From positions 1-64,000 of the forward strand of contig NZ_RQYL01000015.1 in NCBI RefSeq assembly GCF_003860125.1: a stretch of DNA of 64,000 nt, given 5' to 3'. The position numbers and the translations under genes are program-made. Below, in pieces: positions 1-64,000 of this stretch. The notes beneath the pieces are model-generated. The model saw only the letters and a list, made by a program, of their open reading frames with translations, made no database searches and was not told the DNA's origin. The DNA comes from Fretibacterium sp. OH1220_COT-178. GTDB lineage: Bacteria; Synergistota; Synergistia; Synergistales; Aminobacteriaceae. Position 1 is the stretch's first letter. Each line of letters begins with the position of its first letter.

Positions 1-734
1 CACGAAGCCGGTAAGCTCTATCGTCTGCGTCGTAAACGCTGTCGGCCGGCCTTCAAGCTGGACAACAAAGGACTGCGGCAAATTCTGCAATCTCGTCTCG
101 AAGAAGGCTGGTCTCCGGAGCAGATCAAGGGCAGAGAATCCCTTGAGGTATCCGTAACTACCATCTATCGGGCCGTGAAATCCGGTCGATTGCCCTTTGA
201 GGTGAGAAAACACCTGCGTCGCAAGGGTAAGCCCTACAGGAGAAAAACACGGCAGGATGGCCGAGGGCGTATTAAGGACGCCGTTTCCATCGAGCTTCGC
301 CCCAAGGAAGTTGAGCAAAGGCTTGAGATCGGGAACTGGGAGGTGGACACCGTCCTGGGCAAGCCAGGTTCTGGGGGCCTGGTTACTGTGGTTGACCGCA
401 CAAGCCGCTTGCTGCTGGCGGCAAAGATCGAAGACAAGACTGCGTCACGGACAACGGAAAGGAGTTTGCTCGACACAAGGAGATATCCACAGCCCTGGGG
501 GCTCCTGTGTACTTTGCTCATCCTCACAGTCCCTGGGAGCGTGGTACAAACGAAAATACCAATGGACTCATTCGCGAATATCTGCCCAAGGGGCTCGATT
601 TTCAAGAGGTGCGGAACGATGTTGTTCTACGGATTGTAGAACGGCTGAACAACCGTCCAAGAAAGTGTCTCGGCTTTCGTACCCCTAATGAGGCTTTTTT
701 CAATTTGCCTGTTGCTTTTAGATTGACAATCTAG
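1..734 (+). pseudogene. IS30-family transposase remnant, truncated by window edge and internally deleted
   Basis: From base 1 the first frame encodes an IS30-type N-terminal region: a helix-turn-helix around TTIYRAVKSG (about 155-186) and the first catalytic aspartate in EVDTVLG (about 343-363). Near base 440, after KIEDKTA, the coding sense jumps into another frame that restarts at CVTDNGKEF. Roughly 25-30 residues normally found between these blocks are missing. The second frame carries the TDNG aspartate and the final glutamate region (ERGTNENTNG) and stops at 732-734. The deletion plus frameshift should inactivate the enzyme. The left end lies outside the window, so terminal repeats cannot be paired. 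Confidence 0.85.
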
Positions 735-880
735 CTCCTATTTCGTAACCGGAGCAATAAGAAATACTCAACACAAGCGACATTCTTACAAACATTTCCC
801 CAAAGGATAGCTCATCCAAGGATGCCCAGAAAATCCGCCAAGATTTCCCAACCTGAAGGGGATTCGATCGCCGCTCATCT

Positions 881-1939
881 TCAGATAGGCCAATTCCAAG
901 GTTTCTTGTTCCTGGCCCCGACGCTTTTCAGGTACTCCGCAACCAATGTACTTCCGGCCTCCTCAGCCACATCAAGCGGCGTTCCCCTTTCTCCTGTCTC
1001 AGATTCCCCCGGGTCACTCAAGGCGTTGACCTCCGCACCCGCTTCTACCAACAATCTCGTCACCTTCAAAAAATCCGTCTCCTCCTTTCCTATCCGCTTC
1101 AACATCTCACTGAAACTTTCCCATTTTCCGGAAGGCTTACGCCTCAAAAGCCCTACCCCCGTCGCCATGTGCAAGGGCGTCATGCCCTCCACGCGAACAT
1201 TGGGATTCGCCCCACGCTCCAGCAGAGCGGACACGACCCTCGACAGCCCCATGGCCGAGGCGCCCCAAAGGGGCGTAACCCCCTCGTTATTGACAACACC
1301 AGCATCAGCCCCAGCCTGGAGCAGCAGGAGCGCCGCTTCCTCATCTCCTCCCAAGACCGAATCGTGAAGCGCCGTATTGCCGCTCTTGTCTCGGGTGCTC
1401 AAATCCGCCCCCGCATGGAGCAAAGCCCCAAACAGACGCGGGATATCCTTCAAGTCTCCTTGGATTTGCCTGCGGATTTCCCTGTCGCTGTAAAATAACG
1501 CAAAATAATGCAGCGGCGTGTTTCCGCTCTGGTCCTGAACATTGACCAGACTCATATCGCTCAACAGAATAAGATTGACGATCTCCAGCATCTTCCCCAG
1601 ATGACGGCCCTTCGCCGGGGCGATCAGGGCACAGTGCAGGGTGGTCATGTTTTCGTCAGTCCTGTGCCCAAGATTTGCAGAGGCATCAAGCAATAGCCGA
1701 ACGACCTCGGGGTTCCCTCTCTTGACAACCACAAAAAGGGGCGTCCAACCCCAAATGTTCTCCTGTTCGAGGTTCTGTCCGTCTTGGATCGCCGTCTCAA
1801 TTTCCGTGATACTGCCGCTCTCCACCAACGCAAAAAAGCCATCTGCATCCATAGCGCCAAGGGCCGACACTTTCAGGCCCGACCACAGGGAAAAAGACAG
1901 CGCAAAAAGCAGGCTCCTCGCATAAAAATTCTTCTTCAA
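881..1939 (-). CDS. Exported ankyrin-repeat protein
   Basis: A 352-residue protein. The best start is TTG at 1939, because GGAGG lies 9 bases upstream and it gives a clean signal peptide (MKKNFYARSLLFALSFSLW). The mature part is built of ankyrin repeats: GWTPLFVVVKRGNPEVVRLL, SGNTPLHYFA, SGNTALHDSVLGGDEEAALL, GVTPLWGAS, GMTPLHMATG and a final GTPLDVAEEAGS. The repeats imply protein-protein binding in the periplasm; no catalytic domain is seen. It stands alone between the IS30 remnant and the tRNA gene, so its partner is unknown. Confidence 0.85.
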   Translation of the reverse strand: MKKNFYARSLLFALSFSLWSGLKVSALGAMDADGFFALVESGSITEIETAIQDGQNLEQENIWGWTPLFVVVKRGNPEVVRLLLDASANLGHRTDENMTTLHCALIAPAKGRHLGKMLEIVNLILLSDMSLVNVQDQSGNTPLHYFALFYSDREIRRQIQGDLKDIPRLFGALLHAGADLSTRDKSGNTALHDSVLGGDEEAALLLLQAGADAGVVNNEGVTPLWGASAMGLSRVVSALLERGANPNVRVEGMTPLHMATGVGLLRRKPSGKWESFSEMLKRIGKEETDFLKVTRLLVEAGAEVNALSDPGESETGERGTPLDVAEEAGSTLVAEYLKSVGARNKKPWNWPI

Positions 1940-2322
1940 GCATTTCCACCTCCTGTTTCTCGGTTGTTTACAGCCCTTTCCTCTGCGCCCCAAATAAACA
2001 ACGCGAAACAACGGACCTCGATCTTTAAGGTCGGTCGCTTCGCGCGCGTTCGCAGGAATTCGTCGTTGACTCAGGTCTGCGCGGCTGGCGCGGCGCTCCC
2101 GAATGCTGTTCTCCGAGTTCCGATCTAGTCCATTCGTGTCAGGGAAATGTCACTGCCGCCGCCATTCAAGCATAAAAACACACAGCTGTAAAGGATGCCG
2201 GTGCAAATTCAGAGAGCGACCGCGATGCGTGCTACCGTCTCCAAGGCAGCCAAAGAATTCTCCACAAGGGGCACCAAAAGAAAAAGGGCTCGGGAGAAAA
2301 ACTCCTGAACCCTTGCTATCAG
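1940..2322. other. Intergenic stretch, tRNA terminator only
   Basis: Apart from the ribosome-binding site of the ankyrin gene and the tRNA terminator at 2285-2313, I see no gene, repeat or structured RNA here. Confidence 0.5.
2285..2313 (-). terminator. Intrinsic terminator of tRNA-Val
   Basis: On the minus strand a stem (AGGGTTC..GGAG with CTCC..GAGCCCT) closes a T-rich loop and is followed by a run of T, just downstream of the tRNA 3' end. Confidence 0.75.
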
Positions 2323-2398
2323 TGGTGGGCGATACTGGGTTCGAACCAGTGACCTCTTCCGTGTGAAGGAAGCGCTACTACCACTGAGCTAATCGCCC
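2323..2398 (-). tRNA. tRNA-Val (anticodon CAC)
   Basis: The minus strand folds into a 76-nt cloverleaf. The acceptor stem is GGGCGAT with ATCGCCC, followed by ACCA; CCA is encoded. The anticodon stem CTTCC/GGAAG encloses the loop TTCACAC, giving anticodon CAC (valine codon GUG). The T arm is ACTGG-TTCGAAC-CCAGT. The D stem is slightly weak, with one mismatch. A promoter lies upstream and a terminator downstream, so it is transcribed alone. Confidence 0.95.
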
Positions 2399-2411
2399 TC
2401 GACAAGTGAGC

Positions 2412-2440
2412 ATTATACACAAAAGGAACGAGAAGCACAA
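2412..2440 (-). promoter_or_regulatory. Promoter of tRNA-Val
   Basis: On the minus strand TTGTGC, a 17-base spacer, then TATAAT, ending about 14 bases before the tRNA 5' end. Confidence 0.75.
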
Positions 2441-2630
2441 GGGGCTCCCCATCTCCATACGGGACGAAACGCCGGAATGCCCGTCCGGAAATCCATTTTC
2501 AACCGGGGCAGGCCCCGCACATCCATCGAGAACACGTGCCCCGGAGAAGGCCTTGCCTCCACCTCGGCGGCGCGCGGCCCCACCTTGACGTTCTTGCATC
2601 GGCCGGCGACGGGACGCCCGCATCGAACTG

Positions 2631-3629
2631 TTACAGATCGATGGTTCGGCCCAGCCCCTTCTTCAGCGCGTTCTCGTAGATGCGCCGTGCCGAGACGACG
2701 TCCAATACCGCACTGCCCACAGTTTTGAAAAGGGTGACCTGATCGTCCCTCGAACGGCCCTTGGCTTTGCCGGACATCACCTCGCCCAGCTCAACGACAC
2801 GGTCGTAGCTGAAGACGCCCTGACTTTGCGGGATGATGAAATCCCCCGACTCGTTCAATACGCCGTCACGCGTATCCACCGTGACGATCTCGGCCCTGCG
2901 GAGCGCTTCCGGATCCAGTTCCTGCATCTCCGGCGTGTAGGACCCCACGCCGTTGACGTGAGCCCCGGCCTTCAGCTTGGCCCCGTCGAACACGGGAACC
3001 TTGGAGGTGGTGACGGCGGTGACGACGTCGGCATCCTCCAGAGCCTCTCCGGAGCTGCGGGCGGCGGCAATCGCCGCCTTGAACTTCCCCGCAAAACGCT
3101 CGCCCATGCGCTTTGCGAAATCCTCCGCCCGCTCCATGCTGATGTCGAACACCTCGACCCGCTCGATGGAGGAACGAACCGTCAGGACCGCCTCGAGCTG
3201 CGTCTCGGCCTGACCGCCTGTGCCATAGAGCGCAAACTTCCGGCAGTCTTTACGGGCCAATATATCCGTCGCGGCCCCCGAGACGGCACCCGTCCGGATG
3301 CGGGTGAGGCACGTACCGTCCATCAGAGCCGAGACCTGGCCGGTATCCGCATCGAGGAGCACCATCGTCGCAGGAACCGAGGGCAAGCCGCGCTCGATGT
3401 TCCCCGGATATACGGAGACGATCTTCACGCCCAGAGCGCCGGCTTCCGCCGCATAGCCCGGCATGTAGAGACTCTGCCCCTTGTGCTCGGGGATGTCGAT
3501 GTTCGTGCGCAGCGGTATGGAAGCGCCGCCCGCTGAATAGAGCGAGAGCGCGTCTTTGTCCGCCTGTACCGCATCGGCCATGGAGAAGACGGACAGCATC
3601 TCCTCCGCGCTCAGCAACGTAATCTTCAC
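2631..3629 (-). CDS. Ornithine cyclodeaminase / mu-crystallin family protein
   Basis: An NAD(P)-dependent enzyme of the ornithine cyclodeaminase / alanine dehydrogenase / ketimine reductase family. The family's Rossmann core is visible (FALYGTGGQAETQLEAVL), as are the substrate-side motif LTRIRTGAVSGAA and the segment GVGSYTPEMQELDPEAL. Exact substrate cannot be assigned; members deaminate ornithine or reduce cyclic ketimines. GTG at 3629 is preferred because AGGAGG sits 9 bases upstream and the protein then begins MKITLLSAEEML; an ATG at 3650 is the alternative. It has its own promoter and lies downstream of the dipeptidase operon. Confidence 0.85.
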   Translation of the reverse strand: MKITLLSAEEMLSVFSMADAVQADKDALSLYSAGGASIPLRTNIDIPEHKGQSLYMPGYAAEAGALGVKIVSVYPGNIERGLPSVPATMVLLDADTGQVSALMDGTCLTRIRTGAVSGAATDILARKDCRKFALYGTGGQAETQLEAVLTVRSSIERVEVFDISMERAEDFAKRMGERFAGKFKAAIAAARSSGEALEDADVVTAVTTSKVPVFDGAKLKAGAHVNGVGSYTPEMQELDPEALRRAEIVTVDTRDGVLNESGDFIIPQSQGVFSYDRVVELGEVMSGKAKGRSRDDQVTLFKTVGSAVLDVVSARRIYENALKKGLGRTIDL

Positions 3630-3712
3630 GGCCTCATTCCTCCTCTTCATCTCCGGCAAAGGGCGGCTTTGCCTGGCCCGATCCGCAAAAGGGCACCGCC
3701 AATCTCTTAATC

Positions 3713-3742
3713 ACTATAGGCCGTAAGGAGGTATTCTGTCAA
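3713..3742 (-). promoter_or_regulatory. Promoter of ornithine cyclodeaminase-like gene
   Basis: Minus strand: TTGACA, an 18-base spacer, TATAGT, about 85 bases before the start codon. Confidence 0.7.
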
Positions 3743-3780
3743 ACGAACGACGTGGAGCTGCCCCATCCAAAACGCAACGG

Positions 3781-3807
3781 GGGGTGCCGGCTGGATTCCG
3801 GCACCCC
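3781..3807 (-). terminator. Terminator hairpin after the dipeptidase operon
   Basis: A perfect 10-bp stem (GGGGTGCCGG with CCGGCACCCC) with a 7-base loop lies 36 bases beyond the stop of the first C69 gene. The T-tract behind it on the minus strand is weak. Confidence 0.6.
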
Positions 3808-3842
3808 TCGTCTTTGCCTTAACTCAATGCAATTCTTGCCCG

Positions 3843-5480
3843 CTACTTCTTCGGCTCGGCGTCCTGATCCCCGAAGCCAACGGCCTTGAGCCAGTCGGTC
3901 GGGTAGCCCAGGGGCACCATCTTGTCCGAGGTGATCCTGTAGCCGTCGTTGTACTTGCCCACAAGGGTCCAGGCCAAAGCCCACCAGTCCTTGTGAACCT
4001 CCTCCATGTAGCCGTTGACGTGCTTCGTGATCATCTCCGAAGCCTTCTTGGGGTCCTTCTTGTAGAGCTCGGCAGCCTTCTTCTCGAAGTCGGCCTGCTC
4101 GGAGAAGAACTTGCCCTCCAAACGCTTCTGCTCGGCACGGATATCGCCGATCATGGCGGCAAAGTTGAGGTCCGCCCAGTTGCCCACGAAGTTGAACGCC
4201 CACCACGTCGACTTGGGGTCGAACTTGATGCGCTCGCCGGTGTAGTAGGACTCGGGGACCTTCTTCGTCCCGGCGTAGACGGGCATGTAGCAGGTGGTGA
4301 CGGGCTGGTCCTCGCCGAACCAGGCGATGGCCGCCAGAGGCTCCGGCAGGTTGTCGCGCACCTGGCCGACGAAGCTGTAGGAGCAGCGGAACAGGCTGAT
4401 GGAGCGGTTCCAGTCGTTCCCCTTACGGTCCTCGGGCTTCATGTCCTTCGTCACCGCGTAGCGCGTGGGGGTGCCGAACGGCCCGGCAGCCAGTCCCTTG
4501 GTCATGTCGAAACGCGTGCCCTCCATATAGTCGCGGTTCAGCGCCATGAGATCCTGAACCTTGATGGGGGCATCGGGCTTCTGGAAAAGCGGGTAATGCT
4601 CGGCCGCGTCCTCGGCCAGCTTCACGCTGGGGGACAGCAGGTTGTAGGCCCGCCACTCGCGGCGCTGCTGGTAGTAGGGGGAACCGTAGGGCTGGGGATT
4701 GTAGAGCTTGTGGAAGACGAACGCATCGCCCTCCTTCCACCAGCCCATCTCCTCGGCGAAGGACTTGACGTTCGAGGAGTACATGAAGTTCTCCTTGTCG
4801 TCAAAGTCGATCTCCGCGATGCGGGAGCGGTTGGACCCCATGGCGTAGCTGTCGTCGGGCACGCGCACCGCCGCCCACACCGCGCCGGGCTTGCCGCTCT
4901 CGGGCGTCCACAGCGGGCCGGGGCCCGTGATCTCGAACAGCCATATCTCGTCCTTGTCGCCGACCGTCAGGGCCTCGCCGCCGTCGACGTAGCCGTACTT
5001 CTCCGCCAGCTCGCCCATGACCTTGATGACCTCGCGGGCCGTCGCCCCACGCTGAAGGCCGAGGACCTGAAGCTGCTCGATCATGAAGAGCCCGTTCTGG
5101 CACTCGTTCTCCTCACGGCCGCCCCACGTGTATTCGCCCATCACGACGGACTTCTCGTTCATGATGGGATAGCCCACATGGAAGTAGGTGTAGGTCTTCT
5201 CGGCCTGAGGAATCTCCCCCACCTTCTTCAGCTCCTTGCCCGGACGGGTCTGGTAGCAGATGTTGTGGTAGACGGGAACCATCTCGCCCTTCTTGTGGGT
5301 GCCGCCGGGGATCACCTGCAGCCGATGGTCGTACCAGCCGTCGCAGGTGTACGAAACCATCACGGACCCGTCGGCCGTCGCCTTCTTGCCCACCATCACG
5401 GACGTGCAGGCCAGCGCGGCGCCGGCCATGACCAGAACCAGTACCGCAGTCAAAACAAGAAACTTCCAACTCGACCTCAT
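3843..5480 (-). CDS. Exported C69-family dipeptidase (paralogue 1)
   Basis: A 545-residue member of peptidase family C69 (DipA-type Ntn hydrolases, which cleave dipeptides). The start at 5480 follows a GGGGAGG ribosome-binding site and opens with a signal peptide ending ALA; the next residue is the family's nucleophile cysteine (ACTSVMVGKKATADGS). Family blocks GGREENECQNG, GGEALTVGD and FEITGPGPLWTPESGKPGA are clear. The C-terminal part contains a Lys/Glu-rich segment and ends EPKK. It lies 107 bases after a close paralogue and the pair probably processes peptides in the periplasm. Confidence 0.92.
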   Translation of the reverse strand: MRSSWKFLVLTAVLVLVMAGAALACTSVMVGKKATADGSVMVSYTCDGWYDHRLQVIPGGTHKKGEMVPVYHNICYQTRPGKELKKVGEIPQAEKTYTYFHVGYPIMNEKSVVMGEYTWGGREENECQNGLFMIEQLQVLGLQRGATAREVIKVMGELAEKYGYVDGGEALTVGDKDEIWLFEITGPGPLWTPESGKPGAVWAAVRVPDDSYAMGSNRSRIAEIDFDDKENFMYSSNVKSFAEEMGWWKEGDAFVFHKLYNPQPYGSPYYQQRREWRAYNLLSPSVKLAEDAAEHYPLFQKPDAPIKVQDLMALNRDYMEGTRFDMTKGLAAGPFGTPTRYAVTKDMKPEDRKGNDWNRSISLFRCSYSFVGQVRDNLPEPLAAIAWFGEDQPVTTCYMPVYAGTKKVPESYYTGERIKFDPKSTWWAFNFVGNWADLNFAAMIGDIRAEQKRLEGKFFSEQADFEKKAAELYKKDPKKASEMITKHVNGYMEEVHKDWWALAWTLVGKYNDGYRITSDKMVPLGYPTDWLKAVGFGDQDAEPKK

Positions 5481-5587
5481 AAAACAACCTCCCCTTTCAA
5501 TATCGATCCCACCATTCGGCGAAATCGTGACGCACTCCCCAAAGCTGGCGCAAAAACTCGGAGACGAGCCAATCGCCCTCCAGCCTT

Positions 5588-7237
5588 TTATTTCGGATCG
5601 GCGGGATTGGAGGTCTCCCCATACCCCACGGCCTTGAGCCAAGACTCCGGCAACCCCACGTTCTCCTGCGCGCCCTCCTCCGTCATGACGTAGCCGTCAC
5701 AGTACTTCCCGATCAGGTGCTCGGAGAGCGCCCACCAGTCCTTGGCGATCCTGTCCATGTTCTCGGAACAGTATTTTGTGAGATAAGCGACAGCCTTTTT
5801 CGGAGATTCCTTGTGGAGGGCCAGGGCCTTCTCCTCAACGGATTTCTGAGAAGCAAACAGTGTGTTCTCGATCCGCTTCTGCTCTGCGTTGATATCCTTG
5901 ATCATATAGTTGTATTTGAGCGTGGCCCAGTTCGAGACAAAATTGAACGCCCACCAGGCGGAGGTACGATCGAAAACATGACGCTTGCCCTCGGAATAGG
6001 CCTTTGGAACGGAGGTCACCCCGCAGTAGACGGGCATGTACACGGACGTGGAGGGCATGTCCTCGCTGAACCAGGCCAATCCGCCGATGGGGTCGGGAAG
6101 CCAGCTGCGGGACTGGGAGACAAAGGTATAGGAAGCCCTGTAGACCGAGATGTTACGCTCCCAGTATGTGGACTTGAGCCCTTCGGGTCGCTGATCCTTA
6201 TTCGCCCTGTAGGCGACCGGACACTCGAACGGTCCGCCGGCCAAGGTCTTTCCGATGTCGTAAGGCGTGCCCTGATAGGAGTCCCGGTTCAGCCGAATGA
6301 TATCCCTGACGGAGAGCTTCTCGTCCGGCTTCACGAAGAGCGGATAGACGCCCGCCGTGGGGCTCAGCTTCTGGGAAGGAGCAAAGAGGTCGAAAAAGCG
6401 CCACTCCCTGCGTCCACAGATCGGGAAATGCTTCTGGGAATCCGGGTCGTCATAGGCCAGGCGATACACAAAGGGCTCGCCCTCCTTCCACCAGCCCATC
6501 TCCCTGGCAAAATCCCTGACACGCTCGGAGTACATGAAGTTCTCCTTGTCGTCCCAGTCGATCTCCCCGATGCGGGCTCGGTTGGCAATGACGCTCACGC
6601 AGTCGTCGGGAATGCGACGCGCCACCCAGTTGGCCCCCGGCTTCCCGCTTTCCGGCGTCCAAAGCGGACCGGGGCCGCAGATCTCAAACAGCCATACCTC
6701 CTCGGGATCCGCTATCGCCAAGGCCTCTCCCGAGTCCCCGTAACCGTACTTCTCCGCCAGTTCGCCCATCAGCGCGATGGCCTCGCGGGCCGTCTTCGTC
6801 CTCTGGAGCGCCAGGACCTGCAGTTGTTCGATCACCATCCAGCCGGCGTCGCAGAAGGTCTCGTCGCGGCCGCCCCAGGTGGATTCCCCGATCATGAGCT
6901 GATGCTCGTTCATGAAGGGATAGCCGGCATGAAAGTAGGTGTAGGTGATCGCCGCCTGAGGTATTTCGCCCATCCTGATCAGGGGCTTCGTGGGCATCGT
7001 CTGATAGCAGATGTTCTTCTCAATGGGCACCGTCTCGCCCTTCTTGTGCTTTCCGCCGGGAACGATACGTATCCTATGGTCGTACCATCCGTCCACGGTG
7101 TGGCTCACCATGGCGGAACCGTCCACCGAGGCTTTTTTGCCCACCATGGTCGTGGTGCAGGCAAAAGCGCTGCCCCCAACAAGCAGAATCCCTATTGCAG
7201 CAGAACAAAAAGCCAGCTTCCTCAGCCTTCCCAACAT
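5588..7237 (-). CDS. Exported C69-family dipeptidase (paralogue 2)
   Basis: A 549-residue C69 peptidase, paralogous to the next gene along its whole length. ATG at 7237 follows a G-rich ribosome-binding site and begins a signal peptide. The catalytic cysteine again follows the signal (FACTTTMVGKKASVDGS). The segments GGRDETFCDAG, GEALAIADPEEVWLFEICG and WTPESGKPGANW match the paralogue. Only 90 bases separate it from the upstream M14-like gene and I see no promoter there, so it probably belongs to the operon that starts near 10.75 kb. Confidence 0.92.
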   Translation of the reverse strand: MLGRLRKLAFCSAAIGILLVGGSAFACTTTMVGKKASVDGSAMVSHTVDGWYDHRIRIVPGGKHKKGETVPIEKNICYQTMPTKPLIRMGEIPQAAITYTYFHAGYPFMNEHQLMIGESTWGGRDETFCDAGWMVIEQLQVLALQRTKTAREAIALMGELAEKYGYGDSGEALAIADPEEVWLFEICGPGPLWTPESGKPGANWVARRIPDDCVSVIANRARIGEIDWDDKENFMYSERVRDFAREMGWWKEGEPFVYRLAYDDPDSQKHFPICGRREWRFFDLFAPSQKLSPTAGVYPLFVKPDEKLSVRDIIRLNRDSYQGTPYDIGKTLAGGPFECPVAYRANKDQRPEGLKSTYWERNISVYRASYTFVSQSRSWLPDPIGGLAWFSEDMPSTSVYMPVYCGVTSVPKAYSEGKRHVFDRTSAWWAFNFVSNWATLKYNYMIKDINAEQKRIENTLFASQKSVEEKALALHKESPKKAVAYLTKYCSENMDRIAKDWWALSEHLIGKYCDGYVMTEEGAQENVGLPESWLKAVGYGETSNPADPK

Positions 7238-7327
7238 CAGAAATCCCCCCTTCAGTTTGTGAAATGCTCCTCAAAAAAGGGAAGTAACGTGCTCCCTCCT
7301 TCGCTATCGAGCCGCTGAAAAGCGACT

Positions 7328-8497
7328 TCAATCATACGCCACACGCCCCAGAGGCACCGCCGCGGGATCGTGGAAGAACGCGCCCACGGATTTTTCCTTC
7401 ACCTCGGCATAACGGGGCACTCCCGTGACGACGACGGCCCGGTCGGGCTTCATCATGGAGAAGGTGTCGACGCACTGAAGGAAGGTGGAAAGATGGCGTC
7501 CGACCCGGACGTCGATGTGCCAGCCGTTCTCGTCCATCGGGGCATAGAGCAGACCGTACTTGCCGGCCTCCATGACGAATTCGTCCTTGCCCTCCAGCAG
7601 CAGCTTCTGGTCGGTGATGCCGCGGATGCGGTCCAACATGGGCTCGGCCACCTCGAAGAGCATGGACATCGCGGGCGTATGGTCGCCGATCTCCCGGTGG
7701 GACAGGCCATGCAGCGCCGTAGGGGAGAACTCCATGCCGATCGGGACCTCGAACTCCTGCCCCGTCAGCATCATCGAGGCCATGGCCGCGATCTCCTGCG
7801 CCTTCTCATGGGCGACGATCGTGTTCTCCACCGGATACTCCAGCTCGGCCTCGTGGAAGTCGATGGCCACATCCACGCTCTGGGCGCGGATCATCTGGGC
7901 CAGGCCATAGGTGGTGCGTTCCACCAGAAGGCCGTTCGGCCGGCCGGGCCAGCAGCGGTTCAGATTGCGGATATCCATGTAGGCCAGCATCTGGCGGCTC
8001 GGATAGTGAAGGTAGACCTCGGGATCCGGCCAGGAGTCCAGCGGGCTCCCCGCACGGTCGCCCAGTCGCCAGGTCTTCTTGCCCCACGGGGTCTTGATGT
8101 CGTAGAAACTGGGGTACGCCTCCCCGTTCCGGGAGTACAGCGACCCGCTGGTATTCGCCCGGGTCACGACGATCAGGCGCCCGGACTCCACACGAGCGTT
8201 CTCGACCAGGACCTGCGCGGAGAGGTTCGAGGCCGGCTCCTCGGGGTGCGTCCCGCCGATCACCAGCACGGTGCCGCCGGGCTTGCCGCTGTCCAGGAAG
8301 TACAGGTTGCAGTCGTTGACCGTACCCTCCAGAGAGGGCTCGTACAGGCTCAGCTTCTGCACCTCGGTGACGCCGGGGCCCAGGACCACCGGCTCCTTAT
8401 AGTGCCGCATGGCGTAGAACTCGAGCGCGCTCCAGCCCGCGGCCAAGGCACAGACGAGGAGGGCAGCCAGTTTGATTCCGTTCGTTCTTCTGTCCAT
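7328..8497 (-). CDS. Membrane-anchored M14-like amidohydrolase (succinylglutamate desuccinylase / aspartoacylase type)
   Basis: A 389-residue protein with an N-terminal membrane anchor (about residues 9-28). The zinc-site pattern of the M14/AstE-AspA group is visible: GGTHPEEPASN supplies the first His and Glu, and VDVAIDFHEAE the second His. This family removes acyl groups from N-acyl amino acids or trims peptides. The neighbourhood of a permease, a small membrane protein and two dipeptidases suggests extracytoplasmic release of amino acids. The substrate is not determined by the sequence. Confidence 0.75.
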   Translation of the reverse strand: MDRRTNGIKLAALLVCALAAGWSALEFYAMRHYKEPVVLGPGVTEVQKLSLYEPSLEGTVNDCNLYFLDSGKPGGTVLVIGGTHPEEPASNLSAQVLVENARVESGRLIVVTRANTSGSLYSRNGEAYPSFYDIKTPWGKKTWRLGDRAGSPLDSWPDPEVYLHYPSRQMLAYMDIRNLNRCWPGRPNGLLVERTTYGLAQMIRAQSVDVAIDFHEAELEYPVENTIVAHEKAQEIAAMASMMLTGQEFEVPIGMEFSPTALHGLSHREIGDHTPAMSMLFEVAEPMLDRIRGITDQKLLLEGKDEFVMEAGKYGLLYAPMDENGWHIDVRVGRHLSTFLQCVDTFSMMKPDRAVVVTGVPRYAEVKEKSVGAFFHDPAAVPLGRVAYD

Positions 8498-8509
8498 CGT
8501 CCCCGCCCC

Positions 8510-8689
8510 CTACTTGACGTGCAGAACACGCAGGACGAAGGGAATGAGGATCACCGCGTAGAGAACCGCCTCCTGCGCGTTCCGGGTCCTTCTGAAGTTC
8601 CAGGCCAGAGCGCAGCCGAAGAGGAAGGTCATGGCGTAATAGCCGTAGTGGATTATCTGATTCACAAAGATCATCAAAGCGTCGTTCAT
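8510..8689 (-). CDS. 59-residue membrane protein in the permease operon
   Basis: The ATG at 8687-8689 follows GGAGGATAGAAACG, and the frame runs 59 codons to TAG at 8510-8512. It encodes two hydrophobic stretches, about residues 3-28 (with HYGYYAMTFLFGCALAW) and 42-57 (LYAVILIPFVLRVLHVK), joined by a basic turn (NFRRTRNAQE). It sits between the permease and the M14-like gene with short gaps on both sides. It could be an accessory subunit of the permease, comparable to small TRAP components, but no family is recognised. Confidence 0.7.
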   Translation of the reverse strand: MNDALMIFVNQIIHYGYYAMTFLFGCALAWNFRRTRNAQEAVLYAVILIPFVLRVLHVK

Positions 8690-8726
8690 CGTTTCTATCC
8701 TCCAAGCCCTGTGCGTTTTCCTAAAA

Positions 8727-10025
8727 TCAAAACGTCAGGAAGGCGAGCTGCTTGCTGTAGACCAGGAACACGGTGCAGCAGATCGCGACGAACGCCATGG
8801 GCACCAGACAGGCCATGACGAACTCGCCAAAATAGCGCCCCTTGTAGTCCAGCTCCATCACCGTGGCGCGACCGACGACCGCCGTGGGCGGCAGACAATC
8901 CCCCAAGGGCCAGAGAACCGACATGGCTGAGAGCGCGACAATGACGTCCATCCCCCTCATGTTGAAGAGCATGATCAGGGGCACGCCCAGCAGGGGCGCC
9001 ACCGCATACTGCAGAATGCCCTCGGACACGGGCAGGATGATGAAGAGCGTGGCAAAAAGCGTCGAGAGCGGCAGGATCACCACATGGAGGGAGATGACGC
9101 CTCGGGCTCCGGAGAGGGCCAGAACCTGGATCAGCGCCCCCACCACGACCATGATCCCCACCAGGGGAAGCAGGTTTTGGACCGTCTGGGCCAGAATGCG
9201 CCAGACCTCGAGCTTCACCGGAGAGAGCACCCAGACCATGAGGGCGGAGACCATGAAGATCATAGGCAGCCCCACGACGGGGAAGTCGAACGGCCAGACT
9301 CGGCCCGCCAGGAGCAGGGCGGCAAAGACGACGAAGGGCGTGAGCACCCGCAGCCAATTCATCCCCACGGGCGCCTGAGGAAGCCGGCTCAGGGCATCCT
9401 CGCCGGCGGCGGAGCTGCCACGGCCCGCCAGCCAGAACATGGAGAAAAGGGCCCCCACCACCGAGAGCACGGCCAGAGGGCCGTTGAACCCCACGTAAGG
9501 CAGGTTTGCTCCGGCCGCCGCCATCATGGCCCACAGGTTGATGGGGGGCGCGGCGGCGCTCATGGCGGCGGTCATGAAGATCGCTGCGGCCTTTCGGGTG
9601 TCGTCCACCCCCATGGCGGAGAGCACGGAGCCGACCAGCGCCCCCACCGTGAGGACGCTCGTGGCCCCCGAGCCGGTCAAGGCCCCGGGGATCAGCATCA
9701 CCAAGGTCAGGAGCAGCAGACAGATCACGCGCCTCGTCCGGAAGGTCTCCACGATCCGGCGGACGATGAAGGCCACTCCACCGGACTCCTTGACCAGGGC
9801 CATGAAGAACGTCGCACTGATGAAGATCAGGCAGACGTCGAAATAGGTGAACGTCCCCTCGACCAGGTGCCGCAGGGGGAACTCCCCGGACCAGACGGCG
9901 CCGTGGTAGCCCGCCGCCGCGATGGCCGAGGCCAGCATGGATAGTTCCGTGGACAGCCGAAGCGCCTTTGCGACCAGAAAGACGGCGACGACGATCCCCA
10001 GAATGGTATAGGTGTGCGCAAACAT
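8727..10025 (-). CDS. DctM-like / ion-transporter-superfamily permease
   Basis: A 432-residue, highly hydrophobic protein with about 11-12 membrane segments. Repeated re-entrant-type motifs such as IPGALTGSGATSVLTVGALVG and MSAAAPPINLWAMMAAAG in the first half, and LPVSEGILQYAVAPLLG and WPLGDCLPPTAVVGRAT in the second, resemble TRAP large subunits and related dicarboxylate or gluconate carriers. No periplasmic TRAP binding protein lies beside it; the adjacent DUF6305-like exported protein could fill that role, which is inference. Substrate unknown. Confidence 0.7.
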   Translation of the reverse strand: MFAHTYTILGIVVAVFLVAKALRLSTELSMLASAIAAAGYHGAVWSGEFPLRHLVEGTFTYFDVCLIFISATFFMALVKESGGVAFIVRRIVETFRTRRVICLLLLTLVMLIPGALTGSGATSVLTVGALVGSVLSAMGVDDTRKAAAIFMTAAMSAAAPPINLWAMMAAAGANLPYVGFNGPLAVLSVVGALFSMFWLAGRGSSAAGEDALSRLPQAPVGMNWLRVLTPFVVFAALLLAGRVWPFDFPVVGLPMIFMVSALMVWVLSPVKLEVWRILAQTVQNLLPLVGIMVVVGALIQVLALSGARGVISLHVVILPLSTLFATLFIILPVSEGILQYAVAPLLGVPLIMLFNMRGMDVIVALSAMSVLWPLGDCLPPTAVVGRATVMELDYKGRYFGEFVMACLVPMAFVAICCTVFLVYSKQLAFLTF

Positions 10026-10092
10026 CGAATTCTCCCTTCAGAACGAGAAAGGGGGAGCGGAACCGACGGCCCCCTCCCCCCTTTCAGGTTCG

Positions 10093-10650
10093 CTATTTCA
10101 ATTCCGCGAGCTTCGCGCCGATCCCCAGCGCGTCCTTGACGACAATCAGCTCCTTGCCCTGCTCCTTGGCGTACTCCGTGAAGAACCCGTCGCTGTTGCT
10201 GTCCTCGATGACCATGATGACGTCGGCCAGAGGCATGATGGCCTTGATCGTCGCCTCGTCGGAGGCGTCGGTGCGGCGTGCCATGCCCTCGACATGAGCG
10301 CCGATGACCAGCATCCCCTTTTTCTTGGCGGCCTCGATCAGGGCCGTGCAGCGGGCGATCTCCTTGTCCACGTTGGTACCGGCCGCACCCATGCCCTTCA
10401 TGCTCGTCCCGGTGGTCACGACGAGCGTCTTGCCGTCCTTTTCGGACAGCTCCTGCGCGGTGATCGTCTTGCTGTCCTCGATGGGCGTGACCTTCGCCTG
10501 CATGGAGGACATCTTCACCATCATGGCCCCCGGGCTCTGCCCGCATGTGGTGGCGATGATCGGCGTCTCCACCTTGGGCAGCTCCGCAAAGGCGAGCCCC
10601 GCCATCAGGCACACGACGCAAACGGCCAGAAACAATCCCTTTCGCTTCAT
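10093..10650 (-). CDS. Small exported protein, DUF6305-like
   Basis: A 185-residue protein with a signal peptide (MKRKGLFLAVCVVCLMAGLAFA). The mature part begins with PIIATTCGQSPGAMMVKM, followed by an alpha/beta fold pattern with VVTTGTSMKGMGAAG, MLVIGAHVEGMARR and DVIMVIEDSNSDG. I assign it tentatively to the DUF6305 group. ATG at 10650 is favoured over 10656 because GGAAAGGAAG then has normal spacing. It is the first gene after a strong promoter and may be a substrate-binding or sensing partner of the next gene's permease. Confidence 0.65.
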   Translation of the reverse strand: MKRKGLFLAVCVVCLMAGLAFAELPKVETPIIATTCGQSPGAMMVKMSSMQAKVTPIEDSKTITAQELSEKDGKTLVVTTGTSMKGMGAAGTNVDKEIARCTALIEAAKKKGMLVIGAHVEGMARRTDASDEATIKAIMPLADVIMVIEDSNSDGFFTEYAKEQGKELIVVKDALGIGAKLAELK

Positions 10651-10724
10651 CGTCATACTTCCTTTCCCTCCGTACCTGGAGCCTGAAATGATTGAGGTAC
10701 AAGCTTCCGTCGCATTCCGTCTTC

Positions 10725-10753
10725 ATTATAGCAACATGGCCCCGGACATACAA
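10725..10753 (-). promoter_or_regulatory. Promoter of the permease / dipeptidase operon
   Basis: Minus strand: TTGTAT, a 17-base spacer and a perfect TATAAT, 75 bases before the first start codon. No second promoter of this quality was seen before the terminator at 3781-3807. Confidence 0.8.
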
Positions 10754-10779
10754 ATATAAAATACAATTGAGTTATCAGC

Positions 10780-11856
10780 CTACAATTCCTTCCTTCCGTC
10801 CCCCTCCTCCCACCCGTCCCACGACCAGCGCCGGTGCGTCGCCAGGACCAACGCGAACAGGGCGAGTCCCAGCGCTCCCGGAACGGGGCCCCGCGAGGCG
10901 AAGCTCCGCCTCCGCTCCGCCCAGCCGATGCCCTCCGCATCCGCCAGAGCACGCAGGTTCAGGAGGTGAAGAACGGGGTACCCCGCCCTGAGGGCCCGGC
11001 CGATAACCCCGTTTCCGGCAGCCCCTCCATCCCCCGGCCCCCTCATCCCCGGGGCAAGGGACAGCGCCACGGGATCCGTTCCCATGTTGCCCTCCGAGCC
11101 GCCGACACCGACGACCAGTCTTGCCGGAGCCTCCCCGTCCTCCCCCTCGACCAGGCGCATTTTGCGTTGGATCGCCTCTTCCAGCGTGGCGGCGAGCAGG
11201 AGCGCCGTTCCGTCCGAGCGGGCCGCACCGGCCAGCAGTTCCCGAGCCTCCTCCGGCATCCCGCCCCCGTTCTCCTCCTCCCCGCCCAGCGTGTAAAAGG
11301 CCGGGCGTGCCCTCAGGAACCCCCCGCGCCTCAGGATTCGCGCCAAAACGGGCCACGGGGCCTCGGGGCGGTTGGCCCCCCAGGTGGATGCGCCCAGGGA
11401 AACCGCCAGTCCGACGTCCAGCCCCCGGTGCTCCGCCGCCGCCAGCACGGAGTGGAGCAGGCCGGGAAAGGACGAGGAGGCCAGGACGACGATGCGGTCG
11501 CCCTCCTTCAACCCCTGCGCGTCGAACCAGCGCAAAAGCCGCACGGCCCAGAGAGGGTCCGTGGCGCACCGTTTGGCCTCCAGGCTCCCCAGCGTGGTGG
11601 TGGTCATGCTCCACTCGACGCCGATGAATCCGCTTCTGTAGGGATCCGCAGCAGCGTCGCCGGGCACTCCCTCCCGCTCCAGAGCATCCCAGAGAAAAGC
11701 TTGAGCCGCCTCGACCCTGCGGTAGAGCCGGGATTCCTCCGCGGTCAGGGGCGCACGCAGCAAAGCCCAGAGCGCGCACAGGACCGCGGTCAGCAAGACG
11801 AGCCGTAGCGGAGACCCCGACACGAGGATTTCCCGAAAGCGGCGAGGCCCGATCAT
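10780..11856 (-). CDS. pgsW: Poly-gamma-glutamate system protein, PgsW-like
   Basis: A 358-residue protein with an N-terminal membrane segment (about 15-37) and a second hydrophobic segment near the C terminus (ALGLALFALVLATHR). Between them lies an extracytoplasmic domain with GFIGVEWSMTTTTLGSLEAK, GDRIVVLASSSFPGLLHSVL and GVGGSEGNMGTDP. This matches my recollection of the poly-gamma-glutamate system protein (TIGR04332) found with pgsB and pgsC. Its ATG overlaps the stop of pgsC by four bases (ATGA), implying coupled translation. Biochemical role is not established. Confidence 0.7.
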   Translation of the reverse strand: MIGPRRFREILVSGSPLRLVLLTAVLCALWALLRAPLTAEESRLYRRVEAAQAFLWDALEREGVPGDAAADPYRSGFIGVEWSMTTTTLGSLEAKRCATDPLWAVRLLRWFDAQGLKEGDRIVVLASSSFPGLLHSVLAAAEHRGLDVGLAVSLGASTWGANRPEAPWPVLARILRRGGFLRARPAFYTLGGEEENGGGMPEEARELLAGAARSDGTALLLAATLEEAIQRKMRLVEGEDGEAPARLVVGVGGSEGNMGTDPVALSLAPGMRGPGDGGAAGNGVIGRALRAGYPVLHLLNLRALADAEGIGWAERRRSFASRGPVPGALGLALFALVLATHRRWSWDGWEEGDGRKEL

Positions 11857-12320
11857 CCTGAGAGCCCCCTTATCAGGTCCGTGGCGAACGCCGTCGCCAC
11901 CGCACAGGACAGGGCACCGCACAGGGTCATGGAGACGCCCTGACGCTGCGCGTCCGCCGCGACGAGCCCCGGGACGACCCAGCCGATCCAGAACGGTACG
12001 GGGACGAAAGGCGTCAGGACGAGCCGAACGGCCAAGGCCAACAGCATGGCGGCCCCGACGCGCTCGCGCCCGTAGAGTCCGAGCGCATGGGACAGGGTCC
12101 CCAGCGGCGCGGCCAGCAAACCTCCCAGGGCCAGAGCCATGGCGATGCGGTACGGCGATCCCGCATGGAGCGCCAGCAGACCTGGAGTCACCAACCCTCC
12201 GCAGCTCCAGCCCGTCCGGCGGCTCCAGATCAGTCCGAACAGCACCCCGATCCCTACGGTCACCCCCTCCGACAGGGCCGGGGCGGCAAAGGGCGAGGAA
12301 AAGAAAAGAAGTTCGTTCAT
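11853..12320 (-). CDS. pgsC: Poly-gamma-glutamate biosynthesis membrane protein PgsC/CapC
   Basis: A 155-residue integral membrane protein with about five segments. The family signature region GVTVGIGVLFGLIWSRRTGW followed by CGGLVTPGLLALHAGSPYR is clear. PgsC partners PgsB in the membrane-bound ligase that polymerises glutamate through gamma-carboxyl linkages. It overlaps pgsB by four bases upstream and pgsW by four bases downstream, so the three form one tightly coupled transcript. Confidence 0.85.
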   Translation of the reverse strand: MNELLFFSSPFAAPALSEGVTVGIGVLFGLIWSRRTGWSCGGLVTPGLLALHAGSPYRIAMALALGGLLAAPLGTLSHALGLYGRERVGAAMLLALAVRLVLTPFVPVPFWIGWVVPGLVAADAQRQGVSMTLCGALSCAVATAFATDLIRGLSG

Positions 12321-13351
12321 GAAAGCCTCCCATCGGGTCCGGAACGCATCAGCAATTCCAGCGGCCACCCGGCAACGTTGCCGCAGGCGAAGACACGCCC
12401 GCGACCGCACCGCCAGCGCTCGAACGCGGCCGCGTCCCGTATGTCGTCCCTCCAGGCCAGAGCGCCGAAGCGCCCCAGCGGCAAGTCCGCAAACGGCCGG
12501 CATACCCGGGTGAAGACGGTCTCCCTCCAGGGCAGGGAGCCGATCCACGGCAAAAAGCCGCGCAGCCGTGCGGTGCGGTCCAATCGGTGATGGTAGAGCA
12601 GCGTCGTCCCGGCCGGGTCCCATCCCGTCTCCGCGAAAAGCCGCGCGGTGCTCTCCACCTCGTTCGCCGAGAACGCGGCGGCCAGAAGGTCGTCCCCCTC
12701 ACCCAGCACCCGAAAATCCGCGATATCGGGGGGAAGGGCTTCCATGGCCCGTCGCGCGGCCTCCCGCTGCGCCTCCGCCGCGACGCAGAGGGAGAGCGCG
12801 CGGAGCGCGAGGGCCAGATTCTCCTCCCGATGGTTTCCCCTTGGCGTCGTCGGGGGCGGAAAGTGCAGCGAACAGCCGCGGCCCTCCAGGAGGGCCCGTA
12901 CCATCGGATGATCGGCCTCGGGCCCCCCCGCCACCGACACGCCCCGCGGCACCCCTCGCACAAGGGCCCGTGCAGCCCCCTCGAGCCCCGGCCCCCAGGC
13001 CTCCTGGTGGTCGGACCGCAGCGTCGTCCAGACCACAAGGGTCGGACACAGCCAACGTCCCGCCGCCTCCTGAAGATCGGGCGACACGGCGCTGTTCTCC
13101 ATGACGACGGCGTCCGCATCCGGAGGGATCTGAGCGAGCCACCAGCACATCTCCCTAACGTGCGCGGGCGAGAGGCGACGGATCACCCGACAGCCCTCGG
13201 GAGAGAGCTCCCGGGGGAGAACGCCTGTGATCCGGGCATACGTCCTCAGGCCACAGGCGGAGAGCCCCGCGTGCAGCAGTCGGACCAGGCTGCTCTTGCC
13301 GCGCGTCCCCGTAACGAGGATGCGGACGGGGATAGAATCGGAACCGAACAA
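12317..13351 (-). CDS. pgsB: Poly-gamma-glutamate synthase, Mur-ligase-like subunit PgsB/CapB
   Basis: A 344-residue ATP-dependent amide ligase related to Mur ligases. The P-loop [18 protein letters not shown] is at about residues 13-30, and the block [17 protein letters not shown] corresponds to the conserved magnesium-binding region. A TTG at 13351 is the likely start: a purine-rich AAAGGGGGG lies about 10 bases upstream and the nearby ATG is in another frame. It is the first gene of pgsB-pgsC-pgsW. No CapA/PgsA-type export protein is adjacent. Confidence 0.85.
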
Positions 13352-13555
13352 GATCCATGCCCCCCTTTCCCCGAGAGTTTTTCAAAAAGAACGGGGACCG
13401 GCCCCCTATTGTACCCTCCCGCGGGCTCCGCCGTCACGGAAGCCCGCCGGTGCGGGAATTGCCGCGGACACATCGGTCGGCTTTGTGCTATTCTTTTCTG
13501 CGGAGGCATGAGGGACGGAGCACGTCCCATCCCCAAAAAGCGAGGAGAGATTATC

Positions 13556-14383
13556 ATGATTATCAACGTGGACGAATTGGCATCCCTGTTCTCGAACATC
13601 GGAAGCTGGATCGGCATCATCTTCATCGCGCTGCTGATCCTGTCCTCGGCCGTGAAGATCGTGCCGGAGTACAAGCGCCTGGTCATCTTCCGGCTCGGCC
13701 GTCTGGCCGGGAGCCGCGGTCCCGGCATCGTCTTCATCATCCCGATCATCGACCGCCCCGTCAGCGTGGACCTGCGCATCCTGACCATGGACGTCCCGGT
13801 CCAGGAGGTCATCACCAAGGACAACGTGCCCATCAAGGTCAACGCCGTGGTTTACTTCCGCGTGCTGGATCCCTCCCACTCCGTCGTGGAGGTGGAAAAC
13901 TACGTCCTGGCCACCAGCCAGCTCGCCCAGACCACGCTGCGCTCCGTCGTCGGCTCCGTGGAGCTGGACGAGGTGCTTTCCTCCCGCGAGAAGATCAACC
14001 ACGAGCTCCAGAAGATCATCGACGAACGGACCGATCCCTGGGGCATCAAGGTGAGCGCCGTCGAGGTCAAGGAGCTGGAACTGCCCGAGGGCATGAAGCG
14101 CGCCATGGCCCGCCAGGCCGAGGCCGAACGCGAACGTCGCGCCAAGATCATCGCCGCGGAGGGCGAGCTTCAGGCCGCGACGAAGCTCTCCGAGGCTGCG
14201 CAGCAGATGGAGGTCTCGCCCATCACCCTGCAGCTCCGCTACCTTCAGACCATCCGGGAGATCGGAGGGGAGAAGAGCTCCACCACCTTCTTCCCCATCC
14301 CCATCGATCTGGTGCGCCCATTCGTCGAGCGGGCCTTCGGCCCCGCCCCCGACAAGCCGGCGGCGCCTCGGGAAAACGCTTGA
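13556..14383 (+). CDS. Slipin / stomatin-family membrane protein (SPFH domain)
   Basis: A 275-residue protein: one N-terminal membrane segment (about 15-35), then the SPFH/band-7 domain. Hallmarks include [35 protein letters not shown] and [20 protein letters not shown], with a C-terminal coiled coil. Slipins form oligomers that organise membrane microdomains, often with an NfeD protein; none is adjacent here. The start is supported by GAGGAGAG 7 bases upstream. Confidence 0.92.
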
Positions 14384-14719
14384 TCTGCTCCGTGGGGAGG
14401 ACGGGAAGAAAAATTTTCTCCCCGAAGCTCAAAGAGGAGGCCGTCCGGCTCAAGGCGCAATTGGCGAGCAGCGCGTCAAGGAGCCCCCTTCTGACGAATC
14501 GGCAACAGGAAGAGCCCCCATCGCAGCCGGACGTTGTTCCGAATGCCAAGAGCTCCCGGACCGGACCCGGGAGCTCTTGCAAGGGGGCTTCGCACCGTCC
14601 CATCCGGTGAGGCGCACACCGTCCGATCGCGCCGCTCCCAGGGATCGGGGGCTGAGACGATCTCGGCCCCGGGACGCTTCTCACGGCGGATGCGTCGGTG
14701 GTCAAAAAAACTGACGTCC
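14384..14719. other. Intergenic stretch with a hairpin
   Basis: About 336 bases between the slipin (plus) and the small membrane protein (minus). The only structure I can support is the 12-bp hairpin at 14548-14578. A short translated stretch reading FSPKLKEEAVRL faintly recalls an IS3 OrfA helix-turn-helix, but no further homology follows. Confidence 0.5.
14548..14578. terminator. Hairpin between convergent genes, possible bidirectional terminator
   Basis: Perfect 12-bp arms (AAGAGCTCCCGG with CCGGGAGCTCTT) and a 7-base loop. There is no clear T-tract on either side, so Rho-independent function is uncertain. Confidence 0.5.
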
Positions 14720-15130
14720 TTACCGCCCTTTTTTCGCCTCCAGACTGAGGCAGGTCCGATAGATGATGGCAAGGATGAAAAGCCCGCCTGCAAGGGAGCT
14801 CACGTTATGAGCGAGCCACCATAGGCTGCCGGTCGAGGTCAATGCCCCCAAAGACCCCACGAAACCGACCGACAGCAGGGAGGAAACGGCGAAAAGGAGC
14901 ATGAGCAGGGCGGAAAGGTAAAGCGCCGCCCTGCCCCAGAACAGGCTCTCGAAAAAGACCACCATCACCATGAAAAACAGGGAGATGACGATGAAGATGA
15001 TCGAGAAGATCTTCATGCCCCAAGGCAACATCAGATTCAGCAGGTCGGGAAAAGAGACCAGAATGTTGCAAAGACAAAGAAGAAAAAACTCGACCTCGTG
15101 CTCGAACAGGTTCCTCAGCCAATTTCTCAT
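14720..15130 (-). CDS. Small four-helix membrane protein of unknown function
   Basis: A 136-residue protein that is mostly membrane-embedded, with segments near residues 12-32, 36-60, 66-90 and 105-128, and a basic C terminus (LEAKKGR). The ATG at 15130 is chosen because GGAAAGGAG precedes it. No family is recognised. It follows the grd/NSS genes on the same strand after a terminator, so it may be independent. Confidence 0.65.
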   Translation of the reverse strand: MRNWLRNLFEHEVEFFLLCLCNILVSFPDLLNLMLPWGMKIFSIIFIVISLFFMVMVVFFESLFWGRAALYLSALLMLLFAVSSLLSVGFVGSLGALTSTGSLWWLAHNVSSLAGGLFILAIIYRTCLSLEAKKGR

Positions 15131-15329
15131 CAGCGATCTCCTTTCCCCAAGCCAAACACCGAATGTCCATCCCGCGCTCGATCGCGTCGCCCTTCCGTGC
15201 CGCGCTCCGAGTGTGCGGCCCCGCACCCGAACGCCGCACACTTTTCTCGATTAAAGCACAACGCAATGCGGATGTAAAGCGACGGTCCCCCCGCCGGCAA
15301 ACCGGCGGAGACGCCGCACGGGCACGAGA

Positions 15330-15354
15330 AAGGCCGGGACAGGATCCCGGCCTT
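15330..15354 (-). terminator. Terminator after the grd / NSS cluster
   Basis: A perfect 10-bp stem (AAGGCCGGGA with TCCCGGCCTT), 5-base loop, followed on the minus strand by a short T-rich stretch; it lies 38 bases past the NSS stop codon. Confidence 0.65.
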
Positions 15355-15391
15355 CGCAAATGCGTTCGGTACGTACCGCTTGCAAGCGCCC

Positions 15392-16768
15392 CTACAACCC
15401 CCTGTAGAGGATCACCAGCAGGGCCACCGGAATGAGATACGCCACCAGCGGCTTCCACCAGTCGGCCACCCGGATCAGCCCCGTGGCCCCCACGTTGCAC
15501 TCGTCCCGGTAGTTCTCGAACTTCCAGACGAACGTCAGATAGATCGCCACCAGCAGGGCGTCGACGGGCATCATGATGTCGCCGGAGAGGTGGTCGGCGA
15601 AGTCGAAGATGCTCTTGCCCCTGATCGTATAGGTGCTCCAGACGCTCTCCGGGCTCAGGGAAAGAATGGAGGGAATTCCCAGGAGGAACATCGCCGCCAG
15701 CACCGTCCAGGTCGACTTCTTGCGGCTGATGCCGAAGTACTCGGCAAAGCTGGCCGCAGGAGCCTCCAGATAGCCGATGCCGGAGGTGAAGCCGGCCAGG
15801 GCCGCGAGGAAGAAGAACAGCGTGCCCCAGAAATGCCCGCCCGGCATCTTGCCGAAGATGATGGGCAGAGTCTCGAAGACCAGGCCGAAACCTCGGGACG
15901 TCGGGTCCATGCCGTAGCAGAACAGGGCCGGGAAGATCACGAGGCCGGCGACGATGGCAAACCCCGTGTCCATGGAGACGACCCAGCAGCTGTCCACCGG
16001 GATGTTGCTGTCCGGCTTCAGGTAGGACCCGTAGACGATCGCCGTGGAAATGCCGATGCCGATGGAGAAGAACGCCTGCCCCAGAGCCGCCAGGATGGCC
16101 TGCCCCGTAATCTTGCTGAAGTCCGGCGTCAGATACCACTTGAGGCCCTCGAGCGCCGTCCTGCCGCCCTCGACCTGGGGCGTCATCGTCAGGGAGCGCG
16201 CCGCCAGCACCACCAGCATGATTCCCAGGATCGGAAGCATGAACTTGCAGGCCCGCTCCACGCCGTTCTTGAGCCCCTGAGTGACCGTGATGCCGAGCGC
16301 GGCAACCACAAAAAGAGTGTAGCCCGCCATCTCCACGGGGCTGTTCATGAATTCCCGGAACATGGCCTTGGTGCCCTCGGGGCCGATGCCGTCGAAGGCC
16401 CCCTTGACGGCCCGGAAGGAGTAGGCGAACATCCAGCCGATGATCACCATGTAGTAGGACATCAGGATGACGCAGGCGATGCACCCGACCCATCCGATGA
16501 TCGACCAGGGCGTGCTCTTGCCTCCAGCCAGCTTCCTCATCCCGACGATCGGGGTCAGCTTGGTCTTGCGCCCCAGCCCCACCTCGGCGATGAAGAGCGG
16601 TACGCCGATCAAGAGGCAGATCAAAACGTAGACCAGAAGAAAAGCCCCGCCCCCATAGGTACCGACAAGGTACGGAAAGCGCCAGATATTTCCCAGCCCG
16701 ATGGAAAAACCGGCCGCTGCCAAAATGAAACCGATGCGACTGCCCCAATTCTCACGTTGTTCCGCCAC
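15392..16768 (-). CDS. NSS (SNF) family sodium-dependent amino-acid transporter
   Basis: A 458-residue neurotransmitter:sodium symporter homologue with about 11-12 membrane segments. Segment 1 carries the signature GFILAAAGFSIGLGNIWRFPY, with the family's Gly-rich unwound region and GNIWRFPY sodium/substrate motif; FSIGIGISTAIVYGSYL fits segment 6. Such carriers import small amino acids or betaines. Its place downstream of grdE-grdB-grdX on the same strand suggests uptake of glycine, sarcosine or betaine for the reductase. Specificity is inferred from context only. Confidence 0.88.
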   Translation of the reverse strand: MAEQRENWGSRIGFILAAAGFSIGLGNIWRFPYLVGTYGGGAFLLVYVLICLLIGVPLFIAEVGLGRKTKLTPIVGMRKLAGGKSTPWSIIGWVGCIACVILMSYYMVIIGWMFAYSFRAVKGAFDGIGPEGTKAMFREFMNSPVEMAGYTLFVVAALGITVTQGLKNGVERACKFMLPILGIMLVVLAARSLTMTPQVEGGRTALEGLKWYLTPDFSKITGQAILAALGQAFFSIGIGISTAIVYGSYLKPDSNIPVDSCWVVSMDTGFAIVAGLVIFPALFCYGMDPTSRGFGLVFETLPIIFGKMPGGHFWGTLFFFLAALAGFTSGIGYLEAPAASFAEYFGISRKKSTWTVLAAMFLLGIPSILSLSPESVWSTYTIRGKSIFDFADHLSGDIMMPVDALLVAIYLTFVWKFENYRDECNVGATGLIRVADWWKPLVAYLIPVALLVILYRGL

Positions 16769-16881
16769 ACGTATCCCTCCTCTTCAGTTTCCGGCGTCCG
16801 AGCGGAGATGCCCTTCGGCGACGTGCCCGCTCCCCGCACGGCAAAGCCCTCTTTTTGTCCGCGGACTAGAACGACACAGCG

Positions 16882-17316
16882 CTAGCGGGAGGCCTCGCCG
16901 CCGCCCGCATCCAGGGCGAGACCCAATTTATGGTCCCGCAGGGTGCGCAGGAGCAGCTCCTCGTCAATCAAGGCGAAGTCCGCGTCCGAACCCGGCCCTG
17001 CGCTCGCGTCGATGGCCCGCTGGGTCTCCATGCGCTCCCTTGCCTTGGCCAAAGCTTTCAGCCCCGCGACATCGTAGCGCCGAACGTCCCTCTGCACCAG
17101 AAGGGAGCGGTAGGGGGCGCGCATCAGAGGTATGTTCGGCGGCAGGGGGGCCGATACGAGGCGATAGCCCTCCTGCAACAACGTCTCCGCCCGCGTCAGG
17201 ACGTCGAGCGGAGAACCTTCGACTCCGTAAAGACGAACAACCCCATGGACGACCGCAAAATCTGCGGTCATCCTGGGGTTGTTCGTCACGATCCCGAGGG
17301 AATCAACGTCGCTCAT
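16882..17316 (-). CDS. grdX: GrdX-family protein
   Basis: A 144-residue protein with the family's early IVTNNP motif (SLGIVTNNPRMTADF) and the segment YRLVSAPLPPNIPLMRAPYRSLL. GrdX is a small protein of unknown role encoded in glycine/sarcosine/betaine reductase operons. It starts only 17 bases after the grdB stop codon. A strong RNA hairpin covers codons near the start (17233-17286), which may affect its translation. Confidence 0.8.
   Translation of the reverse strand: MSDVDSLGIVTNNPRMTADFAVVHGVVRLYGVEGSPLDVLTRAETLLQEGYRLVSAPLPPNIPLMRAPYRSLLVQRDVRRYDVAGLKALAKARERMETQRAIDASAGPGSDADFALIDEELLLRTLRDHKLGLALDAGGGEASR
17233..17286 (-). promoter_or_regulatory. Long hairpin at the 5' end of grdX
   Basis: Outer arms of 13 bp (17233-17245 with 17274-17286) and inner arms of 7 bp (17251-17257 with 17263-17269) enclose a 5-base loop, with one small internal loop. 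It lies within the first 30 codons of grdX. Candidate roles are processing site or translational attenuator; the sequence proves only the fold. Confidence 0.5.
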
Positions 17317-17333
17317 GAACCGTTGACGGCCGG

Positions 17334-18641
17334 TTACTCCTCGAAGACGGTCTGGTCGTCGATGGAGGTCTCCATGGCCTTGAAGGCACGCAGCAGCAGC
17401 TCACGCCGAGCCGCCTTGTCGCCCGCCTCGCCCAGTTCGGGAGCCCCCACGGGGTGAGGGATCGCCACTCCGGGAACGATCCGGTTGGCGCCAACCGTCA
17501 GCATGATGGGGACGATCGTCGCGATCTGAACGACGGGGATCCCCGCCGCCTTCTCGATCTCACGCGTCATCGATGCACCGCATCGAGTGCAGGTGCCTCA
17601 GGTGGAGGTGAGGATCGCCGCGTCGACGCCAGCCTTCTTGAGCTCCTCCCCGATCTCGCGGCCGAACTTCTCCGCGAAGGCCACGGCCGTTCCGGTTCCG
17701 GTCGTCGTGTAGAAGTACGGGTGCAGCTTGCCGTAGACCCCCTCCTTCTCCAGCTCCCGCATGACGTCGAGCGGGACGACGACGTCCGGGTTCTCGTTGG
17801 CCCACACGCGGTCGTAGCCGCCGTGCACGGACTCGTAGTTCTTGTCCGTCAGGTCCTCGAGCTTGGAGATATCGTACTTGCCGAAGCTCTCTGCGGAGGA
17901 AACCCGGATATGGTCGGGGTTGCCCAGAGGCACGACGCCGCCCGAGCTCACCAGCGCGATCGTCGCCTTCTTGAGGTCCTTCAGCGGCGCCGCGGGCGGG
18001 ATCTTGTTGAACTTGGGCATCTCATACTCCGTACGGAACTCCTCGCCCTTCAGCTTCTTGAGCAGCATCTCGACGGCGCGCTCCGCCCCGTTCTTCTCGT
18101 GGATGAAGTTCTTGCGGATGCCCCTGTGGATGTAGCCCTCCTCGCGGGCCGGCCCCATCTTCTCGCCGGAGATCAGCTTGCCGGCAAGCCCGGCGATCCC
18201 CTTCAGGGCCGCGGCCATGCCGCGCGCGCTGTCCGCGCAGGGCACGATATAGGTCTTCTTGGAGTAGAGCTCCACGCCGGGGTTCTCCGGATACATGGCC
18301 GTCACGGTCGGGATGTCCAGCTCGGCGGCCACCGTCGCGGCGATGTCGCCGCAGGCGAAGCCGTAGCGCCCGGCATTGAAGGCCGGCCCCGCCACGAGCA
18401 GGTCGGGCTTGGCCTCCTTGATCATCTTGAGGCAGGCGGCCCGGGCCTCCTCGGTGTGCTCGCCGTAGTAGCCGTCGCCGCAGATCACGGTGCCGACGAC
18501 CTCGGCCTTGCCCTCGAGCTCCTTGGCAAGCCCGACGCCAGGCCCCACGAGCTCCTGCTTGAAGAGGGGCGTCTGGTCCGCCTTCTCCTCGCCGCCGATA
18601 CCGGCATAAAACTGATTTATATAGTGCACCACACGTTTCAT
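17334..18641 (-). CDS. grdB: Glycine/sarcosine/betaine reductase component B, selenocysteine subunit GrdB
   Basis: A 435-residue selenoprotein. The frame from 18641 (MKRVVHYINQFYAGIGGEEK, preceded by GGGAGGAGG) reaches UGA at 17600-17598 and continues unbroken to 17334. The junction reads ILTST-U-GTCTRCGASM, the active-site UxxCxxC of GrdB, with Sec at position 348. A 6-bp hairpin with a GGU loop begins 12 bases after the UGA, within the range described for bacterial SECIS elements. Component B binds the amine substrate and passes a carboxymethyl group to the selenoprotein GrdA. GrdA, GrdC, GrdD and Sec-synthesis genes are not in this window. Glycine versus sarcosine or betaine cannot be decided here. 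Confidence 0.95.
17571..17585 (-). promoter_or_regulatory. Putative bSECIS of grdB
   Basis: Minus-strand CGATGC-GGT-GCATCG: a perfect 6-bp stem with a GGU loop, whose loop begins 18 bases after the UGA codon. It is inside the reading frame, as bacterial SECIS elements are. Confidence 0.65.
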
Positions 18642-18672
18642 GATGGTCCTCCTCCCTTGGAACGCCCGTTCG

Positions 18673-19956
18673 TCAGATCCACTCGCAGCCGACGCGGTTG
18701 AACCCGATCTCCGCCGTGGAGGCGATGATCGCCTGCATCTCCACGAACATGGAGCCGTCCTTGCGCAGGCTCTCCGCCGCGCCGCCCGACAGGTGCGCGA
18801 TGGACTCCGGCCAGCCGATGACCTTCTTCATGGCCGGGACCTCCAGCATCTCGTTGACGTTGCCCGTGGAGACGAAGCCGGTCATCTCGGGCGTGGCGTC
18901 GGCCAGGCTTTGGCTCGCGCCGTCCGTCCCGGCGGCCTCGTCGGAGACCACGACGGACTTGATGCCCGCGAGCTCGAAATTCTTGGCGTTCAGGCACAGG
19001 TCCGTATCCGGGTTGCCGTAGCCCTCCTCGGAGACGATGACGCCGTCCGCGCCCAGCTCAAGCGCTATGGACAGGTTCATCTGCGACGCGCGCAGCTTGC
19101 CCGCCAGCACCGTGCTCTCCTGCGTGGGGATCACGCCCAGGAAGTTCAGTTCCTTGCCGTGCCGGGCGTAGAGCGCGGCGACGATGGGGTTGTGGACGTG
19201 GTGCCACGTGGTGTTCTTGTCGCAGGCGGAGACGCAGTTGCCGGAGACCATCGCGCCGTCCAGCACCTCGTTGGGGTGCAGCAGGGTCGGCAGGCTCGGG
19301 CGGATGTCCGCGCCGTAGACGTAGGTGTCGTGCAGCAGGCCCTGGGTGATGTTCATGCACACGTAGATGACCTTGGGCAAAGAAGGGTGCTTGGCGTTCT
19401 CCTCGGGCACGGTCCCCTTCTCGAAGACCTCGACGCAGTCGGCCTTCGCGTCCTTGCACTTCTCGGCCAGGTAGACGGCCAGCTTCAGCCCCGCCTCGCG
19501 CAGGATCTGCTCGTACTGATGCTGCTCCAGATCCTTGATCGGCTCGACCACCAGCACAACGTTCTGCGTCGCGGAGAACGGCGTGTAGACGGCACCGGGG
19601 CCCTCCATGTCGATGAACCCCTCCTGAAACGCCACGATCGGCCCGCAGGTGACGACCGCGGCACCGTCCAGGACGAAGGTCCGTCCCTCGCCGCAGCGGC
19701 CCATGGGCGCGCTGAACCCGGGATAGTACCCCTTTTTGTCCATCTTCACGCGGGGCTCCACCACGTCCTTGACGGGGATGATGCGCACGCTCTCCCCCGG
19801 ACGAGCCAGCTCCAGGTCCACCTTGGCGAAACGCTTCTCCTCCTTGACGCAGTCGATGGCCTCCGCCTTGTTGACGTAGAGCACCCCGTCCTTCACACAG
19901 GTGGAATCGCCCCACTGGACGTCCCGAACCTTGACCTTGTGCAGTTCCAGCTTCAT
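18673..19956 (-). CDS. grdE: Glycine/sarcosine/betaine reductase component B proprotein GrdE (alpha and beta subunits)
   Basis: A 427-residue proprotein. In the family the chain is cut at an Asn-Cys bond and the cysteine becomes an N-terminal pyruvoyl group; here the site is SGN240-C241-VSACDKNTTW, in the expected position. The start MKLELHKVKVRDVQWGD at 19956 follows AAAGGAGG. Other blocks are YGADIRPSLPTLLHPNEVLDG and GVIVSEEGYGNPDTD. It is the first gene of grdE-grdB-grdX, 31 bases upstream of grdB, and lies divergent to a CdaR-like regulator. Confidence 0.92.
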   Translation of the reverse strand: MKLELHKVKVRDVQWGDSTCVKDGVLYVNKAEAIDCVKEEKRFAKVDLELARPGESVRIIPVKDVVEPRVKMDKKGYYPGFSAPMGRCGEGRTFVLDGAAVVTCGPIVAFQEGFIDMEGPGAVYTPFSATQNVVLVVEPIKDLEQHQYEQILREAGLKLAVYLAEKCKDAKADCVEVFEKGTVPEENAKHPSLPKVIYVCMNITQGLLHDTYVYGADIRPSLPTLLHPNEVLDGAMVSGNCVSACDKNTTWHHVHNPIVAALYARHGKELNFLGVIPTQESTVLAGKLRASQMNLSIALELGADGVIVSEEGYGNPDTDLCLNAKNFELAGIKSVVVSDEAAGTDGASQSLADATPEMTGFVSTGNVNEMLEVPAMKKVIGWPESIAHLSGGAAESLRKDGSMFVEMQAIIASTAEIGFNRVGCEWI

Positions 19957-20201
19957 GCTGCTGCCTCCTTTCATCCTCATCGCGCCGCCCCTCGGGACGG
20001 ACGCGTCGTCGCACTCGCCCACCCGGCCGATAGTGCCGGATACTGGCAACCATCGTCCCAAATGGTACAACCGCAAAGTCCATTATTCATCATGCACTTG
20101 CCCACAAAATGGTGCGGTATTAAAATGTTTTTTGTTCATCTGCATCAATCCCGATCCGGAATTTTCGTTCATTTTTAAGAGGCCAACGAGGAGGGCGCGA
20201 T

Positions 20202-21371
20202 ATGCACAGAAAAACGGCCCAGGCCATCGCCCAGACCACCAGCGAGGTGATCGGCTACGGCGTCCTGGTGACGGACGAACGCGGCATCATCATCGGCTGC
20301 AACGACACGAAACGCGTCGGCACCCTTCACCTCCCCTCCCTCGGGGTCATGCGGACGGGACAGCCCGTGTCGACCTCACGGGAGGAGGCCGCGGGGCTGG
20401 ACGGGGTGAAGCCCGGCTATACGGCCCCGATAGCCCTTTCCGATCAGGTCGTCGGGACCATCTCGATCGCGGGCCCCCCACACAAAGCGGAGCGGTACGG
20501 CCTGCTCGTGCGAAAACAGGCCGAGATCCTGCTCATGGAACAGGCGTTTCTGGAGCTTAAGCTCCGACAACAGCTGGCCGTCCGCGACCTGGCCGAGAAC
20601 ATCATGCTCTACCGGCCCGAGGACGAAAACTCGGGCATGCTGGTGCTCCATGGGCGGGAGCTGGGGTTCGACCTCGAGCGCTGCCGCATCGCCGTGATTC
20701 TGGAGCTTCGGGAGAGCCGGAGCCGGCAGCAGGGGCAGGACACCTTCCGCAACCTGGCCCTGAACCGCATCGTGAACTTCCTCGCCAACCCCGCACACCT
20801 CATCGCCCCGCTGCGCAACCGCCAGATCGCGCTTTTTCTTGCTCTGCCGTGCAGCAGCCGGGAGGGGGAAATGGAGGAGACCGCCCTACACCTGTGCGAG
20901 GCCCTGTCGGACCACCTGGGCAAGGACGGCCTGGTGGCGGAACTGGGTATCGGCCTGGAGGCGGACACGCTCCCGCTGCTGACGCAATCCGCGCATCTGG
21001 CCCGGGAGGCGCTCTCCACCGGCCGGGCTCTCGGTATGCGGATCTGCCCGGCGCGCGCGCTCAATGCCGAGATGCTGCTCTCCTACATCCCGGCTGGGCG
21101 CAAGCGGCAGCATATCGAGCGGGTGCTGCACAGCCTGGAGGACTCGGACTCCGAGCTCACGGACACCTTCCTGGCCTGGTGCCGAAACCCCTTCGCCCCC
21201 GCGGAGGTGGCACGGTCCCTGTCCATCCACCGCAACACGCTGCAGTACCGACTGAAGAAGCTGCGGAATCTCCTGGGACTGGATCCCTGGAACTTTCACG
21301 ACTGCTTCGCGATCTGGTCCGCGCTGATCCTGAAGAAATTCGGCCGCCACGCCAGGAGCGACGGGGTGTGA
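20202..21371 (+). CDS. CdaR-type transcriptional regulator (sugar-diacid recognition + PucR HTH)
   Basis: A 389-residue regulator. Residues 1-135 form the putative diacid-recognition domain (MHRKTAQAIAQTTSEVIGYG, VTDERGIIIGCND). The C terminus (about 320-385) is a PucR-type helix-turn-helix with SLSIHRNTLQYRLKKLRNLLGLD. ATG at 20202 follows GAGGAGGGCG. It diverges from grdE across a 245-base gap, so regulation of the reductase operon is plausible. An alternative target is the MFS gene 76 bases downstream. The effector is unknown. Confidence 0.88.
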   Translation: MHRKTAQAIAQTTSEVIGYGVLVTDERGIIIGCNDTKRVGTLHLPSLGVMRTGQPVSTSREEAAGLDGVKPGYTAPIALSDQVVGTISIAGPPHKAERYGLLVRKQAEILLMEQAFLELKLRQQLAVRDLAENIMLYRPEDENSGMLVLHGRELGFDLERCRIAVILELRESRSRQQGQDTFRNLALNRIVNFLANPAHLIAPLRNRQIALFLALPCSSREGEMEETALHLCEALSDHLGKDGLVAELGIGLEADTLPLLTQSAHLAREALSTGRALGMRICPARALNAEMLLSYIPAGRKRQHIERVLHSLEDSDSELTDTFLAWCRNPFAPAEVARSLSIHRNTLQYRLKKLRNLLGLDPWNFHDCFAIWSALILKKFGRHARSDGV

Positions 21372-21447
21372 GGGGAGCGCCCATAGCGCCTGGACATTTT
21401 CATCGGAGCGGCGAAGCCGGCAGAAGGCGAAAGGACGGAGCCCCATC

Positions 21448-22662
21448 ATGTGGAACAAAATCGGGCATTTTCTGGGAGTGAAGCGCGACCTCGTCGGACT
21501 GATGGCGATGGCAATTTTCGTGGGGCTCGGCGAGCGCATGGCCGAGCGTTTTCTGCCCATCTACATCCTGGCCCTGGGGGGCGGAGCCGTGGGCGTGGGG
21601 CTGCTCAACGGGCTGGACAATCTGCTGTCCGCGCTCTACTCGTTCCCCGGGGGCTACATCGCGGACCGGTTCGGGACCAAGCGGGCGCTCCTGTTCTTCA
21701 ATCTTCTGGCCATCTCCGGATACCTCGTGGTCATCGCGTTTCCCTCCTGGTGGGCGGTCGTTGCAGGCTCCGTGCTCTTCCTCTCCTGGACGGCCATCTC
21801 TCTGCCCGCCTCCATGAAGCTGATCGCCTCCGTGCTGCCCCAAAACAAGCGCGCCATGGGCGTGACGATGCACTCCCTGGTCCGGCGCATCCCCATGGCT
21901 CTCGGGCCGGTGATCGGGGGAACGATGATCGGGATCTTCGGCGAGGTCGAGGGGGTGCGCGCGGCCTTCGTCTGCGCGACGGTCTTTGTGCTCGTGGCCC
22001 TGGCGGCACAACAGAAACTGATCCGCCCCGACGACGAGGGGACCATGATCGCGCGGCCCGAGCGGAACCCCCTGGCGGTCTGGCGGGAGATGCCCGCGGG
22101 ACTGCGCAACCTCCTGGCCTCGGACATCCTGATCCGCTTCGCGGAGCAGATCCCCTACGCCTTCGTCGTCGTCTGGTGCATGAAGGTGATCGAGGCGCCG
22201 GTCTCGGCCCTCCAGTTCGGCGTTCTGACGACGGTCGAGATGGTCGTGGCAATGCTGGTCTACATCCCCGTAGCCTGGCTGGCGGACCGGGGCGGAAAGA
22301 AGGCCTGCGTCGCGATCACGTTCGTCTTCTTCACGCTCTTTCCGCTCGTTCTCATGATCTCCCGCTCCTTCGGCGCCCTGGTTCTCGCGTTCGTCGTCCG
22401 TGGCCTCAAAGAGTTCGGCGAACCGACGCGCAAGTCCCTGATCATCGATCTGTCCACGGAGAATCGAGAGGCGTCGATGTTCGGCCTGTACTACCTGATC
22501 CGCGACACGGTCGTCTCCGTCGGGGCCTTCGGCGGTGCGTTCCTCTGGAAGGTCTCGCCCGTACTCAACCTCTGGACCGCGTTCGTCTGCGGGGCCCTGG
22601 GAACGGCATGGTTCGTCCTCCACGGGACGGACACGGCTCCGGAGCAAGAGCCTCGATCATAG
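21448..22662 (+). CDS. Major facilitator superfamily transporter
   Basis: A 404-residue protein with about 12 membrane segments. The loop between segments 2 and 3 contains GGYIADRFGTKRALL, the MFS A-motif, and a related WLADRGGKKACVA occurs in the second half. ATG at 21448 follows AAGGACGGAG. It is downstream of the CdaR-like gene in the same direction with no clear terminator between. Substrate unknown. Confidence 0.88.
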   Translation: MWNKIGHFLGVKRDLVGLMAMAIFVGLGERMAERFLPIYILALGGGAVGVGLLNGLDNLLSALYSFPGGYIADRFGTKRALLFFNLLAISGYLVVIAFPSWWAVVAGSVLFLSWTAISLPASMKLIASVLPQNKRAMGVTMHSLVRRIPMALGPVIGGTMIGIFGEVEGVRAAFVCATVFVLVALAAQQKLIRPDDEGTMIARPERNPLAVWREMPAGLRNLLASDILIRFAEQIPYAFVVVWCMKVIEAPVSALQFGVLTTVEMVVAMLVYIPVAWLADRGGKKACVAITFVFFTLFPLVLMISRSFGALVLAFVVRGLKEFGEPTRKSLIIDLSTENREASMFGLYYLIRDTVVSVGAFGGAFLWKVSPVLNLWTAFVCGALGTAWFVLHGTDTAPEQEPRS

Positions 22663-22743
22663 CGCCCGTTCAAGGCGGAGCTTCCCCGAGCCTCCATGCG
22701 CCGACCTCCCCTTCGCCCACCGATCCGGGGCTTCGCGCCGCCG

Positions 22744-22773
22744 TTGACAACCCGTCCCCTTCGGGACTAGAAT
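22744..22773 (+). promoter_or_regulatory. Promoter of thiW
   Basis: TTGACA, an 18-base spacer and TAGAAT. The leader then contains a 6-bp GC hairpin (22787-22805, GGGCGG with CCGCCC) just before the ribosome-binding site. I found no TPP-riboswitch core. Confidence 0.7.
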
Positions 22774-22829
22774 GCGGCAAAAGACCGGGCGGTCCCGAGC
22801 CGCCCCCCAGGAAGGAAGGACTCCCCCCA

Positions 22830-23384
22830 ATGCCAGAAAAACCCGAGAACGAAAATTTTTCCGGCCCAGCGAGCACAACGGTTCCAGGAACGCATCTCCG
22901 GTCCATGCTCCTGGCGGCACTCCTGGCCGCAGCGGCCGTGCTGCTTTCGCCCCTGTCGTTCCCCGTGGGCCCGTCGCGCTGTTTCCCGTTCCAGCACACG
23001 ATCAACGCCGTGTCAGGGGTTCTTCTGGGTCCCTGGTGGGCCATGGGGAGCGCGTTCGTCGCCAGCTTCGTTCGCTACACGACCGGGACGGGAACGATCC
23101 TGGCCTTTCCAGGCAGCCTGTTCGGGGCGCTTTCCGTGGGGCTTGCGGCGCGGACGCTCCTTCGGGGGAAACGCTTCCGCTCCTGGTCGGCCTGGTTCGA
23201 GCCCTGCGCCACCGGGACGCTCGGGGCGTTTGCTGCAGCCCTGATCGTCTCCCCGGGAGCGGGGGTCTGGGGAATGTTCGCCACGCTCTCCGTGGCCTTC
23301 CTGGTCAGCAGCGTCCCGGGCGCGGGGCTCGGATTCCTGATCCTCAAGGGGCTCGAAAAACGCCTGAGAAGCCCCGGCGCATAG
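22830..23384 (+). CDS. thiW: ECF transporter S component, ThiW-like
   Basis: A 184-residue membrane protein with about five segments. The block FPVGPSRCFPFQHTINAVSG followed by VLLGPWWAMGSAFVASFVRY is characteristic of ThiW, the substrate-binding component of an energy-coupling-factor importer for a thiamine precursor. ATG at 22830 follows AGGAAGGAAGGA. No EcfA or EcfT gene is adjacent, consistent with a group II system sharing its energising module. The substrate assignment rests on family resemblance. Confidence 0.85.
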   Translation: MPEKPENENFSGPASTTVPGTHLRSMLLAALLAAAAVLLSPLSFPVGPSRCFPFQHTINAVSGVLLGPWWAMGSAFVASFVRYTTGTGTILAFPGSLFGALSVGLAARTLLRGKRFRSWSAWFEPCATGTLGAFAAALIVSPGAGVWGMFATLSVAFLVSSVPGAGLGFLILKGLEKRLRSPGA

Positions 23385-23391
23385 AGCGCGG

Positions 23392-24402
23392 CTATCGATC
23401 GAGCGTCATATCCCCGGCACGTATCCGGCCCCAGCGGGAGAGGGCCCCGGCGAAGAACGAGGTCAGCAGGGCGGGGAGCACGAAGTGCAGCAGAATGACG
23501 CCCGGCCACGCGGCCTCACCCATCACGGCAAACGTCCCGATCTGCCCCACCAGACCGCTCGTGCCCATTCCCGCCCCGACGCTGTTGTTCTCCATACGGA
23601 AGAGCAGCGTCGCGACGGGCCCCAGCACCGCCGAAGCCAGGGTCGGCGGCACCCATATCCATGGGTTGCGCATGATGTTGGGCACTTGAATCATGGATGT
23701 CCCGAGCCCTTGAGCGATCAGGCCTCCGACCCCATTCTCCCGGAAGCTCATGACCGCAAACCCCACCATCTGGGCGCTGCATCCCACCGTGGAGGCCCCG
23801 GCAGCCAGTCCCGACAACCCCAACGAGATCGCCAGCGCGGCGCTGCTGATCGGTAACGTCAGGATCATTCCCATGACGACCGAGACGGCGATGCCCATCG
23901 GCAGCGGCCGGAGGGTCGTCGTCAGGTTGACGAACTCCCCGACGGCGCTCATCCCCCGCGCGATCCAGGGCGCGCAGGTCACGGCGGCCAGCCCGCCGCC
24001 GACGATCGTGGCGATCGGGACCAACAGGATGTCAAGGCTTCTTCCCGCCCTTCCCTGCACCCCCTTGCCGCAGAGCACGCCGACAAGCGCCGCGACGGCC
24101 GCCCCCACCGGCTCTCCGGGGACGGGCGCGGCGCCGGCGAACGTCCCGGCCCCTGCGGCTCCGACCGCGAGGGAGGAGAACACCGCCAAGGGCGGGGCCG
24201 AAACGCTGCACCCGATGCTGGCCGCAATGGCCGGTCCCATGAGAAGCTGTGCGGCCGCCCCCAGCTTCGTCAGCAGGGGAAGCGCGAGATAGGTCCCCGC
24301 CTGCCGCAGGATCAGCCCCACGATCAGCGAGGCGAAGAGTCCGCGTCCCATCCCGTTCATCACGTCGATAACGAAGTCCCAGCCATTTCGCTGCCTGTCC
24401 AT
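23392..24402 (-). CDS. PTS EIIC-like membrane protein (PTS_EIIC_2 type)
   Basis: A 336-residue, very hydrophobic, Gly/Ala-rich protein with about ten membrane segments. Features include GRGLFASLIVGLILRQAGTY, MGPAIAASIGCSVSAPPLAV and GLGTSMIQVPNIMRNPWIW. It resembles the stand-alone EIIC-like proteins (PF13303) that lack the phosphotransfer domains of true PTS permeases. ATG at 24402 follows AAGGAGG. It ends 8 bases from the convergent thiW gene. Transport substrate and energy source are unknown. Confidence 0.75.
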   Translation of the reverse strand: MDRQRNGWDFVIDVMNGMGRGLFASLIVGLILRQAGTYLALPLLTKLGAAAQLLMGPAIAASIGCSVSAPPLAVFSSLAVGAAGAGTFAGAAPVPGEPVGAAVAALVGVLCGKGVQGRAGRSLDILLVPIATIVGGGLAAVTCAPWIARGMSAVGEFVNLTTTLRPLPMGIAVSVVMGMILTLPISSAALAISLGLSGLAAGASTVGCSAQMVGFAVMSFRENGVGGLIAQGLGTSMIQVPNIMRNPWIWVPPTLASAVLGPVATLLFRMENNSVGAGMGTSGLVGQIGTFAVMGEAAWPGVILLHFVLPALLTSFFAGALSRWGRIRAGDMTLDR

Positions 24403-24515
24403 TACGGAATCCTCCTTGTGTGCGGGTCGGCCCCGCCGTCCCGCGATTTCCACACCGCATTATAAACAAAAAGAAGAGGCCGGAGGCGGGGAACTTCGCC
24501 CCGGGCATTCCATAC

Positions 24516-24521
24516 TATAAT
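24516..24521 (+). promoter_or_regulatory. -10 element upstream of ftcD
   Basis: A perfect TATAAT within an AT-rich patch, 83 bases before the ftcD start; no good -35 element at the normal distance, so it may need an activator. Confidence 0.4.
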
Positions 24522-24603
24522 ATAGGAATTCGAGGATTGCGCCCGAAGACGCGACGTGTTCCGGACCTGTCCGGACATCGAATTTCAGAGAGGATGAACG
24601 ACT

Positions 24604-25503
24604 ATGGCAAAACTAGTGGAATGCGTACCGAATTTCAGCGAGGGACAGAGGCGCGAGGTCATCGAGGCCATCATCGACCAGGCGCGCAACACCCCCGGTG
24701 TGACCGTCCTGGACCACTCCTCCGATCCCAGCCACAACCGGACGGTGCTCACCTTCGTAGGAGAGCCCCAGGCCGTCAAACAGGCGGCTTTCGCCTGCTG
24801 CGCCAAGGCGGCGGAGCTGATCGACATGGAGAGGCACAGGGGCGGACACCCCCGCGTGGGTGCGACGGACGTCATTCCCTTCATTCCCGTCTCCAACGTG
24901 ACGATGGAGGAGTGCGTGGCCCTGGCCCACGAGCTGGGGGCGGAGATCGCCGAAAAACTCTCGATACCGGTCTACTTCTACGAGGCCGCCGCGAAGCGCC
25001 CCTCGATGAAGGCACTGCCCGATGTCCGCAAGGGAGAATACGAGGGGCTGAAGGAGGCCATCAAGACGCCGGAGCGCGCCCCCGACGAGGGGCCGCAGTC
25101 CATGCACCCCAGGGCCGGAGCGACGGTGGTCGGCGCACGCCCCTTCCTGGTGGCCTTCAACATCAATCTGTCGACCTCCGACGTGGCGCTCGCAAAACAT
25201 ATCGCCCAGAGCATCCGCGCCGCCAAGGGCGGCTACGTGCACTGCCGCGCCATCGGTCTGGAGCTGGAGGAGCGAGGCATCACGCAGGTCTCCATCAACA
25301 TGACTGACTACACCTCGACGCCCCTGCACCGCGTCTTCGAGACGATCAAGTCCGAGGCCGCCCGCTACGGCGTCAACGTCGTGGGCAGCGAGATCATCGG
25401 CCTCACCCCGATGCAGGCCCTGCTGGATGCCGCCGACTTCTATCTGCGCCTCGAGGGCTTCAAGCGCGATCAGGTGCTCGAGGCCCGGCTGCTCGGCGAG
25501 TAG
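24604..25503 (+). CDS. ftcD: Glutamate formimidoyltransferase
   Basis: A 299-residue, full-length single-domain enzyme that moves the formimino group of N-formimino-L-glutamate to tetrahydrofolate, the last step of one histidine-degradation route. It opens MAKLVECVPNFSEGQRREVI, and shows the folate and substrate region RHRGGHPRVGATDVIPFIPV and ISTAL-like FNINLSTSDVALAKHIA. The cyclodeaminase domain found fused in animals is absent. ATG follows GAGAGGATG. No other hut genes are adjacent. Confidence 0.95.
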   Translation: MAKLVECVPNFSEGQRREVIEAIIDQARNTPGVTVLDHSSDPSHNRTVLTFVGEPQAVKQAAFACCAKAAELIDMERHRGGHPRVGATDVIPFIPVSNVTMEECVALAHELGAEIAEKLSIPVYFYEAAAKRPSMKALPDVRKGEYEGLKEAIKTPERAPDEGPQSMHPRAGATVVGARPFLVAFNINLSTSDVALAKHIAQSIRAAKGGYVHCRAIGLELEERGITQVSINMTDYTSTPLHRVFETIKSEAARYGVNVVGSEIIGLTPMQALLDAADFYLRLEGFKRDQVLEARLLGE

Positions 25504-25532
25504 CTCCACAACCACCAGCGCCCGAACCCGAG

Positions 25533-25558
25533 AGGGGGCGGGGGATAATCCGCCCCCT
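25533..25558 (+). terminator. Hairpin after ftcD
   Basis: A 9-bp stem (AGGGGGCGG with CCGCCCCCT) starts 30 bases after the stop. No T-tract follows, so its strength as a terminator is uncertain. Confidence 0.5.
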
Positions 25559-25796
25559 GCGCTGCGTTCCGAAACTTCAAGCGAGCTTCGGGCGCTTGGA
25601 TCCGTTTGCTTCGCGCGCCCTGTCATTTTCAAAGATGAAGGCCCAATTCTGCAAAATATAATTTGTCCTTGTCTCCGTGTACATTTTGCCCCCCTGCTTA
25701 TAAAATAAGGCTGTGCCTTCTGCCGCCCCGTCTGCCGTTTTAAACCTCCGCCGTTCCGCACGGCTTACTCTTATTTTTCTTTCAAGGAAGGAGTCG

Positions 25797-27245
25797 ATGT
25801 TGGTTATGGAAAACATTTTTTCGTCGCCGTTTTTCGAGCAGCTGCTGAAATGGGTCACCGAGGCGAACAGCTTCCTCTGGGGAACGCATTTCCTGATCCC
25901 CATCCTCTGCGGCACGGGGCTCTTCTTCACGTTCCGGCTGAAGTTCGTCCAGGTCTCCAAGTTCGGCACGGCCTGCCGGAGGCTCTTCGGCAGCTTCTCG
26001 CTGTTCGGCGAGGCGGCCGGAAAGTCCGGCATGAGCTCGTTCCAGGCCCTGACTACGGCCATTGCCGCGCAGGTCGGGACCGGCAACCTGGTGGGCGCCA
26101 TGACCGCCCTGGTCACGGGAGGTCCCGGCGCCATCTTCTGGATGTGGGTCGCCGCCTTCTTCGGCATGGCCACCAACTTCGGCGAGGCCTGCCTGGCGCA
26201 GCTCTACAAGGAGAAGGACGACACGGGGCAGGTGGTCGGCGGCCCGGCCTACTACATCTCCCGCGGGCTCGGGAACGGCCCCGTCGCCAAGTTCCTCGCC
26301 GGCTTCTTCGCCGTAGCGATCATCCTGGCCCTCGGATTCATGGGCAACATGGTCCAGGCCAACTCCATCAGCGACGCCTTCAAAAACGCCTTCGAGGTCG
26401 AGCCCCTTTACGTAGGAATCGGCCTCGCCGTCGTCGCGGGCGCCATCTTCATGGGCGGCGTCAAGCGCATCGCGGCGGTAACGGAGAAGCTCGTCCCCAT
26501 CATGGCGGTCCTCTACATCATCGCCGGCCTGATCCTCATCATCTCGAACGCCTCCCACATCCCGGCGGTGTTCGGGCAGATCTTCGCCTGCGCGTTCTCC
26601 GCCAAGGCGGTCTGGGGCGGAGCCGCCGGCGTCGCGGTGGCCACTGCGGCCCGTTACGGCATTGCCCGCGGCCTCTTCTCCAACGAGGCCGGCATGGGCT
26701 CGACCCCCCACGCCCATGCGGTCGCCAAGGTCAATCACCCCGTGGAGCAGGGCGTCCTCGGCGTCATTGCCGTCTTCATCGACACCTTCGTCGTCCTGAA
26801 CATCACGATCTTCAGCGTGATGTCCTCGGGCGTCCTCGACACGAACTTCGACGCCTCCGGAGCCCCCATCAAGAAGGGGATCGTCCTCGTCCAGGAGGCC
26901 TTCAGGTCCAACTTCATGGGCGAGTACGGCTATACCTTCATCGCCGTCTGCCTGCTCTTCTTCGCCTTCTCCACGATCATCGGCTGGTACTACTTCGGGG
27001 AGACGAACATCCGCTTCCTCTTCGGCTCCAAGGGCCTGCTGCCCTACCAACTGATCGTCGTGCTGTGCATCCTGATCGGCAGTGCCCTCAAGATCGAACT
27101 GGTCTGGGAGCTGACGGACTTCTTCAACGGCATCATGGTGATCCCGAACCTCATCGCCCTGCTGCTCCTGAGCGGCAAGGTCGCTCAGCTTCTGAAGGAG
27201 TACAACGAGGGGATACCGTACGACAAGGAACGTCTGATGAAGTAG
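25797..27245 (+). CDS. Sodium:alanine/glycine symporter, AGCS family
   Basis: A 482-residue transporter with about 11 membrane segments. Family blocks are FQALTTAIAAQVGTGNLVGA, GPGAIFWMWVAAFFGMATNF and RYGIARGLFSNEAGMGSTPH. AGCS carriers import alanine or glycine with sodium. The start is ATG 25797, close to AAGGAAGGAG; ATG 25806 is a possible alternative. A second amino-acid carrier in the window fits an amino-acid-fermenting organism. A strong terminator follows. Confidence 0.93.
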   Translation: MLVMENIFSSPFFEQLLKWVTEANSFLWGTHFLIPILCGTGLFFTFRLKFVQVSKFGTACRRLFGSFSLFGEAAGKSGMSSFQALTTAIAAQVGTGNLVGAMTALVTGGPGAIFWMWVAAFFGMATNFGEACLAQLYKEKDDTGQVVGGPAYYISRGLGNGPVAKFLAGFFAVAIILALGFMGNMVQANSISDAFKNAFEVEPLYVGIGLAVVAGAIFMGGVKRIAAVTEKLVPIMAVLYIIAGLILIISNASHIPAVFGQIFACAFSAKAVWGGAAGVAVATAARYGIARGLFSNEAGMGSTPHAHAVAKVNHPVEQGVLGVIAVFIDTFVVLNITIFSVMSSGVLDTNFDASGAPIKKGIVLVQEAFRSNFMGEYGYTFIAVCLLFFAFSTIIGWYYFGETNIRFLFGSKGLLPYQLIVVLCILIGSALKIELVWELTDFFNGIMVIPNLIALLLLSGKVAQLLKEYNEGIPYDKERLMK

Positions 27246-27290
27246 CCTCGGAGCACGCCGCCCATTCCCGCGGAGCGGCATGTTCGTCCG

Positions 27291-27326
27291 GCGCCGCCCC
27301 TCCCCGTTCGGAGGGCGGCGCTTTTT
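27291..27326 (+). terminator. Intrinsic terminator of the AGCS gene
   Basis: A 9-bp GC stem (GCGCCGCCC with GGGCGGCGC) followed directly by TTTTT. Confidence 0.85.
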
Positions 27327-27352
27327 GTTGCGCTACCGGGCAGGTTTGGAAG

Positions 27353-27358
27353 TATAAT
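27353..27358 (+). promoter_or_regulatory. -10 element of the Synerg-CTERM protein gene
   Basis: TATAAT, 97 bases before the start codon and just past the preceding terminator; the best -35 (TTGCGC) is at a long 19-base spacing. Confidence 0.45.
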
Positions 27359-27454
27359 TAGGGGAAGCCCTCTCGAGAACCGGCACGACATGGAGACGTG
27401 CCCGTTTTTGGGTGGTTTTCTCCAAAAGTTCGAGTGCAGGAGGTCTTTACTTTC

Positions 27455-29650
27455 ATGAAAAGGAATATGCGCTCTTTGCGTGGGCTGCTCGTTATCTTCC
27501 TCGCCGGGGCGGCGCTGTGGGGCTCCGACGCGCACGGGGCGCTTCCCGACCCCATTCACCCCTACCCGAAATCGGACTACCAGTACCAGCTCCGGGACGT
27601 CAGCGGGCCCCGGGACGGGCATACGATCGCGGGGGCCCAATGGTTCGCGACGAGCTTCGAGAACTGGTTCTGGCGTATTTTCCACGAGGACGACACCCAC
27701 CCCCGCTATCGGCGGACGCGGGGCGGCGAGGCGCCCGTCGTGCCGATGGTGACCTCGGCGGACCTTCTCTACGACTTCGAGCACGTCTACATCGACGAAC
27801 CGCAGCCCTACCCGGTGACGCCCCTCTACGACAGCTACATGGACCCCATAGAGTCCCTGTTCCTGGTGATCCCGGAGGGGCGCGGCGAGCTGAGGGTCCG
27901 TTTCGCCAACCACTGGGCACGCCATTTCCCCTATTGGTGGAACACGCCCGCCTCCCCCGACGTCGCCTCGAGAGACATCATGGAGGACGTCCTCGTCTCC
28001 GTGCCGGAGTACGACGTGCAGGCCCACCCGGACGTCCCCCAGCGCGTCGCCCAGGGCGCATCCATGGAGCGGACGTTCCGTTTCCTCGCGGCACATCCCG
28101 ACGAGCACGGCAGCTCGCTGGGGCACGCCACCTTCCGCCAGTCCGCCAGCCTGGACCTGGGCTACAAGGGATACCGGGAGTCGATCAAGATCCCGCTGGT
28201 CGTCGCCAACGTCTTCGACGGCCCGGCCTCCGAGCCCGGACACGAGCTCTACTTCGACATGACCGTGAAGGAGACGAGCGGCGATCTTCCGGGGGGCTAC
28301 GTGAGCGGCGACGTGGTCGGGGACGTCGTGACCCGCACCAAGTTCCGGTGGGGCGTGAACGAGAACAAGACCCGCGACCTCGGGACCTTCTTCATCATGG
28401 CCCCCTACGGAGGGCGGATGCCCTCCTATACCCTGCTGTCCCGCATCACGAACCGGACCGGGACGCGCTACCGCGTCCAGCGGTACGACACGCTGGACGT
28501 TCCCGCCTCCGACGACCTCATCGGGGGCCGAGGACCGCGGGACCTGAAGCCCCTTCACTGGGCCTACGATCTGACTCCGGACCTCTACGGCAGCTTGCCC
28601 CCGCATTTCCAGCTGGACCCCCAGAGCCAGGTCGCCCCGGGGCTCGTGACCTTCTACGAGAACAGGATCGATACGACCTACGGCTCCAGCGAGTCGTTCC
28701 GCCTCTATCCGTTCCCCAGCCCCGAGAAGCCGCACGATCTGCGCCTTTTCTATCGCCGGGTCGGGGGGATGACGCGTCTCGGCCGGGTCTACTCGCCCTC
28801 CCTGTCGGGGAGCCGCTATCGCTGGCGCCTCACCGCCTTCGGCATGACCTTCGCCGACGTGGTTAAGAACGAGACGAACACCGAGCGTGAGCTGACCCTC
28901 CTCATGGGCAAGCCGCCCGTCATGTCCCGTTCCGGATACGCCTTTGACGGCGTCGCGGACAAATACATCAAGGCCGACGCCCTGAACGCCTTCGAGATCG
29001 ATTCCCTGGTCCCGGCGGGGCTCGTCTCGATGGATACGGAGGTCCTCTCCCGGGACGCCTCGGGCGACGTCGTCTCCCGCGACGTTCCCGCCCAGATCGC
29101 CCTGTTGCCCGTTCAGATCCGTCTCTGCATCCCCAGGCAGGAACAGCTGCTCGTGGGGCGCTGGGATGAGCTGGACCGCGCGGACGAGGGGCAGCTGCTG
29201 GACCGCTTCGCCCAATTCGGGACGATCTGGGTGCGGTCCTCGGCGACGAACGAGTTCGACATGAACCTTCTCTCCGCGCTGGGGAACCGCGGGGTCGCGC
29301 CCAGGGACTGCGTGCGGGCCTTCATCCACGACGACCGCCTGTACCTGGACTTCATCGTGCTCCTGGCCGACGCCAAGAGCCCCAAGGCCAAGTACACGGC
29401 CTTCTGCGAGGTGGTCAAGGACGACGGGGTCCCCTACATCCTTCTGGGCGACGGGGCCGCGGACGGGAAATGGAACCTGAGCTTTTACGTCGCCGCGACC
29501 GGGCCGAACCCCCAGCCGGGCTACCCCGAATCCTCCGACAGGCGTCCGGGGAAGAAGGAGGAGGGCGGCGGAGGGTGCAACGCCTGGGGGATCGCCCTTC
29601 CGGCGATCGCCGGGCTGGCCCTGGCTTCGATCCTTCGGCGGAGGCGCTAG
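27455..29650 (+). CDS. Large exported protein with Synerg-CTERM-like sorting tail
   Basis: A 731-residue protein: signal peptide (LRGLLVIFLAGAALWGSDAHG), a long mature domain rich in Asp, Arg and aromatic residues, and a tail of Gly-rich spacer, a cysteine (GGGGCNAWG), a hydrophobic helix and a closing RRRR-type basic cluster. This tripartite tail matches my knowledge of the Synerg-CTERM signal, a putative surface-sorting signal limited to Synergistetes. ATG at 27455 follows AGGAGG at 11 bases. The mature domain is not recognised; repeated FENWFWRIFHEDD- and YDSYMDP-type segments may be binding loops. The next gene is a small membrane protein 21 bases away. Confidence 0.8.
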   Translation: MKRNMRSLRGLLVIFLAGAALWGSDAHGALPDPIHPYPKSDYQYQLRDVSGPRDGHTIAGAQWFATSFENWFWRIFHEDDTHPRYRRTRGGEAPVVPMVTSADLLYDFEHVYIDEPQPYPVTPLYDSYMDPIESLFLVIPEGRGELRVRFANHWARHFPYWWNTPASPDVASRDIMEDVLVSVPEYDVQAHPDVPQRVAQGASMERTFRFLAAHPDEHGSSLGHATFRQSASLDLGYKGYRESIKIPLVVANVFDGPASEPGHELYFDMTVKETSGDLPGGYVSGDVVGDVVTRTKFRWGVNENKTRDLGTFFIMAPYGGRMPSYTLLSRITNRTGTRYRVQRYDTLDVPASDDLIGGRGPRDLKPLHWAYDLTPDLYGSLPPHFQLDPQSQVAPGLVTFYENRIDTTYGSSESFRLYPFPSPEKPHDLRLFYRRVGGMTRLGRVYSPSLSGSRYRWRLTAFGMTFADVVKNETNTERELTLLMGKPPVMSRSGYAFDGVADKYIKADALNAFEIDSLVPAGLVSMDTEVLSRDASGDVVSRDVPAQIALLPVQIRLCIPRQEQLLVGRWDELDRADEGQLLDRFAQFGTIWVRSSATNEFDMNLLSALGNRGVAPRDCVRAFIHDDRLYLDFIVLLADAKSPKAKYTAFCEVVKDDGVPYILLGDGAADGKWNLSFYVAATGPNPQPGYPESSDRRPGKKEEGGGGCNAWGIALPAIAGLALASILRRRR

Positions 29651-29671
29651 ACTCGAAAGGACGGTGACGTG

Positions 29672-29953
29672 ATGAGCCTTTGGGACAAATGGGAGCGGGA
29701 GAAGCTCCGCAAAAAAGGATTCCGCGTACAGGAGCCCAAGGACGTCGAGATTCACGAATCCTACACGAAACCCGATATCCGCAAACAGGTCTCGATCGTT
29801 CTGGCCACGCTTATCGGCTGCCTTCTTCTGGTGCTGATGGTGATGCTCGTCGAGACGCTGTACACGGGCAAGGGCTGGTCCGATACCTATATCGTCCGTC
29901 TCTTCGCGACGATGCAGAGGACGCGGGAACGCCTCGCCGTGCAGAACCCATAA
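29672..29953 (+). CDS. Small single-pass membrane protein, partner of the Synerg-CTERM protein
   Basis: A 93-residue protein with a charged N terminus (MSLWDKWEREKLRKKGFRVQ), one hydrophobic helix (about 40-64, VSIVLATLIGCLLLVLMVML) and a charged C terminus. It starts 21 bases after the Synerg-CTERM gene (AAAGGA upstream of ATG 29672), so it is co-transcribed. Its stop codon lies inside the 58-base palindrome that follows. No family is recognised. Confidence 0.7.
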   Translation: MSLWDKWEREKLRKKGFRVQEPKDVEIHESYTKPDIRKQVSIVLATLIGCLLLVLMVMLVETLYTGKGWSDTYIVRLFATMQRTRERLAVQNP

Positions 29954-30009
29954 CCCATGGAAAGAGGGAGGCCGGAGCTCGAGCTCCGGCCTCCCTCTTT
30001 CCATGGGTT
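29952..30009. terminator. Perfect 58-base palindrome, probable bidirectional terminator
   Basis: The 58 bases equal their own reverse complement, centred on CTCGAG. It overlaps the stop codon of the small membrane protein and ends 18 bases before the stop of the convergent ZinT-like gene. An RNA from either strand would form a very long hairpin. Confidence 0.75.
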
Positions 30010-30027
30010 GTGCCAAACAACGGACCG

Positions 30028-31296
30028 CTACTTTTTGTCCGGCAGGCCCTTGGCCTTCCTCTCCGCCGTGTCCATGTAGTTCTTCACATAGAGGTCGAGC
30101 GTCGTCACCTTCGGATCATAGAAGGTCGGCGTCCAGCCCTTGAGCTCCTTCAGCTGATCGGGCGTCTTGTCGTCGGCGTAGCGCATGTGCCAATGCCGGG
30201 TCGTGCCCTGACCATGAGGGTGCGTGGCCACGACGGTCTTGTAGCCGGCAACCATCCCCTCGATCCAAATCCACCAGCCATCGTCAAGCCCGTCGATCCG
30301 GTAGGGCGAGTTTGCGACGACCGTGCCGTCCGCCTTCTTGAACTGTACGCTAATCCCGTCGGTGACGGAGACGCGATCGAAAGGCGTCTCGAACAGCTTG
30401 TGGTAGTAGTTCTTCACGTCCTCGGCAGTGTAGTTCTTGCCCAGCTTCTTCGCCTCCTGAGCGATCTTCTCATAGGCGGGAAGCATCTTGTCGCTCCTGT
30501 GGAGCTCATAGGCCGAGATCCAATCGCCCTTCCAGGGGCCCATCGGCGGCGGGAGCATCGTGGCCAGGAGCTTGGCCTCCCCCAGCTGGTCCTTGGCGAC
30601 ATCGGCCACCTTGGTGTCGGGCGCGCAAAGCGTCGGCCACCACAAGGCGAGATCCGGGTCGTCCATCAGCGCCTCCAGGCTCCTGTTGCCGTAACGCATA
30701 TGCCAGTGCTTGAGGCTGTCGGGACGATCCTGGTGCACAGGGGACAGGGCAAGATACTTGCAGGACTTACTGGGATCGAAATCGCCGTCCGCATGCATGG
30801 CCTTGTTCGTCGCACCGCTTACGGCCGGCGCCTCGAACAGGTGCCACTCGACCTCCATGGTCTGCCCCGCCATCTCAATCTTCCGCTTCTGGGTTCCCTT
30901 GGACACATAGGTCAGCGTTCCCTTGGCGGCTCCCTTGGAGTCCATGAAGGTGACCGTGTCGCCGCTGACCTTGAGGCTGTCGAAGTCGGTGTGGTACATC
31001 TCCTCGAAAAAGCCCTCGACGCCCTTTGCGGTATACCCGGGCGCGTGCTTCGCGACCTCCGCGTATACGGGCTTCATGGCATCCTCATCCACGAAGTCGT
31101 CGAAGCTCTTCCACGTCCCGTTCCACTTCTCGAGAGCCTTGCCCTGAGGCTGGGGGCCCGGCTGCTGAGGACCCGGCTGCTGAGGACCCGGCGCAGGCTT
31201 CTTGTTGTCGGAACCGCCTCCGCACCCGCCCAAAGCCATGAGGGCAAAGATCAATGCGAACAAAACCGTACCGATACGCCATCTCCTGTTCTTCAC
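30028..31296 (-). CDS. Lipoprotein with two tandem ZinT-like metal-binding domains
   Basis: A 422-residue protein. GTG at 31296 follows AAAGGAG and opens a lipoprotein signal (ALMALGGC; the lipid-bearing Cys is followed by GGGSDNKK). A Pro/Gln/Gly linker (GPQQPGPQQPGPQPQ) precedes two homologous domains. The first starts WNGTWKSFDDFVDEDAM and ends with KHWHMRYGNRSLEALM. The second starts WKGDWISAYELHRSDKM and ends RHWHMRYADDKTPDQL. The order resembles ZinT/YodA, a periplasmic zinc and cadmium binder; the HWHMRY histidines are the likely ligands. Known ZinT proteins have one domain. It probably holds metal in the periplasm. Confidence 0.8.
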   Translation of the reverse strand: MKNRRWRIGTVLFALIFALMALGGCGGGSDNKKPAPGPQQPGPQQPGPQPQGKALEKWNGTWKSFDDFVDEDAMKPVYAEVAKHAPGYTAKGVEGFFEEMYHTDFDSLKVSGDTVTFMDSKGAAKGTLTYVSKGTQKRKIEMAGQTMEVEWHLFEAPAVSGATNKAMHADGDFDPSKSCKYLALSPVHQDRPDSLKHWHMRYGNRSLEALMDDPDLALWWPTLCAPDTKVADVAKDQLGEAKLLATMLPPPMGPWKGDWISAYELHRSDKMLPAYEKIAQEAKKLGKNYTAEDVKNYYHKLFETPFDRVSVTDGISVQFKKADGTVVANSPYRIDGLDDGWWIWIEGMVAGYKTVVATHPHGQGTTRHWHMRYADDKTPDQLKELKGWTPTFYDPKVTTLDLYVKNYMDTAERKAKGLPDKK

Positions 31297-31335
31297 GCTT
31301 ACCACTCCTTTAGTTTGCAGTGTGAAACTTAAAGA

Positions 31336-31364
31336 AATATAGCCTCTCCCGGCCGTCCTGTCAA
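31336..31364 (-). promoter_or_regulatory. Promoter of the tandem-ZinT lipoprotein
   Basis: Minus strand: perfect TTGACA, 17-base spacer, TATATT, 40 bases before the GTG start. I see no convincing Zur-type palindrome. Confidence 0.8.
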
Positions 31365-31543
31365 GAACACAGGTTTTCAGGCAATGCACAAAGGCTCTCC
31401 CAATCAAATGTTTGTGGGTTAAAATTTGAACAGCGGTCTTTGTCCTTTGGGACCCCGGCGCGACGGCAGGCGAAAAACATCCTCCCCTGGAAGGAGGAGC
31501 CCGTTTCACTCCCCTCCTCCCTAACGCAAAGGGCAACAAAACA

Positions 31544-31572
31544 GCGGACCTCCTCCGCAGAGAGAGGTCCGC
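31544..31572 (-). terminator. Intrinsic terminator of the chemoreceptor gene
   Basis: Minus strand: GCGGACCTC pairs with GAGGTCCGC (9 bp), followed by TGTTTTGTT, 26 bases after the stop. Confidence 0.8.
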
Positions 31573-31597
31573 CTCGGGAAGAAAGCACGGAGGCCCG

Positions 31598-33742
31598 TCA
31601 GATTTTGAAAAATTCGACGTCCTCCTTCATCTTGTTCGTCATCTTCTCCAGCTCCGACAGGGAGGCCGAGGCATCCTGGGTGGAGGAACTCATCTCCTCC
31701 GCGGAGGCGGAGATGTTCTCGGCACTGGAGGCGATGGTCTGGGAGAGGGAGGAGACCTCGCCCACCTTGTCCTGCAGCGCACTCTCCTCGTTCCGCACTT
31801 TGCGGGAGAGCTCCTGGGCCGACCTTACCTTGGGAATGATCTCGTCCACGGCCCCGACGATGTTTTCGAAGGAACGGATGGTCTGGCGTACCGCCTCCCC
31901 TTGAGTCACGATCTCCTGATTGACCTTCTCGGTCGAATCGATCATGACCTGGGAGTCCTTCATGATCTGTTCGATGACCTTGTTGATCTCGTGGGAGGAG
32001 TCCCGGCTCTTCTCGGCCAGCTTGCGCACCTCCTCCGCGACGACGGCGAATCCTCGCCCCGACTCGCCGGCCCGTGCCGCCTCGATGGCCGCGTTGAGCG
32101 CCAGAAGATTGGTCTGCTCCGCCAAATCGTTGATCATCCCGGTGATCTCGTCGATCCTCCGGGTGCTCTCCCCGACGGACTGGACCTTCTCCAGCACATC
32201 GCCGAACATGGAGCCCAGGCGTTCGAACGACCCGCTCATGTTCCCCATCTCGCGATGGCTCTCCCTGGCCATGTCCTCGATTGCCTGGGTCGACGCACCG
32301 ACCTCTCCGATCATGCCGTCCATCGAGCCGATGTCCTCGTCGCAGGCCGCCAGGGATTCATGAATGCCGGTAAGCCGCTCGTTCTGGTCCGAGGAGCTCT
32401 GGGCTATGTCCGTGATGGACATGGCCACATGCTCGGCCGCCCGGGCGATCTCCTGGGCAAAGGCCGCCAGCCTCTTGGCGCTCTCGTCCACGGCGATGGT
32501 GTTCTCCTGCGTGTCGCTGAGGATCCGGAGCAGACGCTCCCTCATGCTCAGGAGAGCCCGACCGGTATCGCCCAGCTCGTCCGCCCGCATCCCGATCGTG
32601 TCGTCGTCCCGTTTTCTCAGATCACCCGACGCGATGAACTCCGCAAAGCGGCTGTAGCGCCCGGCCACCTTCGCGATATTGCGGGCAAACAGCACGATGA
32701 TCAGGGCAACGACGGCCAGGGAAACGCCCCCCGTCAGGGCCGACATCCAGAGCAGGTACTCGAGCGACGCGAATACGAACATGCCCCGCTCGGTCACCCA
32801 GATGCAAAACTTCCATCCCGTATCCGGAGCGGTGGAGTAGAAAAGGACGCTGTCCCCCTCCTCGTTCGTAAAGGCCGCCTCGCCGGCAGGGCGGGAGAGG
32901 AGTTCGTCCACGGCCTTCTTCAGCGACGGATTGGCCCCGTCGCGGATATCCTTCCCGGAACGGGAGGCGTCGAGTCCGCCCAGTACCGTCCCGTCGGGCT
33001 CGAGCAGGATCGCCCTGCCCCCGAACCCGAGCTTCATGGAGCCGATCTCGTCCCTCAGGCTGGTGGTGTCGATGTCCACCGTCACGACGCCCAACAGGGC
33101 GCCCGAGGCACGGTACATGGGGTAGCAGAACGTCACCATGGGAACGTTGGTGGCGGGGTCCACGTAAAACTTCGTCCAGCCCCCCTCCTTGCCCGCTCTG
33201 CCCACGACGTACCACTCCGAGGTCCAGATGTCGAAGTCGTTGGTCGTGTACGTGTCGTCCGGCTTGACGACCCCGCCCTCCCTGAAGGCGTAGGGAGCAA
33301 ACTTCTTCAGGCCGGGAAAGGCGTCCGGCTCGAACCAGATCCCCATGCCGAACGTCTCCTCGTAGAGCGAGATGGTCTTGACCAGCAAGGCGTCGTAATC
33401 CTCCCGGGACAGCTTGCCGAACTGCGCTTCGACCGTCCGGGCCAGGCTCTGGGCCAGGGCCCTCTGGCGGGAGAAGAAGGAGTTTACGTACTCCAGGCCA
33501 TACTTCACCTCCACGCGTATCTGGGCGGCGACCTCGCGGCGGATGATGCCCTGGGCGTTGAGATAGCCGGACAGGGAGATCGCAAAGGCCATCAGGGCCA
33601 CTACGGGTACGAAGACAAGGCACATGGACACCGCAAGGCTGCGCCGGCGGACCGTTTTTCCGCCCTCTGCGGGGTCCTTCGCACCTGGAAATGCCTGTAT
33701 CCCTTTCCGGGTTCCGCTTTCGTTGTCTTCCTTCCGCGACAT
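31598..33742 (-). CDS. Methyl-accepting chemotaxis protein with a Cache-type sensor
   Basis: A 714-residue transmembrane receptor. Segment 1 (about 37-60) is followed by an extracytoplasmic dCache-like domain ([39 protein letters not shown]), segment 2 (about 340-365), a HAMP-like region and a long signalling helix. The hairpin tip [20 protein letters not shown] with [20 protein letters not shown] is the universal CheA/CheW-binding signature. ATG at 33742 is preceded by AAGGAGG at about 11 bases. Ligand unknown. Confidence 0.92.
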
Positions 33743-34005
33743 TTCAACAACCGCCTCCTTGTCGATATTCCCCTTAAGACGCGAGGCGCACGTTCTTCTC
33801 CTGCCGAGGGAACCGCACCTCCCACAACCCCGCCCAAATGGCGGCACCGATGCTCGAGCTGTCGAGAAAATGACGTCAACACCTCAAATTGTAGCGCATC
33901 CCCCCCCAAAAGGGAACTCGCCCATCCCCACCGAAAAAGCGGCGGGAGACAAGCTCCCGAAACGGTCGCCTGTCCCCCGCGTCAATCGAATGATCCGGAC
34001 TGCCC

Positions 34006-35448
34006 CTACTTTTTCAGCGTCTTGGCCTTGAACTGCTGAGCCGGCTTGTAATCCGGGTTGATCTCGAGGGCCTTTTCGATCCAGCGCAGGGCGTCCTCCT
34101 TCTTCTTCAGCTTGTGGGCCGACACCCCGGCCCAGTAGGCGGAGAGGTAATTGACCGTACCGTAGGCGTCCGCCGCCTTGGAGAACTCCTGATAGGCGTC
34201 CTTGTAGCGGCCGTTCCTGAATTTGTTGTAGGCGTTGCGCTGCATGATCCCCAGCAGGTTCTTGTCCCCGGCGGAGAGCGCGTAGGTCTGGATGACCTTG
34301 GCGTCCGTGGAGCCGTTGGGGTCGAATCCCGGGATCTTCTGAGCCTCTGCCGTTGCTGGAGCCGTTGCCGGAGCCGGATCCGAGGCCGGCTTCTCCGCCG
34401 CGGGTTCGGAGGCCTTCGGCTCCGCCTTGGGATCCGGAAGGGGGCCCTCCGCCGTCGGAGCGGCTCCTCCCTGCCCTCCCTCGCCAAAGATCTGCTCGAA
34501 GGTCCCGCTGGACGCGGAGGGGCGGGAATCGGCATACTTGACGGACTTCAGCGTTTTCGCGCTGATCGGCTCCACCTTGTCCCCGCGTCGGACCAGGGCC
34601 GTCCTGCTGCCCTTCACGAACACGCAGTTGCTGTAGGCGGGGGCGGCCTCACGCACCTTGAGCGCGGCCAGGGCGAGGCGCTCGCGGCCGATGACCTCGC
34701 CGTTCATGCCTAGGATCGACTTGCCGTCGGCATAGACCAGGTACAGGGCGCCCTCCTTGGCCCCCATGGAGGAACCGATGTCGATCGTCGCCTCCTTGTC
34801 GCGCACCGCCACGACGTACGAGCTCTCGCCGCCCACAATGCTCCGGATGCGCGCCGCGAGCCGGGTCACCGAGTCCCCGATCGCACGGCTCTCGAGCCCG
34901 TCGAAGGTTCCCTCCGCCAGAACGGCCCCGCCCAGGTACAGCCCGGACATCTCGTTTGACGAGAACCCCGTCTCGGAGAGCGCCAGCTTGACCTCGGCCG
35001 TCGAGGTGTCCACGAGGCGGACGTCGATGGTCGCGCGAGCCTCCTCCGAGCCCGTCGCGATGCCGATCTCGCCGAAGAGGGGGATCGCCCCTCCCGACGC
35101 CTTCTTGCTCAGTTCCGTAACGGCACCCAGCAGGATGTACTGGACCCCAGCCACCCGGCCCAGCTCGGCCGCGGTGCTGGTGTCCACGAGCCCGGACTGC
35201 CCCAGCCGGATCTCCCTGCCCACCTTGTCCAGCTGCTCCCGCTCGATCACCGAGATCGACTTCGAGCTCGCCAGCGCTCGGGTCATCAAGTCCATCACGG
35301 CGTTGGCCTGCTGCTGCGACACCCCGGACGCCTTGCTCTCGAACTGAAAGACGCCGATCCGCACCCTGCCCTCCTGCGCCCAGGCCGGCAGGGCCAACAG
35401 GGCCAGAACCGCCAACGACGCCAACCAAACCCTTATCCGCATCCTCAT
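34006..35448 (-). CDS. Exported CsgG-domain protein with C-terminal TPR
   Basis: A 480-residue protein: signal peptide (1-24, ending PAWA), a CsgG-like domain (about 27-215; RIGVFQFESKASGVSQ, EREQLDKVGREIRLGQSGLV, GVQYILLGAVTELSK), a smaller beta-rich region, a Pro/Ala/Glu-rich linker (about 345-395) and TPR-like helices at the C terminus (LSAYWAGVSAHKLKKKEDAL). CsgG domains form outer-membrane pores in curli export and also occur in FlgO/FlgT-type envelope proteins. It is the last of six consecutive exported genes on this strand, 95 bases after the previous CsgG gene. Confidence 0.85.
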   Translation of the reverse strand: MRMRIRVWLASLAVLALLALPAWAQEGRVRIGVFQFESKASGVSQQQANAVMDLMTRALASSKSISVIEREQLDKVGREIRLGQSGLVDTSTAAELGRVAGVQYILLGAVTELSKKASGGAIPLFGEIGIATGSEEARATIDVRLVDTSTAEVKLALSETGFSSNEMSGLYLGGAVLAEGTFDGLESRAIGDSVTRLAARIRSIVGGESSYVVAVRDKEATIDIGSSMGAKEGALYLVYADGKSILGMNGEVIGRERLALAALKVREAAPAYSNCVFVKGSRTALVRRGDKVEPISAKTLKSVKYADSRPSASSGTFEQIFGEGGQGGAAPTAEGPLPDPKAEPKASEPAAEKPASDPAPATAPATAEAQKIPGFDPNGSTDAKVIQTYALSAGDKNLLGIMQRNAYNKFRNGRYKDAYQEFSKAADAYGTVNYLSAYWAGVSAHKLKKKEDALRWIEKALEINPDYKPAQQFKAKTLKK

Positions 35449-35543
35449 GATTCCCCACACACCTCCGCTTTCCCGGGGACACGCCGCCCCCGCCCCTCCA
35501 CGGCACCGCCGCGCGAACGCAACAACCTGATCCTCTTCGACCT

Positions 35544-36152
35544 TCAATCGAGGCTCAGGCCCCTCATGCCCTCCACATGCTTCACCACGGCCTTCCGGGT
35601 GGCCGCAGCCAGGATTCCGTTGACCTTGCCCGCGCCGAAGCCGCCGTACCTGGTGACGAGCCCGCCGATCGTCTGGTTGGAGGCCCCGCGCTCCGCGGCC
35701 GCGTAGACCACCTCCCCCGTCTGATTGTCGATGACGCGGATGTCGAGCGTCACATAGGCCGTGTTGGAGACGCCCCCCGCCCCTCCGATGCCCGGAATGG
35801 GAACGGCCCCGCCGGCCGCCTTGTAATGGTACTCCGTGACGGCCCCCGTCATGGAGTACCGCGCCCCCTTGATCTTGCCCAACTGCGGCGCCGTCGACTC
35901 GTCCATCAGCCCCGACTGACTCAGACGAATCTCGTCCGCCACGTAGTTCAGCTTCTCGCGCTCCACCAGGGTGAAGAGCCCCGCCTCGTAGAGCTCGGTG
36001 GTCATCATCTCCGTGATGGCGGAGGCCGGCACGCTGCCCCCGGCCTTGTTCTCGAACTCCCGAACCGCCAGGCGCGGCTTCGCTTCGGCGAAGCCCGCGC
36101 AGACGAGGAGCAGCGCCAGCCCCCACGACAGCAAACGCACCGTCCGCCTCAT
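35544..36152 (-). CDS. Exported CsgG-family protein
   Basis: A 202-residue protein: signal peptide to about residue 24, then a CsgG-like domain (RLAVREFENKAGGSVPASAI; EREKLNYVADEIRLSQSGLM; GARYSMTGAVTEYHYKAAGG). It is paralogous to the first half of the next gene's product and lacks the TPR extension. No lipobox cysteine is visible, unlike curli CsgG. ATG at 36152 is preferred over 36170 because AAGGGGGAGAG precedes it. Confidence 0.85.
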   Translation of the reverse strand: MRRTVRLLSWGLALLLVCAGFAEAKPRLAVREFENKAGGSVPASAITEMMTTELYEAGLFTLVEREKLNYVADEIRLSQSGLMDESTAPQLGKIKGARYSMTGAVTEYHYKAAGGAVPIPGIGGAGGVSNTAYVTLDIRVIDNQTGEVVYAAAERGASNQTIGGLVTRYGGFGAGKVNGILAAATRKAVVKHVEGMRGLSLD

Positions 36153-36183
36153 CTCTCTCCCCCTTTTCATCCGGAGGACGCCC

Positions 36184-36708
36184 CTATTCGGTCATCCTCT
36201 TGACGGCCAGTGCCGCGGCGGCCTCCAGCGACTTCTGCTGAGCCTCCGAGGGCGTGTAGCCCACCTGTTTGCCCGCAACGGTGTCGGCGTAGATCTGGCT
36301 TCCGTTGGAGGCCGTCACCATGACGGCCACGGAGGACGTTCCCGTATAGAGCTGAAATTCGTTCAGGACGGGACGCCCCGCCTCCACCTGCGCGGTGACC
36401 ATGGTGCTGAACCCGTACTGTCTGCCGAGCTTCATGATGGCGTCGACGTTGCCGTCGAGGGCCAGGGCCGCGGCCTTGCTGCGGCGGATGGCCTCCAGCT
36501 TCTTGGGATCCACGACCTTGTACCCCTTGGCGATCAGCTGACGCGTAAATATCGAGGCGGCCTGGGCCGCCTCCTGCGCGGAGGCGCTCTTCACCAACAC
36601 CGCGATCGACCCCTTCGGCAGAGCCGCATGGGCGCACGCCGAACCCAGACAGAGGACCAGTCCCAAAACCAGGGCCGCGCCCGACCCCCAAAATCTCAAA
36701 GCCTTCAT
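36184..36708 (-). CDS. Exported protein of unknown function in the envelope operon
   Basis: A 174-residue protein with a signal peptide (FWGSGAALVLGLVLCLGSAC, then AHA). The mature part reads SIAVLVKSASAQEAAQAASIF and YKVVDPKKLEAIRRSKAAAL, an alpha/beta pattern similar to the TolB/CsgG amino-terminal fold that senses or binds other envelope proteins. It lies 31 bases upstream of the first CsgG gene. Assignment to a family is not secure. Confidence 0.7.
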   Translation of the reverse strand: MKALRFWGSGAALVLGLVLCLGSACAHAALPKGSIAVLVKSASAQEAAQAASIFTRQLIAKGYKVVDPKKLEAIRRSKAAALALDGNVDAIMKLGRQYGFSTMVTAQVEAGRPVLNEFQLYTGTSSVAVMVTASNGSQIYADTVAGKQVGYTPSEAQQKSLEAAAALAVKRMTE

Positions 36709-36757
36709 CGTCTCCTCCTCGAAATCTCCGGCCAAAACCCTGCCTCGGGCCGCCTCG

Positions 36758-37228
36758 TCATCTCAGGCGCAGGCGCTGCATCTCGCCCGCCAGATACGAC
36801 TCCCCGCTCCGGCCGAGCAGGCGGGAGAGCGCCGTCTCCACCTCGATAAAATAAAGCCCTCCCTCGATCCTCTCGGAGAGGACCCTCACCGGGGGGACGT
36901 GGCCCGCAAGCCACAACGCCCGTTCCCGCAGCGCGGGGTCGTCCAGGATGCGCCGACGCAGCAACAGCAGGCCGCGCCGCGCATCCGTCAGGGCCGCACG
37001 GCGGGCCAAAAGCCTTCCCTGGCCCGTATTGTGAACGATACGGCCCACGCCGCACACGACCGCGCGGTTCTCCTGCCAATCGGCCTGGAGGCTCTCCTCC
37101 GTCATCTCGAACAGGTCGGCCGTCGGCACGGGCTCGGCGAGCGGAACGGCCGGGGCGGGAAGGACGAGACAGAAGAGCAGGACAAAGGACGAGAGCCCCC
37201 AAAAGTACGCATTCCTCGCACCTCTCAT
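36758..37228 (-). CDS. Exported LPP20-like protein
   Basis: A 156-residue protein with an N-terminal hydrophobic signal (about 8-28). The segment GVGRIVHNTGQGRLLARRAA followed by LTDARRGLLLLRRRI has the pattern of LPP20/FlgP proteins, in which an A-x-A-x-x-DA-R helix follows a Gly-rich strand. Its start overlaps the stop of the FlgT-like gene by four bases. It probably forms part of the same envelope complex. Confidence 0.65.
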   Translation of the reverse strand: MRGARNAYFWGLSSFVLLFCLVLPAPAVPLAEPVPTADLFEMTEESLQADWQENRAVVCGVGRIVHNTGQGRLLARRAALTDARRGLLLLRRRILDDPALRERALWLAGHVPPVRVLSERIEGGLYFIEVETALSRLLGRSGESYLAGEMQRLRLR

Positions 37229-38454
37229 GGGGCGGAGGCCTCCGTTCCACGACCCTCCACGAGGGCTCCGGACACGCCGTCGATCTCATAACCTCCGTCC
37301 GAAAGGATACCGGCCAGATCCTCCGCCGTCTTGTCCGAGACGACGTCCAGCTCCAGCTCGCCCTTACGGAACTGCCTCTGATAGACCCCGGTCACCCCCT
37401 CGAGCCCCGAAAGGGACTCCTTGAGCGCCTTGGCCTCCTTGAACGTCACGCCGGCCAGCTTGAGCTTGATCGTCCGCCCGGGGATCCCCCCCGCCGTCCC
37501 CGAGACCAGCGCGTAGGCGATCTTGTTCACCAGGCTCTTTCCCGCACGGCTCGCGCCCGGTTTCAAGCCCTTGACCGCACCGTCCTCGACGGAGGTCCCC
37601 TTCTGCTTCTCCTCATAGGTGTCGGACCCCAGCTGATAGGCGGACGAAGCCAGCACCGCCCTCAGCTGGACGGTGCTGCGCACTCCATAGATGCGGACGC
37701 CGCTGATCTTCTGATCCGCATAGGCGCTGGCGTAGGCCTTGCCGTAGATCAGCACGTCCGCCTGGAAGTCCCGAGCGATCTCCCTCAGCCTCTCGGGATT
37801 TTCCTCGCTGCGGGCCGCGGCCAGATCGATGTCCTTGAGCGTCCCGGCCTGGGTGGGATCGACCAGCAGGTACCCCGCCTTCTCGAACACCCTCAGGACC
37901 TCGCTCTCGGCCGTGGAGAGAAAGGAGGGCTTGTCGCCGATACGCTCGTCGAGGAGGACCATGATCCTGGGGTTCCCCAGCGCGTCGATGACGACCGGCC
38001 CCAGAACACCGTCCAGCGCCGCCTCCGCCACATCGCACCGGACGGAAAGGTGGAGCACCCCATCCTCGTCCTCCCACTCCTTCAGGATCTCCATCCCCTT
38101 GACGATCCCCTGGGACTGGGAGAAGACCTTGTCCTTCACCACCTCGAAGTTCTTCATCTCCGTGATGCCGGAGACGTAGGCGCCAAGGGCCTTCTCCAGC
38201 GCCTCGCGCATGGCGGAGCGTTTGGCGTCCTCACGGGCCTTGTTCCTGGCGCCGTCGACGATCGGGGCGTAACCCTCGACCTCGACGGTGATGAGCTTGC
38301 CGACGGGCTTGGAGCCCGTCTTCTTCTCCGCCCAGGCCGAGCCCGCCCCCATTCCCGGCAGCACCGCAAGGCACAGGGCCAGAAGCGCCGCCAGTCCGAG
38401 GGCCCCTCGCCTCGGGAGGGGCCTTGCCGCACGAAAATCCGATCCTCTGAGCAT
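37225..38454 (-). CDS. Exported FlgT-like protein
   Basis: A 409-residue protein with a signal peptide (about 18-42). Residues about 52-145 match the FlgT N-terminal pattern (VEVEGYAPIVDGARNKARED followed by AKRSAMREALEKALGAYVSG), with a conserved VRCDVAEAAL strand. The middle (NPRIMVLLDERIGDKPSF to ADVLIYGKAYAS) resembles the FlgT/TolB-like middle domain. FlgT of Vibrio builds a ring around the flagellar motor; no flagellar genes are seen here, so this may serve a different envelope machine. It starts 11 bases after the coiled-coil gene. Confidence 0.75.
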   Translation of the reverse strand: MLRGSDFRAARPLPRRGALGLAALLALCLAVLPGMGAGSAWAEKKTGSKPVGKLITVEVEGYAPIVDGARNKAREDAKRSAMREALEKALGAYVSGITEMKNFEVVKDKVFSQSQGIVKGMEILKEWEDEDGVLHLSVRCDVAEAALDGVLGPVVIDALGNPRIMVLLDERIGDKPSFLSTAESEVLRVFEKAGYLLVDPTQAGTLKDIDLAAARSEENPERLREIARDFQADVLIYGKAYASAYADQKISGVRIYGVRSTVQLRAVLASSAYQLGSDTYEEKQKGTSVEDGAVKGLKPGASRAGKSLVNKIAYALVSGTAGGIPGRTIKLKLAGVTFKEAKALKESLSGLEGVTGVYQRQFRKGELELDVVSDKTAEDLAGILSDGGYEIDGVSGALVEGRGTEASAP

Positions 38455-38464
38455 CGGACGGCGC

Positions 38465-39958
38465 CTACTTGGAGACCACGATCACTTTGCAGTCCTTGCG
38501 AAAGTCGTAGGAACTGCCCCGGATCTTCGCGGCCACGGCGTTGCTGACGACGATATCCACGTTGCCGTTCCTGAGCTTCAGGGCCTTGGCGACGATCGGA
38601 TTGCCCGCAACGTGAATTTCGCCCTTCGCGTAGTTGATGTTGTTGTAGTAGGCGCAAAGCCCGGACTGGAGGTAGCGGTCCTGGTCGACGAACTCCATGC
38701 CGTAGACGGGCTTGCCCTTCTCGTCCAGCACACGGAAGCTCATCGAGGGCACCAGGGGAAGGTGGCGGACGTCCAGGATGAGCCCCGTGTAGCGGCCGGA
38801 GGATTTCTTGGGCTTGGGCTCCTTGTACTCCCTGTCGACCGGTATCCTGGGCGCAACGACGGCCCGGACCGGGGGCAGCTTGATCCTGCCGGTGACCGTG
38901 TAGGTCTCGCCGTCCCACTCCCCGCTCATGACCTCCACGTTCTTGACGACGCCGCTGATCTCGGAACGCACGCGGTCCTCCGCCATGAAGTCGTTCATCG
39001 TGGTGCTCGAGTCGATCTGGACCCCCTTCAGGAACTCCAGCAGATTGCGCTGGAGATCCAGGGTCGCCCCCCTGCGGGCCAGGGCCTTGGCCTGTCCGCC
39101 CTTCGTCCCCGTGGGGGCCACCGCCGTGCCGATGGCCTCGATGTAGTTCTCCGTCCAGTTCATCAAGCCGTTTTCCCGCTTGACCACGACCGCCCCGGGG
39201 CCGTCGACGTCCGGCAGGACGTTCCCCTGCGCCTGCGCAACGACGGGGGCCTTATCCATCAGGGCGATCTCCTTGACCTGAAGGGCGGCCTCCTTCTCGG
39301 TCAGGGCGGCCTCCTTCTTCTTCAGCTCGGCCTCGCGCCCCGCAAGTTCCGCCTCCCGTTTCGCGGCCAGTTCGGCCTCCTTCTTCTTGACCTCGGCCTC
39401 GCGCCCCGCGAGGTCCGCCTCGCGCTTCTCCGCCAGCTCGGCCTCTTTCTTCAGCGCGGTCTTGCGGGCCGCAAGCTCCGTGGACGACTCCCTATCCTGT
39501 CTCGCCAGCTCCGCCTCGCGCTCCGCAAGGGCCAGCTCGCGTTTCGCCAGCGCAGCCTCGCGCTCCGCAAGCTCCGCGGACGAGGCGGACGAAGCCTTGT
39601 CCTGCTTCAGCAGATCCGCCTCGCGCTCCGCAAGGGCCGCCTCACGTCCGGCCAGATCGGCCTCACGCTCCGCCAGCTTCGCCGCCTCGGGAACGACCTT
39701 GCCCTGTTCCGCCAGATCCGCCTCGCGCTCCGCAAGGGCCGCCTCGCGCGCCGCCAGATCGGCCTCACGCTCCGCCAGCTTCGCCGCAGCCCCGCTCCCC
39801 TCCTCCGACCCGGATTCGGCCGCCTCGCCGTCCAGGGAAGCCCCCCGAACCGCCGCCTCCGAATCCACAGGCGCCTCCGCCCTCCGAAGCTCCGGAAAAT
39901 CCGAGGCGCTCAACAACGCCGTGGAAAGCACGACCACCTTCAGAAACATCAACATCAT
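38465..39958 (-). CDS. Coiled-coil protein with LAEREA repeats and an LPP20-like domain
   Basis: A 497-residue protein, first gene of the six. After a short hydrophobic N terminus (MMLMFLKVVVLSTALLSAS) residues about 58-235 are an almost uninterrupted series of 7-residue units such as LAEREAD, LAAREAA and LKKKEAA, giving a long, highly charged coiled coil. Residues about 265-390 match the LPP20 pattern (NWTENYIEAIGTAVAPTGTK; ALARRGATLDLQRNLLEFL; DSSTTMNDFM). The C-terminal 110 residues are a beta-rich domain. The coiled coil could span the periplasm, which is inference. Confidence 0.8.
   Translation of the reverse strand: MMLMFLKVVVLSTALLSASDFPELRRAEAPVDSEAAVRGASLDGEAAESGSEEGSGAAAKLAEREADLAAREAALAEREADLAEQGKVVPEAAKLAEREADLAGREAALAEREADLLKQDKASSASSAELAEREAALAKRELALAEREAELARQDRESSTELAARKTALKKEAELAEKREADLAGREAEVKKKEAELAAKREAELAGREAELKKKEAALTEKEAALQVKEIALMDKAPVVAQAQGNVLPDVDGPGAVVVKRENGLMNWTENYIEAIGTAVAPTGTKGGQAKALARRGATLDLQRNLLEFLKGVQIDSSTTMNDFMAEDRVRSEISGVVKNVEVMSGEWDGETYTVTGRIKLPPVRAVVAPRIPVDREYKEPKPKKSSGRYTGLILDVRHLPLVPSMSFRVLDEKGKPVYGMEFVDQDRYLQSGLCAYYNNINYAKGEIHVAGNPIVAKALKLRNGNVDIVVSNAVAAKIRGSSYDFRKDCKVIVVSK
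39285..39792. repeat. Imperfect direct repeats encoding LAEREA units
   Basis: Units of about 21 bases recur throughout, and two nearly identical ~70-base copies lie at about 39613-39682 and 39723-39792 (period 110). All lie in frame in the coiled-coil gene, so slippage could lengthen or shorten the coil. Confidence 0.8.
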
Positions 39959-40043
39959 GACTCCGATCCCCTCCCGACTCCCATGGTTTGCGATGCACGT
40001 CAGACCTCAGAAAAGTTCCGAAATATCCACTCACCTTCACCGA

Positions 40044-40072
40044 ATTGTATACGATGAAGCCGGTTCGAACAA
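40044..40072 (-). promoter_or_regulatory. Promoter of the six-gene envelope operon
   Basis: Minus strand: TTGTTC, a 17-base spacer and TACAAT, 86 bases upstream of the first start codon. Gaps of 10 to 95 bases or overlaps link all six genes. Confidence 0.65.
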
Positions 40073-40126
40073 ATGCGTCTGGTCCTTCGGGACGGTCGGA
40101 ACGGGGTGGTTTTCGGGGTGGTTTTT

Positions 40127-40157
40127 CGGCCGACGGGGACAGGAGCCCCGCCGGCCG
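40127..40157. terminator. Hairpin after the 387-residue unknown gene
   Basis: Twelve-base arms with one mismatch and a 7-base loop, 16 bases past the stop codon on the minus strand. No T-tract on that strand, so termination would be of a weaker type. Confidence 0.45.
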
Positions 40158-40173
40158 TGAAACGAGGCGGACG

Positions 40174-41337
40174 TCAGATCAGCCCCGCAAAGGAGGAAAC
40201 ATACGGAGCCACGCTGTCGTACCAGTCCCGAAACTGTCGGGCCCAGACCAGCTGCGTCACCGTGAAGAAGTCGTCCGTCGGGCCTCCCAGGGTGTCGTGC
40301 AGAAGGGCCCTTTCATAGATATCGGCGGGGAAAACGTAGATCAGCTCCCCCTCATGGCGCAGAGTCGCCGCTTTGGGTTTGCAGCCCAGCGCCATCCGTC
40401 CCTTTTCGTCGTCGAAGAAGGTGACGGCGTAGGAGACATCGCCTATGGTCCCATCCTGAAAGACGAGCCGGTGTTTGCGCACGCAGCCCCGATCCAGCAG
40501 CTCCTTGTCGCTGTCCAGGGAGGTCCTCGACTCGATCGCCTTGGCGGCCTCGAAATGGCGGATGAAGGCCACCAGCTTGCGCCCCATTCCCATGAGGCGC
40601 GGATCGCGAAGGCCGAAGGAAACGCCGCCGGCTCCCGACCGACGGGGGACGTTCTGTGCCGGATCCCCCTCGCCCCGCCAGAACAGGTCGACCATCTCGG
40701 AGCCGTCCGCCTCGCAGAAGGAGAAGCCCAGCAGCATCGCCGCAGCCGCGATGCGAAGCGGGCTGTGCCATCGGGCCGGGTTCGCGTGCGCCAGCCGCCG
40801 GACCGCCCCCGTCCTCAGGAGGTCCTCCACCGAGCGTGCGTTGTCCTTGATCTCGAGCGGAGCCGACAGGGCTCCCCGCTCCTCGGGAGACACCGGAAAA
40901 AAGGGACGGAACTCGCCCTTTTTCTTGTCCTCCCCCGTGAGGTCCGCGACCCAGAGTGCGGACCGCTTGTCCTCCGAAAGCAGGTTCAGCTCCCCCCGGT
41001 CCGTCACGACCTCGGGGACGTGAAGCACCCTCTCCAGGTCCACAGCAAACTTCCACAGCTTGGGACGAAACGCCGTGTACACGGCATACTCCGACAGGAT
41101 GCGCTGAAGCGCGGGCAGGAACTCCCCTATCTCGTAGACGGAGCTCTCCCCCCGCTTTCGTCCCTTGACGGACAGCTTCCGATCCCGCTTCTCCAGCCAG
41201 GAAAGGTGGATCAGCTTTCTCGCGTTCTTGTTCTTGTTGAGGACCACCAGACGGGGAGAGAGCCCCTTCGTCCAAATCTGCAGCGCGATGTTTTCATCAA
41301 TGTCGCAGCTGCTGACAATTTCTCCCTTGTCGTCCAT
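40174..41337 (-). CDS. Cytoplasmic protein of unknown function, 387 residues
   Basis: ATG at 41337 is chosen because AAGGGG lies about 9 bases upstream; an ATG at 41346 has no spacing. There is no signal peptide or membrane segment. Visible features are a basic stretch (LEKRDRKLSVKGRKRGESSV), a Trp/Phe-rich middle and a C-terminal region with DVSYAVTFFDDEKGRMALGC, RHEGELIYVFPADIYERA and FTVTQLVWARQFRDWYDSV. I do not recognise a family. It lies alone between the envelope operon and the Fur-type gene. Confidence 0.6.
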   Translation of the reverse strand: MDDKGEIVSSCDIDENIALQIWTKGLSPRLVVLNKNKNARKLIHLSWLEKRDRKLSVKGRKRGESSVYEIGEFLPALQRILSEYAVYTAFRPKLWKFAVDLERVLHVPEVVTDRGELNLLSEDKRSALWVADLTGEDKKKGEFRPFFPVSPEERGALSAPLEIKDNARSVEDLLRTGAVRRLAHANPARWHSPLRIAAAAMLLGFSFCEADGSEMVDLFWRGEGDPAQNVPRRSGAGGVSFGLRDPRLMGMGRKLVAFIRHFEAAKAIESRTSLDSDKELLDRGCVRKHRLVFQDGTIGDVSYAVTFFDDEKGRMALGCKPKAATLRHEGELIYVFPADIYERALLHDTLGGPTDDFFTVTQLVWARQFRDWYDSVAPYVSSFAGLI

Positions 41338-41479
41338 AAGCACCATCCCCTTATGACCTCATCCCGTCCCTGGGGAAGCCGTCGAGATTGAAACGCCCCG
41401 CGTTTTTTTCAAGTGTAGCATACCCCCCGAAGGAAAAAGAAAATCTTTTTAACAAAGCGCAAACACGACAAAAAGGGTC

Positions 41480-41508
41480 TTGACAAATCAGGCAGGATGG
41501 AATAAATT
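41480..41508 (+). promoter_or_regulatory. Promoter of the Fur-family regulator
   Basis: TTGACA, a 17-base spacer, TAAATT. The dyad at 41513-41527 starts five bases further on, over the expected transcription start. Confidence 0.8.
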
Positions 41509-41512
41509 AGAC

Positions 41513-41527
41513 TTAGTTTAATTCTAA
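41513..41527 (+). promoter_or_regulatory. Putative PerR/Fur-type operator
   Basis: TTAGTTT-A-ATTCTAA is a 7-1-7 dyad close to the PerR-box pattern TTAGAAT-N-ATTCTAA (five of seven positions in the left half, all in the right). Its place at the start of transcription suggests autorepression. Confidence 0.5.
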
Positions 41528-41547
41528 TAACGATGGCGGAGATCGAG

Positions 41548-41940
41548 ATGACGAAATACGGCAGCGGAATCCTGGAGATCGTGAGCAGAGCGGGCGAGCA
41601 CATGACCGCCGAGCAGGTCTTTATGGAGATGAAAAGGCAATACCCCTCGATCGTCATGGCAACGGTCTACAACAACCTGAACTCTCTTTGTGCGGCGGGG
41701 CTGATCCGCCGGATGAACATCGAAGGCCAGCCCGACCGCTACGACCGCACCGTGAGGCACGATCATCTGATCTGCCGATGCTGCGGGGAGCTCAGGGACA
41801 TTTTTATCGCGGACCTCACGGATCGCCTGAAGCGGGAGACCGGCTTCGACATCGATTCCTACGATTTGAAGCTCTCCTACGTCTGCAGGGCCTGCCGCGA
41901 AAAAGCCGGCGCATCCGTCGCCAGCTCTTTCGAGTCGTAA
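41548..41940 (+). CDS. Fur-family metalloregulator, probably PerR-like
   Basis: A 130-residue protein with the Fur winged helix (GEHMTAEQVFMEMKRQYPSI then MATVYNNLNSLCAAGLIRRM) and two Cys pairs for structural zinc (LICRCCGEL and VCRACREK). ATG at 41548 is preferred because GCGGAG precedes it; ATG at 41533 has no ribosome-binding site. The downstream dps gene and the PerR-like operator suggest peroxide or iron sensing; a Zur or Fur role cannot be excluded. Confidence 0.85.
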   Translation: MTKYGSGILEIVSRAGEHMTAEQVFMEMKRQYPSIVMATVYNNLNSLCAAGLIRRMNIEGQPDRYDRTVRHDHLICRCCGELRDIFIADLTDRLKRETGFDIDSYDLKLSYVCRACREKAGASVASSFES

Positions 41941-42117
41941 GCAAAAGAAAAATCATAACGCGATGGACGCCCTCTGTCTCGTGATCGCCGGGGTCGTTCG
42001 GGAAAGGAGTGTATCCGTCAGCTTCAGGAGGAGATCGCGCAGCGGAAAAAGGGACGGCCGGGCCGAAACATCGGGGCCCTGAATCAAAACGACTTAAATT
42101 ATAAGGAGATGTTTGAA

Positions 42118-42549
42118 ATGGAAAAAAAGATGAACATACTGCTCTCGGACCTCGTGTTCTTTTACCACAAGCTGCAAAGTTACCATTGGTACATCGCGGG
42201 GCGCACCTTTTTTCAGACCCACGCCAAGCTTGAGGAGTACTACGACCAGATCAGGGATCAGATCGACGAGGTTGCCGAGACCATGCTGATGGTCGGCTAT
42301 CGCCCGGTCTCGACCATGGCCGGCTTTGCGGAGAATGCAAAAATCAAGGACGCTCCCGGCAACTACGAGAACGACGAGAAAGTGGTTTTCGCCTCCGTCT
42401 TGGCCGATTTCAAATACCTGCTGGACAGCGTCAAAGCCATCAAGTCGGAGGCCGACGACTCCAACGACTACCTCGTCTCCGCCAAGATGGACGAAGCCAT
42501 CGAAAGCTACAGCAAGGCAATCTGGATGCTCTCGCAGGCTGCGATGTAA
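42118..42549 (+). CDS. dps: Dps-family ferritin-like protein
   Basis: A 143-residue protein that should form a 12-subunit shell, oxidise iron with peroxide and protect DNA. The ferroxidase motif begins HKLQSYHWYIAGRTFFQTHA and continues KLEEYYDQIRDQIDEVAE; these supply the family's inter-subunit His, Asp and Glu ligands. ATG at 42118 has AAGGAG nine bases upstream. The same frame is open for 156 bases upstream but has no good start, so I do not extend it. It follows the Fur-type gene by 177 bases. Confidence 0.9.
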   Translation: MEKKMNILLSDLVFFYHKLQSYHWYIAGRTFFQTHAKLEEYYDQIRDQIDEVAETMLMVGYRPVSTMAGFAENAKIKDAPGNYENDEKVVFASVLADFKYLLDSVKAIKSEADDSNDYLVSAKMDEAIESYSKAIWMLSQAAM

Positions 42550-42645
42550 GCCAGCCGAAAAACCGCGGCCTTCGGGTGCAGAGAATTTTGAGGAAATCCC
42601 CTGCGCCCGGAGGCTGTGGCCCCGGGACTCCACGGACTCGCCAGG

Positions 42646-42677
42646 AGGGCGCGGCATCTTCGAAGGTGCCGCGCCCT
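42646..42677 (+). terminator. Terminator after dps
   Basis: An 11-bp stem (AGGGCGCGGCA with TGCCGCGCCCT), 10-base loop, followed by TTGTGTTG. Confidence 0.75.
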
Positions 42678-42964
42678 TTGTGTTGCCACGCTGAACAGCC
42701 ATCGGTTACGGTGCCCTGTTACCGCCAAGATGGTTGGGGGCGACAGGTTCGCCCTTATCTGTTTCCCACTCCGTACAAGCTTTGAAGCCCCGAAACACGG
42801 GCCTTCGCGCTGGAGAGGAGTTTCCGTACGGAAAACCTGGACAACCGGCAGGGCAGCCATGAAGGGCATACGCCGCTCCGGGGGCCGGAATCGGAAACGC
42901 AAGAAGTCGGTTCCCTAACGAGGACACGCAGTTCGGGGGCTCCAAAAACAACCTTCAGTCTACA
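42678..42964. other. Intergenic stretch without recognised features
   Basis: Between the dps terminator and the hepT stop codon. Short frames exist on both strands but none has a ribosome-binding site or recognisable product. Confidence 0.5.
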
Positions 42965-43411
42965 CTACAGCTGCTCGTTCAGCTCCGGGAACAGGGATTT
43001 GATGTGCGTTTCTACCTTCTCGTAGACCCTTATCGCCTCGGGGATGTTTTCCCGAAGCAGGGCCTCGTCCATCTCTATCCCATAGCCGTGGGTGAGACGG
43101 TGACGGAAGCGCCTCATGCCGTTCAGTGTAGGCTCGATATCCGGCGGAAGCAAGCCCTTCTCCTCTCCTGCATCGACGAGACGTTTGTGCCAGGATTCGT
43201 CCTTAGGGATCTTCTCCTTGTACACGCCCTCGATGAAAAGCCGCAGGATGTTCTCGACGCTCATGTAAAGATCGCCAAGAAGCATCCCCGCTCCGGCACG
43301 TACCATCAGGCTCCAGGGGGTGTCTCGAAGTGCCGCTTGGAGTTCAGAAATGGTTCGACGGCTTTTCTCAAACACGATGCAGAGCGATTTTCTGTGGTTC
43401 TCGGTCAGCAT
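42965..43411 (-). CDS. hepT: HepT-like HEPN toxin
   Basis: A 148-residue HEPN-domain protein. The ribonuclease motif R-x4-H-x-Y is present as R103-HRLT-H108-G-Y110 (in RRFRHRLTHGYG). HepT toxins cleave or otherwise inactivate RNA and are neutralised by the neighbouring nucleotidyltransferase. The start at 43411 follows GGCGGAG and overlaps the end of mntA by 44 bases. Confidence 0.85.
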   Translation of the reverse strand: MLTENHRKSLCIVFEKSRRTISELQAALRDTPWSLMVRAGAGMLLGDLYMSVENILRLFIEGVYKEKIPKDESWHKRLVDAGEEKGLLPPDIEPTLNGMRRFRHRLTHGYGIEMDEALLRENIPEAIRVYEKVETHIKSLFPELNEQL

Positions 43412-43685
43412 AGATCTCCGCCCCTTCGTCAAGGATAATCGGAACAAGAAAACCGTTGTCTTCCACGCGTATCACGTCAACGGGCTTCCCCCCAAGCTCA
43501 TCAGCCCACAGAAGGCGATCCCAGAAGGCATGATAATCCTTCGAGGACAAACCCTCCACGGCAAGGTCAATGTCCTTGGCCTCGCCTTCCGGTCCTGTCA
43601 GGCAGGAGCCAAAAAGCCATACGCGAGCAGCACCGTATTCCTCGGCAACGGAACGGATGAAGGTTAGGCTTGTATCGCTCAGCAT
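43368..43685 (-). CDS. mntA: MntA-like nucleotidyltransferase antitoxin
   Basis: A 105-residue minimal nucleotidyltransferase. The GS-x10-D-x-D catalytic signature is complete: G26-S27, D38 and D40 (LFGSCLTGPEGEAKDIDLAV). MntA proteins adenylylate the HepT tyrosine next to its active site. ATG at 43685 is chosen because AGGAGG lies 8 bases upstream; the GTG at 43694 is too close to it. It precedes hepT, as in known pairs. Confidence 0.85.
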   Translation of the reverse strand: MLSDTSLTFIRSVAEEYGAARVWLFGSCLTGPEGEAKDIDLAVEGLSSKDYHAFWDRLLWADELGGKPVDVIRVEDNGFLVPIILDEGAEIYADREPQKIALHRV

Positions 43686-43851
43686 CGTGTTCACCTCCTG
43701 ATGTCCTTCTCCGATGAATGCTATAATACCCTAAAATAAGGCGTTCAGGATCACGGGATAAACTACCGGGAGCCAAGCAAGCATAAATACTTCAACTATT
43801 ACGACAGAGCGAGGGGAAAGCCCGTGACTTTATTCGCGGGATGAAAGTCGC

Positions 43852-43873
43852 AACGCCGCCAACGAGCGGCGTT
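43852..43873 (+). terminator. Hairpin with T-rich tail in the IS left end
   Basis: AACGCCGC pairs with GCGGCGTT around a 6-base loop, followed by CGCCTTTGTTTTTG. Such a structure in IS200-type left ends blocks transcription entering tnpA from outside. Confidence 0.65.
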
Positions 43874-43926
43874 CGCCTTTGTTTTTGATTTTTGTCAATT
43901 ATCTACGCTCATGTTAAACTTCTTTT

Positions 43927-44322
43927 ATGTCATCACAACGATGGACGCAATCTAAAACGTGTGTTTTTAATATTGGCTACCACCTCATCTGGTGTCCTAA
44001 ATACAGGCGCAGGGTGTTGGTAGGTGACGTGGAAAGCAGACTGAAGGGGCTTCTGTATGAGAAGGCCGAAGAAATCGGCGTATCTATTGAAAGATTGGAG
44101 ATCATGCCGGATCATGTTCATCTTTTCATCAAAACAAAACCTGTAAACGCACCACACTATGTAGTTCAGCAGTTTAAGGGCTACACTTCGCGTTTTTTGC
44201 GTTCAGAATTTCCCCATCTCTTGAAGATGCCTTCCCTTTGGACGCGTTCGTACTATTAATCCGTAGGTCATATCTCTGAAAAAACAGTGCTTAAATACAT
44301 TGAGGAGCAAAAGAATAAGTGA
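43927..44322 (+). pseudogene. tnpA: TnpA Y1 transposase, interrupted by a nonsense codon
   Basis: The protein starts MSSQRWTQSKTCVFNIGYHL and carries the HUH motif (DHVHLFI), but TAA at 44257-44259 stops it after LWTRSYY. In the same frame the family sequence continues SVGHISEKTVLKYIEEQKNK to TGA at 44320-44322. The lost part contains the catalytic tyrosine (KYIEEQ). Without readthrough the enzyme cannot cut DNA, so the copy should be immobile unless helped in trans. Confidence 0.85.
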
Positions 44323-45458
44323 GAACCTACGTTTTTAAGCTCTATCAGTCAAAGAAGCACAGACGGCTGCACCGAACGATCGACGTTGCCGGGTGCATCT
44401 GGAATCACCTCATTGCCCTGCACCGCAGGTATTATCACCGTTATCAGAAGAGCTTAAACATCACGCGCATCCAACTTCACATCACAAAACTCAAGAAAAC
44501 GAAGCGCTTTGCGTTCTGGAGCACATTGGGCTCTCAGGCTATTCAGGATATTGCCCAGAGGATTGACCGAGCCTACAGATCATTTTTTCGTAACCTGAAA
44601 CACGGACTTAAGACTGCGCCGCCGAACTTCAGGGCTGTAAAAAAGTATCGCTCCTTCACGTTGAAACAAGCGGGATGGAAACTGCTCCCGAAGAACCGCG
44701 TTGTCATCATGGGCAAGGAGTACAAATACTTCAAATCCCGAGAGGTTGCAGGGAAAGTTAAGACTGTCACGGTGAAACGCGACTCTGTCGGCGACCTGTG
44801 GCTCTTTTTTGTCGTAGAGGAAGGGGAAGTCCCAATAGAGGTCAGATCGGGTGAAATCGTCGGCCTCGACTTCGGGCTCAAGACCTTCCTCACAACGTCG
44901 AAAGGGGAATATATCCAAAGCCATTTGTTCTTCAAGCGCAACGCGAAGCTCCTGAAGGACCTGTCCCGAAAGCTCAGCAGGAAAAAGCCTGGGAGCAACA
45001 ATCGCAGTAAGGCTCGCCTTGCATTGGCTCGTGCACATCGCAGAACGGCAAACCAGCGCAGGGACTTTCACTTCAAGACGGCGCTGGCACTGGCGCGAGA
45101 ATATGTCCCTGTCGTCGTCGAAGACTTAAACTTGAAGGCAATGCAGCGACTTTGGGGGCGGAAAATATCCGATCTCGGACATGCCGCCTTTCTGAATATC
45201 CTGAGCTGGGAATGCTTTAAGAACGGTTCCCGACTTCTGAAGATCGACAGATTCTATCCATCAAGCAAAACCTGCTCAAAATGCGGATATGCGCTTGCGG
45301 AGCTGCCTTTGTCCATGCGAAGCTGGCAATGTCCGATATGCAGTGCTGTCCATGATCGCGACATAAACGCCGCGAAAAATATCCAGAGAGTGGGGGCATC
45401 CACTCTTAAGAGAGAAGACGTAAGACCGGCTTCGGCCGGCTGTCTTTGTCGATCTTAG
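44319..45458 (+). CDS. tnpB: TnpB RNA-guided nuclease, apparently intact
   Basis: A 379-residue TnpB. The RuvC residues are in place: D184 in VGLDFGLKTF, E268 in VVEDLNLKAM and the final Asp in HDRDINAAKNI (346-348). The zinc finger has C319-x2-C322 and C338-x2-C341. GTG at 44319 overlaps the old tnpA stop (GTGA). TnpB uses a guide RNA transcribed from its own 3' end through the right end of the element; the guide here would begin in flanking DNA after about 45491. The target-adjacent motif would be TTAC by analogy. Confidence 0.9.
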   Translation: MRTYVFKLYQSKKHRRLHRTIDVAGCIWNHLIALHRRYYHRYQKSLNITRIQLHITKLKKTKRFAFWSTLGSQAIQDIAQRIDRAYRSFFRNLKHGLKTAPPNFRAVKKYRSFTLKQAGWKLLPKNRVVIMGKEYKYFKSREVAGKVKTVTVKRDSVGDLWLFFVVEEGEVPIEVRSGEIVGLDFGLKTFLTTSKGEYIQSHLFFKRNAKLLKDLSRKLSRKKPGSNNRSKARLALARAHRRTANQRRDFHFKTALALAREYVPVVVEDLNLKAMQRLWGRKISDLGHAAFLNILSWECFKNGSRLLKIDRFYPSSKTCSKCGYALAELPLSMRSWQCPICSAVHDRDINAAKNIQRVGASTLKREDVRPASAGCLCRS

Positions 45459-45565
45459 AATCCCACGAATTTATTCGTGGGAGTATGTCAATTTGCGATT
45501 TGGCCACGGACACTCGTTGTCGCCTCCTTCATATTTCGTATGCAAAAATCCGTAAGAGCTCTCAC

Positions 45566-45594
45566 TTGCCAAAGCCTTAGGAGTCCTGTAGCAT
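45566..45594 (+). promoter_or_regulatory. Possible promoter of the Sec-thioredoxin / ccdA operon
   Basis: TTGCCA, 17-base spacer, TAGCAT, 65 bases before the start and just outside the insertion sequence. Confidence 0.4.
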
Positions 45595-45659
45595 TGCCTC
45601 GTCGCGCTATTTCGGAGTTGCGATTCTTGTTATCGGTTATGGAAAGGATGTGTTCTGAA

Positions 45660-46010
45660 ATGAAGATGGTTTTGTTGTCCGTCGCCCTTCTGGCCGTCAT
45701 GCTTGCGCCGGCGCACGCCGAGTCCAAGAAGCTGCCGACCCTGAGGTCCCTGTCGACCCCCACCTGACCCGCCTGTGTGCAGATGTCCAAGGTCTTGGAC
45801 GAGATCAACGAAAAGTACGCGGGCAAGCTGGTGGCCGAGAAGGTGGATGTCAATCAGCATCCCGAAGTGGCCCGGGAGCACAACGTGCGCTACGTCCCCA
45901 CCCTTCTCTTCATCGACGCCGAGGGTAAGGTCCTCAGGCAGGAGGTCGGCTACCGCAGCCTGGATCAGGTGCTGAGCATCTTCAAAGAGGCGGGTGTCAC
46001 CATCGAATAA
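45660..46010 (+). CDS. Exported thioredoxin-like selenoprotein with a UPAC active site
   Basis: A 116-residue protein read through UGA at 45765-45767. ATG at 45660 follows GGAAAGGA and encodes a signal peptide (VLLSVALLAVMLAPAHA). The active site is TPT-U36-P-A-C39-VQM, where thioredoxins have CxxC; the cis-proline motif follows in the same frame (VRYVPTLLFID), with the thioredoxin end EVGYRSLDQVLSIFKEAG. The coding sense is continuous across UGA. A perfect 6-bp hairpin with loop GGUC (45785-45800) lies 17 bases after the UGA, fitting a bacterial SECIS. The stop overlaps the ccdA start, so the two probably form a periplasmic electron relay. A nonsense mutation is the alternative but would not explain the SECIS fold or the position at the first active-site Cys. 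Confidence 0.85.
45785..45800 (+). promoter_or_regulatory. Putative bSECIS of the thioredoxin selenoprotein
   Basis: GTCCAA-GGTC-TTGGAC: six perfect base pairs and a GGUC loop; the loop begins 23 bases after the UGA. The loop resembles the GGUC of the Escherichia coli fdhF element. Confidence 0.7.
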
Positions 46011-46717
46011 TGCTTGACGCCATCTTCTCCGCGATGTACTCGAGCGGCCCCCTCCAGTGGGCGGGCGCCTTCCTGTGGGGGGTGGCGAGCGTCATCCTGA
46101 GCCCCTGCGGCATCGCCGCCATCCCTCTGGTCGTCGGCTACATCGAGAACACGGACAACCCCAGCCGCTGGGAGGCCTTCAAGATCTCGTGCGCCTTCTG
46201 CAGCGGAATCGTGCTGAATCTGATGCTGGTGGGATTCGTCACCTCGAGCTTCGGCCTTCTTCTGGGCGGCAACGAGCGTTTTCTGACCCTCTTCGTTGCC
46301 GTCGTCTTCATCCTGATGGGGCTCCACCTGACGGGACTGGTGCACTTCAAGTTCTTCTCGTTCGGGGGAGGCGGCTCCACCGAGCGCCGCGGACTGTGGG
46401 GCGCCCTGATCCTGGGCGTCGTCTCGGGGCTCGCCATCGGGCCGTGCAGCATCGCCTACATCACCCCGGTACTGTCGCTGGCCGCGGCTCAGGCCTCGCG
46501 GGGCCTCGCCTTCTCCTTCGGCCTGATCGCCGCCTACGCGCTGGGTTACAGCGCGGTGCTCGTGGCGGCCGGAACCTTCGCCCAGCTCGCGTCCGGATGG
46601 CTCCAGAGCGAACGGGGGCAGACCACCCTGCGCGTCCTGAACTTCGTCTGCGGCGTGGTGCTGATCGGGGTAGGGATCTACCTGGGACACAGCGTACTTT
46701 ACGTCTACTTCGCCTGA
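46010..46717 (+). CDS. ccdA: CcdA-family thiol-reducing membrane protein
   Basis: A 235-residue protein with six membrane segments that carries electrons from cytoplasmic thioredoxin to the periplasm. The two reactive cysteines are in SPCGIAAIPLVVGYIE (segment 1) and GPCSIAYITPVLSLA (segment 4). It starts inside the stop codon of the selenoprotein (TAATG). The partner in most bacteria is a cysteine thioredoxin such as ResA or CcmG. Confidence 0.92.
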   Translation: MLDAIFSAMYSSGPLQWAGAFLWGVASVILSPCGIAAIPLVVGYIENTDNPSRWEAFKISCAFCSGIVLNLMLVGFVTSSFGLLLGGNERFLTLFVAVVFILMGLHLTGLVHFKFFSFGGGGSTERRGLWGALILGVVSGLAIGPCSIAYITPVLSLAAAQASRGLAFSFGLIAAYALGYSAVLVAAGTFAQLASGWLQSERGQTTLRVLNFVCGVVLIGVGIYLGHSVLYVYFA

Positions 46718-46742
46718 TTCTCGCCATAAAAGCGAAAAGCGA

Positions 46743-46785
46743 AAGAAGAGGCGTCCCTTCACTTCTCGAAGGCGCGCCTCTTCTT
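46743..46785 (+). terminator. Probable terminator after ccdA
   Basis: Eleven-base arms (AAGAAGAGGCG with CGCCTCTTCTT) with a 21-base loop, 25 bases after the stop; no long T-tract. Confidence 0.55.
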
Positions 46786-46886
46786 CACGTCCCATGGAGA
46801 CGCGTCCGCGTTCCGGCCTCCGCAAGGCCCCGTTGAGTAGAATTCGTGAATCTCGACAGATTTCTTTGTTTTTGACCGGCTTCCTA

Positions 46887-46892
46887 TATAAT
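46887..46892 (+). promoter_or_regulatory. -10 element of dxs
   Basis: TATAAT, 60 bases before the chosen start; the -35 is poor (TTTGTT at 16 bases). Confidence 0.4.
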
Positions 46893-46952
46893 GGGCACAT
46901 GTCGCCGTTCCCTTCACGGCGGCAAAAACCGATTTTGGAGACGGGCACAGAC

Positions 46953-48815
46953 ATGACTTTTCTGGATGCGAACTTTCGGCACGCGGATCTTTTGAAAATG
47001 GAGCCGGGGGACCTTCCGGCCCTGGCCGGGGAGGTTCGCGAACGCGTCATAAGGACCGTGAGGGAAAACGGCGGGCACCTGGGGTCCTCCCTCGGGGCCG
47101 TGGAGCTGACCATCGCGCTGCTGCGCCGTTTCGACCCCGTCCGCGACCGTATCGTCTTCGACGTGGGACACCAGGTCTACCCCTACAAGCTCCTCACCGA
47201 CCGGGCGGGCCGTTTCGATTCGCTCCGGCTGAAGGACGGGATCTGCGGTTTTCCCCGACGCTCGGAGAGCCCCTGCGACCACTTCAACACGGGGCACAGC
47301 AGCACGTCCATATCCGCGGCGCTGGGCTACGCCAAGGCGCGCGACCTGCTGGGCCAGGACCACCACGTCGTGGCCTTCACCGGGGACGCCGCGCTGATCA
47401 ACGGTCTGGCCTTCGAGGCGCTGAACCACATCAAGGAGACCCGGACGCGCCTCATCATCGTGCTGAACGACAACAAACACTCCATCAGTCCCCGCGTAGG
47501 CGGGTTCGCCACCATGCTGGCGCGCCTCTCGGCCAGCACCTCCTACAACAAGGTCAAATCGGCCATCAAGGAATGCTGCCGTGCCCTGCCCGCCGGCGGC
47601 GCCCTTCAGCGGAGCCTCGAGGGCATCCACGCCCAGATCAAGGCGCTGGTGAAGCCCAGCAACATATTCGACGACCTGGACATCAACTACTGGGGGCCCT
47701 TCGACGGCCACGACATACCGGCCTGCGAGATGATCTTCGAGCTGGCCAAGGGCTACGACCGCCCCGTCCTTCTGCATTTCAACACGGTCAAGGGCAAGGG
47801 CATGCCCGAGGCCGAGGAGAACCCCACGAAGTACCACCAGATGCCGCCGCGCGCCGAGGCCGAACAGCCCAAGGCAAGGACCTGGAGCGAGGCCGCCTCC
47901 GCCGTGACGGAGCAGCTGGCTGGGGCCGACCCCCGCATCGTCTGCCTCACCGCCGCGATGGCGACGGGGGTGAAGCTGGAGTCCTTCCGAACCCAGTTCC
48001 CCGAGCGATTCTTCGACGTCGGGATCGCCGAGAGCCACATGCTGACCCTGGCGGCAGGCATGGCCGCAGGCGGGATGAGGCCCTGGGTCTTCATCTACTC
48101 CACCTTCCTTCAGCGTGCCATGGACCAGCTGACCCACGACATCGCCCTCCAGAACCTTCCGGTGGTGCTGATGGTCGACCGTGCCGGCCTGGTCGGCTCG
48201 GACGGCGACACGCATCAGGGGCTGCTGGACGTCTCCTGGTCCCGCGCCATCCCGAACCTGGAGGTCTACGCCCCCGCCGACGAGGCCTCGCTGCGCCAGA
48301 TGATGAGCCATGCCGCGGGGCGGAACGGCCCGACCCTCATCCGCTACCCGCGGGGGGGGCTGCCCATCCGGAACGACCTCTGCGCCGGACACGAATCGCT
48401 GGGGACGGTCCAGATCCGCAACGGTACGGAGTGGGCCCTGTTGGGCCACGGCGTCACCGTCCACATCCTGCTGGAGGTCCGGGAACGGGCCGCGGCCGCG
48501 GGGCTTCCCGCCCCCGCGGTGGTCGACATCCGTCGGCTCAAGCCCCTGGATACGGAGGCGATGGACGAGATTCTGGGGCGCTTCCCCCTGATCGCCGTCG
48601 CCGAGGAGGCCTACCTCCATGGAGGAGTCGGCGAGGCCGTCGCCGCAAGGATCGCCGAGACCGGAACCCCCACGATGCTGCGTCGTTTCGGGGTGCCCGA
48701 CGTCTGCGTCCCGCACGCGACCATCCCCGAACAGCGGGAGCTCTACGGCCTGACCGCCGAGAACATCCTGGCGGCCTGCAGGCCCCGGCTCTCCGTTCAG
48801 GCCCACACGGCCTGA
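46953..48815 (+). CDS. dxs: 1-deoxy-D-xylulose-5-phosphate synthase
   Basis: A 620-residue thiamine-diphosphate enzyme that joins pyruvate and glyceraldehyde 3-phosphate, the first step of the MEP isoprenoid pathway. It has VGHQVYPYKLLTDR, FNTGHSSTSISAALGYAKA and the transketolase-type glutamate in VGIAESHMLTLAAGM. The ThDP motif normally GDG is GDA here (residues 144-146), with LNDNKHSISPRVGG after it. ATG at 46953 follows TTTTGGAG; an ATG at 46899 would lie at the expected transcription start. tlyA follows seven bases after the stop, as often seen in Gram-positive and anaerobe genomes. Confidence 0.9.
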   Translation: MTFLDANFRHADLLKMEPGDLPALAGEVRERVIRTVRENGGHLGSSLGAVELTIALLRRFDPVRDRIVFDVGHQVYPYKLLTDRAGRFDSLRLKDGICGFPRRSESPCDHFNTGHSSTSISAALGYAKARDLLGQDHHVVAFTGDAALINGLAFEALNHIKETRTRLIIVLNDNKHSISPRVGGFATMLARLSASTSYNKVKSAIKECCRALPAGGALQRSLEGIHAQIKALVKPSNIFDDLDINYWGPFDGHDIPACEMIFELAKGYDRPVLLHFNTVKGKGMPEAEENPTKYHQMPPRAEAEQPKARTWSEAASAVTEQLAGADPRIVCLTAAMATGVKLESFRTQFPERFFDVGIAESHMLTLAAGMAAGGMRPWVFIYSTFLQRAMDQLTHDIALQNLPVVLMVDRAGLVGSDGDTHQGLLDVSWSRAIPNLEVYAPADEASLRQMMSHAAGRNGPTLIRYPRGGLPIRNDLCAGHESLGTVQIRNGTEWALLGHGVTVHILLEVRERAAAAGLPAPAVVDIRRLKPLDTEAMDEILGRFPLIAVAEEAYLHGGVGEAVAARIAETGTPTMLRRFGVPDVCVPHATIPEQRELYGLTAENILAACRPRLSVQAHTA

Positions 48816-48822
48816 CACGAGA

Positions 48823-49677
48823 ATGCGAGCGAAGGAGCGCCTGGACAGGCTGCTCGTCGACCGCGGGCTCGTGGAGACGCGGACGAGGGCTCAGGCCCTG
48901 ATCATGGCGGGCAAGGTGCGCGTCGACGGAGGGACCGTAACCAAGGCCGGGACCCTCCTGTCCCCCGACTGCCGCCTGGAGGTCGCGGATGTGCCGCGCT
49001 GGGCAAGCCGGGGCGCCCACAAGCTCCTGAAGGCCTTCGAGGTCTTTCCGCTGAAGGCGGAGGGGCGTGTCTGCGTCGACATCGGCGCCTCGACCGGGGG
49101 GTTCACGGACGTGCTGCTGGACCGGGGGGCACGCAGGGTTTATGCCGTAGACGTCGGCTACGGCCAGCTGCACTGGAGGCTGGCCTCGGATCCGCGAGTC
49201 GTCGTCAGGGACCGCACCAACGCACGAAACCTGGCTCCCGACGACTTCGGCGACCCGATCGACCTCGTCGTCTGCGACGCCTCGTTCATCTCGCTCACCC
49301 TCATCCTGCCGGCGGCCGACGCCATCCTGTCCGATGACGGCTCCGCCCTGTTTCTCGTCAAACCTCAGTTCGAGGCGGGACGCGAGCGGTTGGGGCGGGG
49401 CGGCGTGGTTCGGGACCCCGCGGTGCACGCCGCCATCCTGAGGGAGACGACGGACTTCGTCGCCCGGAACACGCGCCTTTGCCCCTCCGGCCTGACGTGG
49501 TCGCCGATCCTCGGGCCCGAGGGGAACATGGAGTTCCTCTGCTGGCTCACCCGAGGCGCGGAGGCTCCCCCCATCGACATCGAAACGCTCGTCGAGGAGG
49601 CGCACTCGGCCCTCCACCCCCGCTCCGATCGGACGGAACGGGCACATTCCCCCTCCGGGGGCAGACTCGAAAAGTAG
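48823..49677 (+). CDS. tlyA: TlyA-family 2'-O-ribose rRNA methyltransferase
   Basis: A 284-residue protein: N-terminal S4 RNA-binding domain (ERLDRLLVDRGLVETRTRAQ), the linker motif SRGAHKLLKAFE, then an FtsJ-type methyltransferase (VCVDIGASTGGFTDVLLDRG as the AdoMet site). TlyA methylates ribosomal RNA. It is co-oriented with dxs seven bases upstream and larB nine bases downstream, so translation is probably coupled. Confidence 0.92.
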   Translation: MRAKERLDRLLVDRGLVETRTRAQALIMAGKVRVDGGTVTKAGTLLSPDCRLEVADVPRWASRGAHKLLKAFEVFPLKAEGRVCVDIGASTGGFTDVLLDRGARRVYAVDVGYGQLHWRLASDPRVVVRDRTNARNLAPDDFGDPIDLVVCDASFISLTLILPAADAILSDDGSALFLVKPQFEAGRERLGRGGVVRDPAVHAAILRETTDFVARNTRLCPSGLTWSPILGPEGNMEFLCWLTRGAEAPPIDIETLVEEAHSALHPRSDRTERAHSPSGGRLEK

Positions 49678-49685
49678 GGATTCAC

Positions 49686-50432
49686 GTGGATGAAGGTCAG
49701 AACACGAAAAAAACACATCTCGACGGCACCGATCCATTCAGGGGCGTCGGGGCCCGTCCTTTCAGCAGGCTCGGAAGCGAGGTGAAGCTGGACACCGACC
49801 GCCTGGCGCGCACCGGGTTCTCCGAGATCGTCTATTGTCCCGGCAAAAGCGACGACCAGCTGCGGGCCATCGCCCGGGCGTTCGGGGACGGCACGGAGAA
49901 CGTGCTGTTCTCGCGCATCTCTCCCGAGCAGCACGCGGTGGTCGCCGCCGAGCTTCCGGACGTGGTCCACCATGCGACGGCGCGCCTCTCCGGGCTCCGG
50001 CGCAGGGAGTCGGAGCACTACGAGGGCGTCGCCGTCGTCTCCGCGGGCAGCAGCGACGTGCCCGTGGCCGAGGAGGCCGCCCTGACCGCCGAGTACATGG
50101 GCTGTGCCCCGACGCGTCTTTACGACGTCGGGGTCGCGGGCCTGCATCGGCTGCTGGCCCACCTGGACGAGCTGCGCCGGGCGCGGGCGATCGTGGCCGT
50201 CGCGGGCATGGAGGGCGCGCTGCCGACCGTCGTCGCAGGACTGGTGAGCTGCCCGGTGGTCGCCGTCCCCACCAGCACGGGCTACGGGGTCAACCTGGGC
50301 GGAATCGCCCCCCTGCTGACCATGCTCAACTCCTGCGCCATGGGGGTGAGCGTCGTGAACATCGACAACGGACTGAGCGCCGGCTATCTGGCCGCCCGCA
50401 TCGTCCGCCAGATTCACGAGGCCCGGACATGA
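49686..50432 (+). CDS. larB: Nickel-pincer cofactor biosynthesis protein LarB
   Basis: A 248-residue carboxylase/hydrolase related to PurE. LarB acts on nicotinic acid adenine dinucleotide in the first step of making the nickel-pincer cofactor of lactate racemase. Blocks are EIVYCPGKSDDQLRAIARAF, GVAVVSAGSSDVPVAEEAAL and VAGMEGALPTVVAGLVSCPV, then the GYG-type PTSTGYGVNLGGIAPLLTM. GTG at 49686 is the only good start (AGGGA upstream). LarC and LarE are not in the window. Confidence 0.9.
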   Translation: MDEGQNTKKTHLDGTDPFRGVGARPFSRLGSEVKLDTDRLARTGFSEIVYCPGKSDDQLRAIARAFGDGTENVLFSRISPEQHAVVAAELPDVVHHATARLSGLRRRESEHYEGVAVVSAGSSDVPVAEEAALTAEYMGCAPTRLYDVGVAGLHRLLAHLDELRRARAIVAVAGMEGALPTVVAGLVSCPVVAVPTSTGYGVNLGGIAPLLTMLNSCAMGVSVVNIDNGLSAGYLAARIVRQIHEART

Positions 50433-51631
50433 TCACGCGCCCCCTGCTGGAGCAGATCTTCGAGGCGGCGAGCATCGCCCGGTGGAACGACCACCCGCAC
50501 CCGGCCGTCTTTACCGAGCTGGGCAAACAGGCCCACAAGATGGTGGCCGCCTGGGTTCTGGGCAAGGCCCAGGAGGACGCCGGGAGCGCCGTCGACTGGA
50601 ACGCTCTGATCGAGGGCGGAATCTTCGAGTTTCTCTACCGCGTCGTCGTCACGGACATCCGGCCTCCGGTCTTTCACAAGCTGATGCAGGACCGCGCCAC
50701 CCGGGAGCAGATGGGCGAATGGGTCTACAACAGACTGGAGCCCGACCTCACGGCCTTTTCCCCCGAGATGGCCCGCCGTTTCCGCGCCTATCACCGTTCG
50801 GACGCCGTGGGGCCGGAGCGGAGCATCCTGCGTGCGGCCCACTGCATCGCCACCCAATGGGAGTTCGATTTCATCCTCCACTGGAGCGCCAACATGTACG
50901 GCATCGACCGGACGCGGCGCGAGATCCAGGAGCAGGTCTCCCGCATCGACCTGCCGGTCGCCCGGGAGATGCTGACGGATCCGGCAAAGTCGAGGCTCTG
51001 GGGCTTCGTCTCCCTGGTGGGGCAGCTGACCTTCCAGCGGCGCTGGGCCCAGACCTCGCGCACGCCCCAAACCTCCGTCCTGGGACACCTTCTCTTCGTC
51101 GCGCTCGTCGCCTGGATGATCTCGCACGAGATCGAGGCCTGCCCCAGGAGAATCTACAACAATTTCTTCGGGGGGCTCTTCCACGACCTTCCGGAGGTGC
51201 TGACGCGGGACATCATCTCTCCCGTCAAGGCCTCCGTCGAGGGGCTCGACGACATGATCCACCGCTACGAAAAGGAGGCGATGGAGGAGCGCATCTTTCC
51301 CCTCCTTCCCGAACACTGGCACAGGGAACTGCGCTGGTATACGGAGGAGGAGTTCGCCAACAAGACCTGGCAGGAGGGGCAGATCGATCCCATCCAGCGC
51401 CACGAGGGGGACATTCCTCCGGAGCTGAACCGGGACCGCTACAACCCCATGGACGGCCGTCTCATCGAGGTCTGCGACAAGCTGGCCGCCTACATCGAGG
51501 CCTCCGTATCCATCAGCACGGGCATCCGCTCGCCCGCTCTCGAGGACGGCAAGCGGCGGCTTTACGAACGTTTCCGCCGCGCCCGCGTCGACGGCCTCCC
51601 TCTGGGGTATCTGTTCGAGTACTTCCGATAA
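50429..51631 (+). CDS. HD-domain phosphohydrolase
   Basis: A 400-residue protein of the HD superfamily, near the YfbR/HD_3 group of deoxynucleotide hydrolases. The metal-binding pattern is visible: LGHLLFVALVAWMISHE, then FFGGLFHDLPEVLTRDIISP (His-Asp pair), and a later Asp in IEVCDKLAAYIEAS. Its ATG overlaps the larB stop (ATGA). Substrate unknown. Confidence 0.82.
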   Translation: MITRPLLEQIFEAASIARWNDHPHPAVFTELGKQAHKMVAAWVLGKAQEDAGSAVDWNALIEGGIFEFLYRVVVTDIRPPVFHKLMQDRATREQMGEWVYNRLEPDLTAFSPEMARRFRAYHRSDAVGPERSILRAAHCIATQWEFDFILHWSANMYGIDRTRREIQEQVSRIDLPVAREMLTDPAKSRLWGFVSLVGQLTFQRRWAQTSRTPQTSVLGHLLFVALVAWMISHEIEACPRRIYNNFFGGLFHDLPEVLTRDIISPVKASVEGLDDMIHRYEKEAMEERIFPLLPEHWHRELRWYTEEEFANKTWQEGQIDPIQRHEGDIPPELNRDRYNPMDGRLIEVCDKLAAYIEASVSISTGIRSPALEDGKRRLYERFRRARVDGLPLGYLFEYFR

Positions 51632-51659
51632 GGGGAGCGGAGGAGGGGAAAAACCACCC

Positions 51660-51687
51660 TTGCTCTTACGCTCCGATTTTTTATACT
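51660..51687 (+). promoter_or_regulatory. Promoter of the 239-residue exported protein
   Basis: TTGCTC, a 16-base spacer, TATACT, about 49 bases before the TTG start. Confidence 0.6.
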
Positions 51688-51735
51688 GTTTCCGTGCTTT
51701 TTTAAAAATCTGACCCGCGAAAGGATGTCCTGCAA

Positions 51736-52455
51736 TTGAAGAAGACGACTTTGCCCTTTCTTGCGCTGTTCCTCGCCGCCGCTCTCGCGCTTTGCGGTCC
51801 CCAACCTGCCGAGAGCCTCACGCCCGACGACCTGAACGGTTACCTCGAGGCCGCCAGCTCCCTAAAGCTGAGCGACGACAACCTCAAGCTGGCGAACGAG
51901 GCTGCGGCTCAGGACGCACGCTTCATGGGACTGTTCCGGGCCAAGCTTCGCATCGCCCGGCTGCTTCAGACGGCCGATTCCTCCGGGCCCGAGGGGGAGA
52001 GTTACGCCCTTCGCACTCAGGTGGGCCCCCTCGTCGCTTTTCTGTGTCGGGACGGATTTCCCACGCCGGACAAGCTCGTCGAAAACGCCGTCGAGCGGAT
52101 CGTGAAGCCCCTCGAGCTTCAGCCCGTCCTCAAGGAATTGCCGCGCTACTACGAGGCCGTGGTCGGCACGGCGGACTGGCAGAAGAAGTTTCAGAAAATA
52201 CTTCACCGAGGGGGCTATCCCTCCCTGGATGGGGGGACGATCTTCCATCTCGCAGGTTTTCCGGAGATCGGGGACAAGCCCTATTATACGGCCGCTATGG
52301 ATGCCGAGCTCCAGGACGGTTCGCTGTTCCTTTACGAAGGGGATGCGTCCGTCGAGGGCTGGCTCTACTCCTTCTGGATGCGCCGTTGGGACGACGGGAC
52401 CATGGACGCCGCCAAACTGGCCATCGACTGGCTGAACAAGGCTTTGGGACAGTAG
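51736..52455 (+). CDS. Exported protein of unknown function, 239 residues
   Basis: TTG at 51736 (AAAGGA upstream) starts a signal peptide (KKTTLPFLALFLAAALALCG). The mature part is mostly helical and acidic at first (LTPDDLNGYLEAASSLKLSD), then has a beta-rich end with YEGDASVEGWLYSFWMRRWD. No family recognised. A long hairpin follows 18 bases after the stop. Confidence 0.7.
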   Translation: MKKTTLPFLALFLAAALALCGPQPAESLTPDDLNGYLEAASSLKLSDDNLKLANEAAAQDARFMGLFRAKLRIARLLQTADSSGPEGESYALRTQVGPLVAFLCRDGFPTPDKLVENAVERIVKPLELQPVLKELPRYYEAVVGTADWQKKFQKILHRGGYPSLDGGTIFHLAGFPEIGDKPYYTAAMDAELQDGSLFLYEGDASVEGWLYSFWMRRWDDGTMDAAKLAIDWLNKALGQ

Positions 52456-52473
52456 CGGCATTCCCGACGGCGA

Positions 52474-52530
52474 ACGAATCGGCTCCCAGGGGACGAGGCT
52501 GGCCGCCTCGTCCCCTGGGAGCCGATTCGT
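52474..52530 (+). terminator. Hairpin with 26-base perfect arms
   Basis: Arms 52474-52499 and 52505-52530 are exact reverse complements around the loop TGGCC, followed by CCCTTTGTCC. Much longer than a usual terminator. Confidence 0.65.
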
Positions 52531-52710
52531 CCCTTTGTCCCGAGCGCAGCAAAACTCTCTGGCCGAAACAGTCCATGGATGTTATGATAGGGAAACTTTA
52601 TTCCGATTCCGAGGCCGTCCGCATACTCGGCCGACCTTGCCTCGCCCCTTGCGATAGCAGCAAACGGAAAAGGAACGAAGATACTTTTGTCTTGTTGGAG
52701 GGCATCGGCT

Positions 52711-53967
52711 ATGGAGGAACACGGGTTCGACTTTCGGCGGCAACTCAGCATCATGGCCAGGGAGAGGCTGACGTTCTCTCCGATCAGCGAGATCTCCACT
52801 CTGGTTCAGGCTCATGCCGCGTTGTCGTTCGGCGCGGGCGAACCCTCGGACGGCACCATTCCCAAGACCTCCTTCCAGGCTGCGGCCGAGAGGGCGTTCG
52901 CGGACCCCGGGATCTGGGGCTATCACCACGACGAGCTTGGGGACCTGGACCTGAGAACCTGGCTCCTCGAACGCATGAAGCTGGACGACATGGCCCCGGA
53001 CTGGGTGCAGGCGGAGGACATCCTCATCACGCACGGAGCCGGAGGAGCCATCAGCCTCGCCGTAGAGGCCCTGGTGGACGAGGGCTCGGTCGTGCTGGTG
53101 GAGGGGCCGACCTACAGCGACAGCCTCCTTGCCCTCCGCCGGCAGGGGGCGGTCTGCATCCCGGTCCCCTCGGATGCGGACGGAATCCTCCCCGAGGAGC
53201 TGGAACGGATACCCGCCCTGCGGGAGGCCCGCTTTCTCTACACGATCCCAAATTTTCAGAACCCCAGCGGCTGCACGACCACCCTGGCGCGCAGGCGGCA
53301 CATCCTGGAGATCCTTCGGCGACACGACGTCGCCATTCTGGAGGACGATCCCTACCACTACCTGGGCTATGACGGCCCGGCCCCGACAAGCTACCTGAAG
53401 CTGGCGGGCAACGACCGGCGCGTCATCCACTGCAACTCGTTCTCCAAGATCGTCGCGCCGGGCATCCGCATCGGATGGGCCGTCGTCCCCCCCGCCCTGA
53501 AGGAGGCCTTCCTGGCACTGGCCGTCTGCGACGGCCTGGGGCCGGCTCTTCTGCTCCAAAGGGCGCTCCTGTACCTGATGCGGTCCCTGGACTTCGAAAA
53601 ATACGTGGAGGGCCTTCGAAGCGAGTATCGCTCCCGACGCGACAGGATGCTGGACTTGATCGAACGGCGTCTGGCCCCTCTCGGTCTCCGGACGAACCGT
53701 CCGGGCGGGGGCTTCTTCATCTGGGCCCAGGCGCCCGAGGAAATGAAGGATTTTCACTCGGAAGCCTTCGCACGCTATGCGGTGAGACGCGAAAAGATCG
53801 GCGTGGTCCCGGGGAACGCCTTTTTCCCTGAAGGGGCCTCCATGGGGGATCGGGCCTTCCGGCTCTCCTACGCCAAGCTCCCCCCGGAACACATGAAGGA
53901 GGGTGTGGAAAGGCTGGCAAGGGCCTGGACTTCGTTTGCCGGACAGCGAGGCAAAAGCGACCGATAA
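52711..53967 (+). CDS. PLP-dependent aminotransferase, class I/II (2-aminoadipate-transaminase type)
   Basis: A 418-residue fold-type I aminotransferase. The cofactor lysine is K246 in NSFSKIVAPGIRIGW. Other blocks are ITHGAGGAISLAVEALVDEG (phosphate site), TIPNFQNPSGCTTTLARRR and the Asp-Tyr of LEDDPYHYLGYDG. ATG at 52711 follows GGAGG at 10 bases. The type resembles LysN and related transaminases of broad specificity. A YjiH-like fragment follows 15 bases after the stop. Confidence 0.9.
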   Translation: MEEHGFDFRRQLSIMARERLTFSPISEISTLVQAHAALSFGAGEPSDGTIPKTSFQAAAERAFADPGIWGYHHDELGDLDLRTWLLERMKLDDMAPDWVQAEDILITHGAGGAISLAVEALVDEGSVVLVEGPTYSDSLLALRRQGAVCIPVPSDADGILPEELERIPALREARFLYTIPNFQNPSGCTTTLARRRHILEILRRHDVAILEDDPYHYLGYDGPAPTSYLKLAGNDRRVIHCNSFSKIVAPGIRIGWAVVPPALKEAFLALAVCDGLGPALLLQRALLYLMRSLDFEKYVEGLRSEYRSRRDRMLDLIERRLAPLGLRTNRPGGGFFIWAQAPEEMKDFHSEAFARYAVRREKIGVVPGNAFFPEGASMGDRAFRLSYAKLPPEHMKEGVERLARAWTSFAGQRGKSDR

Positions 53968-53982
53968 GGAGGAGACGAAGAG

Positions 53983-54354
53983 ATGGAAAACGGCAAAACG
54001 GCGGGGTACACGACCGGACAGATCCTCAAGTTCGTGATCCCCTCCCTCATCGGGGCACTGGCCTTCATCATGCCCATCCCGGACAAGGGTACGTTCAACA
54101 CGGCCCTCGGGCTTCTGATCGACTGGGGGAAGGGAGACCTGAAGGCCTACTTGCCGACCGCGGCGATGACGGCGGTCGTCCTGAGCGCCGCGGCAAGCCT
54201 TTTTGCCGTCCTCGCCAGGCCCCGATCCATCATGGAGAACACGTTCCTGAGGGAGCTCCTCTGCGTCTCGCCCTTCTGGCTGGCGTCGCGCGTTCTGGGC
54301 GCCGTCCTGACCGTCTTCCTGCTCCCGCCCTTCGCCTGGTATTCCTGCATGTAG
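53983..54354 (+). CDS. YjiH-like membrane protein, truncated to the N-terminal third
   Basis: A 123-residue protein with three membrane segments. The start (GQILKFVIPSLIGALAFIMP) and the middle (LRELLCVSPFWLASRVLGAV) match the beginning of YjiH-family transporters, which are usually about 440 residues. It stops at TAG 54352-54354 and a long hairpin begins four bases later. AGGAGGAGACG precedes ATG, so it is still translatable. Either a deletion removed the rest, or it is a shortened relative. Confidence 0.65.
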   Translation: MENGKTAGYTTGQILKFVIPSLIGALAFIMPIPDKGTFNTALGLLIDWGKGDLKAYLPTAAMTAVVLSAAASLFAVLARPRSIMENTFLRELLCVSPFWLASRVLGAVLTVFLLPPFAWYSCM

Positions 54355-54357
54355 CGT

Positions 54358-54422
54358 AGGATTGTACGGGAACGGCGGCAACTCCGAAACATACGGAGCT
54401 GCCGCCGTTCCCGTACAATCCT
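54358..54422. terminator. Hairpin with 29-base arms between convergent genes
   Basis: Arms 54358-54386 and 54394-54422 pair with a single A-C mismatch around the loop AAACATA. It fills the gap between the YjiH-like stop and the K+ channel stop, so it can end both transcripts. Confidence 0.7.
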
Positions 54423-55460
54423 CTAGGTGGGCAAGTCCGAGGTGGAGAATGTCGGCTCCGCTCCGCCTCGGTTCATCTCCCGAAAGGCCTCCATCCTCTC
54501 CTTGGGGCAAAGCATCAGAAGCTCGTCCCCCTCCTCGAGCACCTCGTCGGCCGGAGGATTGTAGACGGACACCCCGTTGTGGTGCAGAATGGCGACCACC
54601 ATGGCCTCGAAACGGCTCCTCAGCTCCGAGTCCCGGAGCCTGACCCCCCTCAGAGGGCTGTTCTCCCCTATCACCGCCGTGTCGAAACTCAGGCGGAAAT
54701 GGCCGTGCACGTCCACAAGGTCGAAGAAGTCCGAAACGTTGGGCTTCAGCGAGGCCCAGGCCAGGGCCGAGGCTCCCGTCTGCACGGGGTTGATGACGCG
54801 GTCGGCCCCAGCCCGGTAGAGCGTGGTGGTGGACTGCTCGCTGCTGGACCGGGCAACGATGCGCATCGTTCGGTTATGGGCGCGGGCGGTAAGGACGGTG
54901 TAGACGTTGTCCGCATCGTTGCTCATACAGACGATCATCCCGCAGGCGCGCATCAGGCCGGCCTGAAGCAGAATCTCCTCCTCCGTCGCATCCCCCAGGA
55001 TCATCGTCCAGCGATGTGCCCGAGCGGCCGCATCCGCCTCGGGGTCGCTATCGATCCCGACAAAGGCGACGCCGCCCTCGCTGAAGTGTTCGGCAACCTT
55101 CCGCCCGACCTGCCCCACCCCGCAGATGATCCAATGGTCGTTCAGCCTGTCCAGCATGTGGTCCCTCCTGCGCCCAAGGGCCTCCAGAACGCTTCCCATA
55201 AAGAAATACTCCGCCAGCTTCGCCAGGGAGATCCCCACGACGCCGATCCCCGCAAACATCAAAAGCGACATGAAGAGCTTTCCGCCCTCATTCAAGCCCG
55301 GCGGCTCGCCGTACCCCACCGTGGTCAGGGTGGTCAGCGTATAGAAAAGGCTGTCCACCAACGAATAGCCCAGCAAAAAATGCAGCGCGGCGAAACCGGC
55401 CAGGAGGACGCACACCAAAACCCCCAGCCAAAAAAGGGTGTCCTTAGCCTTTCCGGTCAA
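54423..55460 (-). CDS. Two-helix potassium channel with RCK domains
   Basis: A 345-residue channel: TM1 (about 9-31), selectivity filter TTVGYGEP (47-51 TVGYG), TM2 (about 62-86), then a TrkA-N/RCK nucleotide-binding domain (IICGVGQVGRKVAEHF; VGIDSDPEAD; MILGDATEEEILLQAG) and TrkA-C (about 255-325). TTG at 55460 is the start, with GAGGAGGGA upstream. Such channels are gated by ligands such as nucleotides or Ca2+. Confidence 0.9.
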   Translation of the reverse strand: MTGKAKDTLFWLGVLVCVLLAGFAALHFLLGYSLVDSLFYTLTTLTTVGYGEPPGLNEGGKLFMSLLMFAGIGVVGISLAKLAEYFFMGSVLEALGRRRDHMLDRLNDHWIICGVGQVGRKVAEHFSEGGVAFVGIDSDPEADAAARAHRWTMILGDATEEEILLQAGLMRACGMIVCMSNDADNVYTVLTARAHNRTMRIVARSSSEQSTTTLYRAGADRVINPVQTGASALAWASLKPNVSDFFDLVDVHGHFRLSFDTAVIGENSPLRGVRLRDSELRSRFEAMVVAILHHNGVSVYNPPADEVLEEGDELLMLCPKERMEAFREMNRGGAEPTFSTSDLPT

Positions 55461-55517
55461 GTTCGTCCCTCCTCGCCCTCGGCGACGGCAGTGCGGTTCA
55501 CCTTTTGTTTGCGTTCG

Positions 55518-55523
55518 ATTATA
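55518..55523 (-). promoter_or_regulatory. -10 element of the K+ channel gene
   Basis: TATAAT on the minus strand, 58 bases before the TTG start. The matching -35 would fall in the T-tract of the preceding gene's terminator and is poor. Confidence 0.4.
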
Positions 55524-55546
55524 TCAGGAAAAAAGACAAAAAAAGA

Positions 55547-55566
55547 GGAGGGGCCGAAGCCCCTCC
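55547..55566 (-). terminator. Intrinsic terminator of the SLH porin gene
   Basis: Minus strand: GGAGGGGC-TTCG-GCCCCTCC (8 bp, tetraloop), followed by TCTTTTTTTGTC. Confidence 0.9.
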
Positions 55567-55592
55567 CGATGGTGCATTGAGTGCGTTGGGAA

Positions 55593-57077
55593 CTAGAAGG
55601 ACACCTGCGTGCGGAAACGAATCACATCGTCGTCGTCGGCATTGTCCCAGTCGACCTTGACGTAGTTCAGGCCGAACTTGACGTTGGGGTTGTAGGTGTA
55701 CTGAACGCCCAAGCCGTACTCCTTGAAGTCCTCAAGCGCAAGATCGAAGTCGTAGTTGTAGTAGAAGAGGTGGGTGGCCCACTTGTCGTTCCAGACCTGG
55801 CCCGCACCGACGCGCCAGTACTTCAGGTCATCCATAAGGATGTTGCCCAAATCGACCTGCGAGAAAACAACTTCTTCCGTCCCCGTGGGAACGACGAAGC
55901 CCCTATCGATCTGGCCGTACTCCAGCCACAGGCTGGTGAACTTCAGCAGATCCTGCTTCACGTCGACAACGGCCTTCCAAGCGTTGGTGCTGTCCAGATC
56001 GGCATCGACCCAATTTCCGCCGACCAGAACGTCCACGTTGGCCTGCTGGTGGTAGAAAAGTCCCTTCAGGGCGATGTTGTCGTTGAAGTTGAAGCGAAGC
56101 CCCGCAAAGGCCGTCCACATGTTGTCAAAGCTCAAACCCACCGCAGGATCCTCGGCGTTGTCTCCAAGGAAGGCCTGAACGCCAAGGTCGAAGCCCAGCT
56201 GCTCCGTGAACTGGAGCTTGCCCATCAGGAAGAGCTCCCAAGCACCCCAAGCGCCGATGGCATCAACAGTACCGTCCCTGTTCAAGTCCATATCGAAGAG
56301 GTTCGGATGAGCCACATAGGCGTAAACGCCACCCATGCCGAAAGACTTCTCCCAGCCCAGACCATCCGTCCTGCGGTCGGTCAGATAGGAGTCCAGCCCG
56401 TAGAAACCGCCCGTGGCGCTGAAGTCCGTCGCGCCGCCAAGGTAGTACTCGTCCTCCAGATCCCACACGAAGCGGCCCGCGGTCAGCTTGGAATCCCAGA
56501 AGAAGGGGATCTCGGCATAGAAGCGCGTCCACCCGGCATCCAGACCGTCCAGACGCCCAACGAACTTCATGCTCTCGTCCTCGCCGAACCAACGCTCGAA
56601 GATCAAACGGGAACGCGTGACCCTGGAGCTGCCGTCGGAAACAGGAGCGTCGTTGTCCTCATTCCTGATGTCCAGACGAAGCGAACCGCTCAGCTTCCAG
56701 CCGCCAAGGCGATCCTCGATGACGGAAACCCTCTTGTCGAGGTTGTCCACCTTCACGCCCAGGGCATCCAGCTCGTCCTTGAACTCCAGGACCAGCTTCT
56801 TCAGCATCTCGACGTCCTGCTTGCTGGCCTTCGTCATGTCGACGACCGCAAGGGCGCGGGCCAGAGCGGAGGCCATCTCGTAGCGGGTGGTGGGCTGCTT
56901 GCCCTTGTAGGTGCCGTCGGGATAGCCGGAAAGAACGCCGTGAGCGGCCAGCTGACCGATCGCGTCATAGGCCCAGTGGTTCATGGGAACGTCCATGAAC
57001 GGGTTCGTGGCCGCGAAAACGGGAGCGGCAAAAGCGAAAAGAACCGCAACTGCAACAAGTGCTGCAAACTTTTTCAT
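55593..57077 (-). CDS. SLH-domain outer-membrane beta-barrel protein
   Basis: A 494-residue protein: signal peptide (1-23, ending VFA), one SLH domain (about 25-85; NPFMDVPMNHWAYDAIGQLA, GYPDGTYKGKQPTTRYEMAS), a short coiled coil (about 85-125) and a porin-like barrel with alternating aromatic strands ending in the terminal phenylalanine (RFRTQVSF). This is the Omp-alpha/SlpA-like layout of diderms such as Synergistetes and Deinococcus-Thermus relatives, in which SLH binds the wall and the barrel sits in the outer membrane. Codon use and strong terminator suggest an abundant protein. Confidence 0.92.
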   Translation of the reverse strand: MKKFAALVAVAVLFAFAAPVFAATNPFMDVPMNHWAYDAIGQLAAHGVLSGYPDGTYKGKQPTTRYEMASALARALAVVDMTKASKQDVEMLKKLVLEFKDELDALGVKVDNLDKRVSVIEDRLGGWKLSGSLRLDIRNEDNDAPVSDGSSRVTRSRLIFERWFGEDESMKFVGRLDGLDAGWTRFYAEIPFFWDSKLTAGRFVWDLEDEYYLGGATDFSATGGFYGLDSYLTDRRTDGLGWEKSFGMGGVYAYVAHPNLFDMDLNRDGTVDAIGAWGAWELFLMGKLQFTEQLGFDLGVQAFLGDNAEDPAVGLSFDNMWTAFAGLRFNFNDNIALKGLFYHQQANVDVLVGGNWVDADLDSTNAWKAVVDVKQDLLKFTSLWLEYGQIDRGFVVPTGTEEVVFSQVDLGNILMDDLKYWRVGAGQVWNDKWATHLFYYNYDFDLALEDFKEYGLGVQYTYNPNVKFGLNYVKVDWDNADDDDVIRFRTQVSF

Positions 57078-57638
57078 TACTGTGTTACCCCCTTATTGGT
57101 TTGTCAATATGCGTCGAAAACTCGACCTCGATACTGCGCTTCCGAATCCTTCGTTCGTCCTGGAAGGCCTTCAGGGGGGCACACGAAAAAGTGACCTTGT
57201 TTCCTTTTTCCGTCCCCCATCGGGACTGCATACTCCCTCGGGATCTTCCGCGCCTTCCTCAAATCCGCCTCGTCCTTGATGGCAACAGGGGGTATCCGCA
57301 CCTCGCTTTCCTGCCTCGGGAATCCCCGGCGAACCTTGGAACCCTACTTAGGCGATATTGCGCAATACGCGCAATCATCGTGACAAATGTTACAGGATGA
57401 GCCGGAAAAACAAAATAGGTCTTAGGACTCATTACTTATAGGTCTAGTCATGTTTCATCGCATCGTCATCGCACGGCGGCCCTTTCGGTCCAGCACGGGC
57501 GGTCTGGTTGCGGGCATGATTGCAGGGCATTCGGCCGGAGCCCCCAGGTACGGGGCGACAGCATCACACCGAACGCTCAGCTCCCTCCAGCCTGGACTGG
57601 TACAAGAACAAACAGATGGGGCGCGGGGGGTACGCGTT
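57078..57638. other. Long leader/promoter region of the SLH porin gene
   Basis: 561 bases without a supported gene. The ribosome-binding site AAGGGGGT lies before 57077. Around 57354-57390 there is a perfect ATTGCGCAAT palindrome, a related CGCGCAAT, and the partial dyad GTGAC-AAAT-GTTAC, candidates for regulator sites. No clear sigma-70 promoter could be fixed. The yafQ-side half holds nothing I recognise. Confidence 0.4.
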
Positions 57639-57914
57639 TCAGCCGAAGAGTTCGGCATGACTGCCAAGGCGATAGAGGGTCAAGGTTTCCTCGTCCCGCT
57701 CGTAGACAAGCAGCCAGTCCGGAGCGACGTGACACTCCAGGCAGCCCGCCCACTCCCCGACCAAGGAGTGCTCTCTATGAGAATCCGGCAGGGGGTCGTC
57801 CCGGGACAGAAGGTCGATAACGGACTGAAGGAGCTCCATATCGCAGGCCCCGGAACGGGAAGAACGCTTGTAGTCCTTCCTGAAGGCCCTCGTCGTCAGG
57901 ATGGATCGGGTCAC
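57639..57914 (-). CDS. yafQ: YafQ-family mRNA interferase toxin
   Basis: A 91-residue RelE-superfamily toxin that cuts mRNA on the ribosome. Active residues line up with those known in Escherichia coli YafQ: H49, H62, D66, W67 and H86 (in REHSLVGEW, ECHVAPDWLLVY and LGSHAELF). ATG overlaps the antitoxin stop by four bases. Confidence 0.9.
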   Translation of the reverse strand: MTRSILTTRAFRKDYKRSSRSGACDMELLQSVIDLLSRDDPLPDSHREHSLVGEWAGCLECHVAPDWLLVYERDEETLTLYRLGSHAELFG

Positions 57915-58183
57915 TCCCCATCCTCCCCGTCAAGCGCGGCGAACATCGAGGCCGCGTTGTCGAAACGACGCACCCCAAGCCCGGCACGGCCATCCCGAAT
58001 GGCCGTGGCCGTCTCCTCGTTGGGGACGTTCAGCTCGACCGGGAGTGCTCCGGTCTCGGCAACCGTCGAGAAGAACGCACGGATGACCGCACTGGCCGAC
58101 ACGCCGCGGCGGGCAAATACGGCGTCCGCCTTGTGTTTGACGTCCGAATCGATACGTGCCCGAATTACGGAATCCGTCTTCAT
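57911..58183 (-). CDS. dinJ: DinJ/RelB-family antitoxin
   Basis: A 90-residue protein. The N-terminal ribbon-helix-helix (DSVIRARIDSDVKHKADAVF then ARRGVSASAVIRAFFSTVAE) binds DNA, and the C-terminal part wraps the toxin. GGGAGGGG precedes the ATG. A palindrome overlaps its promoter. Confidence 0.9.
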   Translation of the reverse strand: MKTDSVIRARIDSDVKHKADAVFARRGVSASAVIRAFFSTVAETGALPVELNVPNEETATAIRDGRAGLGVRRFDNAASMFAALDGEDGE

Positions 58184-58202
58184 GGCAACCCCTCCCTTGA
58201 AT

Positions 58203-58216
58203 AATGTAGCTACATT
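58203..58216 (-). promoter_or_regulatory. Operator palindrome of dinJ-yafQ
   Basis: AATGTAGCTACATT is a perfect 14-base palindrome touching the -10 element, 20 bases before the dinJ start: a likely DinJ-YafQ autoregulatory site. Confidence 0.65.
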
Positions 58217-58244
58217 TTATCGCGAGCAGGGGGTATCGACAAGG
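58216..58244 (-). promoter_or_regulatory. Promoter of dinJ-yafQ
   Basis: Minus strand: TTGTCG, 17-base spacer, TAAAAT; the -10 abuts the operator. Confidence 0.65.
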
Positions 58245-58466
58245 ACGATGCGTTACAACAGCAAGAGTGCCCTTTATGGCAGGATAAGGGATGGTGCAGC
58301 GGCATCGGAATCAGATCAACGAGACGGCGACCCCGGCGGCGTTCGTCCTACCCCGGCCAGAGATATGGCCGGGTCGGGAACACCGGCATGGCTTCCGAGC
58401 GCGCCACGGGGGGCATCGCGGCGTGGTATCCGGTGTTTAAGGCGGTAAGGAGAAAGGCCCGGCCGT
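58245..58466. other. Intergenic stretch, nothing recognised
   Basis: Between the dinJ promoter and the SRP RNA promoter I see no gene, structured RNA or repeat with support. Confidence 0.4.
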
Positions 58467-58495
58467 TTGAAAAAAGCCCGCCGCTCCTGTATACT
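58467..58495 (+). promoter_or_regulatory. Promoter of the SRP RNA gene
   Basis: TTGAAA, a 17-base spacer and TATACT; transcription would begin near 58502. Confidence 0.8.
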
Positions 58496-58520
58496 GATCG
58501 CGCAGTATCACGTCCCCCGA

Positions 58521-58629
58521 CGCGGGGGCTCAGTCCTGTGCGGCGAAGACCCACGAACCCTGTCAGGCCCGGAAGGGAGCAGCAGTAAGGGGTGTTCTTC
58601 GGGTGCCACGGGGTCGCTGGGTTCCCGCG
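58521..58629 (+). ncRNA. ffs: Signal recognition particle RNA (4.5S type)
   Basis: The conserved Ffh-binding core is clear: CCTGTCAGGCCCGGAAGGG followed by AGCAGCAGTAAGGG, with the GGAA-type tetraloop between. The 5' part (GCGGGGGCTCAG) pairs with the 3' part (CTGGGTTCCCGC) to give a single long helix, so it is the short bacterial form without an Alu domain. Ends are judged from base pairing; the primary transcript probably starts about 20 bases earlier. Confidence 0.9.
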
Positions 58630-58813
58630 GCGGGGGACTTGTTTGCCCTTCCGCGATTTTTTCGCCGCCGATCCCCCTGCTGTCCTCCCCCATCCCTTCC
58701 ATCGTATTATATAATTTGTTCGTCCATCAAAAAATAAATGCCGCCATCCCCCTCCGTTTTGCCTTTACGGTGCGGCTGCAGCATCTCGATTCGTTCCGGA
58801 AAGGAGACGCCCC

Positions 58814-60361
58814 ATGTCCGAAAGACTGAACGCCATCATCGAGAACCATATCCGAAAGGAGCCCGGTGCCCGGTGTCTCTGGTGGAAAGGAGCGTGGCGC
58901 TCCCGATCGGATTTCGGAGGCCTGGCCGACGCCTGCACGGATACCCTGCGTTCCGCCGGGTTCCGCAAGGGGCAGAGGCTGGCGCTTCTGATGCCCAACT
59001 CCCCCATGGTCCCGGCCCTGGCGCTGGCGGCTTGGCGGCTCGGCGGGATCCTCTGCCCGCTGAACGAGAAATCGGGGAGGACCTCCCTGATCCGGACTCT
59101 GTCCCTGCTCGACCCCTTTGCCGTCGTCGTCTCCGAGGAGGTCCGCAGGGACGGCGCCGGACTGCTGGAGGAGCTCGGCCGTCCGATCGTGGTCTGTTCA
59201 CCCGAAGGTCCTCCGCCCGCTTTTTCCGCTGCTCCCACCCGAGCGGACTCCGAGGACCTGGCCGTCATCTTCTCCACCTCCGGCACGACCGGAATGCCCA
59301 AGGCCGTGCCCATCACCCACGGAAACCTCATCGACAACTGCAGGGCCTGCATGACGGGACTGGACGGACTCGGTCCGGACAGCGTCCTGCTCAACGTGCT
59401 CCCGAACTTTCACGCCTTCGGCTTCACGGTCGGGACGATCCTGCCCTTCTTCATCGACGGCGCTCAGGCGATCGTCCCCGGCTTCATGCCCCCCCAGAAC
59501 ACCCTGCGCGCCATTCGGGAGGCCCCGGCCGACGTCCTGCTGCTCGTCCCGACGATGCTGGGCTTTCTGACCGCCTTGCTCGAACGGTCGGGGCAGAGGC
59601 TGCACGGGGTCAGGCTCCTGGTGACGGGCGGGGACCGCTACAACGAGCACATGGACCCCAGGGTGCGGGAGGCCTTCGGCGTCGGGGTTCTGGAGGGCTA
59701 CGGCATCACGGAGTGCTCGCCGGTCATGGCCGTCAACCGCAACGAGACGGTCCGCAGGCTCGGCACGGTCGGGACCCCGCTGAGGGGCTTCGAAATTCAG
59801 CTCCGGACCGAATCCGGAACTCTGGCGGAGGGCGACGAGGGAATCCTGTGGGTGCGCGGTCCGAGCGTCACATCCGGGTACTACCGCGCCCCGGAGCTGA
59901 ATCGGGAGCGGTTCGACGACGGCTGGTTCAACACGGGCGACTACGTGCGCATCGAGGACGGCAACATCCGCATCCTCGACCGGATGACGGACATCGTGAT
60001 CGTCGGCGGATTCAACGTCTATCCCCAGGAGGTCGAGGCAATTCTGTCCGCGCACCCCGCGGTTCAGACCGCCGTGGTGGTGGGGACGCCCAACGACATC
60101 AGCGGAGAGGTTCCCAAGGCCTTCGTCCTCAGGAAGCCCGAAGCCGAGGTCTCGGAGCCGGAGCTCGTCCGTTACTGTAAGGAGCGGCTCGCCCACTACA
60201 AGGTGCCCCGCAAGGTGGAGTTCGTCGAAAGCCTGCCCCTCTCCAGCACCGGCAAGGTCCTGCGCCGGGTGCTGAGGGAAAGGGAGCGCACCGGGGAAAA
60301 ACATGAGGGCGAGCGGCGCAAAATTTCTGTCCAGGAGGCAACGCATGACTCAAAGGCTTGA
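58814..60361 (+). CDS. AMP-forming acyl-CoA synthetase / ligase (paralogue 1)
   Basis: A 515-residue ANL-superfamily enzyme that adenylates a carboxylate. The P-loop is FSTSGTTGMPKAVPITHGN, the A5 motif GYGITECSPVMAVN, the A7 motif WFNTGDYVRIEDG and the A10 lysine in LSSTGKVLRRVL. ATG at 58814 follows GGAAAGGAG. Closely related in length and order to the next gene, with which it overlaps by 17 bases. The acyl substrate is not shown by the sequence; fatty or aryl acids are typical. Confidence 0.9.
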   Translation: MSERLNAIIENHIRKEPGARCLWWKGAWRSRSDFGGLADACTDTLRSAGFRKGQRLALLMPNSPMVPALALAAWRLGGILCPLNEKSGRTSLIRTLSLLDPFAVVVSEEVRRDGAGLLEELGRPIVVCSPEGPPPAFSAAPTRADSEDLAVIFSTSGTTGMPKAVPITHGNLIDNCRACMTGLDGLGPDSVLLNVLPNFHAFGFTVGTILPFFIDGAQAIVPGFMPPQNTLRAIREAPADVLLLVPTMLGFLTALLERSGQRLHGVRLLVTGGDRYNEHMDPRVREAFGVGVLEGYGITECSPVMAVNRNETVRRLGTVGTPLRGFEIQLRTESGTLAEGDEGILWVRGPSVTSGYYRAPELNRERFDDGWFNTGDYVRIEDGNIRILDRMTDIVIVGGFNVYPQEVEAILSAHPAVQTAVVVGTPNDISGEVPKAFVLRKPEAEVSEPELVRYCKERLAHYKVPRKVEFVESLPLSSTGKVLRRVLRERERTGEKHEGERRKISVQEATHDSKA

Positions 60362-61844
60362 AGCGATCATCGATGAAACCGTCCTTGCCCACAAGGACGA
60401 TCCCTGCTACTGGTGGGAGGGAGCGTGGTACAGCGGCGCGGACTTCCTGCGCCTGGCGGACGCCTGCGAGAGGGCGCTGTCCGACGCCGGATTCACGGAG
60501 GGGCAGCGGCTCGTCGTGATGATGAAGAACTGCCCGATCATCCCGGCCCTGTCGCTGGCCGTCTGGCGCCTCGGCGGGGCGTTCTGCCCGCTGAACGTCG
60601 CGGCAGGGATGCTGTCGCTGCAAGGGACGCTCGACCTGATCGAGCCCTTCGCGGTGGTCCTCTCCGACTCCGTCAAGGCGGAGGTGGGACAGTTTCTTCA
60701 GGAGAAGGGGATTGCCTGCGCGGTCTGCCCGCCGGAGGGGCCGCTGCCGTCCTTCAAGGGCGTCCCCGGAAAGCCGGAGTCCCGGGACCTGGCCGTGATC
60801 TTCGCCACTTCCGGGACGACGGGGCTGCCCAAGGCCGTGCCTCTGACCCACACCAATCTCGTGGACAACTGTCGGCAGACCTGGGAGGCCGTGGAGGGGC
60901 TGGAGCCCGGCGACGTCTTCCTGAACGTCCTGCCGAACTTCCACTCCTTCGGCTACACCGTTTCGACGGTCCTGCCCCTGACCATGCGGGCCCGTATGGC
61001 CATCGTCCCCGCCTTCCTGCCCCCGCAGCCCGCGATGAAGGCGATTCTGGAGGCCCCCGTCAACATCCTGTTCGCCGTCCCGGCCATCTTCTCCTACCTC
61101 CTCGGCGCGGTGGAGCGCGGCGCCTTCCCCGGGGAGGCCCTGGGCCGGACAAAGCTGATGATCTCGGGAGGCGACCGCCTGAGCCCCAACCTGCACGAGC
61201 ACGCCCTGCGCCTCGTCGGCAAGGACGTCATGGAGGGGTACGGCCTGACCGAGACCTCGCCCGTCGTCGCGGTCAACCGGAGCTACGAGACGCATCGCGC
61301 CGGTACCGTCGGGCCCTTCATCGGCGGGTACGAGTGGCACCTGCGCACCCGCGAGGGGCAGAGGACCGATGAGGACGAGGGCGTGCTCTGGGTGCGCGGC
61401 CCCTCGGTGACGAAGGGGTATTTCCGCGCCCCCGAGCTCACGGCGGAGCGGTTCGACGGCGACTGGTTCAACACGGGCGACTACGTGCGCATCGAGGACG
61501 GCTACATCCGGATCCTCGACCGCGTGACGGACATCATCATCGTCGGGGGGTTCAACGTCTATCCCCAGGAGGTCGAGAAGGTGCTGACGGAGCACCCGGA
61601 CGTCCAGACCGCGATCGTCGTCGGCATGCCGCACCCTGTCAGCGGAGAGATCGCCAAGGCCTTCGTCCAGCGCAGGGAGGGCTCGGCGGTGACGGACCGC
61701 GAGCTGGTGAAGTTCGCCAAGGAGCGTCTGGCCCACTTCAAGGTGCCCCGGAGCGTGGAGTTCGTGGACTCGTTCCCCCTTTCCGGTACGGGCAAGATCC
61801 TGCGCCGCGTCCTGCGACAGCAGGCCGGAGAGAGGGCCCTGTGA
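60345..61844 (+). CDS. AMP-forming acyl-CoA synthetase / ligase (paralogue 2)
   Basis: A 499-residue ANL enzyme. Motifs: FATSGTTGLPKAVPLTHTN, GYGLTETSPVVAVN, WFNTGDYVRIEDG and the lysine in LSGTGKILRRVL. ATG at 60345 is fixed by AGGAGG; it begins within the last codons of paralogue 1, so translation is coupled. The two share most motifs and much of the C-terminal domain (VIVGGFNVYPQEVE in each, nearly), which points to a tandem duplication. Confidence 0.9.
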   Translation: MTQRLEAIIDETVLAHKDDPCYWWEGAWYSGADFLRLADACERALSDAGFTEGQRLVVMMKNCPIIPALSLAVWRLGGAFCPLNVAAGMLSLQGTLDLIEPFAVVLSDSVKAEVGQFLQEKGIACAVCPPEGPLPSFKGVPGKPESRDLAVIFATSGTTGLPKAVPLTHTNLVDNCRQTWEAVEGLEPGDVFLNVLPNFHSFGYTVSTVLPLTMRARMAIVPAFLPPQPAMKAILEAPVNILFAVPAIFSYLLGAVERGAFPGEALGRTKLMISGGDRLSPNLHEHALRLVGKDVMEGYGLTETSPVVAVNRSYETHRAGTVGPFIGGYEWHLRTREGQRTDEDEGVLWVRGPSVTKGYFRAPELTAERFDGDWFNTGDYVRIEDGYIRILDRVTDIIIVGGFNVYPQEVEKVLTEHPDVQTAIVVGMPHPVSGEIAKAFVQRREGSAVTDRELVKFAKERLAHFKVPRSVEFVDSFPLSGTGKILRRVLRQQAGERAL

Positions 61845-62629
61845 TGAAGCGGAGGCTCCGGCTGGCGACCTTCAACGTAAACTCCGTCCGAAGCCGCCTG
61901 CCCGTTCTGGAACGCTGGCTGCCCGAGGGGGGGGTCGACCTCCTGTTCCTCCAGGAGACCAAGGCCGTGGACGCCGACTTCCCCGTCGCGGCCTTCGAGG
62001 CCCTGGGGTATGGGGTCCGCTTTTGCGGCGAGAAGTCCTATAACGGCGTCGCCGTGGCGGCCCGGGACGGCGACGCCCTGAAAAACGTCTCGTTCGGCTT
62101 CGGGGATGGAGAGGAGCCCGGCTTCCCCACCCGCGTCGTCCTGACCCGGTTCGGGGACCTGACGGTCCTGAACACCTACGTTCCGCAGGGCAAAGCGCTC
62201 GACCATCCCGACTACGAGGTGAAGAAACGCTTTCTGGAGCGGGTCCGCACCATCGTGGAGCGCGAGGCGGAGCGGCCCTTCGCCTGGGTCGGCGACCTCA
62301 ACGTGGCTCCGACGGAGATCGACGTCACCAACCCCGCCAACAAGAAGGACCACGTCTGCTTCCATACGGACATCCGGGAAAGGTTCGCGGACACGGCGGA
62401 GGGGCTGACCGATGTCCTGCGCACCTTCCGCCCCGAGGCCGGGGAGTACACCTTCTTCGACTATCGGGTGAAGAATGCCCTGGAGCGCAACATCGGCTGG
62501 CGGATCGACCACATCCTCGCCTCCCCGTCCCTGGCGGAGAGGGCGCTCGACTGCTTCGTGGAGCGCGCGCCGCGCGGCTGGGAGAGGCCGTCGGACCACA
62601 CGCCCCTCGTCGCCGATTTCGAACTCTGA
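61844..62629 (+). CDS. xth: Exodeoxyribonuclease III
   Basis: A 261-residue AP endonuclease and 3'-5' exonuclease of the EEP fold. Motifs: TFNVNSVRSRL, the metal ligand in LFLQETK, GDLNVAPTEIDV, the RIDHIL block and the final SDHTPLVADF. It starts within the previous stop codon (TGATG), so it is in the same transcript as the ligases; there is no obvious functional link. Confidence 0.94.
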   Translation: MKRRLRLATFNVNSVRSRLPVLERWLPEGGVDLLFLQETKAVDADFPVAAFEALGYGVRFCGEKSYNGVAVAARDGDALKNVSFGFGDGEEPGFPTRVVLTRFGDLTVLNTYVPQGKALDHPDYEVKKRFLERVRTIVEREAERPFAWVGDLNVAPTEIDVTNPANKKDHVCFHTDIRERFADTAEGLTDVLRTFRPEAGEYTFFDYRVKNALERNIGWRIDHILASPSLAERALDCFVERAPRGWERPSDHTPLVADFEL

Positions 62630-62641
62630 CGCCCTGCGGCC

Positions 62642-63472
62642 TTGAGAGCTCGGGAGCCGGGGCGGGACCTCCCCGTCCGGGACCGTGAAAATCCGCCGGG
62701 AATCGCGGGCTTCTCCTGTCCCTCGGAGGATGGAGTCCTGTTCGGCAGCGTCTATTACGCCGAGGGCGCGGCCAACCCCACGATCCTCCTGTGCCACGGT
62801 TTTCCCGGCCTGGACAAGAACTGCGACCTGGCCCACGAGCTTCGCCGTGCGGGGTTCAACGTCGTCGTCTTCTCCTATCGGGGGGCGTGGGGCAGCCGGG
62901 GCGCCTTCACCTTCGCCGGGACGGTACGGGACGTCGCCAACATGACGCGCCACATCCTGCGCCGCAAGCTGCCCCTGCCGGAACGGTTCGACGGAGCCAC
63001 CGTCGTCCCGATCGGATTCAGCATGGGGGCCTTCTCGGCTCTGCGGGCCGCGGCCGCCCTGCCGGAGCTGCGCGACGTGGGGCTCATCGGGGTCTGGAAC
63101 ATCGGGCTGGACGTGGAGAAGAGCCGAGCCGACGCCGCGCTCAAGGAACGGCTCGACAGGCTGCTGGCCGGTGCGGGGTGCCTGGAGGGAACGACCCGGG
63201 CCGCGCTTTGGAACGAACTCCTCTGGAGGCCGGAGGAGTTCGATCTGCGTCACGACGCGCTGTCCTGCGGGGGCAAGCGCATCCTGTTGCTGGGGGCCGC
63301 GGAGGACGAAGCCGTCCCCGTGGAGACGCACCAGCGGCCCCTGGCGGACCTTCTGAGGAGGGCGGGGGCGGAGGTCTGCGAGCGCATCGTCCCGGGGGAC
63401 CATGCCTTCTCCGCACAGCGTTGGGAGATGACCAGGGGCGTGCTGGGGTGGCTGGAGGGCCTTGGCTACTGA
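62642..63472 (+). CDS. Alpha/beta hydrolase
   Basis: A 276-residue protein with the nucleophile serine in GFSMG (S127), an oxyanion-side HGFPGLDKN, and the acid and histidine in AAEDEAVP and VPGDHAFS. This is the dienelactone-hydrolase/serine-aminopeptidase-like group. TTG at 62642 is the only start giving the whole domain, and its ribosome-binding site is weak. It lies 12 bases after xth. Confidence 0.85.
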   Translation: MRAREPGRDLPVRDRENPPGIAGFSCPSEDGVLFGSVYYAEGAANPTILLCHGFPGLDKNCDLAHELRRAGFNVVVFSYRGAWGSRGAFTFAGTVRDVANMTRHILRRKLPLPERFDGATVVPIGFSMGAFSALRAAAALPELRDVGLIGVWNIGLDVEKSRADAALKERLDRLLAGAGCLEGTTRAALWNELLWRPEEFDLRHDALSCGGKRILLLGAAEDEAVPVETHQRPLADLLRRAGAEVCERIVPGDHAFSAQRWEMTRGVLGWLEGLGY

Positions 63473-63490
63473 GGGAATCTCGTTGCACTA

Positions 63491-63512
63491 CCCCGGCGCT
63501 GCCGCGCCGGGG
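63491..63512 (+). terminator. GC-rich hairpin before the DUF819 gene
   Basis: Nine-base perfect arms (CCCCGGCGC with GCGCCGGGG), loop TGCC. No T-tract; it could be a processing site or weak terminator after the alpha/beta hydrolase. Confidence 0.45.
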
Positions 63513-63539
63513 ACATCCGTTGGAAGGGGTTGTTGGGTT

Positions 63540-64000
63540 ATGGAGACCTGGATCAAGGCGGACGACATCTGGTCGCTCTGGGCCATCATCGTCGGTTGGG
63601 CGGCGGTGAGCATCTATCTGGAGCAGCGGTATCGGTGGGCCGCGAAGGTCAGCGGGGCGATCATCGCGCTTCTGGGTGCGCTGGTCCTGGCGAACCTGGG
63701 GGTGATCCCCACGGACAGCCCCGTGTACGACACCATCTGGGGCTACGTGGTCCTGCTGGCGGTGCCGATCATGCTCTTCAAGGCCAACCTGCGGAAGATC
63801 TGGCTGGAGAGCGGGAGGACCTTCCTCGCCTTCCACATCGCCGCAATCGGAACGGTCGTCGGCAGCATCCTGGGGCTGCTCTTCTTCGGGCGCTGGATGC
63901 CGGAGGCCCTGCAGGTCGCCGCCATGATCACGGGCAGCTACATCGGCGGCACGGTCAACTTCGTCGCCATGTCCACCCAGTTCCAGGCGTCGCAGAACGT
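63540..64000 (+). CDS. DUF819-family membrane protein, start only (partial)
   Basis: The first 153 residues of a membrane protein (METWIKADDIWSLWAIIVGW...), with about five segments. AVSIYLEQRYRWAAKVSGAI, VPIMLFKANLRKIW and MITGSYIGGTVNFVAMS fit the DUF819 (YjcL-like) family. The gene runs out of the window. GGAAGGGG precedes the ATG. Function of the family is not known; transport is suspected. Confidence 0.82.
   Translation, partial: METWIKADDIWSLWAIIVGWAAVSIYLEQRYRWAAKVSGAIIALLGALVLANLGVIPTDSPVYDTIWGYVVLLAVPIMLFKANLRKIWLESGRTFLAFHIAAIGTVVGSILGLLFFGRWMPEALQVAAMITGSYIGGTVNFVAMSTQFQASQN

Follow-up and report, generated by a model that had tools for sequence, protein, structure and literature searches.

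The gene pair and its surroundings

The window, by which we mean the whole stretch of 64,000 nucleotides from Fretibacterium sp. OH1220_COT-178, an anaerobe of the Synergistota, that was analysed, contains two overlapping genes, here called Sec-Trx and ccdA, whose features are collected in Table 1. Translated with TGA as selenocysteine (U), the first frame reads MKMVLLSVALLAVMLAPAHA-ESKK...TPT-U36-PAC39...P80..., and this confirms the original prediction of a thioredoxin in which UGA occupies the first position of the active site. The protein scores above the gathering thresholds of the Pfam families Thioredoxin (44.8 bits) and Thioredoxin_2 (39.6 bits), and its AlphaFold2 model (mean pLDDT 89.8) has a thioredoxin fold; when this model was used in a fold search, thioredoxins were retrieved at Z scores of about 14-15, with classical thioredoxins first among the matches listed. 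The N-terminus has a basic start, a hydrophobic core and the residues AHA ahead of E21, and residues 1-20 are modelled with a pLDDT of 54-59. Its homologues likewise have a signal or an N-terminal anchor. Export, which had also been proposed originally, is supported by the signal peptide as read from the sequence, and we consider it very probable.

Table 1. Positions of the features of the Sec-Trx/ccdA locus in the window
Feature	Position	Strand	Remarks
Sec-Trx gene	45660..46010	+	predicted exported thioredoxin-fold protein, 116 residues, U36 (UGA), motif U-P-A-C
Predicted signal peptide MKMVLLSVALLAVMLAPAHA	45660..45719	+	residues 1-20, read from sequence
UGA, putative Sec codon, position 36	45765..45767	+	homologues have UGA or a Cys codon at the aligned position
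Resolving cysteine C39	45774..45776	+	invariant, 30/30 members
Putative bSECIS hairpin GTCCAA-GGTC-TTGGAC	45785..45800	+	starts 17 bases after TGA; comparative support
cis-Proline P80	45897..45899	+	invariant, 30/30 members
TAATG overlap, Sec-Trx stop/ccdA start	46008..46012	+	TAA 46008-46010, ATG 46010-46012, one base in common
ccdA, DsbD transmembrane-domain family	46010..46717	+	235 residues; PF02683 37.7 bits, cut-off 27.1
CcdA C33 (SPC), first membrane cysteine	46106..46108	+	invariant, 21/21
CcdA C146 (GPC), second membrane cysteine	46445..46447	+	invariant, 21/21

The second gene gave the only DsbD_TM match in a search of the genome. The two membrane cysteines of its product were compared in an alignment of 21 members, one of them betaproteobacterial, and a sequence search of the PDB with CcdA returned nothing but spurious weak matches. 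The overlap between the Sec-Trx stop codon and the ccdA start codon is as had been described, and because of it we consider that both proteins are probably made from the same mRNA by translational coupling. The partnership with CcdA originally suggested is supported.

Directly upstream of Sec-Trx lies an IS200/IS605-like element (43927-45482) with a TnpA-like gene (43927-44259), a TnpB-like gene (44319-45458) and the inverted repeat TCCCACGAA...TTCGTGGGA, located around 45461-45482. This element may have taken the place of the native promoter of Sec-Trx.

Decoding of the UGA codon

Several lines of evidence indicate that the UGA codon is read as selenocysteine. The genome encodes the required machinery, namely selA (547 bits), selB (at least 320 bits), selD (327 bits) and tRNA-Sec (74 bits). 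Its selD (contig C2, 39932-40867) has an in-frame TGA of its own, like known selenocysteine-containing SelD. Relatives of Sec-Trx were sought in 188 Synergistota genomes and found in 144, and UGA is present at exactly the codon for position 36 in 28 of these, the genome under study included; a 29th genome (G169), in which UGA occurs in a divergent thioredoxin (U-P-P-C), was left out of this count. In the remaining comparable relatives, three paralogues excepted, the position is taken by Cys, encoded by TGC or TGT in the members examined. Tandem thioredoxin paralogues were observed at three loci (L047, L076 and L077, in genomes G070, G085 and G086, respectively); in the second copy, the first active-site Cys has been lost and Ser is found instead (S-P-E-C, S-S-E-C). 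The gene selB was detected in 26 of the 28 UGA genomes, the assemblies of the other two being 80% and 86% complete.

The hairpin that follows the UGA codon has the position and sequence originally given for it, and the apical loop GGTC starts with G, as is asked of a bSECIS element. However, in single-sequence folding the hairpin did not surpass shuffled sequences (z +0.5 to -1.5), and for this reason the hairpin alone is not taken as evidence. It is the comparison between genes that makes it strong evidence. Within the family to which the window's gene belongs, the complete six-pair stem is present in 18 of 19 distinct UGA genes, as opposed to 2 of 31 Cys genes (Fisher test, 1.9e-10, uncorrected for kinship). 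One pair of the stem has changed on both sides, from U-A to G-C, in five sequences, and sliding the hairpin arms lowers the pairing from 98% to at most 64%. All 19 UGA genes use TTG for the Leu encoded in the 3' arm, compared with 4 of the 23 Cys genes having Leu there. Thus, since the stem is complete in UGA genes, rare in Cys genes and subject to compensatory change, the hairpin behaves as a bSECIS. The more distant UGA members (families f6 and f7) have a different hairpin, which also covaries. The change of the stem from GTCC...GGAC to GGCC...GGCC replaces Ser/Asp by Ala/Ala in the protein, and the RNA stem therefore appears to constrain protein residues.

Two Cys genes, L027 (genome G059) and L021 (genome G034), can still form a paired hairpin where the SECIS element would lie, and no selB was found in G059. 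These paired stems are likely to be relics of a former selenocysteine gene.

The alternative to selenocysteine is that translation truly stops at UGA, or that the assembly shows TGA in error where the genome has TGC or TGT; Sec-Trx would then be either a pseudogene or a thioredoxin of the ordinary Cys type. It is true that a single base separates TGA from TGC and TGT, and that many homologues have Cys. On the other hand, the same codon is found in 27 other genomes, so that neither a sequencing error nor a chance stop can account for it; moreover, the reading frame is conserved on both sides of UGA, the machinery is present, and the hairpin tracks UGA rather than Cys. We therefore regard this alternative as extremely improbable. 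The circumstances under which the original prediction was to be abandoned (no selenocysteine machinery in the genome, unrelated residues at this codon in homologues, or a misread base) do not apply here, and decoding of UGA45765 as selenocysteine can, on these comparisons, be considered almost certain.

Distribution of the gene pair

The search of Synergistota for Sec and Cys homologues beside ccdA, which had been proposed as a check, yielded both forms. Counted as distinct loci and without correction, those linked to ccdA comprise 25 with Sec and 5 with Cys, and those not linked to it 6 with Sec and 28 with Cys; ccdA thus lies immediately 3' of the UGA gene at 25 of 31 distinct UGA loci. Within Synergistota, therefore, the thioredoxin beside ccdA usually has the Sec form, and the view that selenocysteine in an exported thioredoxin paired with CcdA is unusual is not supported in those terms; pairs of a Cys thioredoxin with CcdA, for their part, are common (PMC3914529). 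When kinship was allowed for, the relation between Sec and ccdA linkage was not significant (6 independent pairs, median p 0.5), and we therefore do not claim on statistical grounds that the two go together. The tree needs at least 10 changes between Sec and Cys, and selenocysteine is therefore not essential to the module.

A ccdA gene is present somewhere in 27 of the 28 UGA genomes. The remaining one, G106, has an assembly that is 77% complete and a Sec-Trx locus without ccdA; at this locus (L045) the immediate downstream neighbour of the UGA thioredoxin is the gene that in G105 (L083) comes after ccdA, an apparent loss of ccdA. In two genomes (G067 and G070) ccdA is located elsewhere, apart from the UGA gene, and one genome (G038) contains two copies of the UGA gene, one of them without ccdA alongside. 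In the genomes of group g10 that were examined, the thioredoxin gene and ccdA are separated and each survives elsewhere, the former adjoining unrelated genes. Near the pair, at loci L087 (6656-7117) and L088 (1147-1608), we observed peroxiredoxin-like frames with an abrupt start, VSAVADRYEE, as if the part before an in-frame UGA were missing; possibly, these encode a peroxiredoxin that contains selenocysteine.

Outside the phylum, the Sec form was sought in 398 sampled genomes of another phylum. Among the matches listed there was one with UGA, a membrane-anchored UxxC (U-S-V-C) protein that resembles thioredoxin, has UGA as its first active-site codon and lacks ccdA nearby (L118, 1440-1875, in G302). 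The ten best matches in these genomes all have Cys, and nearly all of them have ccdA in the examined stretch. As judged from these best matches and from Sulfuricella, tandem genes for a Cys thioredoxin and CcdA are widespread.

The proposed relay and its relation to known systems

The Sec-Trx/CcdA pair is best explained as a thiol relay across the membrane, in which selenocysteine is the outermost component. SelB and tRNA-Sec would decode UGA45765 on the hairpin starting 17 bases downstream, as the comparisons indicate, and the product would leave the cytoplasm by means of its signal peptide. By homology to the CcdA-Etrx systems and to DsbD, a cytoplasmic thioredoxin would pass electrons to the C33/C146 pair of CcdA, which would in turn reduce the U36-C39 selenenylsulfide of the exported thioredoxin. 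Electrons would in this way flow through a selenenylsulfide, and the reduced selenol would then reduce oxidised periplasmic proteins. Reduction of Sec-Trx by CcdA is likely by analogy with these systems, and the same can be said of insertion of selenocysteine, export and reduction by CcdA taken jointly, leaving the client aside.

Regarding the client, the genome contains an MsrA-MsrB fusion (contig C5, 74012-74917; L127/L131), the N-terminus of which, RYGLFSALLVAGILLLWGGTRMASA, reads as a signal peptide. It is encoded on a different contig from the Sec-Trx/ccdA pair, and it is its presence and apparent export that make a tie to the pair plausible. Because no second DsbD_TM protein was found in the genome, the pair would be the natural donor for MsrAB. 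This protein would be the most likely client in the genome, and the relay would then feed a path of methionine-sulfoxide repair, an assignment that we put forward tentatively and by analogy.

Two other roles have to be weighed against this one. The relay could serve the maturation of cytochrome c rather than repair, with Sec-Trx acting as a CcmG/ResA-like apocytochrome reductase fed by CcdA. The names would fit, as CcdA/DsbD_TM is named for cytochrome c biogenesis and the Pfam family name points the same way. However, inspection by eye of the frames of nine larger loci revealed no recognisable maturation gene beside the pair, and the sequence and fold matches listed are classical thioredoxins, which makes this role improbable. 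A broader role, either in general periplasmic disulfide isomerisation or reduction of DsbC/DsbG-like clients or in the reduction of selenium or sulfur compounds, and without involvement of MsrAB, deserves more weight than the cytochrome c role. It would agree with the lack of any acceptor gene linked to the pair, and with the persistence of the g10 thioredoxin away from ccdA among unrelated neighbours. Still, it seems rather unlikely in view of the MsrAB with an apparent signal peptide in a genome where no second DsbD-type membrane donor was found, and of the closest Cys system, for which MsrAB has been characterised as the client (PMC3914529).

If the relay does keep exported MsrAB reduced, periplasmic repair would hinge on the supply of selenium, and it is as a testable selenium-dependent repair path that the pair is of interest. 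In broader terms, Synergistota might possess an old selenium-dependent relay across the membrane in which the sole DsbD-type electron carrier of the genome charges a periplasmic selenenylsulfide thioredoxin that keeps exported MsrAB, and perhaps other thiol enzymes, reduced; we offer this with more reserve than the assignment of MsrAB itself. The pair would make selenocysteine the outer terminus of a DsbD/CcdA relay, where the literature found characterises Cys only, and it would tie periplasmic thiol homeostasis to selenium in a selenoprotein-rich phylum (PMC5029168). As thirteen selenoprotein genes have been counted for Aminobacterium sp. MB27-C1 (PMC12013277), single members of the Sec-Trx family may already be included in published selenoprotein lists. 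No paper joining selenocysteine with CcdA was found, and the selenoprotein-neighbourhood papers of Haft might still describe such a pair. The gene is likely to be cut at UGA by automatic annotation, given that no curated NCBI selenoprotein model matches; no NCBIfam selenoprotein model matched above its cut-off.

The known selenoproteins nearest to Sec-Trx are described in surveys. The class cd02953 is of the DsbD-gamma type. The GOS survey assigns its thiol:disulfide interchange selenoprotein to this class under the name 'Trx-like 2' (PMC2398784), and lists of predicted selenoproteins contain a thiol:disulfide interchange protein (PF13098, UxxC, WP_011366075) as well as a thioredoxin (UxxC) (PMC9312934, PMC13188914). 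Like the former, Sec-Trx combines a UxxC motif (UPAC) with a DsbD-gamma-type thioredoxin domain, and with its Thioredoxin_2 score it passes the PF13098 gathering cut-off of 27; the relevant entries give no operon, export or partner for that protein. With the selenocysteine thioredoxin (PF00085, UxxC, WP_010956703) it shares the fold and Sec at the first active-site position; the corresponding entries in published lists mention no link to CcdA or export. As UxxC thiol:disulfide interchange selenoproteins have already been catalogued (PMC9312934, PMC13188914, PMC2398784), the description of the pair as a distinct reducing pathway, originally envisaged, is not supported in those words.

TsoB (NF045694), a selenoprotein resembling a rhodanese/DsbD fusion, also joins Sec with a membrane module of the DsbD type and an end that resembles thioredoxin. 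In contrast to the two separate genes described here, TsoB is a single fused protein with a rhodanese part and UxxxxU, and the window's proteins score 17.7 and 20.5 bits against its cut-off of 805. Other candidates that were rejected are the arsenical efflux permease ArsG (NF040495; 43.1 bits, cut-off 200) and the thioredoxin equivalog TIGR01068 (45.4 bits, cut-off 96.8). Neither SaoT (NF040730) nor the HUIPC thioredoxin-like family (NF047660) gave a match at E<=0.1, or any among the 30 members at 1e-5.

The closest parallels are found among Cys systems. In S. pneumoniae, CcdA1-Etrx1 and CcdA2-Etrx2 act on SpMsrAB2: CcdA takes electrons from cytoplasmic thioredoxin and hands them to a surface thioredoxin, which reduces MsrAB (PMC3914529). 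As in that system, whose operons are bicistronic or tricistronic, CcdA is encoded together with a thioredoxin-fold protein that is exported, as judged here from its signal sequence, and Sec-Trx has UXXC where an Etrx has CXXC. Electrons reach an extracytoplasmic MsrAB there, and an MsrAB with a signal peptide is encoded in the present genome. Unlike the Etrx proteins, which are Cys-containing lipoproteins, Sec-Trx has Sec for the first Cys and a cleavable-looking signal, and msrAB lies outside the operon. The tandem genes for a Cys thioredoxin and CcdA in Sulfuricella denitrificans (NC_022358) and in the phylum around G189 have the same order, overlap or nearly overlap, and encode homologous proteins, which differ in having Cys where Sec-Trx has selenocysteine. 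Sec-Trx is thus, on the sequence comparisons, a real and conserved selenoprotein with a likely redox partner, and the Sec-Trx/CcdA pair represents a known electron relay in a selenocysteine version rather than a new type of system. The occurrence of Sec and Cys versions of this pair in close relatives makes a direct test of the contribution of selenium possible.
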